Shown piece after piece: positions 1 through 47,637 of a stretch of DNA of 47,637 nt. How positions within the stretch are numbered: the stretch's first letter is position 1; each line of letters begins with the position of its first letter. The notes under the pieces were generated by a model. The model was not told where the DNA came from, did no database searches, and saw nothing but the letters and a program-made list of their open reading frames with translations. The translations under genes and the position numbers were made by a program. Source of the DNA: Phyllobacteriaceae bacterium UBA1940 (GTDB lineage Bacteria > Pseudomonadota > Alphaproteobacteria > Rhizobiales > Rhizobiaceae). The stretch spans positions 1 to 47,637 of the forward strand of contig DDFA01000030.1 of assembly GCA_002336975.1 (NCBI GenBank), written 5' to 3'.

Positions 1-664
1 GCAGGCCGTCGATGCCGCCGAGGTCAACGAACGCACCGTAGTCGGTGATGTTCTTGACCACGCCCTCGACAACCTGACCCTCTTCGAGGTTCTGGACGAT
101 CTCGGAACGCTGTTCGGCGCGGCTCTCTTCGAGAACGGTGCGGCGCGAGACAACGATGTTGCCGCGACGGCGATCCATCTTGAGGATCTCGAAGGGCTGC
201 GGGTTGTGCATCAGCGGCGTGACGTCGCGGATCGGACGGATGTCGACCTGCGAGCGGGGCAGGAAGGCCACCGCGCCGTCGAGATCGACGGTGAAGCCGC
301 CCTTGACCTGGTTGAAGATGACGCCTTCGACGCGCTCGCCCTTGGAGAACTTCTCCTCCAGCTTGACCCAGCTCTCTTCGCGGCGGGCCTTGTCGCGCGA
401 CAGGACGGCTTCGCCCAGCGCGTTCTCGATGCGGTCGACCATGACCTCGACCGTGTCGCCGGCCTTGAGTTCCTTGGCGCGGCTGCCGAATTCCTTCAAA
501 GGCACGCGGCCTTCGACCTTGAGGCCAACGTCAACGATGGCCATGTCCTTTTCGATGGACGTGATGACGCCGCGGACAACGGATCCTTCGGCGTTCTGGC
601 TCTCGGAAAAGCTTTCCTCGAGCATGCTCGCGAAATCATCGCGGCTCGGATTTGATGCAGACAT
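1..664 (-). CDS. rpsA: 30S ribosomal protein S1, 5' part (runs off the window)
   Basis: Ribosomal protein S1 binds mRNA and helps the 30S subunit start translation. The minus-strand frame begins at an ATG ending at 664, preceded by the ribosome binding site AGGAG seven bases away, with N-terminus MSASNPSRDDF. About 221 codons are present. Repeated S1 (OB-fold) domains are visible: residues about 20-90 (EGSVVRGVITSIEKDMAIVD), a second from about 105 (GERVEGVIFNQVKGGFTVD), and the start of a third (VVEGVVKNITDYGAFVDLGG). The alphaproteobacterial S1 has about 560-570 residues, so more than half lies beyond position 1. It lies 183 nt downstream of cmk on the same strand, the usual cmk-rpsA order. 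Identification is secure. Confidence 0.97.
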   Translation of the reverse strand, partial: MSASNPSRDDFASMLEESFSESQNAEGSVVRGVITSIEKDMAIVDVGLKVEGRVPLKEFGSRAKELKAGDTVEVMVDRIENALGEAVLSRDKARREESWVKLEEKFSKGERVEGVIFNQVKGGFTVDLDGAVAFLPRSQVDIRPIRDVTPLMHNPQPFEILKMDRRRGNIVVSRRTVLEESRAEQRSEIVQNLEEGQVVEGVVKNITDYGAFVDLGGIDGL

Positions 665-847
665 GTTTTCTCCTGAAAGCTCCGTCAAGGCGGAGCGGCG
701 CCTGGGTTCGAGTTGCGTTGGCCTGGTCGCAATCCGGGTCCAAAGACCCGATGCCGCTTGCGCGGCGGGAGGCGCGTGGATCGCAGCCAGGCTGGTTGAG
801 GGTCGATATAGGCGCGGTTTCGCCAAAAGGAAGGCGTCGCGCCCGGA

Positions 848-1498
848 TCAGGCCCTGTTCCGCTTCGTCAGGATGTCGTCGACAATCGCCCGTGCGGCGC
901 GGAACGCGGCTTCTATACTCATCTCACTCGTGTCGAGCAAGTGCGCATCGGCGGCAGGACGCAGCGGCGAGTCGGCGCGGCCGGTGTCGCGCTCGTCGCG
1001 GCGGAGGATGTCGGCGAGGATTTCGGCGAGATCGGCCTGGCCGCCACGGTTTTCGATGTCGCGCAGGCGGCGGCCGGCGCGTACCTCGGCCGAGGCTGTG
1101 ACATAGAGTTTCGCGTCGGCGTTAGGGCACACTACCGTGCCGATGTCGCGGCCATCGAGCACCGCGCCGCCCGGCTGTCCGGCGAAGGCGCGCTGCTTGT
1201 CGACGAGGATGCGGCGGACTTCTGAGATGACCGCGACGCGGGAGGCGGCGTCGCCGACCGCGTGGGCGGACAGCGCGTGCTTGTCGAGATTGCCGAGATC
1301 GACGTCTCTGGCCGCCTGGACGGCGTGGGCCTCGTCGTCAAGCGGCAGGCCGAGCTGCAGCATGCGATGCGCCACGGCGCGGTAGGTCAGGCCGGTGTCG
1401 AGATGCGGCAGGTGGTAATAGTCGGCGAGACGGCGGGCAAGCGTGCCCTTGCCCGACGCGGCGGGGCCGTCGATGGCGATGAGAAGCGATTGGGTCAT
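848..1498 (-). CDS. cmk: Cytidylate kinase
   Basis: Cmk phosphorylates CMP/dCMP with ATP in the cytoplasm. The 216-residue protein has the expected length. It shows a P-loop GPAASGKGT at residues 11-19, the nucleotide-binding segment DTGLTYR (34-40), GRDIGTVV near 115, and the lid/substrate motif [13 protein letters not shown] near 170. The ATG start gives [18 protein letters not shown], the typical beginning of this family. It precedes rpsA, as in many alphaproteobacteria. The gene expected upstream in Rhizobiales, aroA, is not here: the next gene upstream on this strand is maiA, so a catabolic region adjoins the housekeeping pair. Confidence 0.96.
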
Positions 1499-1551
1499 GG
1501 CGGCCCATCAAACGCAAAGCGCGCCGCCGCGCAAGCCGCAACCGGCGCAAA

Positions 1552-2187
1552 CTACGCGACGGGTTCTTTCGGCGCGGCGGCCCGGAACGCCGGCAGCGCC
1601 CTGCAGGCCTCGACGATGGCGAGGATGCGGGGACAGGCCGACAGCTCGGCGCCCCAGCGGTCGGCATTGTAGACCTGCGGCACAAGGCAGATGTCGGCCA
1701 TGGTCGGGCTGTCGCCGTGGCAGAATTTGCCGGTCGACGGGTGGTCGAGCATGGCTTCGAACGCCGCCATGCCTTCGCCGATGAACTTTTTCATCCAGGC
1801 GACGCGAACCGCGTCGCCGCCGCCGGTCAGCGCCATCACGTGATTGACCGTGCCGGTGTTGCAGATCGGGTGAATGTCCATGGCGATGGCGTCGGACAAA
1901 GCGCGCACGCGCTGGCGGCCGGGCGCATCGGCCGGCAGCAAACGCTCGCCCAGGCGGGTCTCGTCGAGATATTCGACGATCGCCAGCGACTGGGTCAGCC
2001 GCAGGCCGTCAATGTCGAGCACCGGGACCTTGCCCTGGGGATTGCGCGCCAGATGTTCGGGCGTCTTGTGGACGGCGGCGAGCAGGTCGACCGGGATGGC
2101 GCGAAAATCGATGCCGAGCAAATGCAGCGCGATGCGGACCCGGTAGCTCGCCGACGACCGCCAGTAGTCGTAGAGGACGACATCCAT
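1552..2187 (-). CDS. maiA: Maleylacetoacetate isomerase (zeta-class GST)
   Basis: This 211-residue protein is a glutathione S-transferase of the zeta class, which isomerises maleylacetoacetate to fumarylacetoacetate in tyrosine/homogentisate catabolism. The family signature SSASYRVRIAL lies at residues 11-21 with the glutathione-contacting serines. NPQGKVPVL (49-57) and TQSLAIVEYLDE (65-76) complete the thioredoxin-like glutathione site, and the helical C-terminal domain contains the usual PTMADICLVPQVYNA. It starts 3 nt after the stop of the fumarylacetoacetate hydrolase gene on the same strand, so the two consecutive pathway steps are in one operon. Homogentisate 1,2-dioxygenase is not in the window. 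Confidence 0.93.
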   Translation of the reverse strand: MDVVLYDYWRSSASYRVRIALHLLGIDFRAIPVDLLAAVHKTPEHLARNPQGKVPVLDIDGLRLTQSLAIVEYLDETRLGERLLPADAPGRQRVRALSDAIAMDIHPICNTGTVNHVMALTGGGDAVRVAWMKKFIGEGMAAFEAMLDHPSTGKFCHGDSPTMADICLVPQVYNADRWGAELSACPRILAIVEACRALPAFRAAAPKEPVA

Positions 2188-2190
2188 GCG

Positions 2191-3210
2191 TCAGGCGGCT
2201 CCGTCATATTCGCGCACGGTCTGCTCGATGGCGCCAAAAATCGAATGGCCGCGGGCGTCGTTCATCTGGATGCGCACCGTGTCGCCGAAGCGCAGATAGG
2301 GCGTCTTCGGCTCGCCGTGGGCGATGGTCTCGATGGTGCGGATCTCGGCGATGCAGGAATAGCCAACGCCGCCGGCCTCGACCGGTTTGCCGGGACCGCC
2401 GTCGAGCTTGTTGGAGACGGTGCCGGAACCGATGATGGCGCCGGCGCCCAGCGGACGGGTGCGGGCGGCGTGGGCGACCAGCGTCGGAAAGTCAAAAGTC
2501 ATGTCGATCCCGGCATTAGCGCGTCCGAACGGTTTTCCGTTGACGTCGACAATCAGCGGCAGATGCAGTTTGCCGCCGTCCCAAGCGTCGCCAAGCTCGT
2601 CGGGCGTCACCGCCACCGGCGAAAACGCCGAGGACGGTTTCGACTGGAAGAAGCCGAAGCCCTTGGCCAGTTCGGCTGGGATCAGGTTGCGCAGCGACAC
2701 GTCGTTGACCAGCATGACCAGACGGATGGCGTCGCGCGCCTGGTCGCGGCTCGCGCCCATCGGCAAATCGTCGGTGACCACGGCGATCTCGGCCTCCATG
2801 TCGACGCCATGGGCCTCGTCGGCCATCAGGATCGGATCGCGCGGACCGAGGAAGGAATCGGAGCCGCCCTGATAGATCAGCGGGTCTGTCCAGAACGAGG
2901 CCGGCATCTCGGCATTGCGCGCCTTGCGCACCAGTTCGACGTGATTGACATAGGCCGAGCCGTCGGCCCACTGGTAGGCGCGCGGCAGTGGCGACATGGC
3001 GTCGTGCTCGTGGAATCGCTCGGACGGGACCGCGCCGTGGTCGAGGCTTTCCGACAGCGCCAGGAGATGCGGCGAGATGCGACGCCAGTCGTCGAGCGCG
3101 GCCTGCAGGGTGGACGCGAGGAAGGATGCGTCGGTGCACCGGGTGAGGTCGCGCGAGACGACCACCAGCCTGCCGTCGCGACGGCCGTTCTTCACGCTTG
3201 CAAGCTTCAC
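2191..3210 (-). CDS. Fumarylacetoacetate hydrolase family protein
   Basis: This 339-residue member of the FAA hydrolase family probably cleaves fumarylacetoacetate to fumarate and acetoacetate, given that maiA follows 3 nt downstream. Metal-ligand acidic residues are seen in DMEAEIAVV (E139, E141) and in the VNDVSLRN segment (D170). The stretch SKPSSAFSPVA (190-200) and GSGTVSNK (261-268) match the C-terminal catalytic fold. It is shorter than the eukaryote-like fumarylacetoacetase (about 420 residues) and resembles the short bacterial type paired with maiA. The upstream region 3211-3407 is shared with the divergent hydrolase gene and holds a palindrome that may be an operator. Confidence 0.85.
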   Translation of the reverse strand: MKLASVKNGRRDGRLVVVSRDLTRCTDASFLASTLQAALDDWRRISPHLLALSESLDHGAVPSERFHEHDAMSPLPRAYQWADGSAYVNHVELVRKARNAEMPASFWTDPLIYQGGSDSFLGPRDPILMADEAHGVDMEAEIAVVTDDLPMGASRDQARDAIRLVMLVNDVSLRNLIPAELAKGFGFFQSKPSSAFSPVAVTPDELGDAWDGGKLHLPLIVDVNGKPFGRANAGIDMTFDFPTLVAHAARTRPLGAGAIIGSGTVSNKLDGGPGKPVEAGGVGYSCIAEIRTIETIAHGEPKTPYLRFGDTVRIQMNDARGHSIFGAIEQTVREYDGAA

Positions 3211-3243
3211 TTGAGATCCTCCGGGCGCGCCGCGGCGCTAATG

Positions 3244-3257
3244 GTTGCAGTTGCAAC
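3244..3257. promoter_or_regulatory. Palindrome upstream of the fah-maiA operon, candidate operator
   Basis: GTTGCA-GT-TGCAAC is a perfect 6+6 inverted repeat located 34 nt upstream of the start codon of the hydrolase gene that begins the operon, where a regulator would act. No adjacent regulator gene is present, so the cognate factor is unknown. The rest of 3258-3479 shows no gene and no other clear element. Confidence 0.35.
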
Positions 3258-3479
3258 TATCACGGGTCACCGACCAGTTCAACGACCGGACGGCGCGATG
3301 TCAATCGCCGATGCGGCGATCGTGGACAGCCGGAACCGCGCCGCTTCACCCAAGCGTGAACGGCGGGCGCGGAAAGTCCCAAAATGTTTCCGCAATTGTG
3401 ACAATGAGTGCCATCGTCCCGAAAAATCACTATGCTCAATCATTCTCGGGCCGGTCGACGGGTGGAGCTGGAGCCTTCG

Positions 3480-5279
3480 ATGTTGGGATGGGCAAGACGG
3501 ACGGGGTTGAACGGGGTCGCCGCCGCGCTGGTGGCGCTGGGCGGCTGGCTGGCGGCGACGCCGGCGCAGGCCTTCGACCCGATGCTGGACGTCAACGTGG
3601 CCGCCGCCGTCGAGGCCGGGCGCGTCGACGAGGCGATCGGGCTGCTGGACAAGGCGCTGGCGGACGAAACCGACCCGTTGATCGTGGAGGACCTGCTGAA
3701 ACGGCGGGCCGACCTGCTGGCCAAGGCCGGGCGCGCCCGGGACGCGGGCGACGCCTATGCAAGACTTGCCGACGCGATCGCCAGACGGCAAGGTGAGGCG
3801 ACGCCCGACAAGACACCGCAGGTGCTGTCGCCTGCGCTGATCCCGGTGTGGGACAAGGCCGGCGCGGCCTATGAACAGGCGGGAGACGCGGCGCTGGCGA
3901 TCGACGCCTATGCAAGCGTGCTGCGCATCGTCGCCGCCGCCGGCCTCGACCCGAAGATCGCCGCCGACGTGTTCGGCAGGCTGGACAGCCTGGCGGAAAA
4001 CGCGCCTGACGGAGAGCCGGCGGAACGGGCGGTCGATGCACTGGAGGCGTTTGCCGACTATCGCCAGGATGTCGCCGACCGCGCCGCCGGCGGCGCGACC
4101 AAGGCGCTGGGCGACGACAAGAAATACAAGGACGTCAAGATCTACTACGCCACCGACCGGGCCCGCACCGGCAGCGAGCTGCCATCGGATTTCTACGGCG
4201 GGCAGCGCGGCCAGCTTGAGCTGGGAACCGCGACCGTCAGCATTCCGCTGACCCACCGGCCGGGCGCGATCGAGGCACCGTCGATCTGGAGTTTCGAGTT
4301 CCGCGAGGACCCCGAGCGCCATATCGTGCTGTCGCAGGTGATCCCGAAGGCGGACGCCGCCGTGTTCGCCGAAATGCAGGCGCAGTTGAAGGACAAGGAC
4401 GCCAAGGAGGCGTTCGTCTTCGTGCACGGCTTCAACGTGCCGTTCAACGAGGCGGCGATGCGCACCGCGCAGATGGCCTATGACATGAATTTCGAGGGCT
4501 TGCCGATCCTCTATTCGTGGCCGTCGCGCGCCTCGGTGCTGTCCTACATCGCCGACACGGCGGTGGTGAATTTTTCCGGCCGCAGGCTGAGCCGTTTCCT
4601 CGACGACGTGGTGGCGAAGTCGGGTGCGACGCGCATCCACCTGGTCGCCCATTCGATGGGCAACCGGGCGCTGACGGACGCGCTGGAACTGTTTGCGCTG
4701 CGGCACAAGGGCGAGCCGCCGGCCTTCGACCAGGTGCTGTTCACCGCGCCGGACCTCGACGCCGGACTGTTCGGCGAAATGGTGGAGACGATCCGCCCCA
4801 CCGCCGAAAGGATCACGCTCTACGCGTCCGATCGCGACTGGGCGCTGGCGGTGTCGCGAAAGCTGCATGGCGACGCGCCGCGCGCGGGCCAGGGCGGCGA
4901 CGGCATCGTGCAACTCGCCGATGTCGATTCGATCGACATGACGGCGATTGGCGAGGACATGCTGGCGCACAGCTATTATGCGAACAACCCGTCGGCGCTC
5001 AGCGATATCCTGTCGCTGTTCTGGCGCGACGCCTCGCCCGAACGGCGCTGCGGCATGACCCGGCATGCCAGCGCGGGCAGCGGCTACTGGATCTACTCGC
5101 CGGAGGACTGCGATTCGGGCGCGCTGTTGTCGACGCTGTCGATCCTGCGGCGCGGCAAGGTAACCAACGCCAATGAGGCGCTGAGTTTCATGAACCGCTA
5201 TATCCTGTCGCCGACGGTCGACCAGGAAGAGCGGTCGCGGCTCGGCAATGCCTTGAACCGGTTGTTCGGCAAGGGTTGA
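3480..5279 (+). CDS. Exported alpha/beta hydrolase, DUF900 type
   Basis: The protein has 599 residues from the ATG at 3480. This start is preferred over the in-frame GTG at 3408 and ATG at 3432 because it gives a clean signal peptide (MLGWARRTG, a hydrophobic run, then ATPAQA before F32) with GGAG upstream. The N-terminal part (about 35-200) is Ala-rich and helical, TPR-like. The C-terminal half is a DUF900 alpha/beta hydrolase: the oxyanion region FVHGFNVPF with H316 and the nucleophile elbow HSMGN with S392, preceded by DVKIYYATDRA, typical of this family. Substrate is unknown. The next hydrolase gene overlaps its stop codon, so the two are co-transcribed. It is probably periplasmic. Confidence 0.8.
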   Translation: MLGWARRTGLNGVAAALVALGGWLAATPAQAFDPMLDVNVAAAVEAGRVDEAIGLLDKALADETDPLIVEDLLKRRADLLAKAGRARDAGDAYARLADAIARRQGEATPDKTPQVLSPALIPVWDKAGAAYEQAGDAALAIDAYASVLRIVAAAGLDPKIAADVFGRLDSLAENAPDGEPAERAVDALEAFADYRQDVADRAAGGATKALGDDKKYKDVKIYYATDRARTGSELPSDFYGGQRGQLELGTATVSIPLTHRPGAIEAPSIWSFEFREDPERHIVLSQVIPKADAAVFAEMQAQLKDKDAKEAFVFVHGFNVPFNEAAMRTAQMAYDMNFEGLPILYSWPSRASVLSYIADTAVVNFSGRRLSRFLDDVVAKSGATRIHLVAHSMGNRALTDALELFALRHKGEPPAFDQVLFTAPDLDAGLFGEMVETIRPTAERITLYASDRDWALAVSRKLHGDAPRAGQGGDGIVQLADVDSIDMTAIGEDMLAHSYYANNPSALSDILSLFWRDASPERRCGMTRHASAGSGYWIYSPEDCDSGALLSTLSILRRGKVTNANEALSFMNRYILSPTVDQEERSRLGNALNRLFGKG

Positions 5280-6199
5280 GAGTGTCCGAGCCCGCCTCCG
5301 AACCCGGCAGCCAGGTCGCGGCCTTGCGCGAAAGGCTCGCAACCCTGGTCGAGATCGGCCGCCACCCGCTGGCGCTGGAGGACCGGCAAAACCTGCCGGG
5401 CGCGGCGCGCACCGAGGCGCTGACGTTCAGGACGGCGCAAGGCGAGCGGGTCGACGGCCGGCTGACGCGGCCCGAGGGGGCGGGACCGTTCCCGACGATC
5501 CTTTATCTGCATGCCCATGGCGGCCGCTACGAAATCGGGGCGCGCGAACTGATCGACGGGCGGCCGGCGCTGGCCGGCCCGCTCGGCGCCGAACTGGCGC
5601 AACGCGGCTATGCCGCGCTGGCGATCGACATGCCGGCGTTCGGCTCGCGCCAGGCGCCGGGCGAAAGCGCGCGCTCCAAGGCGCTGCTGTGGCGGGGCCG
5701 GTCACTCGCCGCCCAGATGCTCGGCGAGCAGCACGCGGCGCTTGAATGGCTGACGCAACAGGACTGGGCCGACAGCAGACGCATCGGCCTCTTCGGCCTG
5801 TCGATGGGGGCAACGCTGGGCTACTGGCTGGCGGCGGTGGAGCCGCGCGTCGCCTGCGTGGCGCATCTGTGCTGCTACGCCGATTTCAACGTGCTGATCG
5901 ACGCCGGCGCGCACGATCTGCACGGCATCTACCTGACCGTGCCCGGACTGCCGGACGTGGCGTCAAACGGCGCGATCGCCGGACTGGTCGCGCCGCGGCC
6001 GCAGTTCATCGGCATCGGTGACCAGGACCCGTTGACGCCGCCGGCGGCCGTGGACGTCGCGCTGGCCGAAACGCGCGCCGCCTACCTGGCGGCTGACGCC
6101 GCCGACAGGCTGACGCTGCACCGGGAGCCGGCGTCGGGCCATGTCGAGACGCCGGCGATGCGGCGGGCGATGCTGGCGTTTTTCGACAAGGCGCTTTAA
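5276..6199 (+). CDS. Alpha/beta hydrolase (dienelactone-hydrolase-like)
   Basis: A 307-residue cytoplasmic hydrolase. A serine nucleophile sits in GLSMG (S176). HAHGG (79-83) forms the oxyanion region, an acidic residue lies in GDQDPLTP (about 249-251), and a histidine in ASGHVETP (H289), giving a full Ser-Asp-His triad. The TTG at 5276 overlaps the TGA of the upstream gene (TTGA); a GTG at 5282 is an equally possible start. No signal peptide is seen. Members of this group act on esters, lactones or acyl groups, and the sequence does not show which. Translational coupling suggests a job shared with the exported DUF900 hydrolase. Confidence 0.75.
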   Translation: MRVSEPASEPGSQVAALRERLATLVEIGRHPLALEDRQNLPGAARTEALTFRTAQGERVDGRLTRPEGAGPFPTILYLHAHGGRYEIGARELIDGRPALAGPLGAELAQRGYAALAIDMPAFGSRQAPGESARSKALLWRGRSLAAQMLGEQHAALEWLTQQDWADSRRIGLFGLSMGATLGYWLAAVEPRVACVAHLCCYADFNVLIDAGAHDLHGIYLTVPGLPDVASNGAIAGLVAPRPQFIGIGDQDPLTPPAAVDVALAETRAAYLAADAADRLTLHREPASGHVETPAMRRAMLAFFDKAL

Positions 6200-6337
6200 C
6201 GCCATCGAGCCGTCTTCCGGGCGTCGATGCAGACCGGAGGGGACACGACCGCAGGCCGGCCCCATGCGGTGGTTTGAGCCATGGTTTCTCCGACGCCCAA
6301 AAACCATCATTCGTGACAGGACACGCGATGTGTCTAC

Positions 6338-6440
6338 TGCATCGGCCCGAAAATCGGAATCGATTTTCGAAAGCCCGGTGCAGCAGATTCAAAGTGTTAG
6401 AGCGGCCATTACGCGTCCAATTGGACGCGCGGCGCTCCAA
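6338..6440. repeat. RIME-like palindromic intergenic repeat
   Basis: Two successive imperfect hairpins are seen. The first (6338-6382) pairs TGCATCGGCCCGAAAATCG with a right arm ending in CCCGGTGCA. The second (6396-6440) has outer arms TTAGAGCG/CGCTCCAA and an inner GCGTCCAATTGGACGC. This layout, with the wording CGAAAATCG-GAAT-CGATTTTCG followed by TTAGAGCG, is one I recognise as a family of intergenic palindromes repeated in Rhizobiales genomes (RIME-type elements). Only one copy is in the window, so repetitiveness is from memory, not shown here. Confidence 0.6.
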
Positions 6441-6459
6441 CCAATCTCGTCGCGCCGAG

Positions 6460-6488
6460 TTGACAATGTCGATTCACCTTCATAGTCT
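6460..6488 (+). promoter_or_regulatory. Candidate promoter of the amino-acid ABC operon
   Basis: TTGACA (6460-6465) is a consensus -35 box. After a 17-nt spacer comes TAGTCT (6483-6488), a weak -10. It lies about 50 nt upstream of the binding-protein ATG and abuts a palindrome that could block it. Confidence 0.5.
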
Positions 6489-6502
6489 GTACATGTATAC
6501 AG
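6487..6502. promoter_or_regulatory. Candidate GntR operator
   Basis: CTGTACATGTATACAG has inverted arms CTGTA/TACAG around a 6-nt centre. This matches the TGTA-N6-TACA style of operators bound by FadR/VanR-type GntR regulators. It overlaps the predicted -10/+1 region of the operon that itself encodes such a GntR protein (8236-8862), so negative autoregulation is a natural reading. Confidence 0.5.
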
Positions 6503-6537
6503 GAATATCGGCTTTACCGACATTGAAGGGGAAGTTC

Positions 6538-7581
6538 ATGAACCGGTCCACTCTTTCTGCGGCGTTGCTTGGCGTCGTTTCGCTTGCGGCGACATCGGCG
6601 GCCAGCGCCGGCGCGGTGTTCGACGAGATCAAACTCTCCGGCAAGCTGATCTGTCTCGTCAGTCCGAGTTCTCCGGGCTTTTCCGTGCCCGACAGCACCG
6701 GCGTGTTCCAGGGCTTCAACGCCGATTTTTGCCGCATGGCGGCGACCGCCATCCTCGGCGACGCCAAGAAGGCGGACATACGCGGCGTCGGCTTCTCCGA
6801 TTCGCTGAAGACGCTTACCTCGCGCCAAGCGCACATGGCGTCGCGTTCGGTCACCGAAACCGGTACGCGCTCGGTCGACCAAGGCCTGTCATTTGTCGCG
6901 ACGACGCTCTACGATGGACAAGGTTTCATGGTTGCGAAATCGCTTGGGGTCAAATCCGCCAAGGAACTCAAGGGCGCGACGATCTGCGCCGAGGACGGCT
7001 CGACGACCTTGCTGAACATCGCCGACTGGTACGCAGCGCAAGGCATGGAATACAAGGTGGAGAACATCGCCGACAAGACCGCGCGCCTTCAGGCCTTTTT
7101 CGCCGGCAAGTGCGACGCCTACGCTTCGGACGTGACGGCGCTCGCGGCCGACCGGCAACTGGCGAAGAACCCGAAGGACTACGAAGTCCTGCCCGAGGTC
7201 ATCTCCGCCGAACCGCTGACCCTGGTGGTCCAGCCGGACGATACGCTCGAGAAGGCGGTGCGCTGGGGGTTTGAGGTGATGCTCAACGCCGACGAATATG
7301 GCGTGACTTCGGCCAATGTCGACAGCATCGTCGCCGACCTCGGCAACCAGCCGAAAGCCGTTCAACGCCTGTTCGCCAAAGACGGCGCAACCGCGGACAT
7401 GGCGGCCAAGATGAACATCCCCGCCGACTGGGCCTATCAGGTCATCAAGCAGGTCGGGTCCTACGGCGAGGTGTTCGACCGCAATCTCGGCGCGGCGACG
7501 CCGTTCGGACTGAAGCGTGAGGGCAGCCAGAACGCCTCGGTCAGCAATGGCGGACTGATGTACGCCTATCCGATCCGGTAA
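6538..7581 (+). CDS. aapJ: Amino-acid ABC transporter substrate-binding protein, AapJ/BztA-like
   Basis: A periplasmic binding protein of 347 residues. The start ATG at 6538 follows AAGGGGAAG and gives a signal peptide cleaved after residue 24 (ATSAASA). Mature features match general L-amino-acid binding proteins: FDEIKLSGKLICLVSPSSPG, STGVFQGFNADFCRMAATAI, and the C-terminal NGGLMYAYPIR, which corresponds to the GGLxYAPPxR ending of AapJ. Domain II contains FFAGKCDAYASDVTALAADR. It heads an operon with two phosphatase-like proteins, a GntR regulator and two permeases. The exact ligand is unknown; some positions are changed from standard AapJ, so a specialised substrate is possible. Confidence 0.88.
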   Translation: MNRSTLSAALLGVVSLAATSAASAGAVFDEIKLSGKLICLVSPSSPGFSVPDSTGVFQGFNADFCRMAATAILGDAKKADIRGVGFSDSLKTLTSRQAHMASRSVTETGTRSVDQGLSFVATTLYDGQGFMVAKSLGVKSAKELKGATICAEDGSTTLLNIADWYAAQGMEYKVENIADKTARLQAFFAGKCDAYASDVTALAADRQLAKNPKDYEVLPEVISAEPLTLVVQPDDTLEKAVRWGFEVMLNADEYGVTSANVDSIVADLGNQPKAVQRLFAKDGATADMAAKMNIPADWAYQVIKQVGSYGEVFDRNLGAATPFGLKREGSQNASVSNGGLMYAYPIR

Positions 7582-7643
7582 TCCGCGATGCCGCGCCGGA
7601 GACAGGCGCCGCCGGGCCGGCCGTCGCGCGCCAGGAGCGCGCG

Positions 7644-8258
7644 ATGACCGTCCGATCGACCGACACCGACATCGAGCTCACGTCAGTGCGCGCGTATGTC
7701 GACTGTCCCGGCGGCGGCGCGTTTGTGCTGGTGGGCGCGCCGGGAGTGGCCGTCACCGTCAGAGGCGATGTCTGGTTCAACCCGGAAAGCCGCGACCTGA
7801 CCTTCGACGAACTGGTGGAGCTCAAGACCGACCTGATCGTCTATCTGGCGTGCGATGACGATGGATTGACCGGCCAAAGGCTGGTGTTGAGAGAGCAGGC
7901 GCGGAGGCGAGGAATCCGTTTCGTCGCCCTGCCGATCCGGGATTTCGGGACGCCGGGCGAGGCCTGGATCAGAGCCTGGCGCAGGATCAAGGATCAGGTC
8001 CAGGCGCGCCTCGACAATGGACGTTCGATCGGCCTTTGCTGCAGCTACGGCGCGGGGCGGAGCGGCACGGTGGCGGCCTATGCGTTGATGGAGCGCGGTC
8101 TGGCGGCGGCCGAGGCCCTCGAGAAAGTCAGAGGCAACTTTCCTGAGGCGATCGAGAGCCCGGTTCAGGAAGCCTGGCTGCGGTCGCAGCACCCGACCTG
8201 GACTGAAGGCGATATGGGGACATGGAACATTGACGATGCAGACATCAGAAAGACGTAG
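7644..8258 (+). CDS. Protein-tyrosine/dual-specificity phosphatase-like protein 1
   Basis: 204 residues; ATG at 7644 with CAGGAG upstream. The C-terminal half carries a CX5R phosphatase P-loop, CSYGAGRSG (C133, R139). The residue before the cysteine is Cys instead of the usual His. IRDFGTPG with D100 resembles the general-acid (WPD-type) loop. The first 60 residues form a separate, unrecognised beta-rich segment. Such enzymes hydrolyse phosphotyrosine/phosphoserine, phosphoinositides or inositol phosphates; the substrate cannot be told here. The gene lies 62 nt after the binding protein and overlaps the GntR gene by 23 nt, so it is part of the transport operon. A second phosphatase with the same DFGTP motif follows the regulator. 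Confidence 0.75.
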   Translation: MTVRSTDTDIELTSVRAYVDCPGGGAFVLVGAPGVAVTVRGDVWFNPESRDLTFDELVELKTDLIVYLACDDDGLTGQRLVLREQARRRGIRFVALPIRDFGTPGEAWIRAWRRIKDQVQARLDNGRSIGLCCSYGAGRSGTVAAYALMERGLAAAEALEKVRGNFPEAIESPVQEAWLRSQHPTWTEGDMGTWNIDDADIRKT

Positions 8259-8862
8259 ACCCGCGAGCGCCGACGACATGCTGGATGAGTTGCGGTTCCG
8301 CATCTGCGTCACCGACCCCGACATTCCGATGATGCTGCACGAAGGCAAACTGGCGCAGGAATTTGGCGTCAGCCGCACGCCGGTGCGGCAGGTGCTGCAA
8401 AGGCTTGCGTTCGAGCATCTGCTCGAAACTCGATCGGGGGTCGGCACCGTGGTCAGTCCGCTGCAACGGGACCAGCTCGACCTGCACTTCCTGCTGCTGT
8501 CCGACCTGCTGCGGTTGTGCGAACGCTGCTGTGCGCCGGCCCTGACGGCGCCGGCCCGCGTCGGGATCGCCACCGTCGCCGATCTTGCAAGGACAGACGG
8601 ACCGGACGCGGCCGCCCGCTGCTTCACGGCGCGCGCGCAACTGCTCGAGCTGGTGTCGGGCCTGCTGGTCGACCCGATCATTGCCGAAGCGCATGCGGCG
8701 ACGCACTGGCGCGCGATCCGCTGGCGCGTGCATGCCGCGCGCTCCAACCCCAGCGCCGCGACGGATGAGCTTCGGACGATTTCCGACAGGCTGGGCATGG
8801 CCGGAACGCCGGCGGCGGTGCTTGAGACGCTGGCGGGCGAAGCCCAACCGGTCAACTTTTAG
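8236..8862 (+). CDS. GntR family transcriptional regulator
   Basis: A 208-residue regulator with an N-terminal winged HTH (about residues 10-73). The pattern KLAQEFGVSRTPVRQVLQRL and the wing ETRSGVGTVVSP are diagnostic of the FadR-type GntR subgroup. The C-terminal helical part (about 80-200) resembles a reduced ligand-binding FCD domain. The ATG at 8236 is preferred to the TTG at 8230. The gene is embedded between two phosphatase genes of an amino-acid ABC operon, overlapping the first and 1 nt from the second, so it probably senses the transported compound. The palindrome at 6487-6502 is its likely target. Confidence 0.85.
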   Translation: MQTSERRRPASADDMLDELRFRICVTDPDIPMMLHEGKLAQEFGVSRTPVRQVLQRLAFEHLLETRSGVGTVVSPLQRDQLDLHFLLLSDLLRLCERCCAPALTAPARVGIATVADLARTDGPDAAARCFTARAQLLELVSGLLVDPIIAEAHAATHWRAIRWRVHAARSNPSAATDELRTISDRLGMAGTPAAVLETLAGEAQPVNF

Positions 8863-8863
8863 C

Positions 8864-9385
8864 ATGGAAGACAAGCCATTCATGCGGCCGGTGCGGATGC
8901 CGCCGTCGATTGGCGGCGCGTTGTGGCTCGGCCCGATGCCGGGGCGGTTGCGTCCGCTCGACCGCGACCTTGCGGAACTCGACGCACAGGGCGTCACCCA
9001 TGTGCTCAGCCTGCCGCCGCTGCCGGAGATCCGGCAAAAGTCACCGGAGTTCGCCGCCAGGATCGACACCATGGACAACCCGGCCATCATCCGGCTTGAA
9101 ATCGCCGATTTCGGAACACCCGACGATTTCGTCGCGTTCAACCGGAAGATTGCGGAAGCCGCGGGCATATTGCGCCAGGGCGGCAGCATGTTCGTCCACT
9201 GCGCCGCGGGCATCGGGCGCACCGGCACGGCGGCCATGAGCATCCTGCTGCATCTGGGAATGGGAGAGAACGAGGCCGAAAGGCTCATCCTCGAGGCCGG
9301 GTCAGGTCCCGAGACCGAGGCGCAAAAACGACTGGTGTCACGCATCGCCGAACGGATCGCCCGCAAACGCGGGACGGATGCCTGA
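8864..9385 (+). CDS. Dual-specificity phosphatase-like protein 2
   Basis: A 173-residue protein with the canonical phosphatase signature HCAAGIGRTG (H112, C113, R119). The acid-loop candidate ADFGTPDDF (D82 or D87) lies about 30 residues upstream, as expected for the CDKN3/dual-specificity fold. The N-terminus (GGALWLGPMPGR, then VTHVLSLPPLPE) is typical of small bacterial phosphatases of this type. All catalytic residues are present, so activity is likely. It starts 1 nt after the GntR stop and ends 2 nt before the permease gene, so it is translated with the transporter. No kinase gene is nearby. Confidence 0.82.
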   Translation: MEDKPFMRPVRMPPSIGGALWLGPMPGRLRPLDRDLAELDAQGVTHVLSLPPLPEIRQKSPEFAARIDTMDNPAIIRLEIADFGTPDDFVAFNRKIAEAAGILRQGGSMFVHCAAGIGRTGTAAMSILLHLGMGENEAERLILEAGSGPETEAQKRLVSRIAERIARKRGTDA

Positions 9386-9387
9386 CA

Positions 9388-10569
9388 ATGGCCGAACAGT
9401 TGCACCCGAGACAGGACGAAATCCGCCCGCCGCGCGAGGGCTTCGCCATCGGCTTGCCGGATCTCGCGCTGGTCGCCGGTTTGCTGGCGTTCTTCGGGGC
9501 GATCGCGTTCAACGTCTACTCCAACATGGTCGCGGCGGGCATCCGGCCGGGTTTCGGCTTCCTGTGGCAGCAGGCCGGATTCGACCTGAGTGAAACGCTC
9601 ATCCCTTACGACGCGGGCGACACCTATCTGCGCGCGATCGCAGCGGGCGTGGCCAATACGCTTGTCGTCGCGGCGGCGAGCCTCATGATCGCCTGCCTTG
9701 TCGGGTTGTTTGCCGGCCTGGTCAGCGTCAGCCCGAGCCGCGCCGCCAGACTTCTGGCGCTTGGCTATGTCGAACTGTTCCGCAACCTGCCGAAAATCCT
9801 GGTGTTGCTGGTGATCTTCGTCGTTGCGGTGAACGGATTGCCGGCGATCCGGCAGGCGTTCCAGGCGGGGCCGCTGCTGATTTCCAACCGGGCGATCTAT
9901 TTGCCGATCCTGGTCGACGACCCGCTCAACCGATGGTGGCTGGCGTTGTCGATCCTGTTGACGGTCCCGGCGATATGGCTGTGGGTCCTGTACGCGGCCG
10001 GGCGGCATGCCAGAACCGGCCGGCGTGGGCCGGTCCTGTCCGTCTCGCTCGCGCTCGCGGCCTTCATCCCGTTCGCAGCGGCATATGCGCTCGACGCGCC
10101 GCTGGGGCTTTCCTGGCCCAGGCTGGAGGGTTTCGCGATGCGCGGCGGGGTGTCGTTTTCGACGCAGTTCTGCACCGTTGCGCTGGCGCTGGGCCTCTAT
10201 CACGGCGCACAGATCGCGGAGGTGATCCGCGGCGGCATCGAGGCGATCCCGCGCGGCCAGATCGAGGCGGCGGCTGCACTGGGCCTGAGCGGCGGCCAAA
10301 GGACGCGGCTGATCGTCGTGCCGCAGGTCCTGCGCGCCGTCGTCCCGCCGCTCAACAACCAGTTCGTAAACCTGCTGAAAAATACGTCGATCGCGATCGC
10401 GGTGGGCTATTCCGACCTGATGTCGGTGGCCGGGACCTCGATCAACCAGACTTTTCGGCCGCTGGAACTGATGGTCGTCACCATGGCCATCTACCTGGCG
10501 ATGTGCCTGGCGTTGACCGGGATCGTCAACAACTGGAGCAGCAGGCTCCGCAAACGCGAGGGCAGATAG
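9388..10569 (+). CDS. aapQ: Amino-acid ABC transporter permease, AapQ/BztB-like
   Basis: An inner-membrane permease of 393 residues with multiple hydrophobic segments. The cytoplasmic EAA loop IRGGIEAIPRGQIEAAAALGLSG contacts the ATPase. The His/Glu/polar amino-acid family signature YVELFRNLPKILVLLVIF and the large insert between membrane segments (RHARTGRRGP) are characteristic of the long AapQ type instead of the short HisM type. NLLKNTSIAIAVGYSDLM near the C-terminus also fits AapQ. It pairs with the permease beginning 4 nt downstream. No ATP-binding subunit is encoded in this operon. Confidence 0.9.
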   Translation: MAEQLHPRQDEIRPPREGFAIGLPDLALVAGLLAFFGAIAFNVYSNMVAAGIRPGFGFLWQQAGFDLSETLIPYDAGDTYLRAIAAGVANTLVVAAASLMIACLVGLFAGLVSVSPSRAARLLALGYVELFRNLPKILVLLVIFVVAVNGLPAIRQAFQAGPLLISNRAIYLPILVDDPLNRWWLALSILLTVPAIWLWVLYAAGRHARTGRRGPVLSVSLALAAFIPFAAAYALDAPLGLSWPRLEGFAMRGGVSFSTQFCTVALALGLYHGAQIAEVIRGGIEAIPRGQIEAAAALGLSGGQRTRLIVVPQVLRAVVPPLNNQFVNLLKNTSIAIAVGYSDLMSVAGTSINQTFRPLELMVVTMAIYLAMCLALTGIVNNWSSRLRKREGR

Positions 10570-10573
10570 GGCC

Positions 10574-11668
10574 ATGACAGCCGTGGACGCCGCCGTCGCC
10601 CGCCCGCCGGAAACCAGGCTGTCGCCGTGGGAACGGCTGCGCCGGTCGCCCGGAGCGAGCCTGCTGTCGGCTGCCAGCATCGCACTGCTCGCCTGGATCG
10701 GCTGGGTCGTCGCGGATTGGCTGCTGCTGTCCGCAGCGGCGCCGTGGGAGCCGGCGGCACGTTGCGCCGAGGCGACCGGCGCCTGCTGGCCGTTCTGGGT
10801 GGAGAAGACGCGCTTCATGCTGTTTGGAACCTACCCGTTCGACCAGCAATGGCGGCCGGCGGTCGTGTCGGCCATGTTGATCGCGCTTTCGGTGGCGACC
10901 GGCCAGATGGCGGTCAGCGGCCGCTGGATCGACCCGAGGCTGTTCGCCGGCGCCTGGGCGCTGGCGTCGGTCGCAAGCTTTGCGCTGATGGGCGGCGGGA
11001 TCGCCGGCCTCCCGGAGGTAGTCACAACGCGCTGGAACGGACTGCCGATCCTGTTGATGCTGTCGACGATTGCGCTGGCGCTGGCGTTGCCGCTCGGCGT
11101 GCTGCTTGCGCTTGGCCGCTACCAGACGCGCTACCGGCTGATCGGGCGGTTCTCGGCAGTCTATATCGAGGCGATGCGCGGCGTGCCGATGGTGACGCTG
11201 CTGTTCGTCGGCGTCTTCGTGCTGCCGCTGATGATGCCCAAGGGAACGTCGATCGACCCGATCACCGCCGTGCTGATCGCCCTGATCTTCTTTCACGCAT
11301 CCTATTTTGCCGAAGACGTGCGCAGCGGTCTGCTGTCGTTGCCGCGCGGCCAGCACGAAGCGGCGTCGGCTCTCGGTCTGGGGTTCTGGCAAACCGCAAG
11401 ACTGGTGCTGTTGCCGCAGGCCATCGACCGCGCAATGCCGGCGCTGGTCAACTCCATCATCGGCGCCTACAAGGACACGTCGCTGGTCGTGGTGCTGGGC
11501 CTGTTCGATCTCAACGCAACGGCGCGCATGGCGTTCAGCGAAGTCCAGTGGGGCAACCAGGCGCTGGAAGCCTATGTGTTCGTCGGCGCGTGGTTCCTGG
11601 TGTCCTGCTCCTACCTGTCGTGGGTGGGCCGCAGGCTGGCGGCGAAAGCGCCGGGACGGGCCCGGTAA
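10574..11668 (+). CDS. aapM: Amino-acid ABC transporter permease, AapM/BztC-like
   Basis: A 364-residue inner-membrane permease. It carries the EAA loop RSGLLSLPRGQHEAASALGL, the family segment YIEAMRGVPMVTLLFVGVFVLPLMMP, and IGAYKDTSLVVVLGLFDL, all characteristic of AapM. The N-terminal cytoplasmic tail with PWERLRRS and the long periplasmic first loop rich in Trp and Cys (CAEATGACWPFW) are also typical. This is the last gene of the operon. The gene that would normally follow, aapP encoding the ATPase, is missing; 9 nt further on lies the end of a convergent sugar-transporter ATPase gene of a different family. Confidence 0.9.
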   Translation: MTAVDAAVARPPETRLSPWERLRRSPGASLLSAASIALLAWIGWVVADWLLLSAAAPWEPAARCAEATGACWPFWVEKTRFMLFGTYPFDQQWRPAVVSAMLIALSVATGQMAVSGRWIDPRLFAGAWALASVASFALMGGGIAGLPEVVTTRWNGLPILLMLSTIALALALPLGVLLALGRYQTRYRLIGRFSAVYIEAMRGVPMVTLLFVGVFVLPLMMPKGTSIDPITAVLIALIFFHASYFAEDVRSGLLSLPRGQHEAASALGLGFWQTARLVLLPQAIDRAMPALVNSIIGAYKDTSLVVVLGLFDLNATARMAFSEVQWGNQALEAYVFVGAWFLVSCSYLSWVGRRLAAKAPGRAR

Positions 11669-11677
11669 CGACGAGAA

Positions 11678-12775
<1,098 letters not shown>

Positions 12776-12785
12776 GCAGCCCTCC

Positions 12786-13838
12786 CTATTTCAGTCCGGA
12801 CCCGGCGATGCCGGCGGTGATGTATCGCTGCAGGAAGATGAAGACGAGCACGACCGGGATCATGGTCACGACCGTCATCGCGAGGATGAAGTGCCACTGG
12901 ACGTTGAGCTCGCCGGCATAGGTGTTGAGGCCGACCTGCAAGGTGTAGAGCTCCTTGCGCGACAGGACGACCAGCGGCCAGAGGAAATCGTTCCAGCGCC
13001 AGACCACCGAAAAGATGGCGAGCACCGCCATGGCGGGCGCGGCCAGCGGCAGGATGATGCGCCAGTAGATCTGCCATTCCGAGGCATGGTCCATGCGCGC
13101 CGCGTCGATCAGTTCGTCGGGGATGGTCAGCATGTATTGCCGCAGCAGGAAGACGCCGGTGGGCGTGGCGACGGTGGGCAGGATGACGCCCCACAGCGAA
13201 TCGAACAGGCCGACCGCGCTGATCACCGAATAGAGCGGCACCAGCAGCACCGACAGCGGCACCATCAAGGTGCCGACGATCAGCAGCAGCACCAGGTTGC
13301 GGCCGCGGAACTGATATTTCGACAGGGCGAACGCCGCCATCGAATTGGTCAGCAGGGTGATCAGGGTGGCGACGACGGTGACGAACACCGAATTCTTGAG
13401 ATATTGCAGGAAGTCGAACTGGGCGAAGGGCTGGGTGTAGTTCTCGACCGCGAAACGCATCTGCCGCACCGGCTGGCGGTCGGCGATGTTGACCTTGACG
13501 ATTTCGCCCGGCGCCTCGGGGTCGACCATCTGCGCGACGATGCCGATGCGACGGACCTCCGCCATGATCCTTGTCGAGCCGTCGGGCAGCGTCACGGTGA
13601 ACAGGCCGAGCGGCTTGTCGTAACCTTCGACCATCGTCTGTTCGGCCGCGTAGGGCAGCAGCGTCGGCGGGAATTCGGCCAGCTGCTGCGGCGTCTTGAA
13701 CGATGACAGGGTGAGCCACACCGCCGGGCCGAACATCAGCAGCAGGCCGCCGAGCAGCCAGACCCAGATGAACACATCGGTCCAGTGCCAGCCCTTGCCG
13801 CCGCGGCGGCGGGTGATGAAATCGACGACGCGGCTCAT
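12786..13838 (-). CDS. Carbohydrate ABC transporter permease, MalG type
   Basis: A 350-residue inner-membrane protein. It has a first membrane segment around 25-45 (WVWLLGGLLLMFGPAVWLTL), a periplasmic domain of about 100 residues, then five further segments. The EAA-type loop ELIDAARMDHASEWQIYWRIILPLAAP is diagnostic of CUT1 permeases, and the C-terminus ends LQRYITAGIAGSGLK, the usual YxxxGxxxGAxK-like ending. Its ATG overlaps the stop of the upstream permease by 4 nt. The large periplasmic insert (residues about 50-130) is longer than in MalG and is seen in several oligosaccharide transporters. Confidence 0.9.
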   Translation of the reverse strand: MSRVVDFITRRRGGKGWHWTDVFIWVWLLGGLLLMFGPAVWLTLSSFKTPQQLAEFPPTLLPYAAEQTMVEGYDKPLGLFTVTLPDGSTRIMAEVRRIGIVAQMVDPEAPGEIVKVNIADRQPVRQMRFAVENYTQPFAQFDFLQYLKNSVFVTVVATLITLLTNSMAAFALSKYQFRGRNLVLLLIVGTLMVPLSVLLVPLYSVISAVGLFDSLWGVILPTVATPTGVFLLRQYMLTIPDELIDAARMDHASEWQIYWRIILPLAAPAMAVLAIFSVVWRWNDFLWPLVVLSRKELYTLQVGLNTYAGELNVQWHFILAMTVVTMIPVVLVFIFLQRYITAGIAGSGLK

Positions 13839-14857
13839 TCGCGCGCGCCCTTCTTTTCGCCGCGCCGGCCGATCTGCAGCTGGATCAGGGTGAGCACCAC
13901 CAGCACCGCACCCATCATGATCGAGGCGGCGGCGGCGAGGCCCGGATTGCGCAGCAGCGAGGCGAAGCCGACCTCGTAGATATATTGGGTGATGAACAGC
14001 GTCGACGTGCCGGGGCCGCCGCCGGTGAGCACATAGACCTCGTCAAAAATCTGCACGGCCCGGATCAGCGCCAGGATGAGCACGACCAGAAGGTTGGGCA
14101 TCAGAAGCGGCAGCGTGATGCGCCAGAAGACGCGGCCGGGTCTGGTTCCGTCCATCTCGGCGGCCTCGTAGAGATCGCGCGGGATCGCCTGCAGGCCGGC
14201 GAGCAGGATCAGGGTGAAGAAGCCCATATGAGCCCAGACGGACACCGTGATGCTGGCCGAGAACGCCCAGAACCTGTCGGTCAGCCATTCGGTCGGCTGG
14301 AAGCCGAACTGCACCGCGACCGAATTGAGCAGACCCTGCCGTTGCAGGATCCACTTCCAGATCAGGCCGACGACGACCGGCGACAGCAGCACCGGGAAAA
14401 AGAACACGGCGCGCCAGAAGCTGCGCCCGACAATCTCGCGATTGAGGATCAGCGCGGTGATCATCGAGACGACGATCAGGAGCGTGACCTGCAGGATGAC
14501 GAACCAGAACGTGTTGTTGACGGCGTTCCAGAACAGGTCCTCGCGGCAGGTGGACGGATCGAGATAGCTGCCGCAGTCGAGCAGGCGGGCATATTGCTCG
14601 GCGCCGACATAGGTACGGTCGGCGAGGAAGAAGGCCGAGCCCGAGGTGGTGGAATAGAAGAAGTTGATGACGAAGGGCGCCAGCACGAAGACGCCGAAGA
14701 TCAGCATGTTGGGCGCGACGAAGAAGGCGGCCATGCCGCCAAGGCCGGTGACGCGCTGCCACAGTTTCAGCGGCGCGTCGATGGCCATGGCGAGCCAGGA
14801 GACCGGCGCGGCAAGCGCCGCGCCGATCCTTGACCCGATGGGGAGCCGCCCAGCCAT
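13835..14857 (-). CDS. Carbohydrate ABC transporter permease, MalF type
   Basis: A 340-residue inner-membrane permease starting at the ATG ending at 14857 (MAGRLPIGSRIG), 5 nt after the binding-protein stop. Six membrane segments are visible, with the EAA loop DLYEAAEMDGTRPGRVFWRI and the segment VYVLTGGGPGTSTLF typical of the MalF/UgpA side of CUT1 transporters. A longer open frame upstream on this strand is spurious because it overlaps the binding-protein gene. The conserved Cys-containing periplasmic loop (LLDCGSYLDPSTCRED) may form a disulfide. Confidence 0.92.
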   Translation of the reverse strand: MAGRLPIGSRIGAALAAPVSWLAMAIDAPLKLWQRVTGLGGMAAFFVAPNMLIFGVFVLAPFVINFFYSTTSGSAFFLADRTYVGAEQYARLLDCGSYLDPSTCREDLFWNAVNNTFWFVILQVTLLIVVSMITALILNREIVGRSFWRAVFFFPVLLSPVVVGLIWKWILQRQGLLNSVAVQFGFQPTEWLTDRFWAFSASITVSVWAHMGFFTLILLAGLQAIPRDLYEAAEMDGTRPGRVFWRITLPLLMPNLLVVLILALIRAVQIFDEVYVLTGGGPGTSTLFITQYIYEVGFASLLRNPGLAAAASIMMGAVLVVLTLIQLQIGRRGEKKGARE

Positions 14858-14862
14858 CGCCG

Positions 14863-16128
14863 CTACTTGGCCTGGGCAACCTTGTCGGCGATGTCCTGGT
14901 CGATACGCGCCCAGGCGTCGTCGAGTTTCATCTCGCCGGCCATGACCTGGCTGAGACGCGTCACCAGAGCGCCGTAATAGGCGCTGGCCCATTTCCACGC
15001 CGGCAGCGCGTCGGACGCGGGCAGGGTCTGGCCGGCGGCCTTGACGAAGGCGTCGAGCGCCGGGCCGACATGCTTGTCCTGGCTGGCCCATTTCAGGCCG
15101 CCCTTGTCGACGACGCCCTTGTGGGCGGGCAGGAACAGGGTGCGCTCGGAGAATTCCTTCACGACGTCCTCGCGCGACAGGTATTCCATCACCTTGGCGA
15201 CGTCGGCCGGGTTCTTCGTGTATTTGACGGCGACCAGCGCGGCGCCGCCCTTGAGACCGGAGCAGCCGACCGTGCCACAGGGCGATCCGACCGCGACCCA
15301 GTCGAAATTGTCGCCGATCTTGGACGACAGATTGGCCACCTGCCAGCTGCCGGAATAATAGAACGGCACCTGGGCGTTGATGAAGTCGTCGGCCGCGGCG
15401 CGGTAGGTCGAGCCGGCGGCCGCCACCCAGGTCTCCTTCAGCATCTTGCCGTCGGCGACCCACTGCACCAGTTTCGAACCGAACGCCTTGACGCCGTCAT
15501 CGACCTTGGCCGGCAGGCCGTCAGCGCCGATATAGTTTGCGCCGTAAGAGACGTTGGGCCCGGAAATGCGGTGGCCGGAACGGTCGATGGCGATCGCGGC
15601 GGCCGTGCTCTGGCTCTTGGCGACCTTTTCGGCGGCCTCGACCCACTCGTCCCAGGTCGCCTTGTCGCCCGGCAGCGCCACGCCGGCCTGGTCGAACAGC
15701 GTCTTGTTGGCGAAGCCGCCGGTCAGCGTCAGCTGGGTCATGAAGCCGGTGATGGCGTTGGAGCCGTCGGGCCGCATCCAGTCGAGCGTCGAGCCGAAAT
15801 TGTCCTCCCAGTATTTGGCGTCGCTGACCAGCGGACGCAGGTCGAGCCAGTGACCGGCAAGTTCCTTGATATTGGTGACGCGGGCGATGTCGGGGCCCTG
15901 GCCGGCCTCGAGCTGGATCGGCAACTGTTCCTGCACCACCTTGTACGCGACATTGTCGAGCGTGACCTTGATGTCGGGATTGTCCTTCTGGAAACGGTCC
16001 AGAAGGTCCTTGATGACGTCGCCCTCGACGCCGTCGGAATACCACATGATCCGCACGTCGCCGGCAAATGCGCTCGTCGCCATCAACGTGGCCGTGAACG
16101 CGCCGATAAGGCCTAGTCTGGTCTTCAT
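14863..16128 (-). CDS. Sugar ABC transporter substrate-binding protein (family 1)
   Basis: A 421-residue periplasmic binding protein. Residues 1-22 are a signal peptide (MKTRLGLIG, hydrophobic run, ATSAFA before GDV). The mature protein shows the standard extracellular solute-binding family 1 pattern: DLLDRFQKDNPDIKVTLDNV, QLEAGQGPDIARV, and a C-terminal ASAYYGALVTRLSQVMAGEM. Two cysteines in GSPCGTVGCSG may pair. The position directly after the 835-residue protein, KduI and GH105 genes points to unsaturated galacturonate-containing oligosaccharides as ligand; this is inferred from neighbours only. Confidence 0.9.
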   Translation of the reverse strand: MKTRLGLIGAFTATLMATSAFAGDVRIMWYSDGVEGDVIKDLLDRFQKDNPDIKVTLDNVAYKVVQEQLPIQLEAGQGPDIARVTNIKELAGHWLDLRPLVSDAKYWEDNFGSTLDWMRPDGSNAITGFMTQLTLTGGFANKTLFDQAGVALPGDKATWDEWVEAAEKVAKSQSTAAAIAIDRSGHRISGPNVSYGANYIGADGLPAKVDDGVKAFGSKLVQWVADGKMLKETWVAAAGSTYRAAADDFINAQVPFYYSGSWQVANLSSKIGDNFDWVAVGSPCGTVGCSGLKGGAALVAVKYTKNPADVAKVMEYLSREDVVKEFSERTLFLPAHKGVVDKGGLKWASQDKHVGPALDAFVKAAGQTLPASDALPAWKWASAYYGALVTRLSQVMAGEMKLDDAWARIDQDIADKVAQAK

Positions 16129-16170
16129 GTCTTCCTCCCTTTGTGTCGGGCCCAGCCCGATGGTCTGCCT

Positions 16171-18678
16171 CTAATTCAACCGAACCGGCTGGCCGGCGAT
16201 GTCCCAGTCCGCCGGGTCGACACGCCGTCCTTGCGCGGTCGCGGAGCCGTCGGCGGCGAAGACGACCTCGCCATAGTCGGGATCGTCGACGACCAGCGCG
16301 CCGTCGGGACCGGGCCGTGCGGCCAGGCCGGCAAAGCGCGCGGCGAAGCCGTCGAGCGAGCCCGACAAGGACCGGTCGCCCAGCCGGACGATCCAGGTCG
16401 CCTTGCGCCCCGCCACCCGCAATTCATTGCCGGCCGTGGGGCCGGATGCGACAAGCTCAAGCGGCCGGCTGGCGGCGATGGCGACGAAGGCGTCGCCGGC
16501 TTCGGCCAGCGCGATCCCGCCGTCGATGCGCGATGCGGCGAACGCTTCGCGAGGGAACCAGGCATGGGTGAAATCGGGTTGTTCGACAAAGCAGTCGAAG
16601 ACGACGACGGCCAGCCCACGATATTGCTGCACCCTCGGCAATGTGCCCGAGCCGCCCCAGTACGAGGGACGGCCGTAGCCCGACTGCAGCACTTCGCCGG
16701 GATGGTTGATCCAGATCTGCGCGTCGGGGTCCGCGCCGAGTCGGAGCTGGATGACTGTTTCCTGATAACCCCATTGATTCCACCGATAGGCGGCGGCCGT
16801 GCCCATGGCGTAGTCGCGGGTCTTGTAGTGGTAGAGCCGGGCAAAGCGGTCCTGCCCCTGGGCGAATGTCCATTGCCAGTGTTCGGGCCCGTCGACCGAG
16901 GCGATGGCGGCAAGCCCGTCCGGAAGCGTCAGCCCGTGATCGCGCAGGCACAGCGCCAGCTGCGGCAGCGCGTGGAAGCGGCCGCCATAATTGCCCTTGC
17001 CCCAGAGCATTCGGCAGACGCCGGACAGTTCGAGCGAGCGCGAGGCGCGCAGCGTGTGCTCGTAGGAACGGCCCTGCGCGCCGGTGATCTGGCCGTGATG
17101 GGCCGAGCGGGCGACGATTTCCAGCAGCCTGACGACGGCCTTGCCGGCGCGTGTGGCGATGTCGGCGTCGGGCGCGAGCGCGTAGAGCGCGCAAAGGCCT
17201 TTCAGGTCGATGGGGAAATAGGGGGCGGAGTTGAACTCGGCCATTTCCCAATGCTCGAAATGGTCGAGCCAGGCGCGCACGCGGGCGGCGCCGATCGCCG
17301 ACTGGTCGCGGCCGAGCCGGCCGGAGCGGACAAAGGTCGCGTCGGGCAGGATATGGCCGGCGAGATAGGCGGCGGTGTGGAACAGCAAGGCGTGGTTTTC
17401 GGAAAAATACCACTGAACGTCGTTGCCGTTCTCGTCCATCCAGTAGCGATAGCCGAGCATCGCTGCGTCGATGCGGCTGACCAGCGCCGGGTCGAGCTTC
17501 GCCGCATGGACGGCGCGCGACCACAACAGCGGAACCAGGATGAAGTCGGCGCAGTCGTGGCAGTCCTCGATCGCCGGCAGCGCGGCGGAAATCATCGCGT
17601 TGGTCCTGGCTCCCGCGCGGCCGCTCGACAGGCGCGCCAGCGCGCAGACCGTGTCGCCCTCGGCGTGTTCGGAGACCTCGTCCAGCGCCTCGGCGATGCG
17701 CGCGGCCGGATCGGCCGGCGGCTGTCCCTGGCGGGCGGCATGGCAGATCTCGACGCCGAAGACGCGCGAGACGGCGTAGCCGCCGATGTCGAGCGTAATG
17801 CGGAAATGACGAAAATCGGCAGGCAGGCCGGCGGCGCTGGCGATGGCGAGCCTTTTCGCGCCCTTCTTCAGCACCGAACTGATGCGCACCGGCTCGTCGA
17901 TCGACATGAAATCGCCCTCGACGACGGCGAGCATGTCGGCGTTGGCGGGCATGGCGACGTCGCTGACCAGCGCGACGTCCTGATCGTCATAGGCCGCATG
18001 CTCGAACCGCATCGAGCCGAGCGCCTGTTCGAGCGCGTCGGCGATGGCCTCGTCGACCGGAATCGGCAGCGCGTGCACGGCCTCGGGACCGTCGAGATAG
18101 TCGAGCTGGAAATAGTAGCGCGCGTCACGCTCGGCGAGATCGTCGAACCAGACGTCGATGTCGTTGCGGCCGCGCTTCAGCTCGACCGAAAATTCCTCCG
18201 CCGTCTCCAGGTTGCGGCCATAGGGCGCAATCCAACCGGCCTCCTGGCCGTTGACGAACAGGATGGCGCCGCCGCAGGTGCGCAGCCTGAGCCGCGCGGA
18301 TCCGGCCCGCTGCGTTTCGATCGAGGTCTGCGCCCATGTGCCGATCACCGTCGGCCGGAACCAGAAACCCGACAGATCGACACGCGGCGATGCGAACGGC
18401 AGCCAGACCCGGCCCATGCGGGCCTCGGCGGTAATTTCGGGGCGTTTGCCGCGGCGCTGCGCGCCGAAGAGAGTGCGGCAGGGATATTCGTGCGGGATGA
18501 AGTTCTTGTGCTTGGTCAGGAAGAAAAAGGGGTCCATCTCGCCCTTCATCGGCTGATCCGGCACGTCGTAGCGCGCCTCGACGGTCTCGCCGAGCCGCCA
18601 GTAGGTCACCGGCGCGCCAGAGGCCAGCGGCCGGCGCAGCGCGTGACGGAATTCGGACGATGCGGGCGCAGGCTTCAT
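16171..18678 (-). CDS. Large protein of unknown function, likely toroid-type carbohydrate-active enzyme
   Basis: I do not recognise this 835-residue protein. The start is the ATG ending at 18678 (MKPAPASSEF), which overlaps the kduI stop as ATGA; a longer frame upstream would overlap kduI. No signal peptide, so cytoplasmic. Residues about 90-200 look like a beta-sandwich (GFWFRPTVIGTWAQTSIE, then FVNGQEAGWIAP), as in sugar-binding jelly rolls. Residues about 320-600 are helix-rich with conserved-looking aromatic/His clusters: WYFSENHALLFH (423-434), EMAEFNSAPYF (478-488), RSYEHTLRAS (537-546). From about 610 the chain is beta-rich (NHPGE at 658-662). This order (alpha-toroid, then beta-sandwich) recalls polysaccharide lyases of the heparinase/alginate-lyase type. 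Co-expression with GH105 and KduI suggests action on imported uronic-acid oligosaccharides. Confidence 0.6.
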   Translation of the reverse strand: MKPAPASSEFRHALRRPLASGAPVTYWRLGETVEARYDVPDQPMKGEMDPFFFLTKHKNFIPHEYPCRTLFGAQRRGKRPEITAEARMGRVWLPFASPRVDLSGFWFRPTVIGTWAQTSIETQRAGSARLRLRTCGGAILFVNGQEAGWIAPYGRNLETAEEFSVELKRGRNDIDVWFDDLAERDARYYFQLDYLDGPEAVHALPIPVDEAIADALEQALGSMRFEHAAYDDQDVALVSDVAMPANADMLAVVEGDFMSIDEPVRISSVLKKGAKRLAIASAAGLPADFRHFRITLDIGGYAVSRVFGVEICHAARQGQPPADPAARIAEALDEVSEHAEGDTVCALARLSSGRAGARTNAMISAALPAIEDCHDCADFILVPLLWSRAVHAAKLDPALVSRIDAAMLGYRYWMDENGNDVQWYFSENHALLFHTAAYLAGHILPDATFVRSGRLGRDQSAIGAARVRAWLDHFEHWEMAEFNSAPYFPIDLKGLCALYALAPDADIATRAGKAVVRLLEIVARSAHHGQITGAQGRSYEHTLRASRSLELSGVCRMLWGKGNYGGRFHALPQLALCLRDHGLTLPDGLAAIASVDGPEHWQWTFAQGQDRFARLYHYKTRDYAMGTAAAYRWNQWGYQETVIQLRLGADPDAQIWINHPGEVLQSGYGRPSYWGGSGTLPRVQQYRGLAVVVFDCFVEQPDFTHAWFPREAFAASRIDGGIALAEAGDAFVAIAASRPLELVASGPTAGNELRVAGRKATWIVRLGDRSLSGSLDGFAARFAGLAARPGPDGALVVDDPDYGEVVFAADGSATAQGRRVDPADWDIAGQPVRLN

Positions 18679-19508
18679 TTCAGATCCTTGATCGCGACCG
18701 GCGCGACGTCGTTGTAAGCCTGGTTCTCGCCGGTCATGCCCCAGACGAATGCATAGGGACCGGTTCCCGCCCCCATGTGGATCGACCAGGCCGGCGACAG
18801 GACCGCATCGCCGTCGGCGACGATGAGATGGCGCGTCCGGTCGGGTCGGCCCATCAGGTGCACGACGCGGTCGTCGGGCGAGAGTTCGAAATAGCAATAG
18901 GCTTCCATCCGGCGCTCGTGCAGATGCGGCGGCATGGTGTTCCAGATGCTGCCGGGCGCCAGATCGGTGATGCCCATCAACAGCAGGCAGGACGGCGCGA
19001 CCTCGGGATGAATATACATGACGAGGCGGCGCCTGTTGGCCCGGTCGGCGTCTCCCAGATCGAGCGGCTTGCCTTCGGCGCGGGCGATCAGCCGGTGCGG
19101 GATGTCGGCGCCGGCAGGAACCGAGTTCATGTAGAAGCGCGCGGGACGGGCTGCGTCATCGCTGGACAGCTCGACCGACTTCGCGCCACGCCCGACATAG
19201 ACGATGTCGCGGTTGGCCACGACGAACCGCTTGCCGTCGACGGTCACCGACCCGGCGCCGCCGAGATTGGCGACGCCCATTTCGCGCGCGGTGAAGAAAT
19301 ACTCGGTGCCGACGCCGGCGCCGTCGCCAAACGCCAGCGGCGCGGCCAGGGGCACGGCGCCGCCGAGGATCATGCGGTCGACATGGGTGTAGACGAAGCG
19401 GATTTCGCCTGGCGCGAACAGGTCCCCGACGAGAAACTCGGCGCGCAGCCGATCGGTGTCCATGGCAGGGATGTCGGCGGGGCCGACGCCGTAGAGCGTG
19501 CGCATCAT
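18675..19508 (-). CDS. kduI: 5-dehydro-4-deoxy-D-glucuronate isomerase
   Basis: KduI isomerises 4-deoxy-L-threo-5-hexosulose uronate, the sugar released from the unsaturated end of pectin fragments, to 3-deoxy-D-glycero-2,5-hexodiulosonate. The protein has 277 residues, matching the E. coli enzyme. The cupin metal ligands are all present: H195 and H197 in PPHLHERRMEAYCYF, E202, and H244 in WSIHMGAGTGPYAFVWGM. The start at 19508 gives an ATGA overlap with the GH105 gene; the ATG at 19505 is possible. KduD, the next pathway enzyme, is not in this operon. Confidence 0.95.
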   Translation of the reverse strand: MMRTLYGVGPADIPAMDTDRLRAEFLVGDLFAPGEIRFVYTHVDRMILGGAVPLAAPLAFGDGAGVGTEYFFTAREMGVANLGGAGSVTVDGKRFVVANRDIVYVGRGAKSVELSSDDAARPARFYMNSVPAGADIPHRLIARAEGKPLDLGDADRANRRRLVMYIHPEVAPSCLLLMGITDLAPGSIWNTMPPHLHERRMEAYCYFELSPDDRVVHLMGRPDRTRHLIVADGDAVLSPAWSIHMGAGTGPYAFVWGMTGENQAYNDVAPVAIKDLK

Positions 19509-20605
19509 GCCGCCTTCTCCTCGATGCCGATGGTCTCCAGCGCCTCGACAAGGCAAAGGATGGACAGGGCCTGGCCGTAGCCGGTGGGCTGGATCGGAAT
19601 ATCGCGATAAAACTGCAGGTCGTGGCCCATGCGGGTGCCGTAGGAGACATTGCCGACCACGCCGTCGGCGCTGATATTGTTCATCACCGCCGCAAGCGCC
19701 CGCTGCCCCGCCCGGCGGCAATTGTCGCCGGCCAGTCCGATGCGGGCGGCCTTCATCAGGCCATAGCCGAAGCCGGCGGTGGCCGAGATTTCCTCATAGG
19801 AGTCCGGATCGTCGAGCAGGGTGCGCCATGCGCCCGACGGCGCCTGGAGCCTGAGCAAAGCGTCGATCTGCGCGCCGAGCACGCCCAGCAGATGATCGCG
19901 CACCGCCGGCGACAGTTCCGCCATGTCGACAAGGTCGAGGATGCCGACCGTGATCCAGCTGTTGCCCCGACCCCACAGGGCGCGGGCGAAATTGTGCCGG
20001 CCGGCGAATGTCCAGCCGTGGAACCACAGGCCGGTCGACGTGTCGGCCAAATAGCGGGCGTGAACCAGAAACTGCCGCTCGGCCTCGTCGACAAAGCGGC
20101 GCTGGCCCGTCGCCTGGCCCCAGGAGGCGAGAAACAGCGCGACCATGAACAGGGTGTCGTCCCACAATTCGTCGTCGTTGATCTTGTCGGAGACATTGTG
20201 CTGGAAGCCGCCTTCGGGGGTGCGCGGCATGGCGTTGACCACCCGCTCGGCCCAATCGGAGAGGACGGCCTCGAAACGCGGCTGGCGGCGGCGGCGCCAC
20301 AGTTCGCTCAAGGCCAGCATGGGGGCGGTGGTGTTGACGTTCATCGGCGGCAGGCCGGCGGCGATGCGGCGGTCATACCAGTCCTCGACGGTCGCCAGAA
20401 GCGCGGCGTCGCCGGTCTGCGTCCACAACTTGACCAGACCGTAGAGGCCGACGCCCTGCGGCCACTCCCAGCTGTCGAAGGAGACATAGTCGCCGGGGGT
20501 GCCGTCGAGATTGGGTTCGACGAAGCGGCCGTCGGCGCGCAGGCCGGTCATGCCTTTGACGAGGCGCGAAAGCACGGTCTCTACCTGTCTTGCGTCAAGC
20601 GTCAT
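19505..20605 (-). CDS. Unsaturated rhamnogalacturonyl hydrolase, GH105
   Basis: A 366-residue cytoplasmic enzyme that should remove the delta-4,5-unsaturated galacturonate from the non-reducing end of rhamnogalacturonan-derived oligosaccharides. The catalytic aspartate is predicted in ELWDDTLFM (D149/D150). Substrate-site aromatics appear in SFDSWEWPQGVGLYGL (42-57), GLWFHGW (192-198) and WGRGNSW (211-217), an arrangement shared with YteR/RhiN. The start is the ATG ending at 20605 with GGGAGGA upstream; a much longer upstream frame would run through the divergent regulator and is rejected. It is the first gene of a seven-gene operon facing away from a LacI regulator. Confidence 0.9.
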   Translation of the reverse strand: MTLDARQVETVLSRLVKGMTGLRADGRFVEPNLDGTPGDYVSFDSWEWPQGVGLYGLVKLWTQTGDAALLATVEDWYDRRIAAGLPPMNVNTTAPMLALSELWRRRRQPRFEAVLSDWAERVVNAMPRTPEGGFQHNVSDKINDDELWDDTLFMVALFLASWGQATGQRRFVDEAERQFLVHARYLADTSTGLWFHGWTFAGRHNFARALWGRGNSWITVGILDLVDMAELSPAVRDHLLGVLGAQIDALLRLQAPSGAWRTLLDDPDSYEEISATAGFGYGLMKAARIGLAGDNCRRAGQRALAAVMNNISADGVVGNVSYGTRMGHDLQFYRDIPIQPTGYGQALSILCLVEALETIGIEEKAA

Positions 20606-20662
20606 CGATCCTCCCGCGGCTCCTCCAAGCCGCCATTTCCAAAGGGTCACATTCATTTCAGT

Positions 20663-20672
20663 ATTGCGCAAT
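20663..20672. promoter_or_regulatory. Candidate LacI-family operator
   Basis: ATTGCGCAAT is a perfect palindrome with a central CG, the hallmark of LacI-family operators. It sits in the 108-nt gap between the divergent GH105 operon and the LacI-type gene, suggesting control of one or both by the regulator. Confidence 0.4.
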
Positions 20673-20713
20673 CTGCAAATTTTTTTCAATGTCGGGCAAA
20701 GGCAGGCGGACAG

Positions 20714-21802
20714 ATGGACGGAAAACGCGGCAAACCGAACCGGCGGGTCAGGCTGGAAGAGATCGCGCAGCGATGCGGCGTCTCGGTCTCGACCGCGTCG
20801 CGGGCGCTGACCGGCGCGACCGGAGTGCGCGAACCGGTGCGCACGACGATCATCGAGGCGGCGCGGCAGTTGAACTATGCGATCCCGACCTCCGTGGTCG
20901 GCCGCAAGGTCATCGTCGCGGCCAGCAGCGCCGCGATGATCGACAATTCGCGCGCCCAGTTCACCTTTCACGTGCTCGACGGCCTCAACGAGCGCGCCCG
21001 CGTGCTCGGCGTCGAACTGGCGACCCGGCCGGTGGCTAGCAGCGCCGACGAAGCGGCGCTGCTGGGCGAGGCGGAAGCCGACGACGCAGTGGCGGGCTGC
21101 CTGTTCCTGACGCTCGAGGACGACATGCTGCCGCTGGCCGAAGGCTTTTCCAAACCGATCGTGCTGATCAATGGCGACGATCCGTTCATGCGTCATTCCA
21201 GCGTGACGCCATGCAATCGCGCGGCCGCCCAGTTCGCCACGTCGCACCTGATCGGCCTCGGCCACCGGCGCATCCTGTTCATGATGCGCAGCGGCCGGCG
21301 CACCATCCAGCGGCGGTTCGAGGGCTGGCGCGACGCGCTGGTCGCCGCCGGCGTCGGCCATATCGAGGACCTGGTGGTGGAGGTCGAGGACTGGCTGCCC
21401 GATCTCGCCGCCGAGGCGATCGCGCGCCGCATCGCGGCGCGCGGCCTCGACTTCACGGCGGTGCTGACGGCCGGCGACAGCCTCGCCTTCGGAACGATCC
21501 GCGGGCTTGCGCAGCGCAACGTATCGGTTCCGCAGCAAGTCTCGGTCATCGGCATGGACGACCTGCCGCAATCGGCCTTCAGCACGCCGCCGCTGACGGC
21601 GATGCACATTCCGATGCGGGAAATGGGATCGGAGGCGCTGAGCCTGCTGCTCGACCATCTCGGCGGCGGGCCGATGCTGGCGCGGCGCGTCGAACTGGCC
21701 TGCCGTCTGGTCGAACGCCAGTCCACCGGGCCGGCGCCCGCGGCGAAAGGCGAAATCGGCGTGCGGCTGTCCCCTCACCTGTCCTCGGCAAACCTCCGGT
21801 AA
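20714..21802 (+). CDS. LacI family transcriptional regulator
   Basis: A 362-residue repressor-like protein. The N-terminal HTH (residues 12-36) reads RLEEIAQRCGVSVSTASRALTG, the LacI signature, followed by a hinge helix and a periplasmic-binding-protein-like effector domain. SVIGMDDLPQSAFSTPPLTAMHIPMREMG is the usual C-terminal effector-domain motif. The longer upstream in-frame extension is not used because it overlaps the GH105 gene on the other strand. Divergent placement from GH105-KduI-ABC indicates that it controls uptake and breakdown of unsaturated pectin oligomers. Confidence 0.93.
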   Translation: MDGKRGKPNRRVRLEEIAQRCGVSVSTASRALTGATGVREPVRTTIIEAARQLNYAIPTSVVGRKVIVAASSAAMIDNSRAQFTFHVLDGLNERARVLGVELATRPVASSADEAALLGEAEADDAVAGCLFLTLEDDMLPLAEGFSKPIVLINGDDPFMRHSSVTPCNRAAAQFATSHLIGLGHRRILFMMRSGRRTIQRRFEGWRDALVAAGVGHIEDLVVEVEDWLPDLAAEAIARRIAARGLDFTAVLTAGDSLAFGTIRGLAQRNVSVPQQVSVIGMDDLPQSAFSTPPLTAMHIPMREMGSEALSLLLDHLGGGPMLARRVELACRLVERQSTGPAPAAKGEIGVRLSPHLSSANLR

Positions 21803-22308
21803 CGTCCCGCGGCGAACACCATCGGCTCGCCCTCGCGGGCCGACATGCGCAGCACGCGGCCCAGCAGCATCAGGTGGTCGCCGGCCTCGAAGCGGTCGAC
21901 GGTGGCGCATTCGAACCGGGCGAGCGCATCGTCAAGCAGCGGCGCGCCTTCGGCGTCATACGCGAAAGGCAGGCCGGCAAAATCATGTCCCGATCGGGCG
22001 AAACGCCGGCACAGTTCCGCCTGTTCGACGCCGAGCACATGAATGACGAAATGCCCGGCATTGGCGAATGCGGCGAACCGGCTGGAACCGCGGCCGATGC
22101 TTCACAACACCAGCGGCGGATCGAGCGACACCGAGGAAAAGCTGTTGGCGGTGATGCCGACCGGGCCGTCGGGACAGCGGGTGGTGACGACGGTGACGCC
22201 GGTGGCGAAACGGCCAAAACCGTTGCGCAACGGCCTGGTGTCGGCCGGCGGGCCAGCGACGCCCGGCGAACATGCGACGTCGGCCGCCGCTGTGTCGACA
22301 AACATCAC
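21775..22308 (-). pseudogene. smoA: Flavin reductase (SmoA-like), interrupted by an in-frame TGA
   Basis: The frame beginning at the ATG ending at 22308 encodes a flavin reductase of the HpaC/NtaB type: [39 protein letters not shown]. It then meets TGA at 22104-22102 and continues in the same frame without any shift (SIGRGSSRFAAFANAGHFVIHVL, then FARSGHDFAGLPF, FECATVDRFEAGDHLMLLGRV) to a normal stop at 21775. Without the TGA it would be a full-length protein of 177 residues. The interrupted position is where the family usually has Trp (LVLWS), so TGG to TGA is a single-base change. The gene overlaps the aldo/keto reductase stop as ATGA. It would supply reduced FMN to the monooxygenase at 23198-24364. 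A sequencing error cannot be excluded. Confidence 0.85.
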
Positions 22309-23201
22309 GGCACCTCCCTGCCCAGCGCGATTTCATAGAGTTCGAACCAGGTCTGCCGGTCCATCGGAAATTTGAGCGCATCGGCGATGCGGGCGATGCG
22401 CGGCGGCGCGTTGGTTCCGATCACCGGCAGGATCCGCGCGGGGTGGAATAGCAGCCAGGCGATGGCGACCGCCGTCGCGTCGACGCCGTAAGGCTGGCCG
22501 AGCGCCGTCAGACGCTCGACCAGGTCACGGTTGGCCGGGTCGAACAGGCGACCGCCGCCAAGCGGCGACCAGGCCATCACCGGCCTGTCACGCTGTTGCA
22601 GCCAGGCGACGTCGCCATTGACGAAAGCTTCGCTGGCCAGCAGCGACAGTTCGATCTGGTTGGTCGCCAGCGGACTCCGCATCGCCGACTGCAACAGGCT
22701 GGAATCGTAGGGCCTGAAATTCGAAACGCCTACGGAACGAACCTTGCCGGAGGCGACCAGCCGGTCGAGCGCCGCGCCGGTTTCGCGGTGATCCATCAGC
22801 GGGTCGGGGCGATGGATCAGCAACAGGTCGATGCGATCGGTCGCCAGTTCGCGAAGCGAACGCTCGACCGATCGTTCGATATGCGCCGCGCTGGTGTCGT
22901 AGTGCTTGACGCGGGCGCCGGCGTAAACGCCGACCGAGGCGACGATGCCGCATTTGCTGACGATCTCGATCCGGTCGCGCAGACCAGGCGCCTGCCTGAG
23001 CATCGCGCCGAACAGGCCCTCGACCACGTAGCCGCCATAGATGTCGGCGTGGTCGACGGTCGTCACCCCCTGCGCCAGGCAGGCTTCGACCCTGGCCTGG
23101 ACCTCGCCGGGCGAGGGATGCGAGCGGTCCGCCAGCCGCCACATGCCGTAGACGATGCGCGACAGCTCGACGTCGCCGGCAAGCGAAACCCGCGGCGTCA
23201 C
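22305..23201 (-). CDS. smoB: Aldo/keto reductase, SmoB-like (6-dehydroglucose reductase type)
   Basis: A 298-residue NAD(P)H-dependent reductase. The aldo/keto reductase catalytic tetrad is complete: D50 and Y55 (DHADIYGGY), K83 (IVSKCG) and H130 (LLLIHRPDP). The sequence [15 protein letters not shown] and [13 protein letters not shown] strongly resembles the AKR that reduces 6-oxo-glucose in the Agrobacterium sulfoquinovose monooxygenase pathway, and also E. coli YdhF. The GTG start at 23201 overlaps the monooxygenase stop by 4 nt (GTGA); the next gene overlaps its own stop the same way, so three genes form one tightly coupled operon. The assignment to sulfoquinovose rests on sequence recall plus gene order. 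Confidence 0.75.
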
Positions 23202-24364
23202 TGGCGCGGCCCCACGCCGAGCGGCGTCGCCGGGGTTGACGCCGGAACCCGGCCGTAGACCTGCGGCAGCGAGCAGGTCTTCAGGTGCGGCATGACTTTT
23301 TCGCCAAAATGCCGGCATTCGTCGAGATGCGGATAGCCGGAGAAGATGAAGGCGCGGATGCCCATCTTGCGGTAGGCCTCGAGTTCGCTCAGCACCTGGT
23401 CGACCGAGCCGACCAGCGCCGCGCCGCAGCCGGAGCGGGCGCGGCCGACGCCGGTCCACAGATGCGGCTCGACATAACCTTCGGCATCGGCCAGGTCGCG
23501 ATTGTGCGCCTGGCGGGCGACCCCCAGCGACTTCGCGTCCAGCGCGCGCGAGCGGATCGCCGCGCCCTGCCCGTCCTCGAGCCTCGACACCAGCATGCGG
23601 GCGTAGTCGCGCGCCTCGGCTTCGGTGTCGCGCACGATCATGTGGACGCGCAGGCCGTAGTCGAGGGTGCGGCCATGGGTTTCGGCGCGCTGGTGCACCG
23701 CCTTCATGTGGCTGGCGAGTTCCTCTTTCCTGGCCGGCCACATCAGGTAGACGTCGCACTGCTCGGCGCACAGGTCGAGCGCGTCGGGCGAATAGCCGCC
23801 GAAATAGAGCAGTGGGCCGCCGTTCTGCTGGTACGGCTTCGCCGGCGCGGTGGTCAGGCCCTTGAAGGAATAGACCTGCCCCTCGAAGTCGAACTCGTCG
23901 CGCGACCACGCCTGGCGCAGGATCTGCACCACCTCGCGCGAGCGCTGGTAGCGAAAGGCGCTGTCGGCGGTCTCGCCGGGAAAGTCCGACGAGATGATGT
24001 TGACGGTGAGCCGCCCCTCGAGCATGTGGTCGAGCGTGGCGATGGTGCGCGCCAGCATGATCGGCTGCATCTCGCCGCAGCGCACCGCCGCCAGGAAATT
24101 GATCTTCGAGGTGATCGGCGCGCAGCCGGCGACAAAGCTCAGCGTGTCCTGCCCGACCTGGTAGGAGGACGGGCACAGGATGTTGCGGAAGCCCAGCTCC
24201 TCGGACTGCCTGACGATGTCGGAACAGTGTTTCCAGCTCGACCGCAGCGCCCCGTCAGGAACGCCGAGATACTGGTAATCGTCGGAACAAAGGGCCGAAA
24301 ACCAGGATACTTCGGCAGCGTCGACATCGGCTGAGGTAATCGGAACGACCGTCATTTTGCTCAC
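23198..24364 (-). CDS. smoC: FMNH2-dependent monooxygenase, SsuD/SmoC-like (LLM family)
   Basis: A 388-residue luciferase-like flavin monooxygenase. Segments SEELGFRNILCPSSYQVGQD, KINFLAAVRCGEMQPIMLAR, HMLEGRLTVNIISSDFPGE and the C-terminal LEAYRKMGIRAFIFSGYPHLDE match alkanesulfonate monooxygenases, which break the C-S bond of a sulfonate to give sulfite and an aldehyde. With the aldo/keto reductase and flavin reductase genes following by 4-nt overlaps it reproduces the smoC-smoB-smoA set for sulfoquinovose. The GTG at 24364 or the ATG at 24355 may be the start. No sulfoquinovosidase of GH31 type or dedicated transporter is next to it. Another sulfonate substrate is possible. Confidence 0.75.
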   Translation of the reverse strand: MSKMTVVPITSADVDAAEVSWFSALCSDDYQYLGVPDGALRSSWKHCSDIVRQSEELGFRNILCPSSYQVGQDTLSFVAGCAPITSKINFLAAVRCGEMQPIMLARTIATLDHMLEGRLTVNIISSDFPGETADSAFRYQRSREVVQILRQAWSRDEFDFEGQVYSFKGLTTAPAKPYQQNGGPLLYFGGYSPDALDLCAEQCDVYLMWPARKEELASHMKAVHQRAETHGRTLDYGLRVHMIVRDTEAEARDYARMLVSRLEDGQGAAIRSRALDAKSLGVARQAHNRDLADAEGYVEPHLWTGVGRARSGCGAALVGSVDQVLSELEAYRKMGIRAFIFSGYPHLDECRHFGEKVMPHLKTCSLPQVYGRVPASTPATPLGVGPRQ

Positions 24365-24378
24365 CCGTGTGACTGGAT

Positions 24379-24401
24379 TTGCACTTGCGTATCACGTGCA
24401 A
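24379..24401. promoter_or_regulatory. Inverted repeat in the smoC/GntR divergent promoter region, candidate operator
   Basis: TTGCAC and GTGCAA form a perfect 6-nt inverted repeat separated by 11 nt, within the 78-nt gap between the divergent monooxygenase and GntR genes. AT-rich sequence suitable for a -10 box follows (GCTATATCAAT). The GntR protein encoded alongside is the natural candidate to bind it. Confidence 0.45.
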
Positions 24402-24442
24402 TTATGTAGATCAATGCTATATCAATTTTCCGGCGACCGGTG

Positions 24443-25186
24443 ATGGAGATCGAACTGACACGCACAGGGGACGGCAGGCGCGCGACGCAGACGCGCGGTC
24501 CGCTGCCGATCCACGTGCAGATCAGCGAGCTGCTGCTGCGCGAGATCGGCGCCGGGCGGCTGCCCGACGGCGCGCGGCTGCCGCCCGAGCGGGAGATGGC
24601 GGCGCAGTTCGACGTCGCGGTCGGCACCTTGCGCCGGGCGCTGCTCGACCTGACCGGGCGGGGCGTGCTGGAGCGCGTCCAGGGTTCGGGAAACTATGTC
24701 CGCGCCAGCGCCGCGGCGCTGGGGATCTATGCGTTCTTCCGGCTTGAACTGATCGAAGGCGGCGGACTGCCGACGGCGGAGACCCTGTCGATCGAACGGC
24801 TGCCGAAACCGGCCGGCCTGCCCGATTTCGGCCCGGCGGCCAACGCCCACCGGATCAGGCGCCTGCGCCGCCTCAACGGCGTCGCCGCGGCGCTGGAGGA
24901 GATCTGGCTGGACGGCGGACGGGCCAGACGCATCGACGCCGGCGCGATTTCGGAATCGCTCTACCTGCATTACCGCGTGGCGCTGGGGTTCACGATCTCG
25001 CGCATCGAGGACCGCATCGGCGTTGGCCCTGCCCCGGACTGGAGCCCGGAGGCGTTCCGGCTGAAAGCCGGCGACGCCGCCGGCTTCGTCGAGCGCATCG
25101 CCTGGGACGGGTCGGACATCAAGGCGGAATATTCGCGAACCTGGTTCGACCACCGGCTCGCCCGCTACGTCGCCCGCTTCCGCTGA
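24443..25186 (+). CDS. GntR family regulator with UTRA-like effector domain
   Basis: A 247-residue regulator. The N-terminal winged HTH (about 20-82) reads LPIHVQISELLLREIGAGRL, then ARLPPEREMAAQFDVAVGTLRRALLDL, characteristic of the HutC-type GntR group; the wing is GVLERVQGSGNYV. The C-terminal half (about 90-247) resembles a UTRA ligand-binding domain (LEEIWLDGGRARRI, YSRTWFDHRLARYVARFR). The ATG at 24443 is preferred to the overlapping GTG at 24440. It is divergent from the Smo-like operon and lies 4 nt upstream of the Gfo/Idh/MocA gene, so it probably controls both. Confidence 0.87.
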   Translation: MEIELTRTGDGRRATQTRGPLPIHVQISELLLREIGAGRLPDGARLPPEREMAAQFDVAVGTLRRALLDLTGRGVLERVQGSGNYVRASAAALGIYAFFRLELIEGGGLPTAETLSIERLPKPAGLPDFGPAANAHRIRRLRRLNGVAAALEEIWLDGGRARRIDAGAISESLYLHYRVALGFTISRIEDRIGVGPAPDWSPEAFRLKAGDAAGFVERIAWDGSDIKAEYSRTWFDHRLARYVARFR

Positions 25187-25190
25187 AAGG

Positions 25191-26288
25191 ATGACAATGA
25201 CAAGACCCTCGACAGGATACGGCATCATCGGCTGCGGCATGATGGGCCAGGAGCACATCCGCAACATCCGGCTGCTGGGCGACGCCCATGTGGCGGCGAT
25301 CTTCGAGCCGGACGAGGAGATGACGGCGCAGGCGCTGCAGCTTGCGCCGGGCGCGCGGCCGGCGGCGTCGATCGCCGCGCTTCTGGCGACGCCGGGCGTC
25401 GACTGCGTACTGATCGCCAGCCCGAATTTCCGCCATGTCGAACAGTTGCAGCAGGTGGCGGCGGCCCGGCCGCTGCCGGTGCTGGTGGAAAAGCCGCTGT
25501 TCACCGATCCGGCCGACGCCGATAAGCTGGCCGGGATCGGCGCCGCGCTGCCGCTGGCATGGGTGGCGATGGAGTATCGCTACATGCCGCCGATCGCGGC
25601 GCTGATCGCCGACGCCGAGGCGGCCACCGGCGGCATCCGCATGCTGACGATCCGCGAGCACCGGTTTCCGTTCCTCGCCAAGGTCGGCGACTGGAACCGT
25701 TTCAACCGCAACACCGGCGGCACCTTCGTCGAAAAATGCTGCCACTTCTTCGACCTGATGCGGCTGATCCTCAAATCCGATCCGGTCCAGGTGATGGCGA
25801 GCGCCGGGCAGGCGGTGAACCATCTCGACGAGCGTTATGACGGAGAGACCCCGGACATCTGGGACCATGGCTATGTGCTGGTCGACTTCGCCTCGGGGGC
25901 GCGCGCCATGCTGGAACTGTGCATGTTCGCCGAAGGCAGCCGTTTCCAGGAAGAGATCTCGGCGGTTGGCCCCAAGGGCAAGATCGAGTGCCTGGTGCCC
26001 GGTCCGGGGCGGTTCTGGCCGGCGCATCTGGGCGCGCCGCCGACCGCTCAGGTGATCGTCAGCCCGCGGCAGCCGGCGGGGCCGCGAACGCTCGACATCC
26101 CCGTCGACCCGGCGCTGCTGGCCGCCGGCGACCACAACGGCTCGACCTATTACCAGCACCGGCGGTTCGTCGACGCGGCGCGCGCCGGGACACCGGCCGA
26201 GGTGTCGCTGGACGACGGGCGCTGGGCGGTGGCGATCGGCCATGCGGCCCAGACCTCGGCGCGCGAAGGCCGCCCGGTCAGGTTCTAG
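25191..26288 (+). CDS. Gfo/Idh/MocA family NAD(P)-dependent oxidoreductase
   Basis: A 365-residue protein with an N-terminal Rossmann fold (GIIGCGMMGQEH, residues 11-22; EKP at 100-102) and a C-terminal alpha/beta domain. GGTFVEKCCHFFDLMRL (176-191) contains the family's conserved His185 and Asp188. Members oxidise sugars or inositols; others, including a reported family of NAD-dependent sulfoquinovosidases, use a bound cofactor to cleave glycosides by transient oxidation. Placement beside the Smo-like operon makes the latter possible, and would explain why no GH31 sulfoquinovosidase is present; this is inference. Start ATG at 25191 or 25197; AAAGGATGACA precedes the second. Confidence 0.82.
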   Translation: MTMTRPSTGYGIIGCGMMGQEHIRNIRLLGDAHVAAIFEPDEEMTAQALQLAPGARPAASIAALLATPGVDCVLIASPNFRHVEQLQQVAAARPLPVLVEKPLFTDPADADKLAGIGAALPLAWVAMEYRYMPPIAALIADAEAATGGIRMLTIREHRFPFLAKVGDWNRFNRNTGGTFVEKCCHFFDLMRLILKSDPVQVMASAGQAVNHLDERYDGETPDIWDHGYVLVDFASGARAMLELCMFAEGSRFQEEISAVGPKGKIECLVPGPGRFWPAHLGAPPTAQVIVSPRQPAGPRTLDIPVDPALLAAGDHNGSTYYQHRRFVDAARAGTPAEVSLDDGRWAVAIGHAAQTSAREGRPVRF

Positions 26289-26334
26289 ACCATTTCACGG
26301 TCAGACCGAAACGCTCCCAGACAGGATCGCCCCC

Positions 26335-26361
26335 CGGCCGTTAGCCGTTCAAACGCGGCCG
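26335..26361. terminator. Possible stem-loop between convergent genes
   Basis: CGGCCG is repeated as a self-complementary pair around a 15-nt loop in the 87-nt gap between the convergent Gfo/Idh and dctM genes. The stem is short and no T-run follows, so a bidirectional terminator is only a suggestion. Confidence 0.25.
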
Positions 26362-26375
26362 CCATCCGACGCCTT

Positions 26376-27656
26376 CTACTGCGCGCCGAGCACCAGATTG
26401 GGCAACCAGGTCACCAGTCCGGGAATGAACATCAACATCAGCAGCACGATGGCCAAAGGGACCAGGAACGGCAGCGTCGAACGGATCAGCGTTTCAAGCT
26501 TGATGCCCGAAACGCCCGAGACGACAAACAGACCGACGCCCATCGGCGGCGTCATCAGGCCGATCATCAGATTGAAGATGAAGACAACGCCGAAATGTAC
26601 CGGATCGATGCCGCTCGAGGCCAGCGTCGGCGCAAGCGCCGGCACAACCAGGATCATGATCGCCAGGCCCTCGACGAAGAAGCCCGCGATGAACACCGCG
26701 ATATTGATGATCAAGAGCAGCATCAGCGGGTCTGACGTCAGCGTCAGCAGCCACGCCGCCAGATGCATCGGCGCCTGGTGGGCAGCGAGGATCCAGGCGA
26801 ACACGCTTGCGGTCGCCACGATCATGCAGACGTTGGCGGTCATGCGCACCGTGTCGAGGATCACGACGGCCAGGTCCTTAAGACCCATCTCGCGATAGAC
26901 CACCATCGACAGGAACATGGCGTAGAGCGAGGCGACGACGGCGGCCTCCGTCGGCGAGAAGAAGCCGAAGGCGATGCCGGCGATGATCACGCCCGGCGTC
27001 AGGATCGGCAGGGCAGCGCGTTTGGCGGAGACGGCGACTTCGCGAAGCGTCGGCGTCGGGTCGCGCGGATAGTCGCGCTTTTTGGCGAACCAGGCGACCA
27101 TGATCATCAGCGCCACGGCGGTCAGAAGGCCGGGAACGACGCCGCCCAGGAAAAGCCGACCGATTGAGACGTCGGCCAGCACGCCGTAGAGCACCATCGG
27201 GATCGAGGGCGGAATCATCGGGCCGATGATGCACGACGCCACCGTGACCGCGCCGGCGAAACCCGCGTCATAACCGGCCTGGCGCATCGCCTTGATTTCC
27301 ATGTTGCCGAGGCCGCCGGCGTCGGCCAGCGCCGAACCGGACATGCCGGAGAAGATCACCGAAGCCAGCACGTTGACATGGCCGAGGCCGCCGCGGAAAT
27401 GGCCCACGAGCACCCGGGCGAAGCCGAAGATGCGCTCGGTGACGCCGCCGGTGTTCATCAGATTGCCGGCGAAGATGAAGAAAGGAACCGCCAGAAGCGG
27501 AAACGAGTCCGACATCGCCTTCGTCATCCGCTGCGCCATGACCACGATCGGCGTGCCGTCGGCAAGCAGTTGGACAAGCGAGGATACGCCGAGCGTCAGC
27601 GCGACGCTCATGCCGAGCACGAGCAGCACGATCCAGAGTATGAGCAAAAGGGCCAT
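26376..27656 (-). CDS. dctM: TRAP transporter large membrane subunit
   Basis: A 426-residue inner-membrane protein with about twelve hydrophobic segments. It has the DctM hallmarks AVPFFIFAGNLMNTGGV, VILSGMSGS-like VIFSGMSGSALADAGGLGNMEIKAM, and TVASCIIGPMIPPSIPMVLYG. It is the ion-coupled transport subunit and works with the small subunit (12 nt upstream) and the periplasmic DctP. It is the last gene of the long minus-strand sugar-acid operon. TRAP systems carry carboxylates, so uronic or aldonic acids related to the neighbouring dehydratases are likely substrates. Confidence 0.95.
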   Translation of the reverse strand: MALLLILWIVLLVLGMSVALTLGVSSLVQLLADGTPIVVMAQRMTKAMSDSFPLLAVPFFIFAGNLMNTGGVTERIFGFARVLVGHFRGGLGHVNVLASVIFSGMSGSALADAGGLGNMEIKAMRQAGYDAGFAGAVTVASCIIGPMIPPSIPMVLYGVLADVSIGRLFLGGVVPGLLTAVALMIMVAWFAKKRDYPRDPTPTLREVAVSAKRAALPILTPGVIIAGIAFGFFSPTEAAVVASLYAMFLSMVVYREMGLKDLAVVILDTVRMTANVCMIVATASVFAWILAAHQAPMHLAAWLLTLTSDPLMLLLIINIAVFIAGFFVEGLAIMILVVPALAPTLASSGIDPVHFGVVFIFNLMIGLMTPPMGVGLFVVSGVSGIKLETLIRSTLPFLVPLAIVLLMLMFIPGLVTWLPNLVLGAQ

Positions 27657-27668
27657 TGCCGGGGTTCC

Positions 27669-28151
27669 CTAGATCAGAGTGGCGGCTTCGCCGCGCGGCA
27701 GGCCGTTGCGCCAGATGTCAAACGCCCGGCGCAGCGAGCGGGCACACATGATCAGGCTGGCGGCGGGAACCGCGGCGTATTCAAACGACGATGAAACGCC
27801 CATTGCGATCGTCGGCAGGCCGGCGACCTTTTTCACCAGGATGACGCCTGTCCACACCAGAACCGCGAAGAACACGGCCCCGATCAGATGCATGACGATG
27901 GCGATGGCGGCGCGCGGCCGGTCGGGCAGCATGTCGGGCGCGAGCGTCACCGCGATCAGGTCGCCGCGCCGCATGATGTTGGCCGCGCCGAAGAACACGA
28001 ACCAGGTGAACAGGAACCGCGCCAGTTCCTCGGTCCAGGGAAACTGGTAGACGAGGAAATAGCGGCTGAGGAGTTGCGCCGTCAGTGCGGCGAGCGCGCC
28101 CAGGAACAGGGCAATGACAAACCCGTCCTCGAGCCTTTCGAGCAGTTTCAC
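27669..28151 (-). CDS. dctQ: TRAP transporter small membrane subunit
   Basis: A 160-residue membrane protein with four hydrophobic segments. The DctQ core motif FPWTEELARFLFTWFVFFGAANIMRRGDLIAV is complete. It stabilises and couples DctM to the binding protein. It lies between dctP (66 nt upstream, with a strong hairpin in the gap) and dctM (12 nt downstream). Confidence 0.93.
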   Translation of the reverse strand: MKLLERLEDGFVIALFLGALAALTAQLLSRYFLVYQFPWTEELARFLFTWFVFFGAANIMRRGDLIAVTLAPDMLPDRPRAAIAIVMHLIGAVFFAVLVWTGVILVKKVAGLPTIAMGVSSSFEYAAVPAASLIMCARSLRRAFDIWRNGLPRGEAATLI

Positions 28152-28181
28152 GGCGTGGCTCCCGCTGCGATGACGATCGGT

Positions 28182-28209
28182 GCGCCCGCCGCTTCGAGGC
28201 GGCGGGCGC
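28182..28209 (-). terminator. Strong intercistronic hairpin downstream of dctP
   Basis: A perfect 11-bp inverted repeat, GCGCCCGCCGC and its complement, flanks a TTCGAG loop, starting 8 nt past the dctP stop (minus strand). There is no T-run, so it looks like an mRNA-stabilising or partial-attenuation hairpin that lets the binding protein be made in excess over dctQM. Confidence 0.6.
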
Positions 28210-28217
28210 GGATCCGG

Positions 28218-29195
28218 TTACTCGACGGCCGCCAGGGCTTCGTAGGTCCCCTTGCCCCAGGCGTCCTCGAACTGGCCGAAGATCGGGGCGACGGCCTTGG
28301 CGAATTCGGCGCGGTCGGGCCGCGTCACCTGCATGCCCTTCTTTTCGAGCTCTCCCACCAGGTCGGCCTCGAGCTTGGCGATCTGGGCGTCATATTCGAG
28401 GCCCTGGTTCTTCAGCACGTCGACGACGACGGCGCGGTCGGCTTCCGAAGCCGCCTGCCATGCATCTTCGGCGACGACCGGGGCGACGAACTGCACAAGG
28501 TGCGAGGTCAGCGCGAGATATTTCTGGACTTCGTAGAATTTTGCCGAATTGATCGTCGGCAACGGGTTTTCCTGACCGTCGACGACGCCGGTCTGCATGC
28601 CCAGATAAAGTTCAGGGAACGCCATCGGCGTCGGCCGCGCGCCCAGCGCCTTCATGAATTCAAGGCTGAGCTTGACTTCGGGCACGCGCATCTTGAGACC
28701 GTTCATGTCGGCGACCGAATTGATCGGCCGGACATTGTTGGTCATGTTGCGGGCGCCGTAGTACCAGACGTCCAGCAGCCGCAAACCGTGATCGGCTCGC
28801 AGCTTGGCGATGATTTCCTGGCCCTTCTTGCTTGCGACCATTCGCTTCAGATGATCGAAATCCTTGGCGAGGAACGGCGCCTCCAGCGCCCCCAGTTCGC
28901 TGGTCCACTGACTGAGAACGCCGGCGCCGTCAAAGGCCATCTGATGGGTTCCGACCGTCATGCCGGTGATAATTTCCTTGGCGGCGCCAATCTGACCGGC
29001 GGGAAATACCTTGATGTCGATGCGGCCTTCAGTTCGTTCCCTGATCTTTGCCGCAGCCTCCTCGAGCGCCTTGTTGGCGGGATGGTCGGGCGGCAGGATA
29101 TTGCCGAGCCGCCATTCCGCGGCAAGTGCGCCTTGAGCCAGCAGCGCAAACGCTGCGCCCAATGCAGCGGTTTTCATCCAAGCTTTGATTTTCAT
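28218..29195 (-). CDS. dctP: TRAP transporter substrate-binding protein
   Basis: A 325-residue periplasmic protein. The start is the ATG ending at 29195 with GGGAGGAAACG upstream; residues 1-25 are a signal peptide (ending AQGALA). Mature sequence follows the DctP pattern: WRLGNILPPDHPANKALEEA, RTEGRIDIKVFPAGQIG, the carboxylate-binding arginine in MNGLKMRVPEV, and YLGMQTGVVDGQENPLPTI. An earlier in-frame start 84 nt upstream is unlikely. It lies 70 nt after the hydrolase gene; a separate promoter in the gap cannot be excluded. Confidence 0.94.
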   Translation of the reverse strand: MKIKAWMKTAALGAAFALLAQGALAAEWRLGNILPPDHPANKALEEAAAKIRERTEGRIDIKVFPAGQIGAAKEIITGMTVGTHQMAFDGAGVLSQWTSELGALEAPFLAKDFDHLKRMVASKKGQEIIAKLRADHGLRLLDVWYYGARNMTNNVRPINSVADMNGLKMRVPEVKLSLEFMKALGARPTPMAFPELYLGMQTGVVDGQENPLPTINSAKFYEVQKYLALTSHLVQFVAPVVAEDAWQAASEADRAVVVDVLKNQGLEYDAQIAKLEADLVGELEKKGMQVTRPDRAEFAKAVAPIFGQFEDAWGKGTYEALAAVE

Positions 29196-29265
29196 CGTTT
29201 CCTCCCTTTTTGAGTTGTCAGGGCGACAATCCGCCCATTCGTATGCGCCGCGCCGTGTCCCGATC

Positions 29266-30105
29266 TCAGATGTCCGCAAGGACCTCCTGCCGCTGCGCGC
29301 CGAGACGTTCGATGCCGAGTTCGATGACGTCGCCGGGCTTCAGATAGCGCGGCGGCTTCATGCCCATGCCGACGCCGGGCGGCGTGCCGGTCGAGATGAT
29401 GTCGCCCGGATGCAGCGTCATGAACTGGCTGAGATAGTGGACCAGATAGGCGACGCCGTAGACCATGGTCGCCGTCGAACCGTCCTGCATCGTCTGGCCG
29501 TTGACCCGCAGCCACATTTTCAGGTTCTGCGGATCGCCGACCTCGTCCGGCGTCACCAGCCATGGGCCGATCTGGCCGAAATTGTCGCAGCTCTTGCCCT
29601 TGGTCCATTGGCCCGAACGCTCAATCTGGAAGGCGCGTTCGGAAACGTCGTTGGTGACGCAGAAACCGGCGACGTGTTTCATGGCGTCGGCCTGGGCTAC
29701 ATATTTGGCGCGCTTGCCGACGACCACCGCAAGTTCGACCTCCCAATCGGTCTTTTCCGAGCCGCGCGGAATGATGACGGGATCGTTCGGCCCGCAGATC
29801 GCGCTTGTCGCCTTCATGAAGATGATCGGCTCCGGCGGCACGGTGGCGCCGGTTTCGGAGGCGTGGTCGGAATAGTTCAGCCCGATGCAGATGAACTTGC
29901 CGGCGCCGCCGACCGGCGGCCCGATGCGCGGGCTGCCGATGACGACAGGCAGTTTTTCGACATCGACACCTGTGAGCAGGTCCAGGTTTTCCAGCACCGG
30001 ACCGGCAATGTCGGCGACCAGGCCCGACAGATCGCGAATGCGGCCCTTGTCATCGAGAACGCCGGGGCGTTCTTTCCCCGGCTCGCCAAAACGCAGCAGT
30101 TTCAC
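29266..30105 (-). CDS. FAA hydrolase family protein, probable 2,4-diketo-3-deoxy-L-fuconate/rhamnonate hydrolase
   Basis: A 279-residue protein of the fumarylacetoacetase superfamily. The metal ligands are visible in DWEVELAVV (E122, E124) and TNDVSERAFQ (D153). GLNYSDHASE (75-84) supplies the catalytic His, and ISTGTPPGVGMG is the usual C-terminal motif. In the non-phosphorylating deoxysugar pathway this enzyme splits the 2,4-diketo acid into pyruvate and L-lactate. It starts 21 nt after the SDR gene, which would produce that diketo acid. Ureidoglycolate-lyase-like annotation is common for the family but does not fit the neighbours. Confidence 0.85.
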   Translation of the reverse strand: MKLLRFGEPGKERPGVLDDKGRIRDLSGLVADIAGPVLENLDLLTGVDVEKLPVVIGSPRIGPPVGGAGKFICIGLNYSDHASETGATVPPEPIIFMKATSAICGPNDPVIIPRGSEKTDWEVELAVVVGKRAKYVAQADAMKHVAGFCVTNDVSERAFQIERSGQWTKGKSCDNFGQIGPWLVTPDEVGDPQNLKMWLRVNGQTMQDGSTATMVYGVAYLVHYLSQFMTLHPGDIISTGTPPGVGMGMKPPRYLKPGDVIELGIERLGAQRQEVLADI

Positions 30106-30126
30106 ATTCTTTCCCTTCGTCCCGCT

Positions 30127-30855
30127 TCAATTCACCCAGCCGCCATCGATGATGTGCGTCTGCCCAGTGGTAAAACCGCTCTCGTCGGACGCCAGGTAGA
30201 CGACCAGCGCCGCGATTTCGGCCGGGTCGCCGATGCGGCCCATCGGTTGCCGCGCGATGAAATCGCGCATCGCCTTGTCGTAGTCGCCGGTGGCGCGCAG
30301 CCGATCGTGCAGCGACGGGCTCTCCACCGTGCCGGGGCAGATCGCGTTGCAGCGGACGCCGCGGGTCACGAAGTCGGCGGCGACCGCCTTGGTCAGCCCG
30401 ATCACCGCCGCTTTCGACGCGCAGTAGGCAAAGCGGTTCGGCACGCCCTTGATGCTCGACGCAACCGACGCCATGTTGATGATCGACCCTTTGCCCTTTT
30501 CGAGCATGCCCGGCAGATAGGTCTTGATCAGTCGGTACTGCGCCTTGGCGTTCAGGCCGAAGGCGAAATCCCAATCGCTTTCCGGGCAGTCGAGAATCGA
30601 GCCGGCGTGCACGACGCCGGCGCAGTTGAACAGGACGTCGACCGGGCCGGTGTCGGCGGCAAAGGCCGCGATAGCGTCCGCGTCGAGCACATTCAGCATC
30701 CGACCCTCGGCGCCTGCGATCGACATCACCGCCTCGGCGTTGATGTCGGTGGCGAAAACGCGCGCGCCTTCCGCGACAAACGCCTCGGCGGTGGCGCGGC
30801 CGATGCCCTGGCCGGCTGCGGTGATCAGGCAGGTTTTTCCTTCAAGCCGTCCCAT
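30127..30855 (-). CDS. SDR dehydrogenase, probable 2-keto-3-deoxy-L-fuconate/rhamnonate 4-dehydrogenase
   Basis: A 242-residue short-chain dehydrogenase. The cofactor motif AAGQGIGR (13-20, TAAGQGIG form), acidic TDIN (37-40) favouring NAD, NCAG (77-80), and the catalytic S130, Y144, K148 (AYCASK) are all present. The ending TGQTHIIDGGWVN is typical of the 2-keto-3-deoxy-L-fuconate dehydrogenase group. Start is the ATG ending at 30855 with AGGAGAAAAG upstream; a longer frame upstream overlaps the UxaA gene. It is placed between a dehydratase and the diketo-acid hydrolase, as the pathway order would require. Confidence 0.88.
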   Translation of the reverse strand: MGRLEGKTCLITAAGQGIGRATAEAFVAEGARVFATDINAEAVMSIAGAEGRMLNVLDADAIAAFAADTGPVDVLFNCAGVVHAGSILDCPESDWDFAFGLNAKAQYRLIKTYLPGMLEKGKGSIINMASVASSIKGVPNRFAYCASKAAVIGLTKAVAADFVTRGVRCNAICPGTVESPSLHDRLRATGDYDKAMRDFIARQPMGRIGDPAEIAALVVYLASDESGFTTGQTHIIDGGWVN

Positions 30856-30863
30856 CTTTTCTC

Positions 30864-32051
30864 CTATCGTGGCAGGCAAGCCGGGCCTATCGGCTCGAAA
30901 CTCTTGTAGGTGAGGACAAATTCGGCATGGCCGAGTTCCTCGGATTTGGTCTGGGCCCCGGATGCGACCGCGAGCGTCAGGTCGTAGATTTCGTCGCCGA
31001 CCTCGGCCAACGGCGTCCCGGCGAGCACGCGGCCGGCGTTGACATCCATGTCGTCGGCCATGCGCTCGTAGGTTTCCGGGTTGGCGCACACCTTGATGAC
31101 TGGCGAAATCGCCGAGCCGACGACCGAGCCGCGCGCGGTCACAAACAGCGTCACATGCGCGCCCGACGCCATCATCTCGACGATCTCGGCGGTGTCGTTG
31201 ATATTGGGGAAGCCGAAGCGCACCTCGCCGTCCGGTACGACGTCCATCAGATAGAGACCGCCGCGCGGTGGAATGTCGCCAGGCTTGATCAAGCCGGCGA
31301 TCTGCGAGCTGCCGGATTTGGCGTAGGCGCCCATGGACTTTTCCTCGATCGACGACAGGCCGCCTTCGGCATTGCCGGCCGCAAACGACCCGTACCCAAG
31401 CGTGGCGTAGTAGCTCGCGGCCTTCTCCACCGAGCGCCGCAGTTCAACCGCCAGTTCGGGCGTACTGGCGCGGTCCGCCATGATGGCCTCGCAACCGATC
31501 AATTCGCCGGTCTCCTCGAATATGCAGGCAGCGCCCGCCGCCACCAGACGGTCGAAGGCAAGACCGACGGCGGGATTGCCGGTCAGGCCACTGGTGCCGT
31601 CGGAGCCGCCGCAAACGGTGCCGACGACCAGTTCGGAGACGTCCATCGGAACCGTTTCGGCGGCGGCGAGAGCCTCGATCTGGCGGGCGATCCATTGCTG
31701 GCCGCGGCCAATGGAAATACGCGTGCCGCCGACCCGCTGAATGACGACAGTCTCGACCGGACGACCGCTGTCGGCGACGATCTTGGCAAGGTGGAAGCGG
31801 TCGAAGCTCTCGCAACCAAGCGACACCAGCAGGACCGCACCGACATTGGGATGGGTGCAAAGCCGCTCCATCATCTGCTGGGCGTAGGCGTTCGGGTAGC
31901 AGCCCGGAAAACCGATGACCTGCGCGCCCTGGGCTCTGAACGGCATCGCCACTTCGCGCGCCACATGGTGGGCGCATTCGACCAGATAGGCGACGACGAC
32001 ATGGTTGCGGATGCCCTTGCGCCCGTCCGCTCTCAGATAGCCGCGCATCAT
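30864..32051 (-). CDS. UxaA-family dehydratase, large (catalytic) subunit
   Basis: A 395-residue protein of the altronate/galactarate dehydratase family (UxaA C-terminal part). Cysteines and the motif VCGGSDGTSGLTGNPAVG match the metal/iron-binding core, and KVCANPETYERMADDMDVNAG is the conserved C-terminal segment. Such enzymes dehydrate sugar acids (also sulfolactate in SuyB). The N-terminal SAF domain is encoded as a separate gene overlapping its start by 4 nt, so the enzyme is split into two chains. The substrate is unknown. Confidence 0.85.
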   Translation of the reverse strand: MMRGYLRADGRKGIRNHVVVAYLVECAHHVAREVAMPFRAQGAQVIGFPGCYPNAYAQQMMERLCTHPNVGAVLLVSLGCESFDRFHLAKIVADSGRPVETVVIQRVGGTRISIGRGQQWIARQIEALAAAETVPMDVSELVVGTVCGGSDGTSGLTGNPAVGLAFDRLVAAGAACIFEETGELIGCEAIMADRASTPELAVELRRSVEKAASYYATLGYGSFAAGNAEGGLSSIEEKSMGAYAKSGSSQIAGLIKPGDIPPRGGLYLMDVVPDGEVRFGFPNINDTAEIVEMMASGAHVTLFVTARGSVVGSAISPVIKVCANPETYERMADDMDVNAGRVLAGTPLAEVGDEIYDLTLAVASGAQTKSEELGHAEFVLTYKSFEPIGPACLPR

Positions 32052-32374
32052 GTGTCTCCGTCCGCCGTTTCTGTCAGCGCATGGGTCGGCGTGTAGTCAC
32101 TTTTCATATTGTGGACGTGCACGTGTTCCCCGGCCTCGATCGGGCTGGTCGCCGAGCCGATGGGAACGCCGTATTTGATGATCTTTTCACCCGGCTCGAT
32201 GCGCCGCGCGGCAATCTTGTGGCCAAGCGTCACCGGTTTGAGGACGTCGATGACGCCGCCGCCATTGATGCCCGCCAGACCGGCGTCGACCTGGCCGGTG
32301 GCGACCAGCACATTGTCCGACGCGGACAGGCGCAGCAGCCGATGCGAGGCCGAGATGTTTTGCGGCGCGCTCAA
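32048..32374 (-). CDS. UxaA-family dehydratase, small SAF-domain subunit
   Basis: A 108-residue protein with the SAF fold (VATGQVDAGLAG, then KPVTLGHKIAARRIEPGEKIIKYGVPIG, then GEHVHVHNMKSDY), equal to the N-terminal domain of altronate dehydratase. The only sensible start is the TTG at 32374 (TTGAGC), which overlaps the TGA of the enolase-superfamily gene before it; its own stop overlaps the large-subunit ATG. The rare start and double overlap suggest translational coupling across three genes. Longer upstream frames run through the enolase gene and are rejected. Confidence 0.8.
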   Translation of the reverse strand: MSAPQNISASHRLLRLSASDNVLVATGQVDAGLAGINGGGVIDVLKPVTLGHKIAARRIEPGEKIIKYGVPIGSATSPIEAGEHVHVHNMKSDYTPTHALTETADGDT

Positions 32375-33480
32375 CCCATCACCTCGAGTGTCGAATTGTC
32401 GACCAGATCCCAGTCCAGTTCGCGCCCAAGGCCCGGCGTGTCGGGCAATGTGGCGACGCCGTTTTCGATCGGCAGCCCGCCCTTGAGGCCGAAGTCGAAA
32501 TCCTCGACCGGCCCAAGCAGTTCGAACCAGGTGCAATTGCCGATCGCCGCGCACAGATGCAGGTTCACCAGTTCCAGCGGGTGGAAGATCGCGGTGTGGA
32601 TTTCGCAGTTCATCGCGAATGCCTCGGCCAGATGCGCCGATTTCAGCACGCCGGTGACGCCGCCGGTCCAGCTGACGTCGGCGCGGATGACGTCGACCAC
32701 ATTGCGTGCAACGATGTCGGCGAGGCTGTAGGGGTGTTTGGCGATGGTCTCCGTCCCGACGACGGGGATGTCGAGTTGGCGCGTCAGTTCGGTGAGCGCG
32801 GGAATGTTTTCGTCCGCCATCGGCTCTTCGAACCATTTGAAGCCGAGACGCTCGAGCCCGCGCCCGTAGCGCAGAGCGTCCGGCAGCGTCATGAAGGCGA
32901 CCGGGTCGCTCATCAGCGGAAAATCGTCTCCGACCGCCTTGCGCACCGCGGCATGGATCTCGAGATCGGCTTCGACCGATCTGCCCGGCGGATGCAGCTT
33001 GTAGGCGGCGAAGCCCTGCTTTCTCACCGCCTCGGCCTCGGCGACGTAGTCGTCCGCCGTTTCGAGGAACATCGAGCTGACATAGGTCGGTATCGCGTGC
33101 CGCGCGGCGCCGATGTAGCGATAGAGCGGCAAGCCCGCGGCGTCGGCCGCCAGCAGCCACAGGCAGGTGTCGATCGGCCCCCAGACATAGACGGGGAAAT
33201 GGCCCCACATCCGGTCGCGTTGCCGGAAGTCGCGCCAAAGCGCCTCGCGGTCATGCACGCTGCGGCCCTTGAGCAGCGGCGCCAGCGAGGCCGCGATGTG
33301 GGCCGATCCGCGCGCGCTCGCGCCGGCGAAGCCGAACATCGAGGCCGAGCGGCCGCATTCGGTCCTGATCGTGTAGACGAGGAAGTCATGGCGCGCGCCG
33401 CCCGCCTGGCCGCGCAGCGCCTCGGCTTCCGCGCTGCGGCTTGCCGAACATGCCCTGACCTCGAGCCCGGAGACGATCAT
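32371..33480 (-). CDS. Enolase-superfamily sugar-acid dehydratase 2 (K-x-H type)
   Basis: A 369-residue member of the mandelate racemase/muconate lactonising group. Metal ligands are predicted in MSDPVAF (D192), KWFEEPM (E218/E219) and VVGTETI (E244). The base motif after strand two reads YKLHPP, that is K161-x-H163 instead of K-x-K; D268 and H295 (EIHTAIFHP) could form the second catalytic dyad. This pattern is used by acid-sugar dehydratases. It overlaps the RraA stop by one base (TGATG) and the SAF gene by 4 nt. Together with a second enolase-superfamily gene (34468-35577) it makes the substrate range of the operon unclear. Confidence 0.82.
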   Translation of the reverse strand: MIVSGLEVRACSASRSAEAEALRGQAGGARHDFLVYTIRTECGRSASMFGFAGASARGSAHIAASLAPLLKGRSVHDREALWRDFRQRDRMWGHFPVYVWGPIDTCLWLLAADAAGLPLYRYIGAARHAIPTYVSSMFLETADDYVAEAEAVRKQGFAAYKLHPPGRSVEADLEIHAAVRKAVGDDFPLMSDPVAFMTLPDALRYGRGLERLGFKWFEEPMADENIPALTELTRQLDIPVVGTETIAKHPYSLADIVARNVVDVIRADVSWTGGVTGVLKSAHLAEAFAMNCEIHTAIFHPLELVNLHLCAAIGNCTWFELLGPVEDFDFGLKGGLPIENGVATLPDTPGLGRELDWDLVDNSTLEVMG

Positions 33481-34136
33481 CAGAATTTCCCGTATTTCAG
33501 ATAGGCTTGCTGCGGATCGACGCCGCCGATGATAGCGGTGCGCACCTTGCTTTCCGTCGCCATCGCCACGGCGGATTTTTCGGCGATCTCCGCGGCGAGG
33601 GCGCGCGGTACACGCACCATGCCGTCGCGGTCGCCAAGCAGGAAATCGCCCTGTTCGATCATCACGTCGCCGATATGGATCGGCGCTCCGGTCCGGGTCG
33701 GCAGCCAGCGGCCAACAATGTCCTTGGGCGTGTGGCCGCGCCGCCAGGTCTGGAAACCGATCTCGATGAGGAAATTGGTGTCGCGCGCCATGCCGTCGAG
33801 CACGCAACCCAAGACCCCCTTCTTCTGCAGCGTTTCGGCCGACAGTTCGCCCATCTGGGCCAGATCATGGGTGTGCGGCTGGCAGACCCAGACATGGCCG
33901 GCGGGCGCTTTCGACAGCAGGCCGGTCCATTCGATCAAGGTGGCGTGCGCATCGGCGGTATCGTCGACGCGGCCCTCGATCGTGAAGGCGGGGCCGCACA
34001 GCGTCTTTTCCGGCATCAGCGGCGTGATCTCGTGCGGCAGCGTGAAGTTGCGCAGGCCCATGGCGCGCATCATGTCGTGCACCACGCCGGAATAGCATTT
34101 GCCGAGCCCGGCGGTGATTTTTGCGTCGTCAATCAT
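33480..34136 (-). CDS. RraA-like protein (possible keto-acid aldolase)
   Basis: A 218-residue protein of the RraA/HMG aldolase fold. The motif GELSAETLQKKGVLGCVLDGMARD (starting at residue 96) contains the GxxxxxxAxxxGxxGxVxDGxxRD pattern, with D114, R118 and D119 in the predicted divalent-metal and pyruvate site. Family members include 4-hydroxy-4-methyl-2-oxoglutarate aldolase and the unrelated RNase E regulator RraA; the operon favours an aldolase or keto-acid role. It overlaps the mutarotase gene by 8 nt. Confidence 0.78.
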   Translation of the reverse strand: MIDDAKITAGLGKCYSGVVHDMMRAMGLRNFTLPHEITPLMPEKTLCGPAFTIEGRVDDTADAHATLIEWTGLLSKAPAGHVWVCQPHTHDLAQMGELSAETLQKKGVLGCVLDGMARDTNFLIEIGFQTWRRGHTPKDIVGRWLPTRTGAPIHIGDVMIEQGDFLLGDRDGMVRVPRALAAEIAEKSAVAMATESKVRTAIIGGVDPQQAYLKYGKF

Positions 34137-34464
34137 GATGAAACACCTCCTCCATCGCCGCCCACCATTCGCCGTCCTTGCCGGTGGAGAGTTTTTGCTG
34201 GCAGGGATCGGTCAAAGCCCACCATTCCTTGACCCTGGGATTGCCGGCCATCAGCGCGGCGTCCGCCGCGAAGTCCGAGCCGTGATATTCCCAGTAGCTG
34301 AAGAGCAGATTCTCCGGCTCCTTGAGGAAGATCGAATAGTTGCGAATGTTGCATTCGGTGATGTTCGCCAGGACGTCCGGCCAGACCGCCGCGTGCAGGC
34401 TCTTGTATTGCGCGACCTTGTCCGGCCTCAGACCGATCACCATGCCCATGCGTTGTCCGGCCAT
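34129..34464 (-). CDS. rhaM: L-rhamnose/L-fucose mutarotase family protein
   Basis: A 111-residue protein with the L-rhamnose mutarotase fold. VAQYKSLHAAVWPDV holds the equivalents of the E. coli RhaM catalytic Tyr and His (Y20, H24); NYSIFLKEPENLLFSYWEY and KEWWALTDPCQQ are the other conserved blocks. It interconverts the anomers of a 6-deoxyhexose so that the dehydrogenase receives the right form. This gene is the clearest clue that the operon handles L-rhamnose or L-fucose. It begins 3 nt after the first dehydratase stop. Confidence 0.88.
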   Translation of the reverse strand: MAGQRMGMVIGLRPDKVAQYKSLHAAVWPDVLANITECNIRNYSIFLKEPENLLFSYWEYHGSDFAADAALMAGNPRVKEWWALTDPCQQKLSTGKDGEWWAAMEEVFHHD

Positions 34465-34467
34465 CGC

Positions 34468-35577
34468 TCACCTCCCGATTTCGACCGGCGCCATGACCGC
34501 CAGCCGCTCAATGGCGACCCAGTCCCAGCCGATGCCCAGACCCGGATCGCTCGACGGGATCGCCATACCGTCCTTGATAGTCATTCCCGATGGCGCGATC
34601 AGGTCGAGCTGCGGAATGTATTCCAGCCACGGCGCGTTCTGCGTCGCGCAGACAAGACTGACATGCAGCTCCATCAGGAAGTGCGGACAGATCGCGACGT
34701 TGAACGCCTCGGCCAGCGCCGCGATCTTCAGCCAGGGCGTAACGCCGCCAACACGCGCTACGTCGGCCTGGACGATCGAGCAGCCGCCGGCGGCGAGATA
34801 GTCCTTGAACTGGCTGAGCGAATACATGCTCTCGCCGACGGCGACCGGCACCGAGGTCGATGCGGCCAGCCTGGCATGGGCCAAAACGTCGTCGGCCGGC
34901 ATCGGCTCCTCGAACCAGGCGATCGCCTGTTCCTCGAGCACGACGGCGCGACGCCGCGCCTCGCCCAGCGAGAAGCTCTGGTTGGCGTCGGTCATGATTT
35001 CGTAGCTCTCGCCCACCGCGTCGCGCACCGCGCGCAGCCGGGCGCGATCCTCGCTCAGGTGCGGCCGCCCGATCTTGATCTTCGAGCCCCTGAAGCCTTT
35101 CGATTGCGCGGCCAGCGCATCGTCGACCAGCGCGCCGGTTTCGATATGCAGCCAGCCGCCTTCGGTCGTGTAGAGCGGGGCCGACGGCTTGGCTCCGCCC
35201 GCCATCCGCCACAAGGGCAAGTTGGCGCGCCTGCAACGCAGGTCCCACAGCGCCGTGTCGACAGCCGCCATTGCCAGCGACGTGATGGCGCCGACCGCCG
35301 TGGCGTGCGTTCGAAACAGCATCGCGTTCCACAGCGCCTGGATGTCATCCGCATCGCGGCCGATCAGCATCGGCGCAAGCGTGTGCCGCAGCAATGCGAC
35401 CACCGACGGGCCGCCGGTTCCGATCGTATAGCTGTAGCCGACGCCCTGGGCTCCGTCGGCGTCGGTTATGCGGACGATCGGCGTTTCCTGGCTTTCAAAG
35501 CTCTGGATGGCGTCAACCCGGCGGACCTTCGGCCTGAGGTCGACCATGTGGATTTCGATGCGTTCGATCCTTGCCAT
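34468..35577 (-). CDS. Enolase-superfamily sugar-acid dehydratase 1 (K-x-K type)
   Basis: A 369-residue protein with complete active-site motifs of the mandelate racemase branch: K166-x-K168 (GSKIKIG), D197-x-N199 (MTDANQ), E223 (WFEEPM), E249 (VGES), and H299 (CPHF) paired with D272. The start is the ATG ending at 35577, 5 nt after the ATPase stop; an earlier in-frame codon lies inside that gene. Next to a mutarotase, it is the best candidate for L-fuconate or L-rhamnonate dehydratase, although it is shorter than the characterised Xanthomonas L-fuconate dehydratase (about 440 residues). Confidence 0.84.
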   Translation of the reverse strand: MARIERIEIHMVDLRPKVRRVDAIQSFESQETPIVRITDADGAQGVGYSYTIGTGGPSVVALLRHTLAPMLIGRDADDIQALWNAMLFRTHATAVGAITSLAMAAVDTALWDLRCRRANLPLWRMAGGAKPSAPLYTTEGGWLHIETGALVDDALAAQSKGFRGSKIKIGRPHLSEDRARLRAVRDAVGESYEIMTDANQSFSLGEARRRAVVLEEQAIAWFEEPMPADDVLAHARLAASTSVPVAVGESMYSLSQFKDYLAAGGCSIVQADVARVGGVTPWLKIAALAEAFNVAICPHFLMELHVSLVCATQNAPWLEYIPQLDLIAPSGMTIKDGMAIPSSDPGLGIGWDWVAIERLAVMAPVEIGR

Positions 35578-35582
35578 TCGCG

Positions 35583-36671
<1,089 letters not shown>

Positions 36672-36676
36672 TTGGA

Positions 36677-37522
36677 TTATCCTTTCACGCCGCCGAAGGT
36701 CAGGCCGGAAATGAGGTGTTTCTGAACCAGGAAAGTCAGAACCAGCGCCGGGATGATGATAATGACGGCCATGGCGCACATGCCTGCCCAGTCGATGGTG
36801 AACTGGGCGGTGAAATCCATCAGGCCGACCGGCAGGGTCTTGGAATCGGTCGACCGCGTCAGCTGCGAGGCCAGCGCATATTCGTTCCACGAGGTCAGGA
36901 AGGCGAAGATCGCCGACGAGGCGATGCCGGCCTTGGCGAGCGGGAATTCGACCCGCCAGAACGCCTGCCACGGCGTGCAGCCGTCGATCTGCGCCGCCTC
37001 GTTGAGATCGCGCGGGATCTGGCGAAAGAAACCCTCCGTCAGCCAGATGGTGAAGGGCACGTTGATCGCCGTGTAGACGAGGATGACGCCGAGCCTGGTG
37101 TCGATCAGGCCGATCCAGCTCCATAGAATAAAAAGCGGCAAGGACAGCGCGATGCCCGGCACTGTGCGCGACAGCATGAAGCCGAGGAAACCGGCCGCCT
37201 TGCCGGAAAAGTGATAGCGGGCGAAGGCGTAGCCTCCGGCCATGCCGATGGCCACCGCAACGACCGTCGATGTCATCGAGATGATCAGCGAATTGGCGAA
37301 ATAGGACCCGACCGGGATGGCCACGACATTGGCGCCGAAGCCGAAGATGGAGCGGAAATTGTCGAGCGAAAGCCCCTCGGGGATCCACACCGCCGGCCTG
37401 GTCAGAATTTCGCCGTTCGAGCGGAACGCCGACAGGACAACCCACAGGCCCGGCAGGCAGATGATCAGCATGGTGATGAACGTGCTGATCCAGATCGCGA
37501 TATCTCGGGCGCGCCTGGACAT
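36677..37522 (-). CDS. Carbohydrate ABC transporter permease, MalG type
   Basis: A 281-residue inner-membrane permease (ATG ending at 37522, [11 protein letters not shown]). It has six membrane segments; the EAA loop [26 protein letters not shown] and the ending [16 protein letters not shown] are diagnostic of CUT1 MalG-type proteins. Its start overlaps the partner permease's stop by one base (TGATG). Confidence 0.92.
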
Positions 37523-38430
37523 CAGAACGCCCCCAGATGTTTGCGCGCCGCCATCAGCTTGCGGAAGAAATACCAGGTGAAGAAGATCGACAGCAGGATC
37601 GAGACATAGGCCATGGCGTTGGCGCGGCCCATGCGCGCGTCGTCGTAGGCGGTGCGTCCGATCAGCGTCCACAGCAGTTCGGTGCGGCCCGCCGGTCCGC
37701 CGCCGGTCATGACGTCAACAATGTCATAGGCGCGCGCGACGTCGAGAGAGCGGATCGTCATGGCGATGTAGATGAACGGAAGGATGAAAGGCAGGGTGAT
37801 GTGGCGGAACACCTGCCAGTTGGAACAGCCATCGACGCGCGCCGCCTCGATCGGGTCCTTGGGCATGGCGAACAGGCCGGCGAGAATGAGAATCGCAAAG
37901 ATCGAGGTGCTCATCCAGATCTCGGCGAACGCGATCGAGCCCAGCGCCAGCCAGCTGTCGACCAGGAACGGGATCGGGGTCGAGATCGCCCCGAGGGAGA
38001 ACAGGGCGTTGTTGACGAAGCCGATCGTGTCGTTGAGCAGATATTTGAACTGGAAGCCGATCAGGATCGGCGAGAACATCATCGGGAACATCATGATGGT
38101 CCGCATCGTGCGCTGGCCCCAGGTGATGCGGTTGACCAGCAGCGCCAGGCCGAGACCGAACAGCATTTCCAGGTTGAGGCAGATGGTCAGGAACAGCACC
38201 GTTCGGCCGAACGCGACCCAAAAGTCCCCATCGGTCAGGACGCGCTGATAGTTGCGCAGACCGATCCACTGCCAGATCGAATCCGGCCGGATCAGCGTGT
38301 AATTTGTGAAGCTCGTGTAGAACGAAAAAATCAGCGGCAGCAGCACGACGAGGCAGATGATCGCGATCGCCGGCGACAAAAGCGCCAGCGGAACCGCGTT
38401 GTCTCGTATTTTGGTTCTGATGCCAGCCAT
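37522..38430 (-). CDS. Carbohydrate ABC transporter permease, MalF type
   Basis: A 302-residue permease with six membrane segments. The loop [25 protein letters not shown] is the EAA motif, and [20 protein letters not shown] is the usual MalF-side sequence. It follows the binding-protein gene after a 122-nt gap containing a hairpin and precedes its partner permease with a one-base overlap. Confidence 0.92.
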
Positions 38431-38507
38431 AGTCCGCTGTTCCGGTTGGGCGCAGAAATCCGACCTGAAATCTCAACTGCGCAGACGTGTGATGACAGTC
38501 CGGTCAC

Positions 38508-38536
38508 GTCCCGCCGAAACCGCGTTCCGGCGGGAC
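38508..38536 (-). terminator. Intercistronic hairpin between sugar-binding protein and permease genes
   Basis: GTCCCGCCG and CGGCGGGAC form a perfect 9-bp stem around an 11-nt loop, 17 nt after the binding-protein stop (minus strand). No T-run follows. As with the dctP hairpin, it probably protects or partly terminates the transcript so that more binding protein than permease is made. Confidence 0.55.
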
Positions 38537-38552
38537 AGTCCCGGCAGCCTCG

Positions 38553-39869
38553 TCAGTTGAGGCCCGCGTCCTTCATCACTTCGGCGACTTCCTTGGCCGC
38601 CGCGTCCAGAGCCTCCTGCGAAGTCTTATCTCCAAGGATCGCGGCCTGGAGTTGCGGCCACAAGGCGTTGGAGATTTCGCCCCACTGGGCGATCAGCGGC
38701 GGCGTGAACGCGTCCTCGCGCATCGACTTGCCCCACACGTCGAAGACCTGGACCATGAAATCGTCATGCTTGGCCTTGAATTCGGCGATGATGTCGTCCC
38801 ACACCTTTGTGCGGGTCGGCAGCAGGCCGGCGCGCGCCTCCATCATCTGGGCGTCGTGGCTGGTGAGGAAGGTGATGAAGCTGGCCGCCGCCGGCTTGTT
38901 GTCGCAGCCCTTGGTGATCGAGAACGAATGCGAGCCGGACCAGCCGGTGCGCTTGCCGCCCGAACCCTTGGGCGCCGGCGCAACGCCGACATCGCCGCCG
39001 ATCTTGGAGTCCTTGCCATTGAAATAGGCGGCCCAACCGGCCCAGTCGAGATCGTAGGCGAATGCGCCGGAGGCGAAACCGAGGCCGAGATCGTCCCAGA
39101 CATAGTTGGTGGTGCCGGCCGGCACGGCCTTGGCCTTGTAGAGATCGACGAACCAGTTCAGCGCCTCGACGCCCTGCGGGCTGTTGAACGTCGGATTCCA
39201 CTTGTCGTCGAACAGTGCGCCGCCATCGGCGACAAGCATTTCGTAGAAGCGACCGGTGAGGCCTTCGTCCTTGCCGGCGAAAGCGGTGCCGTAGCGGTTG
39301 GGCGGATTGGCGAAGAACACCGCCTGGTCGGCGGCCTGCTTCCAGGTCTCCGGCGGGGTCAGGTCATAGCCGAACTTTTCCTTGAACTTGGCCTTGTTGT
39401 CGGCGTTCTCGTAGAGCGACTTGACGTAGTACATGTTCGACACGTCGGAGTGGCGCGGCAGCGAGACGAGTTTGCCGTCGACGGTTGCGTGGCTGATGAC
39501 CAGCGGCGAGAACTCGGCGATGACCTCCTTGGAGATCAGCCCGTCGAGAGGCTCGTTCATGACGCTGTATTGAGCGGCAAAGTTGGTGTGGCTCGAAAAG
39601 GCGCAATAGTCGATCTTGCCGGACGCGATGTCCTGCTTCATTTCGCGATCGAGCTCGAAATGGCTCTTGCGCGAGATGATCTCGACCTTGGCGCCCGTCG
39701 CCTTCTCCCATTCCGGGATCAGCGTGTAGAGCGGCTCGTACTGGGCGCCGCCGATCAGCTTCACGCGCAGCGTGTAGCCATCGAACTTTCCATAATCCTG
39801 GGCCGAAACGCCAGCCGTCGCGGCCAGAAGAGACGCGCCTGCTGCCAATATCATGCGGGATGTCTTCAT
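38553..39869 (-). CDS. Sugar ABC transporter substrate-binding protein (family 1)
   Basis: A 438-residue periplasmic protein. The ATG ending at 39869 is chosen because GGAGGAGAGG lies just upstream; the in-frame ATG at 39884 lies ahead of that site. Signal peptide: MKTSRMILAAGASLLAATAGVSA, cleaved before QDYG. Mature segments KLIGGAQYEPLYTLIPEWEKATG and HSDVSNMYYVKSLYE match family 1 binding proteins. It is the first gene of the long minus-strand operon and diverges from the IclR regulator, with a palindrome in the gap. Confidence 0.92.
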   Translation of the reverse strand: MKTSRMILAAGASLLAATAGVSAQDYGKFDGYTLRVKLIGGAQYEPLYTLIPEWEKATGAKVEIISRKSHFELDREMKQDIASGKIDYCAFSSHTNFAAQYSVMNEPLDGLISKEVIAEFSPLVISHATVDGKLVSLPRHSDVSNMYYVKSLYENADNKAKFKEKFGYDLTPPETWKQAADQAVFFANPPNRYGTAFAGKDEGLTGRFYEMLVADGGALFDDKWNPTFNSPQGVEALNWFVDLYKAKAVPAGTTNYVWDDLGLGFASGAFAYDLDWAGWAAYFNGKDSKIGGDVGVAPAPKGSGGKRTGWSGSHSFSITKGCDNKPAAASFITFLTSHDAQMMEARAGLLPTRTKVWDDIIAEFKAKHDDFMVQVFDVWGKSMREDAFTPPLIAQWGEISNALWPQLQAAILGDKTSQEALDAAAKEVAEVMKDAGLN

Positions 39870-39902
39870 CGTCCTCTCCTCCATCAGACAGTGAATTCGT
39901 AT

Positions 39903-39919
39903 ATGAATGGATCATTCAT
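39903..39919. promoter_or_regulatory. Candidate IclR operator
   Basis: ATGAATG-GAT-CATTCAT is a perfect 17-bp palindrome in the 122-nt gap between the divergent binding-protein and IclR genes, 34 nt upstream of the binding-protein start. Size and symmetry suit a dimeric IclR-type repressor. Confidence 0.5.
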
Positions 39920-39991
39920 TCCCGAATATATGTGTTGAGTCAAGCGGTGAATTCTGGCAGCTTCAGCGGCGAGAGATGGGTTGGGGAATCG

Positions 39992-40783
39992 ATGTCCGAC
40001 AGTTCCGACAAATATCGCGCGCCTGCGCTGGACAAGGGCCTCGACATTCTCGAGTTCCTGGCCGCGTCGGTGAACGGGCTGACGCAGGTTGAGATCGCAA
40101 AGGGCCTCGGAAGGGGGCCGAACGAGATCTACCGCATGCTCGATACGCTGGTGCGCCGCAACTATGTGACGCGCACGCCCGACGGCGACAAATACATGCT
40201 CAGCCTTCGCCTGCTTGCCATTGCAAACATGCATCCGCCGCGTCGCCGCTTGCTCGACATCGCCGACCCGCTGATGCGCGACGCAGCCATTCGCAGCGGC
40301 CAGTCGGTGCATCTGGCGGTGTGGGAAGACGGGCAGTTTGTCATCACGTCGTCGATTTCGGCTCCCGGCAACTGGCGGCTGTCTTTGCGCATCGGATCCG
40401 TGATCGGCCTGTTCAACACCGGTTCAGGCATGGTGCTGGCGTCCTTTCAGGACGAGGAGATGCGCACCCGGATGGTTCGCGAACATCAGCTCGTCGACAA
40501 TGAGAAACCGATGTCGGCTGCTGAATTTGCCGCCGCGACGGCAAGGATCCGCGAACGCGGTTACGAACTGGCGTCCAGCAGCTACACCACGGCGGTCTTG
40601 AACATCTCGTTCCCGGTGTTCGACCCCTTTGGAAACGCGATGGCCGCGGTGACCTGTCCCTATGTCGCCCATGTGCATGGCGGCAAGGCGGCCGAGCCTG
40701 AAACGACAATCAACATCATCCGCGAGACTGCCGCGCAGATGACCAGTCAGTTGAATGGCGCCCGCCGGGACGAGACCGAATGA
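39992..40783 (+). CDS. IclR family transcriptional regulator
   Basis: A 263-residue regulator starting at ATG 39992 (MSDSSDKYRAPALDKGLDIL). The N-terminal winged HTH (about 12-70: LTQVEIAKGLGRGPNEIYRML, then VRRNYVTRTPDGDKYMLS) is typical of IclR, followed by a GAF-like effector domain (SVHLAVWEDGQFVITSSI, and FDPFGNAMAAVTCPYV near the end). It overlaps the aldo/keto reductase gene by 4 nt (ATGA), so the regulator, dehydrogenase and lactonase are one operon, and it faces the binding-protein operon. It probably responds to a deoxysugar acid. Confidence 0.92.
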   Translation: MSDSSDKYRAPALDKGLDILEFLAASVNGLTQVEIAKGLGRGPNEIYRMLDTLVRRNYVTRTPDGDKYMLSLRLLAIANMHPPRRRLLDIADPLMRDAAIRSGQSVHLAVWEDGQFVITSSISAPGNWRLSLRIGSVIGLFNTGSGMVLASFQDEEMRTRMVREHQLVDNEKPMSAAEFAAATARIRERGYELASSSYTTAVLNISFPVFDPFGNAMAAVTCPYVAHVHGGKAAEPETTINIIRETAAQMTSQLNGARRDETE

Positions 40784-41769
40784 TCGCGACGACCAGGCTT
40801 GGCAAGTCCCGATTGGGCGCCACCCAACTCGGACTTGGTTGCGCGTCGCTTGCCGGCATTTTCACTCCGGTTCCACAGGCTCAGGCCCGCGCCACCATCG
40901 ACGCGGCGCTGGCCGCGGGCATCCGCTATTTCGACACTGCTCCGTTCTACGGCCACGGACTTTCCGAACGGCTGACCGGCGACCAGTTGCGCGGTCATGA
41001 CTATGTGCTGTCGACCAAGGTGGGCCGTCTGCTGCGACCCGGCGCCGCCGATCCGGGCGCATGGGTCCAGGCCCTGCCGTTCACGCCGGTCTTCGACTAT
41101 TCCTATGACGGCGTCATGCGCAGCTTCGAGCATTCGCTGCAACGGCTCGGCCTCGACCGCATCGACATTCTCTACATGCATGACGTCGGCGGCCTCACGC
41201 ACGGGGCCGACCTTGGACCGAGACTGTTCGTCGAAGCGATGGAGGGCGGCTACAAGGCGCTCCACGAGTTGCGTCGCGGCGGCCGGATAAGAGCGATCGG
41301 ACTGGGCGTCAACGAGACGCAAGTCTGCCTCGACGCGCTCGACCATGGCGACTGGGACGTTTTCCTGCTGGCCGGCCGCTACACATTGCTGGATCAATCG
41401 CCGCTCGACAGGCTCTTTCCGGCCTGCCAGCGCGCCGGAACCGACATCGTTGTCGGCGGCCCGTTCAATTCCGGCGTTCTTGTCGGCGGCAAGACCTTCG
41501 ACTACGCCGCCGTGCCCGAGGCGATTGCAAAACGCGTGGGCGCTATCTCCGACGTCTGCGACGCCCATGGCGTCGAACTGCCCGCCGCCGCGCTCAGGTT
41601 CTGTGTCGCCCACCCGGTCGTCAAAAGCGTCATTCCGGGACCGCGTTCGCCTGCGGAACTGGCGCAGATCCTGAATTGGTGGAACGCCGAGATTCCGCCC
41701 GGCCTGTGGGCCGATCTCAAGCATCGGGGCCTGTTGCGCGCCGATGCGCCCATCCCGGCCGAGGAGTAG
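40780..41769 (+). CDS. Aldo/keto reductase, probable L-fucose (D-threo-aldose) 1-dehydrogenase
   Basis: A 329-residue enzyme with the complete aldo/keto reductase tetrad D52, Y57 (YFDTAPFYGHG), K80 (LSTKVGR) and H134 (LYMHDVGG). The pattern LGLGCASLAG and the sequence around SYDGVMRSFEHSLQRLGLDRIDI match the D-threo-aldose 1-dehydrogenase group, which oxidises L-fucose and related sugars to lactones with NAD(P). It is followed 4 nt downstream by a lactonase-like gene, giving the first two pathway steps in order. Confidence 0.85.
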   Translation: MIATTRLGKSRLGATQLGLGCASLAGIFTPVPQAQARATIDAALAAGIRYFDTAPFYGHGLSERLTGDQLRGHDYVLSTKVGRLLRPGAADPGAWVQALPFTPVFDYSYDGVMRSFEHSLQRLGLDRIDILYMHDVGGLTHGADLGPRLFVEAMEGGYKALHELRRGGRIRAIGLGVNETQVCLDALDHGDWDVFLLAGRYTLLDQSPLDRLFPACQRAGTDIVVGGPFNSGVLVGGKTFDYAAVPEAIAKRVGAISDVCDAHGVELPAAALRFCVAHPVVKSVIPGPRSPAELAQILNWWNAEIPPGLWADLKHRGLLRADAPIPAEE

Positions 41770-41773
41770 CGAC

Positions 41774-42607
41774 ATGCGGATCGACAGCCATCAGCATTTC
41801 TGGAGACTGAAGCGCGGCGACTATGGCTGGCTGACGCCGGAACTGGGCGCCATCTACCGCGACTTCGAGCCTGCCGATCTTGAGCCGCTGCTCAAACAGG
41901 CTAGTATCGACGCCACGATTGCCGTGCAGGCGTCCGACACGGTGGCCGAGACAGAATTCCTTCTGTCGCTCGCCGAACGGACGCCCTGGATCGCCGGCGT
42001 GGTCGGATGGGTCGACATGGAAGCCACCGACGCCATCGCGACGCTCGACCGGCTGGCGCGCAACCCGAAGTTCAAGGGCGTCAGGCCGATGATCCAGGGG
42101 CTGGCGGACGACGACTGGATCCTTCGGCCGGCCCTCGACCGGGTGTTCTCGGCGCTGGTCGAGCGCAGCCTGACATTCGACGCGCTGGTGTTGCCGCGGC
42201 ATCTCCCGCGCCTGCTGAAACGGCTCGAACGGACGCCGGAACTTGCCTGCGTCATCGATCACGGCGCCAAGCCGCACCTCGCCACGGGCGAGATCGGGCA
42301 GTGGAAATCCGACATGGCCGCAATCGCGGCGAACACCGAGGCGTTCTGCAAATTGTCGGGCCTCGTCACCGAGGCCGGCGCGGATGTTTCGATCGAGACG
42401 ATCCGCCCGGCGACCGACCATCTTCTCCAGACGTTCGGCCCTTCGCGTCTCATGTTCGGCAGCGACTGGCCGGTCCTCAACCTGGCGTCCAGCTATCTCG
42501 ACTGGCTTGCGATGACGCATGAACTCACCGCGCGGCTGACCGTCGAGGAGAGATCGGGGATTTTTGGAGGCAACGCCGCCCGCTTCTACCTCGACACGGA
42601 CAGGTAG
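41774..42607 (+). CDS. Amidohydrolase-family lactonase, probable L-fuconolactonase
   Basis: A 277-residue TIM-barrel amidohydrolase (ATG at 41774 with GAGGAG upstream). MRIDSHQHFW (H6, H8), VIDHGAKP and FGSDWPV carry the usual histidines and catalytic Asp of the L-fuconolactonase/L-rhamnono-lactonase group. It would open the lactone made by the dehydrogenase upstream. Last gene of the plus-strand IclR operon. The start at 41744 lies inside the upstream gene and is not needed. Confidence 0.87.
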   Translation: MRIDSHQHFWRLKRGDYGWLTPELGAIYRDFEPADLEPLLKQASIDATIAVQASDTVAETEFLLSLAERTPWIAGVVGWVDMEATDAIATLDRLARNPKFKGVRPMIQGLADDDWILRPALDRVFSALVERSLTFDALVLPRHLPRLLKRLERTPELACVIDHGAKPHLATGEIGQWKSDMAAIAANTEAFCKLSGLVTEAGADVSIETIRPATDHLLQTFGPSRLMFGSDWPVLNLASSYLDWLAMTHELTARLTVEERSGIFGGNAARFYLDTDR

Positions 42608-43045
42608 CCGCGCGCCGTCGATCGTCTTGCCATGTCGTCGTGGCAATGCGGTGCGGCGACGGCATCATCGGCTCGGGCACGATGGTTTGCGATCGCAGCA
42701 GCTCATTTCGATTGCCGTGCGTGGTCGTGGCGCCGCCAAGGAGAACGTGTCCGGCATACCTCCTCGTCGCGGTGAGGGCAGATTTGCCAGATCATATGCC
42801 GGGACCAAACAGCCAGCCGCCTCCGTCGGCGCTGTCGGAAAGAACCGCCGACCGCGCCCGGCTTGGATCGCGCATGATCTTGAAGCGGCTCAGCATGACA
42901 GGATGACTTTGCCCGCCGGCGCGGGTGTTGCAGCCGGCTATCGCTGCGGCGTCTGCCCGGCCAGGTTTCGCCATTGCTGCAAACGCTTTTGGCTTCATCA
43001 AGCGTAGAATCGGCGGCGTTCGGAGTTCGCGGTTCTGTTCTGAAG
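42608..43045. other. Gene-free region before the tRNA fragment, 438 nt
   Basis: No frame here resembles a known protein and none has a convincing start; the short open frames on both strands are Arg/Ala-rich, as random GC-rich sequence is. No hairpin or repeat stood out. This is the junction between the deoxysugar cluster and the integrated element. Confidence 0.55.
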
Positions 43046-43093
43046 TGGCGCACCCGACAAGATTCGAACTTGTGACCTCTGCCTTCGGAGGGC
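43046..43093 (-). tRNA. 3' fragment of a tRNA-Arg (CCG) gene, attachment site of the element
   Basis: On the minus strand this is the 3' part of a tRNA: anticodon-loop region CTCCGAA, then the T-arm GTTCGAATC, the acceptor end and an encoded CCA (43046-43048). It matches tRNA-Arg(CCG) from the anticodon stem onward. Beyond 43093 the D-arm and 5' acceptor strand are absent and the sequence diverges. A tyrosine integrase begins 160 nt away, so this is the duplicated core left by site-specific insertion; the complete tRNA should lie at the far end of the element outside the window. Confidence 0.8.
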
Positions 43094-43218
43094 GCGGGGA
43101 TGGGCTTTTCTGAGATTATTCTACTTTTCTCAGACCTGCCTTATGCATTGAATAACAAGCGCTTTTGTCTTATCTAACTTTCTACGCTCTACTTCGGCTT
43201 ACCCCGGATTGGCGCTTT

Positions 43219-43239
43219 GGTGTTAGCCCGGTGTTAGCC
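43219..43239. repeat. Tandem 10-bp repeat just upstream of the integrase gene
   Basis: GGTGTTAGCC occurs twice with an 11-bp period, ending 13 nt before the integrase ATG. The spacing puts both copies on the same helix face, as expected for paired protein-binding sites such as integrase arm sites or an autoregulatory operator. Confidence 0.5.
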
Positions 43240-43252
43240 TGAGAGGGTAGGA

Positions 43253-44581
43253 ATGGACAATCGCAAGCTTACGAAGACAGTCGTCGATGCGCTTGAACCG
43301 CAAACCGATCCGGCCAAGGATTATATTGCTTGGTGCGGCGAACTTCGCGGCTTCGGGTGCCGCGTTCGCAGTTCGGGCGCGAAGAGCTTCGTCGTCATGT
43401 ACCGGGTGAAGGGAACCGGGCGCAGTGGAAAACCGCGCATGGTGACAATCTGCAAGGTCGGGGAACTGACCCCGGATCAAGCGAGGGCCAAAGCGAAGGA
43501 AACACTGGCCAAGGCTGCGCTGGGCGAAGACGAAGCCGCCAAAAAGGCGCGGAAGCGGGCTGAACTGACCGTAGCCCAACTTTGCGACGAATACCTAGAA
43601 GAAGGCTGCGACGGCAAGAAAGCATCGACCATCGCAACCGACCGGGGGCGCATTGCGCGTCACATCAAACCCTTGTTGGGGAAGAAGCGCATCGGCGAAG
43701 TGAAACGCGGCGATATAGAGCGCTTTATGCGTGACGTAGCAAACGGCAAGACGGCGGTAGAAGAAGGCGGACGCGCCATTGTGACGGGTGGCAAAGGGAC
43801 CGCTGCGCGGACGGTTCGATTGCTTGGCGGCATTTTCAGCTATGCCGTGGCGCGGGGCTACATCGAAACCAATCCCCGCTTCGGCGTGAAGGTCTACGCC
43901 GACGGCAAGGGCGAACGTTTTCTGACCATGGACGAAATGCAACGGTTGGGCGACGCGCTGCGTGAAGCAGAAACGGTTGGCCTGCCTTGGACCTTCAACG
44001 AGGGCAAGAAAGCAAAGCATCGTCCCGTGAAGGACGAAAATCGACGCGAAATCATATCGCCCTTTGCCGTTGCGGCTATCCGGCTATTGATGCTGACAGG
44101 GTGCCGTGCGGGAGAAATCCTTGCCCTTCGGTGGTCCGAAGTCGACTTTGAACGCGGCGTTCTCAACCTGCCCGATTCCAAGACCGGGGCAAAGAAGGTT
44201 CTGCTTGGAGCTCCCGCGCTGGAAGTCCTAGCCGACTTGCCACGAATGGGCGACTACGTGATTGCTGGTGCGCTGCCCAACAAGCCGCGTTCTGACCTTA
44301 AGCGTCCGTGGGAACGTATCACGCGCCACGCCGGGCTTGAGGGCGTGCGCCTGCATGACCTTCGGCATTCTTTTGCGTCTGTCGGGGCCGGTGCGGGCAT
44401 GGGCCTTGCCACGGTCGGAAAGTTGCTAGGCCACGCATCGCCCGTTACGACCGCGCGATATGCCCATTTGGCGGACGATCCGCTGCGCCGCGCATCCGAA
44501 AGCATTTCTGGCACGATTGCTGCGGCGATGAGCGGGAACAATGGCAGCGTGGTAACGCCGATGAAGAAGGGCCGTTCGTAA
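43253..44581 (+). CDS. int: Tyrosine recombinase/integrase
   Basis: A 442-residue site-specific recombinase. The catalytic set is complete: R285 (GCRAGEILAL), K310 (DSKTGAKK), H368 and R371 (LHDLRHSFAS), H394 (LLGHASPVTT) and the nucleophile Y403 (ARYAHLAD). The N-terminal region (about 1-95) resembles the arm-binding domain of prophage integrases with KDYIAWCGELRGFGCRV, and residues about 105-215 form the core-binding domain. It is adjacent to the tRNA-Arg fragment and transcribed away from it. The gene has lower GC and different codon choice from the sugar clusters, as expected for an acquired element. Confidence 0.95.
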   Translation: MDNRKLTKTVVDALEPQTDPAKDYIAWCGELRGFGCRVRSSGAKSFVVMYRVKGTGRSGKPRMVTICKVGELTPDQARAKAKETLAKAALGEDEAAKKARKRAELTVAQLCDEYLEEGCDGKKASTIATDRGRIARHIKPLLGKKRIGEVKRGDIERFMRDVANGKTAVEEGGRAIVTGGKGTAARTVRLLGGIFSYAVARGYIETNPRFGVKVYADGKGERFLTMDEMQRLGDALREAETVGLPWTFNEGKKAKHRPVKDENRREIISPFAVAAIRLLMLTGCRAGEILALRWSEVDFERGVLNLPDSKTGAKKVLLGAPALEVLADLPRMGDYVIAGALPNKPRSDLKRPWERITRHAGLEGVRLHDLRHSFASVGAGAGMGLATVGKLLGHASPVTTARYAHLADDPLRRASESISGTIAAAMSGNNGSVVTPMKKGRS

Positions 44582-45069
44582 TGAGCAGGTACGGCGCGAC
44601 CGTTGGCGAAATCAAATTGATGCGATCCGTTGAGGGCTTTCAATCGTCCGTTTTGGATGAGACGGCACGGGGACCAATATTGACGCCAGACCAAATCAAT
44701 GAACTCACCAAACGACAAGTGTTGGAAGTCCAGCCTCTTATCGATTTCCTTCGTAGTAACGCGCCCATCTCAAGCACAGTCCGTAACTGGATAGCGGACT
44801 TGTGCGAGAACAACCGCGACGTGAAACTTGTTCTGGTACCGAACACAGCCGCACGGCCAAGGCATAGCCGGGTCAAACAGGCGATGTTGCGGCGACATGC
44901 AGCACGATACGCCGTAGAAAAAATGAAGGAGTACGGCGATACCAAATTGAAGCGTGCCGTCGAAGAAGCGGCATCTATATACGGGATTTCCTCAACATCA
45001 ATTCGGAAGCAGATCAAATTATCTGAAGACATTGACGCCAATATCGGAAAGCTTTGCCTAACGAAATAA
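44581..45069 (+). CDS. Hypothetical protein of the integrated element
   Basis: A 162-residue protein I do not recognise. Its ATG overlaps the last base of the integrase stop (TAATG), so it is co-translated. It is mostly helical and charged; the C-terminal third (about 95-160: RRHAARYAVEKMKEYGD, then RAVEEAASIYGISSTSIRKQ) looks like a helix-turn-helix, so DNA binding is possible. No signal peptide or membrane segment is seen. Confidence 0.6.
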   Translation: MSRYGATVGEIKLMRSVEGFQSSVLDETARGPILTPDQINELTKRQVLEVQPLIDFLRSNAPISSTVRNWIADLCENNRDVKLVLVPNTAARPRHSRVKQAMLRRHAARYAVEKMKEYGDTKLKRAVEEAASIYGISSTSIRKQIKLSEDIDANIGKLCLTK

Positions 45070-45171
45070 TTCGCTCCAAGCTTTGGCCTTGCAGCCACTT
45101 TCACAAATCGATTTCGTTCTCCGGCTCCGACAAGATGATTCCAATGCAACCCATGTCCGGGAGTTGGAAGA

Positions 45172-45417
45172 ATGTCAGAGCAAACCTATCTACGCCGCGA
45201 CAAAGCAGCGGCCTATCTCCAAGAGCGCTACGGCGCGTATACAATCGACACCCTTGCCAAACTGGCCTCAGTGGGTGGTGGGCCGAAGTTCCGCAAGCTT
45301 GGACCGTTTCCGGTATACCTGCTTTCGGACCTTGACGAATGGGCGCAGTCCCGCATGACGCGGACTGTTTCCAGCACATCGGAACTCGGCCCAATCAAGA
45401 GCGGGGCGGCAAAATGA
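45172..45417 (+). CDS. Small helix-turn-helix protein, excisionase-like
   Basis: An 81-residue protein. RRDKAAAYLQERYGAYTIDTLAKLASVGGGPKFRKLGPFPVYLLSDLDEWAQSR has the layout of the MerR/excisionase-type HTH_17 domain (helix-turn-helix, then a short wing with a GPxF strand, then DLDEWA). Such small proteins act as excisionase or element regulator. It ends by overlapping the PrimPol start (ATGA). Confidence 0.75.
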   Translation: MSEQTYLRRDKAAAYLQERYGAYTIDTLAKLASVGGGPKFRKLGPFPVYLLSDLDEWAQSRMTRTVSSTSELGPIKSGAAK

Positions 45418-46295
45418 ACCGCTTGCCCCACAACCTCTTGGTGGCGTTGACCTATGCCGAAAACGGCGTGAAGGTGTTTCCGTGCCGCGAACGGGATGAC
45501 CAATTCGGCAAGTGCAAGTCGCCCTACATACCCGGCGGGATGAACAGCGCTAGCAGCCATGTCACACAGGTCTACGCGTGGTGGGAGAACACGCCGGGGG
45601 CAATCGTCGGCCTGCCATGCAGTGCGAACGAAATTGTCGTCATAGACGCCGACCGCCACGGGCAAGAAGACGGCGTTGAAATCCTGTCCGGTTGGTTTCG
45701 CGACAACGGGTTCAATCCGGCCCTTGTGCCATACGTCGCAACACCGAACGAAGGGTTTCACTTCATCTTTCGCCGCCCTGCGGCGCTGACCGACACGAAG
45801 GGAAAACTTGCACCCGCTGTCGATGTTCGCGACCGCGCCTACGTGATTGCAGCGGGGTCGCGTTTAGCCGATGGCCGCGAATACCGGCTGTGGAACGCGA
45901 CGCCTTTGCTCTTGGCGCAAGCTCTTCAGATGCAGGCGTTAGCCGAACCGCCGTCATGGCTACTTGCCATGATGCAGAAAGCTTCAGTCATCGCGAAGCC
46001 CAAAAGCACGCAGTCTGAGTACGGCCCTGTTTCGGCGGAAGTGCTGAATTTGGCGCGGTTGAAGGGCATCACGCACAAGGTCGCAACGGCCCCGGTCGGT
46101 CATCGCAACAGTACACTTCATTGGGCTGCTTGCCGCCTAGGCGAGATGGTCGCGGATCGGCACATTGACCGCTATGTTGCTGTGGGCCTCATTGTCGCCT
46201 GCGGCACGCAAATCGGTCTGTCGCAAAACGAAGCTACCAAGACGGCGCTAAGCGGACTTGGCGAAGCGGGCTTGGGTGGCGTCAATGACTTCTGA
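45414..46295 (+). CDS. Bifunctional DNA primase/polymerase (PrimPol) domain protein
   Basis: A 293-residue replication protein. Residues about 8-190 form a Prim-Pol domain: VIDADRHG holds the metal-binding D78-x-D80 and H82, and TPNEGFHFIFR (110-120) holds the conserved His116. GIVGLPCS-like AIVGLPCSANEIVVIDAD is typical. The C-terminal third is helical (primase C-terminal-like). ATG 45414 overlaps the HTH gene stop. It probably primes replication of the excised element together with the DUF3987 protein encoded next. Confidence 0.87.
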   Translation: MNRLPHNLLVALTYAENGVKVFPCRERDDQFGKCKSPYIPGGMNSASSHVTQVYAWWENTPGAIVGLPCSANEIVVIDADRHGQEDGVEILSGWFRDNGFNPALVPYVATPNEGFHFIFRRPAALTDTKGKLAPAVDVRDRAYVIAAGSRLADGREYRLWNATPLLLAQALQMQALAEPPSWLLAMMQKASVIAKPKSTQSEYGPVSAEVLNLARLKGITHKVATAPVGHRNSTLHWAACRLGEMVADRHIDRYVAVGLIVACGTQIGLSQNEATKTALSGLGEAGLGGVNDF

Positions 46296-47616
46296 CCCCG
46301 CCCGCTGGACACCACAGGACGCGGCTTCGTTTGCGGAACGTACCATCGGCGAAGCCAAGACGCCAGAAAAGCGCCCCCTTTTTCGGGATTTGCCCCCGGC
46401 TCCGGTCTTCCCAATTGAAGCGTTAGGACCACTGAAGGACGCCGCCATGGCGGCTCACCAAATGACGCAGGCACCCCTTGCGATTGCCGCTCAATCGGTG
46501 CTGGCAGCGGCGACGTTGGCCATTCAGGCGCAGCGGAATGTTCGTCTGCCAGCGGGCGGTTCCAAACCGCTGACAGGGCTGTTCGTATCCGTAGCCGAAA
46601 GTGGCGAACGAAAGTCCAGCATCGACCGTATCGCGCTTGAACCCATTTACGAAGTCGAACAGGAATGGCGGCGTCAATCCGACGGTGAACGGCTGACCTA
46701 TATCAATGCCAAGGAAGCGTGGGACTTTGCCCGCGAACAGGCCAAGCGCAACGCAAAGAACAACCCGGCGGGGCTTCGCAGCGCCTTGGACGCAATCGGC
46801 CCTGAACCGAAAGTCCCGCCCCATCCAATGCTTCTTGTGTCCGATCCGACACCCGAAGCCCTTACCATGCACCTTGCCGAAGGTCGGCCCTTCGCAGGCG
46901 TCTTCACTGCCGAAGGTGGTATGCTTATTGGTGGCGCGGCTTTCAGCGACGAAAGCAAGATGCGTACGGCGGCGCTGTTGAACATTTTGTGGGACGGTGA
47001 ACCGATCCGCCGCAAGCGCATCACCACGGGTTCGACCTACTTGCTCGGAAGGCGATGCAGCGCCCACATCATGCTTCAACCGGTCGTCGCCGATGAACTT
47101 TTCGGCAAGAACCTCTTCGACGGTATCGGTTTGACCGCGCGTATGCTCTTGGTCGCGCCGGAAAGCACTGCGGGAACGCGCCTCTTCCGTGTGCCGCCTG
47201 CGTCTGCGTCTACCGCATTGGCCAGCTATAACGACCGGTTGCGCCACTTGCTTCTGCGCCCGCCGGTCATGGCGGACGACATGCCCGACGCGCTTAATCC
47301 CCCGGCGCTTTCTCTATCCAATGACGCAGCGACGGCTTGGATAGCCTTCCATGACGAATGCGAACGCGCCATGCGGTCAGACGGGGCGCTGTATCGCATC
47401 CGCGCATTTGCAGGAAAACTAGCTGAACACGCTGGACGTTTGGCGGCTGTCCTTTCCGTTTATCATGACCCCGACACGATGGAAGTTTCGCTGCCAGCCA
47501 TGCAGTGCGGGATTCAGTTGGCCTATCACTATGCCAACGAAATGCTGCGTTTGGCCGATGGTGCTACCGTCCCTCGTGACCTTCGATCCGCACAAAAACT
47601 GCTGGCTTGGTGGTGA
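46285..47616 (+). CDS. DUF3987 (YfjI-type) protein
   Basis: A 443-residue protein overlapping PrimPol by 11 nt (ATG at 46285). It carries the family marker LFVSVAESGERKSSID (a degenerate P-loop-like segment), VSDPTPEALTMHLAE, and AGVFTAEGGMLIGGAAFSDE, as found in DUF3987 proteins next to PrimPol in phages and integrated elements. It likely takes the place of a replicative helicase/loader; this is inferred from neighbourhood. The reading frame ends at QKLLAWW followed by TGA, slightly earlier than I would expect (related proteins often continue with a winged helix), so a late nonsense or frameshift is possible; the window ends 21 nt later. Confidence 0.82.
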   Translation: MTSDPARWTPQDAASFAERTIGEAKTPEKRPLFRDLPPAPVFPIEALGPLKDAAMAAHQMTQAPLAIAAQSVLAAATLAIQAQRNVRLPAGGSKPLTGLFVSVAESGERKSSIDRIALEPIYEVEQEWRRQSDGERLTYINAKEAWDFAREQAKRNAKNNPAGLRSALDAIGPEPKVPPHPMLLVSDPTPEALTMHLAEGRPFAGVFTAEGGMLIGGAAFSDESKMRTAALLNILWDGEPIRRKRITTGSTYLLGRRCSAHIMLQPVVADELFGKNLFDGIGLTARMLLVAPESTAGTRLFRVPPASASTALASYNDRLRHLLLRPPVMADDMPDALNPPALSLSNDAATAWIAFHDECERAMRSDGALYRIRAFAGKLAEHAGRLAAVLSVYHDPDTMEVSLPAMQCGIQLAYHYANEMLRLADGATVPRDLRSAQKLLAWW

Positions 47617-47637
47617 CGTTGCCCCCACGCTCTAATC

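Follow-up and report, generated by a model that had tools for sequence, protein, structure and literature searches.

An amino-acid-type ABC importer operon with two CX5R phosphatases and a GntR regulator in a Phyllobacteriaceae bacterium and other Alphaproteobacteria

In the 47,637-nucleotide stretch of contig DDFA01000030.1 from Phyllobacteriaceae bacterium UBA1940 that was analysed here (the window), six genes follow one another on the plus strand from position 6538 to 11668. They encode an Aap-like substrate-binding protein (SBP, 347 aa, 6538-7581, with a start that looks by eye like a signal peptide), a CX5R phosphatase (PTP1, 204 aa, 7644-8258), a GntR regulator (208 aa, 8236-8862), a second CX5R phosphatase (PTP2, 173 aa, 8864-9385), an AapQ-like permease (permease 1, 393 aa, 9388-10569) and an AapM-like permease (permease 2, 364 aa, 10574-11668); this set and its relatives are referred to below as the module. 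The same content and order had been given in a sequence-only reading of this DNA and are confirmed by the open reading frame coordinates and by Pfam. The gaps of 1-2 nt or overlaps which that reading described after the first gene are nearly exact, as the measured distances from the SBP to permease 2 are 62, -23 (an overlap), 1, 2 and 4 nt. It was also right that the operon lacks an ATPase, none being present in 6538-11668. The next gene (11678-12775, minus strand) encodes an ATPase of the UgpC/MalK type, and beyond it, on the same strand, lie genes that by eye resemble a sugar importer.

The SBP belongs to family 3 (SBP_bac_3, PF00497, 31.4 bits at a cut-off of 26.4) and matches PDB entry 4z9n (E 7e-64), and permeases 1 and 2 exceed the cut-offs of BPD_transp_1 (PF00528, 54.7 and 62.8 bits, cut-off 26.4) and, as the HEQRo 3-TM type, of TIGR01726 (51.4 and 60.2 bits, cut-off 42.2). 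With the general L-amino-acid ABC importers Aap (AapJQMP) and Bzt (BztABCD) the operon shares the family 3 SBP, the long AapQ/AapM-like permeases and SBP residues R111 and D198, which would correspond to alpha-amino-acid contacts of HisJ/LAO. However, the identity comparison places the SBP outside canonical AapJ/BztA in a separate clade (59-84% identity within its own clade vs 37-44% to 20 canonical Aap/Bzt SBPs) that has 42 clade-specific positions, and the presence of phosphatases and a GntR gene in the operon is a further difference. The SBP shows no recognisable signature of phosphate binding. As to the ATPase, which was expected to come from another locus, a suitable candidate is present: on another contig of the same genome, permease genes are followed by a gene for a canonical AapP-type ATPase, 81% identical to the ATPase inside a related Phyllobacterium phosphatase operon, and this protein could serve the orphan permeases.

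Both phosphatases carry a CX5R(S/T) loop and a predicted general-acid aspartate, in the form of the P-loops and DFGTP motifs that had been noticed before (CSYGAGRS at residue 133 and DFGTP at residue 100 of PTP1, CAAGIGRT at residue 113 and DFGTP at residue 82 of PTP2). C133, R139 and D100 are invariant in 35 aligned rows of PTP1, as are C113 and R119 in 29 rows of PTP2, where D82 is at least 90% conserved. PF22785 recognises both proteins (30.3 and 36.1 bits, cut-off 27) and PF22784 also recognises PTP2, whose PTP fold is assigned by Pfam only; the predicted structure of PTP1 (pLDDT 89) has the PTP fold according to its best PDB match (E 5e-9), and ShufPTP, TkPTP and KAP are its nearest folds. 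The loop, the acid aspartate and the fold are common to atypical dual-specificity phosphatases such as KAP (CDKN3), VHZ (DUSP23) and TkPTP (PF22785/PF22784), but unlike those, PTP1 and PTP2 come from two distinct clades that are linked to an importer and a GntR regulator. The split between the clades has 100/99 support in a tree in which one row (M_L187_b, a PTPb), on a very long branch, is placed with uncertainty, and it rules out a tandem duplication as the origin of the pair. Besides PTP1 itself, 46 homologues were found, and three plasmid records annotate it as 'hypothetical protein'. The sister sequences of PTP2 (P0058) have a match, among 297 genomes, in its own genome only.

The GntR regulator contains a wHTH domain (PF00392, 47.2 bits, cut-off 27), and its predicted structure (pLDDT 94) has an FCD-like fold, with AlkR/VanR 9isw (TM 0.69) and chains of Atu1419/VanR (TM 0.41-0.51) among the nearest folds. 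The wHTH with SRTPxRQ and the all-helical C-terminal domain are those of the VanR-group FCD regulators, such as AlkR and Atu1419 of Agrobacterium fabrum. In contrast to that group, the protein has no Pfam FCD match (PF07729, E <= 0.01), and almost no residue of its C-terminal domain is invariant (W158, R159 and R162 in 17 rows, R159 alone in 19 rows). Atu1419 is reported to bind ATGTATACAT (PMC7797058), and the core TGTATACA is common to this group and to the operator that is predicted here.

Upstream of the SBP gene, a promoter-like TTGACA (plus strand, 6460-6465) is followed after 17 nt by TAGTCT (6483-6488). This pair is not listed by a strict consensus scan because TAGTCT has only three of six matches, and TTGACA stands at the corresponding place in all ten type I promoters, the window included. 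At 6490-6505, over the place where transcription of the operon presumably starts, lies TACATGTATACAGGAA (score 25.7), which has two mismatches to TACCTGTATACAGGTA, the palindrome at the module promoters. It is the sole site in the window that scores at least 10, and no site scores at least 13 in the 234,992 positions of 19 control stretches. The palindrome, with its conserved TGTATACA core, is the predicted GntR operator. Within four mismatches it occurs at 9/9 type I SBP promoters (six loci and three plasmids), and in type II loci at 9/9 permease and 9/9 SBP promoters. A held-out test recovered it at 11 of 19 further PTP1 promoters (p <= 0.006 vs shuffles), where the near copies L026 and L027 both count among the 11 and rows W and L178 stand outside the 19. 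Upstream of PTP1, the signal is not above chance in L015, L019, L024, L031, L033 and L036, and marginal in L020 (p = 0.022) and L029 (p = 0.032). Through this shared predicted operator, the earlier claim that the operon carries its own regulator gains support, and GntR is likely to be that regulator.

As a genome-wide marker of the module, the operator pattern alone is of limited use: allowing two mismatches, 18 sites are found in 9 of 20 genomes, vs 8 in 6 of these genomes when the reversed pattern serves as control. When I match positions, 16 of the sites coincide with a module locus or stand on the module-bearing Phyllobacterium contig, and the other two, inside a giant repeat gene (L102) and near replication-type genes (L103), probably arise by chance. 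Control of the canonical bzt operon by the operator in importer-less genomes is unsupported, as 14 stretches (L059-L072) have no site except one match with four mismatches in L070.

Orthologues of PTP1 are found at 35 loci of named genomes. All were found by one pattern, [CSH]Cx[YF]GAGRSG, and the set is thus biased to that loop; a first single-sequence scan of genome contigs gave no match, and relatives with other loops (PTP and PTPb of L178/L187, PTPb of L200-L203) were reached via the SBP or the class sample. Sixteen of the 35 loci contain an Aap-like importer, 15 are divergent GntR|PTP1 pairs without such an importer, one has a PhnCDE-type importer, and in three PTP1 is alone with GntR elsewhere. 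GntR lies on the same stretch in 31 of the 35 and elsewhere in the genome for L018, L025, L034 and L041. A search for the gene order of this operon, proposed earlier as a check, shows that it is not limited to one genome: all six genes are present in this order at four other loci (L008-L011) and on three annotated plasmids, and across many alphaproteobacterial genera the same partners occur in differing orders. When the SBP is used as anchor, a phosphatase is found beside the SBP or the permeases in 7/7 other genomes, vs 0/20 stretches with a canonical Aap/Bzt SBP (within about 1.5 kb), which agrees with the earlier statement that phosphatases are not part of Aap/Bzt. Three of these seven loci have no orthologous GntR nearby, and genome-wide there is none in one genome and a weak match in two. 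An Aap/Bzt-type ATPase, missing from the window operon, follows directly after PTP1 in three of ten type II loci (L017, L025, L032), and the phosphatase is kept there. Because the same combination is present in other bacteria, the phosphatases very likely belong to the importer system. In one open-access library, no published description of the module was found. In L203, a histidine-kinase-like frame is seen by eye about 0.8 kb beyond permease 2.

Among the 15 importer-less genomes, 13 were searched and contain no SBP of the module clade (best identity at most 44%); PTP1 can therefore do without this importer. In a single case, L015, the same GntR and PTP1 and a PTP2-like gene lie beside a PhnD-type SBP (PF12974, E 2e-64) and PhnC/E-like genes, as in PhnCDE phosphonate importers, to which the SBP and permeases of the window are unrelated; among 385 genomes, three hold relatives of this PhnD, at four places in all, and the three other places that were fetched show no phosphatase. 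A second SBP copy in Phyllobacterium (L100) has the operator, and no phosphatase or permease was found adjoining it. What stands next to or downstream of this operator differs between loci, and includes an importer, a putative ncRNA, a small protein and type I secretion genes. The ncRNA candidates match no Rfam family (seven loci with the gathering score, L014 and L029 not being candidates, and 10540-10860 of L031 also by E-value). In a class-wide sample, the PTP1 profile matches 41 of 385 genomes at E <= 1e-15, the own genome included. Twenty phosphatase stretches were fetched, and an SBP or GntR is present only in L178; a profile match by itself was therefore rejected as evidence for the module, 19 of the 20 having neither. 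Within the same 20, L173 has one operator match with four mismatches, and in L183 a single TGTATACA lies apart from the phosphatase; outside L178, no site in them scores 13 or more. Phosphatases of this broad family are frequent, and the module is rare.

The operon lies in an accessory segment of about 5.5 kb (6200-11677) between a hydrolase gene and the UgpC-type gene. In 4/4 congener stretches (L226-L229) the hydrolase and ugpC matches are 17-23 nt apart; within 6200-11677 these stretches give no match by blastn (E 1e-8), nor does tblastn (E 1e-10) match the SBP there, and PTP1 is found in 0/6 congeners. Judging by this alignment, the set is inserted as a whole unit between genes that are adjacent in congeners. 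Conservation, the operator and this empty site together argue that the six-gene grouping is more than chance.

The explanation that I favour, tentatively and as one falling just short of probable, is a mobile, self-repressed importer, in which one inferred compound would be carried by the importer, sensed by the regulator and acted on by the phosphatases. GntR would act as repressor at the predicted operator, the SBP would capture an amino-acid-like compound, the permeases would work with the AapP-type ATPase of the cell, the compound or its phosphorylated form would lift GntR off the operator, and the cytosolic phosphatases would strip phosphate from the same compound, yielding a usable nutrient or resetting the signal. 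The assumption of one compound would explain that a phosphatase accompanies the importer at loci lacking the regulator, and the regulator at loci lacking the importer. In favour of this explanation are the conserved linkage (GntR at 31/35 loci, 7/7 vs 0/20 for the phosphatases) and the shared predicted operator, the resemblance of the GntR model to Atu1419, the availability of an ATPase, the insertion of the unit as a whole, R111/D198 and the 42 clade-specific positions of the SBP, the catalytic Cys, Arg and Asp of both phosphatases, and L015. The 15 importer-less loci, the singularity of L015, the lack of a recognised phosphate signature in the SBP, the phosphatase-less copy L100 and the nearest solved folds of PTP1 (KAP, VHZ, PRL, Cdc14), whose substrates are mostly proteins, count against it. 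The import of a phosphorylated amino acid or small phosphoester, as suggested by the sequence-only reading, may be hinted at by the phosphonate-type importer of L015 and the clade-specific ligand region of the SBP, and is opposed by the 15 GntR and PTP1 loci without such an importer.

Alternatively, it is possible, though on balance doubtful, that the substrate of PTP1 is a phosphoprotein (perhaps GntR, a kinase or some other regulator) in a signalling module of which the importer is one of several outputs. GntR and PTP1 are indeed the most constant pair, in three gene arrangements, and the variable genes behind the operator and the mostly protein-acting folds would fit; however, three of the seven SBP-anchored loci keep the importer-side phosphatase without an orthologous GntR nearby. 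I consider it rather unlikely that the regulator senses a phosphorylated amino-acid-like compound which a GntR-controlled phosphatase destroys, this circuit having been coupled, in different Alphaproteobacteria, to importers from more than one fold class, to a non-coding RNA and to type I secretion genes. Regulation of the transporter itself, by dephosphorylation of its permeases, of the shared ATPase or of a PII/PTS-like partner, by which orphan permeases would compete for AapP, would suit an operon that has no ATPase in a genome that offers one, and the phosphatase beside the SBP or permeases in every SBP-anchored locus; this is nevertheless quite unlikely, as the three type II loci with their own ATPase still keep the phosphatase and PTP1 occurs without this importer at 15 of 35 loci. 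That transfer merely swept unrelated genes together could be read from the patchy, accessory nature of the insertion and the congeners without PTP1, but is very improbable in view of the recurrence of the same partners in differing orders in many genera, the shared predicted operator, and the contrast between the SBP-anchored loci and the negative control.

As the unit is compact, with a predicted operator and a precise empty site, the ligand, the effector and the phosphatase substrate are directly testable. If the explanation of a self-repressed importer is true, the phosphatases would point to the ligand of this SBP clade, and an entire clade annotated as 'amino acid ABC transporters' would have a ligand other than the one assumed.

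In the window, six genes lie on one strand between 6538 and 11668, with intergenic gaps of 62, -23, 1, 2 and 4 nt. By Pfam and NCBIfam they encode a family 3 substrate-binding protein (SBP), a winged-helix GntR regulator and two permeases (BPD family, amino-acid 3-TM type), and the two phosphatases announced by the sequence-only reading are present as well; both match PF22785 in Pfam, and their key residues (Cys133, Arg139 and Asp100 in PTP1, Cys113, Arg119 and Asp82 in PTP2) are kept across relatives. In a tree of 54 rows, 27 PTP1 rows form one group and 6 PTP2 rows another (split support 100/99), which therefore represent two independent recruitments. Antisense to the operon runs an 857-aa open frame (8245-10818, minus strand), regarded as a GC-rich shadow frame.

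The same reading proposed to look for this gene order in other genomes, and all six genes were recovered elsewhere. A search with a PTP1 profile built from 35 rows gave 35 loci in named genomes, which I classed by tblastn and ORF maps. Six loci in Ensifer and Pseudochrobactrum have the window's order (type I); the set is complete in L008-L011, the contig of L012 ends after PTP2, and permease 2 was not found in L007 by these means. In ten others (type II; Phyllobacterium, Stappia, Roseibium, Salipiger, Martelella and others) GntR is divergent from permease 1-permease 2-SBP-PTP1, with the stretch of L025 ending before GntR. Fifteen loci, mostly from Rhodobacteraceae, show divergent GntR and PTP1 with such an importer absent from the stretch (type III), one from a Loktanella MAG (L015) carries PhnCDE-like genes, and three (L018, L034, L041) have PTP1 without GntR on the stretch. 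GntR is present elsewhere in the genomes of L018, L025, L034 and L041, and in those of L018, L034 and L041 it adjoins a second PTP1. In L018 (4722-10537) and L034, genes of a TRAP-type transporter (named by eye) and of the acetamidase/formamidase family come before PTP1, which has an operator-like site of its own. Among plasmids, 31 records match PTP1; in three the match spans at least 80% of it, and these show precisely the six-gene order of the operon, with 'hypothetical protein' as the annotation of PTP1.

Anchoring the sample on the SBP presupposes no phosphatase. At E <= 1e-110 the SBP occurs in 8 of 297 genomes of the order, the own genome and seven others, and in all seven a phosphatase lies beside the SBP or the permeases. 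L197, L198 and L199 are type II loci with operators; in L202 a relative of the GntR is accompanied by two phosphatases and by two operator sites of lower score (17.0 and 15.6). L200, L201 and L203 carry a phosphatase of another kind (PTPb), without such a GntR and without an operator site scoring at least 13; a search of their genomes for an orthologous GntR found none in G572 and only weak matches in G731 and G701. PTPb, also seen in L202 and L187, resembles neither PTP1 nor PTP2; its gene separates SBP from the permeases or sits next to permease 1, and it is perhaps a further independent recruitment. In line with the claim that phosphatases are not part of known Aap/Bzt systems, neither a phosphatase nor a GntR was found in 20 canonical SBP stretches of about 4 kb each. 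One exception is L100, an additional copy of the SBP in Phyllobacterium, which has the operator but next to which no phosphatase was found.

The palindrome TACCTGTATACAGGTA starts 44-67 bp upstream of the SBP start in all nine type I relatives (six loci and three plasmids), and precedes both permease 1 and SBP in all nine type II loci tested (the cut stretch L025 is omitted). All 27 of these sites lie within 4 mismatches, and 23 within 2. A matrix built on 21 distinct sites was tested on 19 held-out PTP1 promoters; eleven gave p <= 0.006, with the near copies L026 and L027 both counted, two more gave p of 0.022 and 0.032, and six gave no signal. Among these six, an operator site directly follows PTP1 in L031 and L033, and a TGTGTACA variant does so in L019 and L024. 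The window has a single site scoring at least 10, at 6490-6505 (score 25.7), and no site of at least 13 was found over 234,992 positions of 19 control stretches. The bare pattern with 2 mismatches is less specific, with 18 sites in 20 whole genomes against 8 for the reversed control. TTGACA stands at constant distance upstream of the operator in all ten type I promoters, including that of the window, whose -10 hexamer is poor and is missed by a strict promoter scan. As the predicted operator covers the presumed transcription start, this geometry suggests repression.

The confident AlphaFold2 model of GntR (pLDDT 94) shows a winged helix-turn-helix and an all-helical second domain, and its best PDB matches include AlkR/VanR 9isw (TM 0.69), Atu1419/VanR with and without DNA, McbR and PmiR. 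According to PMC7797058, Atu1419 binds 5'-ATGTATACAT-3' using Arg45 and Glu34. The model of the module GntR resembles it in fold, but Pfam detects no FCD domain and so gives no formal FCD membership. Because of the model matches and the SRTPxRQ helix kept in the GntR family of the module, the regulator looks built to act like a VanR-type repressor.

The ATPase is absent from the operon, as the sequence-only reading had stated in calling for one from another locus; in the own assembly (81% complete, 5% contamination), contig C13 carries two permease genes and, after them, an ATPase gene whose product shares 81% identity with the ATPase encoded immediately behind PTP1 in Phyllobacterium. Such an ATPase lies inside the operon in 3 of 10 type II loci (L017, L025, L032). 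A UgpC/MalK-type ATPase is encoded 3' of the operon on the opposite strand. The contig fits the genus, because a neighbour gene has a close relative in 4 of 6 congeners (81-84%; 44% in a fifth). In the four with the close relative, the genes that border the operon here, a hydrolase gene and ugpC, are separated by 17-23 nt by matched residues; the operon is therefore about 5.5 kb of accessory DNA inserted between them. PTP1 was found in none of the six congeners, no direct repeat was found at the two ends of the insertion, and GC (62-69% in 1-kb windows, 6000-12000) is near that of the surroundings.

The operator or module also adjoins type I secretion genes in Phyllobacterium (L099 12385, L101 8060), G415 (L187 4858, L178) and Mangrovicoccus (L222). 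Giant repeat proteins, which I take to be RTX-like and in G415 MARTX-like, accompany them in Phyllobacterium (L099, L101) and G415 (L178, L187). Several type III loci carry a further operator just after PTP1 that leads into a putative structured non-coding RNA. This pairing with an operator-like site was listed for L026 (10636-10860), L039 (10624-10870), L031 (10586-10800), L033, L019, L024, L219 (9369), L220 (8579) and L221 (7138, minus); the site lies in or near a promoter-like stretch and the 3' end is terminator-like, by eye. L026 10650-10860 folds 5.4 SD better than shuffles (z -5.4), a strict scan of L026 listed neither promoter nor terminator, and the putative RNAs match no Rfam family. 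In importer-less L030 (10734-11108), L035 and L040 a small protein is encoded behind a further operator-like site, which in L040 is the less strong one; the protein of L030 has no Pfam match, and L013 and L014 are probable members, assigned by eye.

The closest solved relative of the SBP by sequence is 4z9n. R103, T106, R111 and D198 are common to its 28-row clade and the 20 canonical Aap/Bzt SBPs, whereas 42 conserved positions set the clade apart; several of these (S104, G109, T110, A151, E152, S155, L158) surround the kept motifs. Presumably R111 is the counterpart of the alpha-carboxylate contact of HisJ/LAO, and D198 that of the alpha-amino contact. Judged from these residues, the comparison suggests an alpha-amino compound with a different side chain as ligand, and showed no feature pointing to phosphate. 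Among the matches listed from an open-access full-text library, a scope outside which most subscription papers fall, no title or abstract opening describes the gene set, and 'phosphatase' and 'GntR' are absent from a paper on Brucella AapJ2 (PMC5874993).

The model of PTP1 (pLDDT 89) has ShufPTP, TkPTP, KAP and VHZ as nearest folds. PTP1 could be a protein phosphatase within a signalling circuit, which is nearly as likely as that the phosphatases act on the ligand. Action on the ligand fits L015 (333-5650), a single case in which GntR, PTP1 and a PTP2-like gene are combined with PhnC/PhnE/PhnD-like genes, the SBP being of phosphonate type (PF12974); a pair of operator-like sites with 3 and 4 mismatches is present too. 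Three further places that carry a relative of its PhnD showed no phosphatase. The importer keeps a phosphatase after loss of the regulator in 3 of 7 SBP-anchored loci, and the regulator keeps one without the importer in 15 of 35 PTP1 loci, where an SBP of the module clade was found in none of the 13 genomes searched. Because the phosphatase stays with either partner alone, I take the ligand as the common factor: it is the one thing that importer and regulator plausibly have in common, and the ligand, or its phosphorylated form, would be the substrate of the phosphatases.
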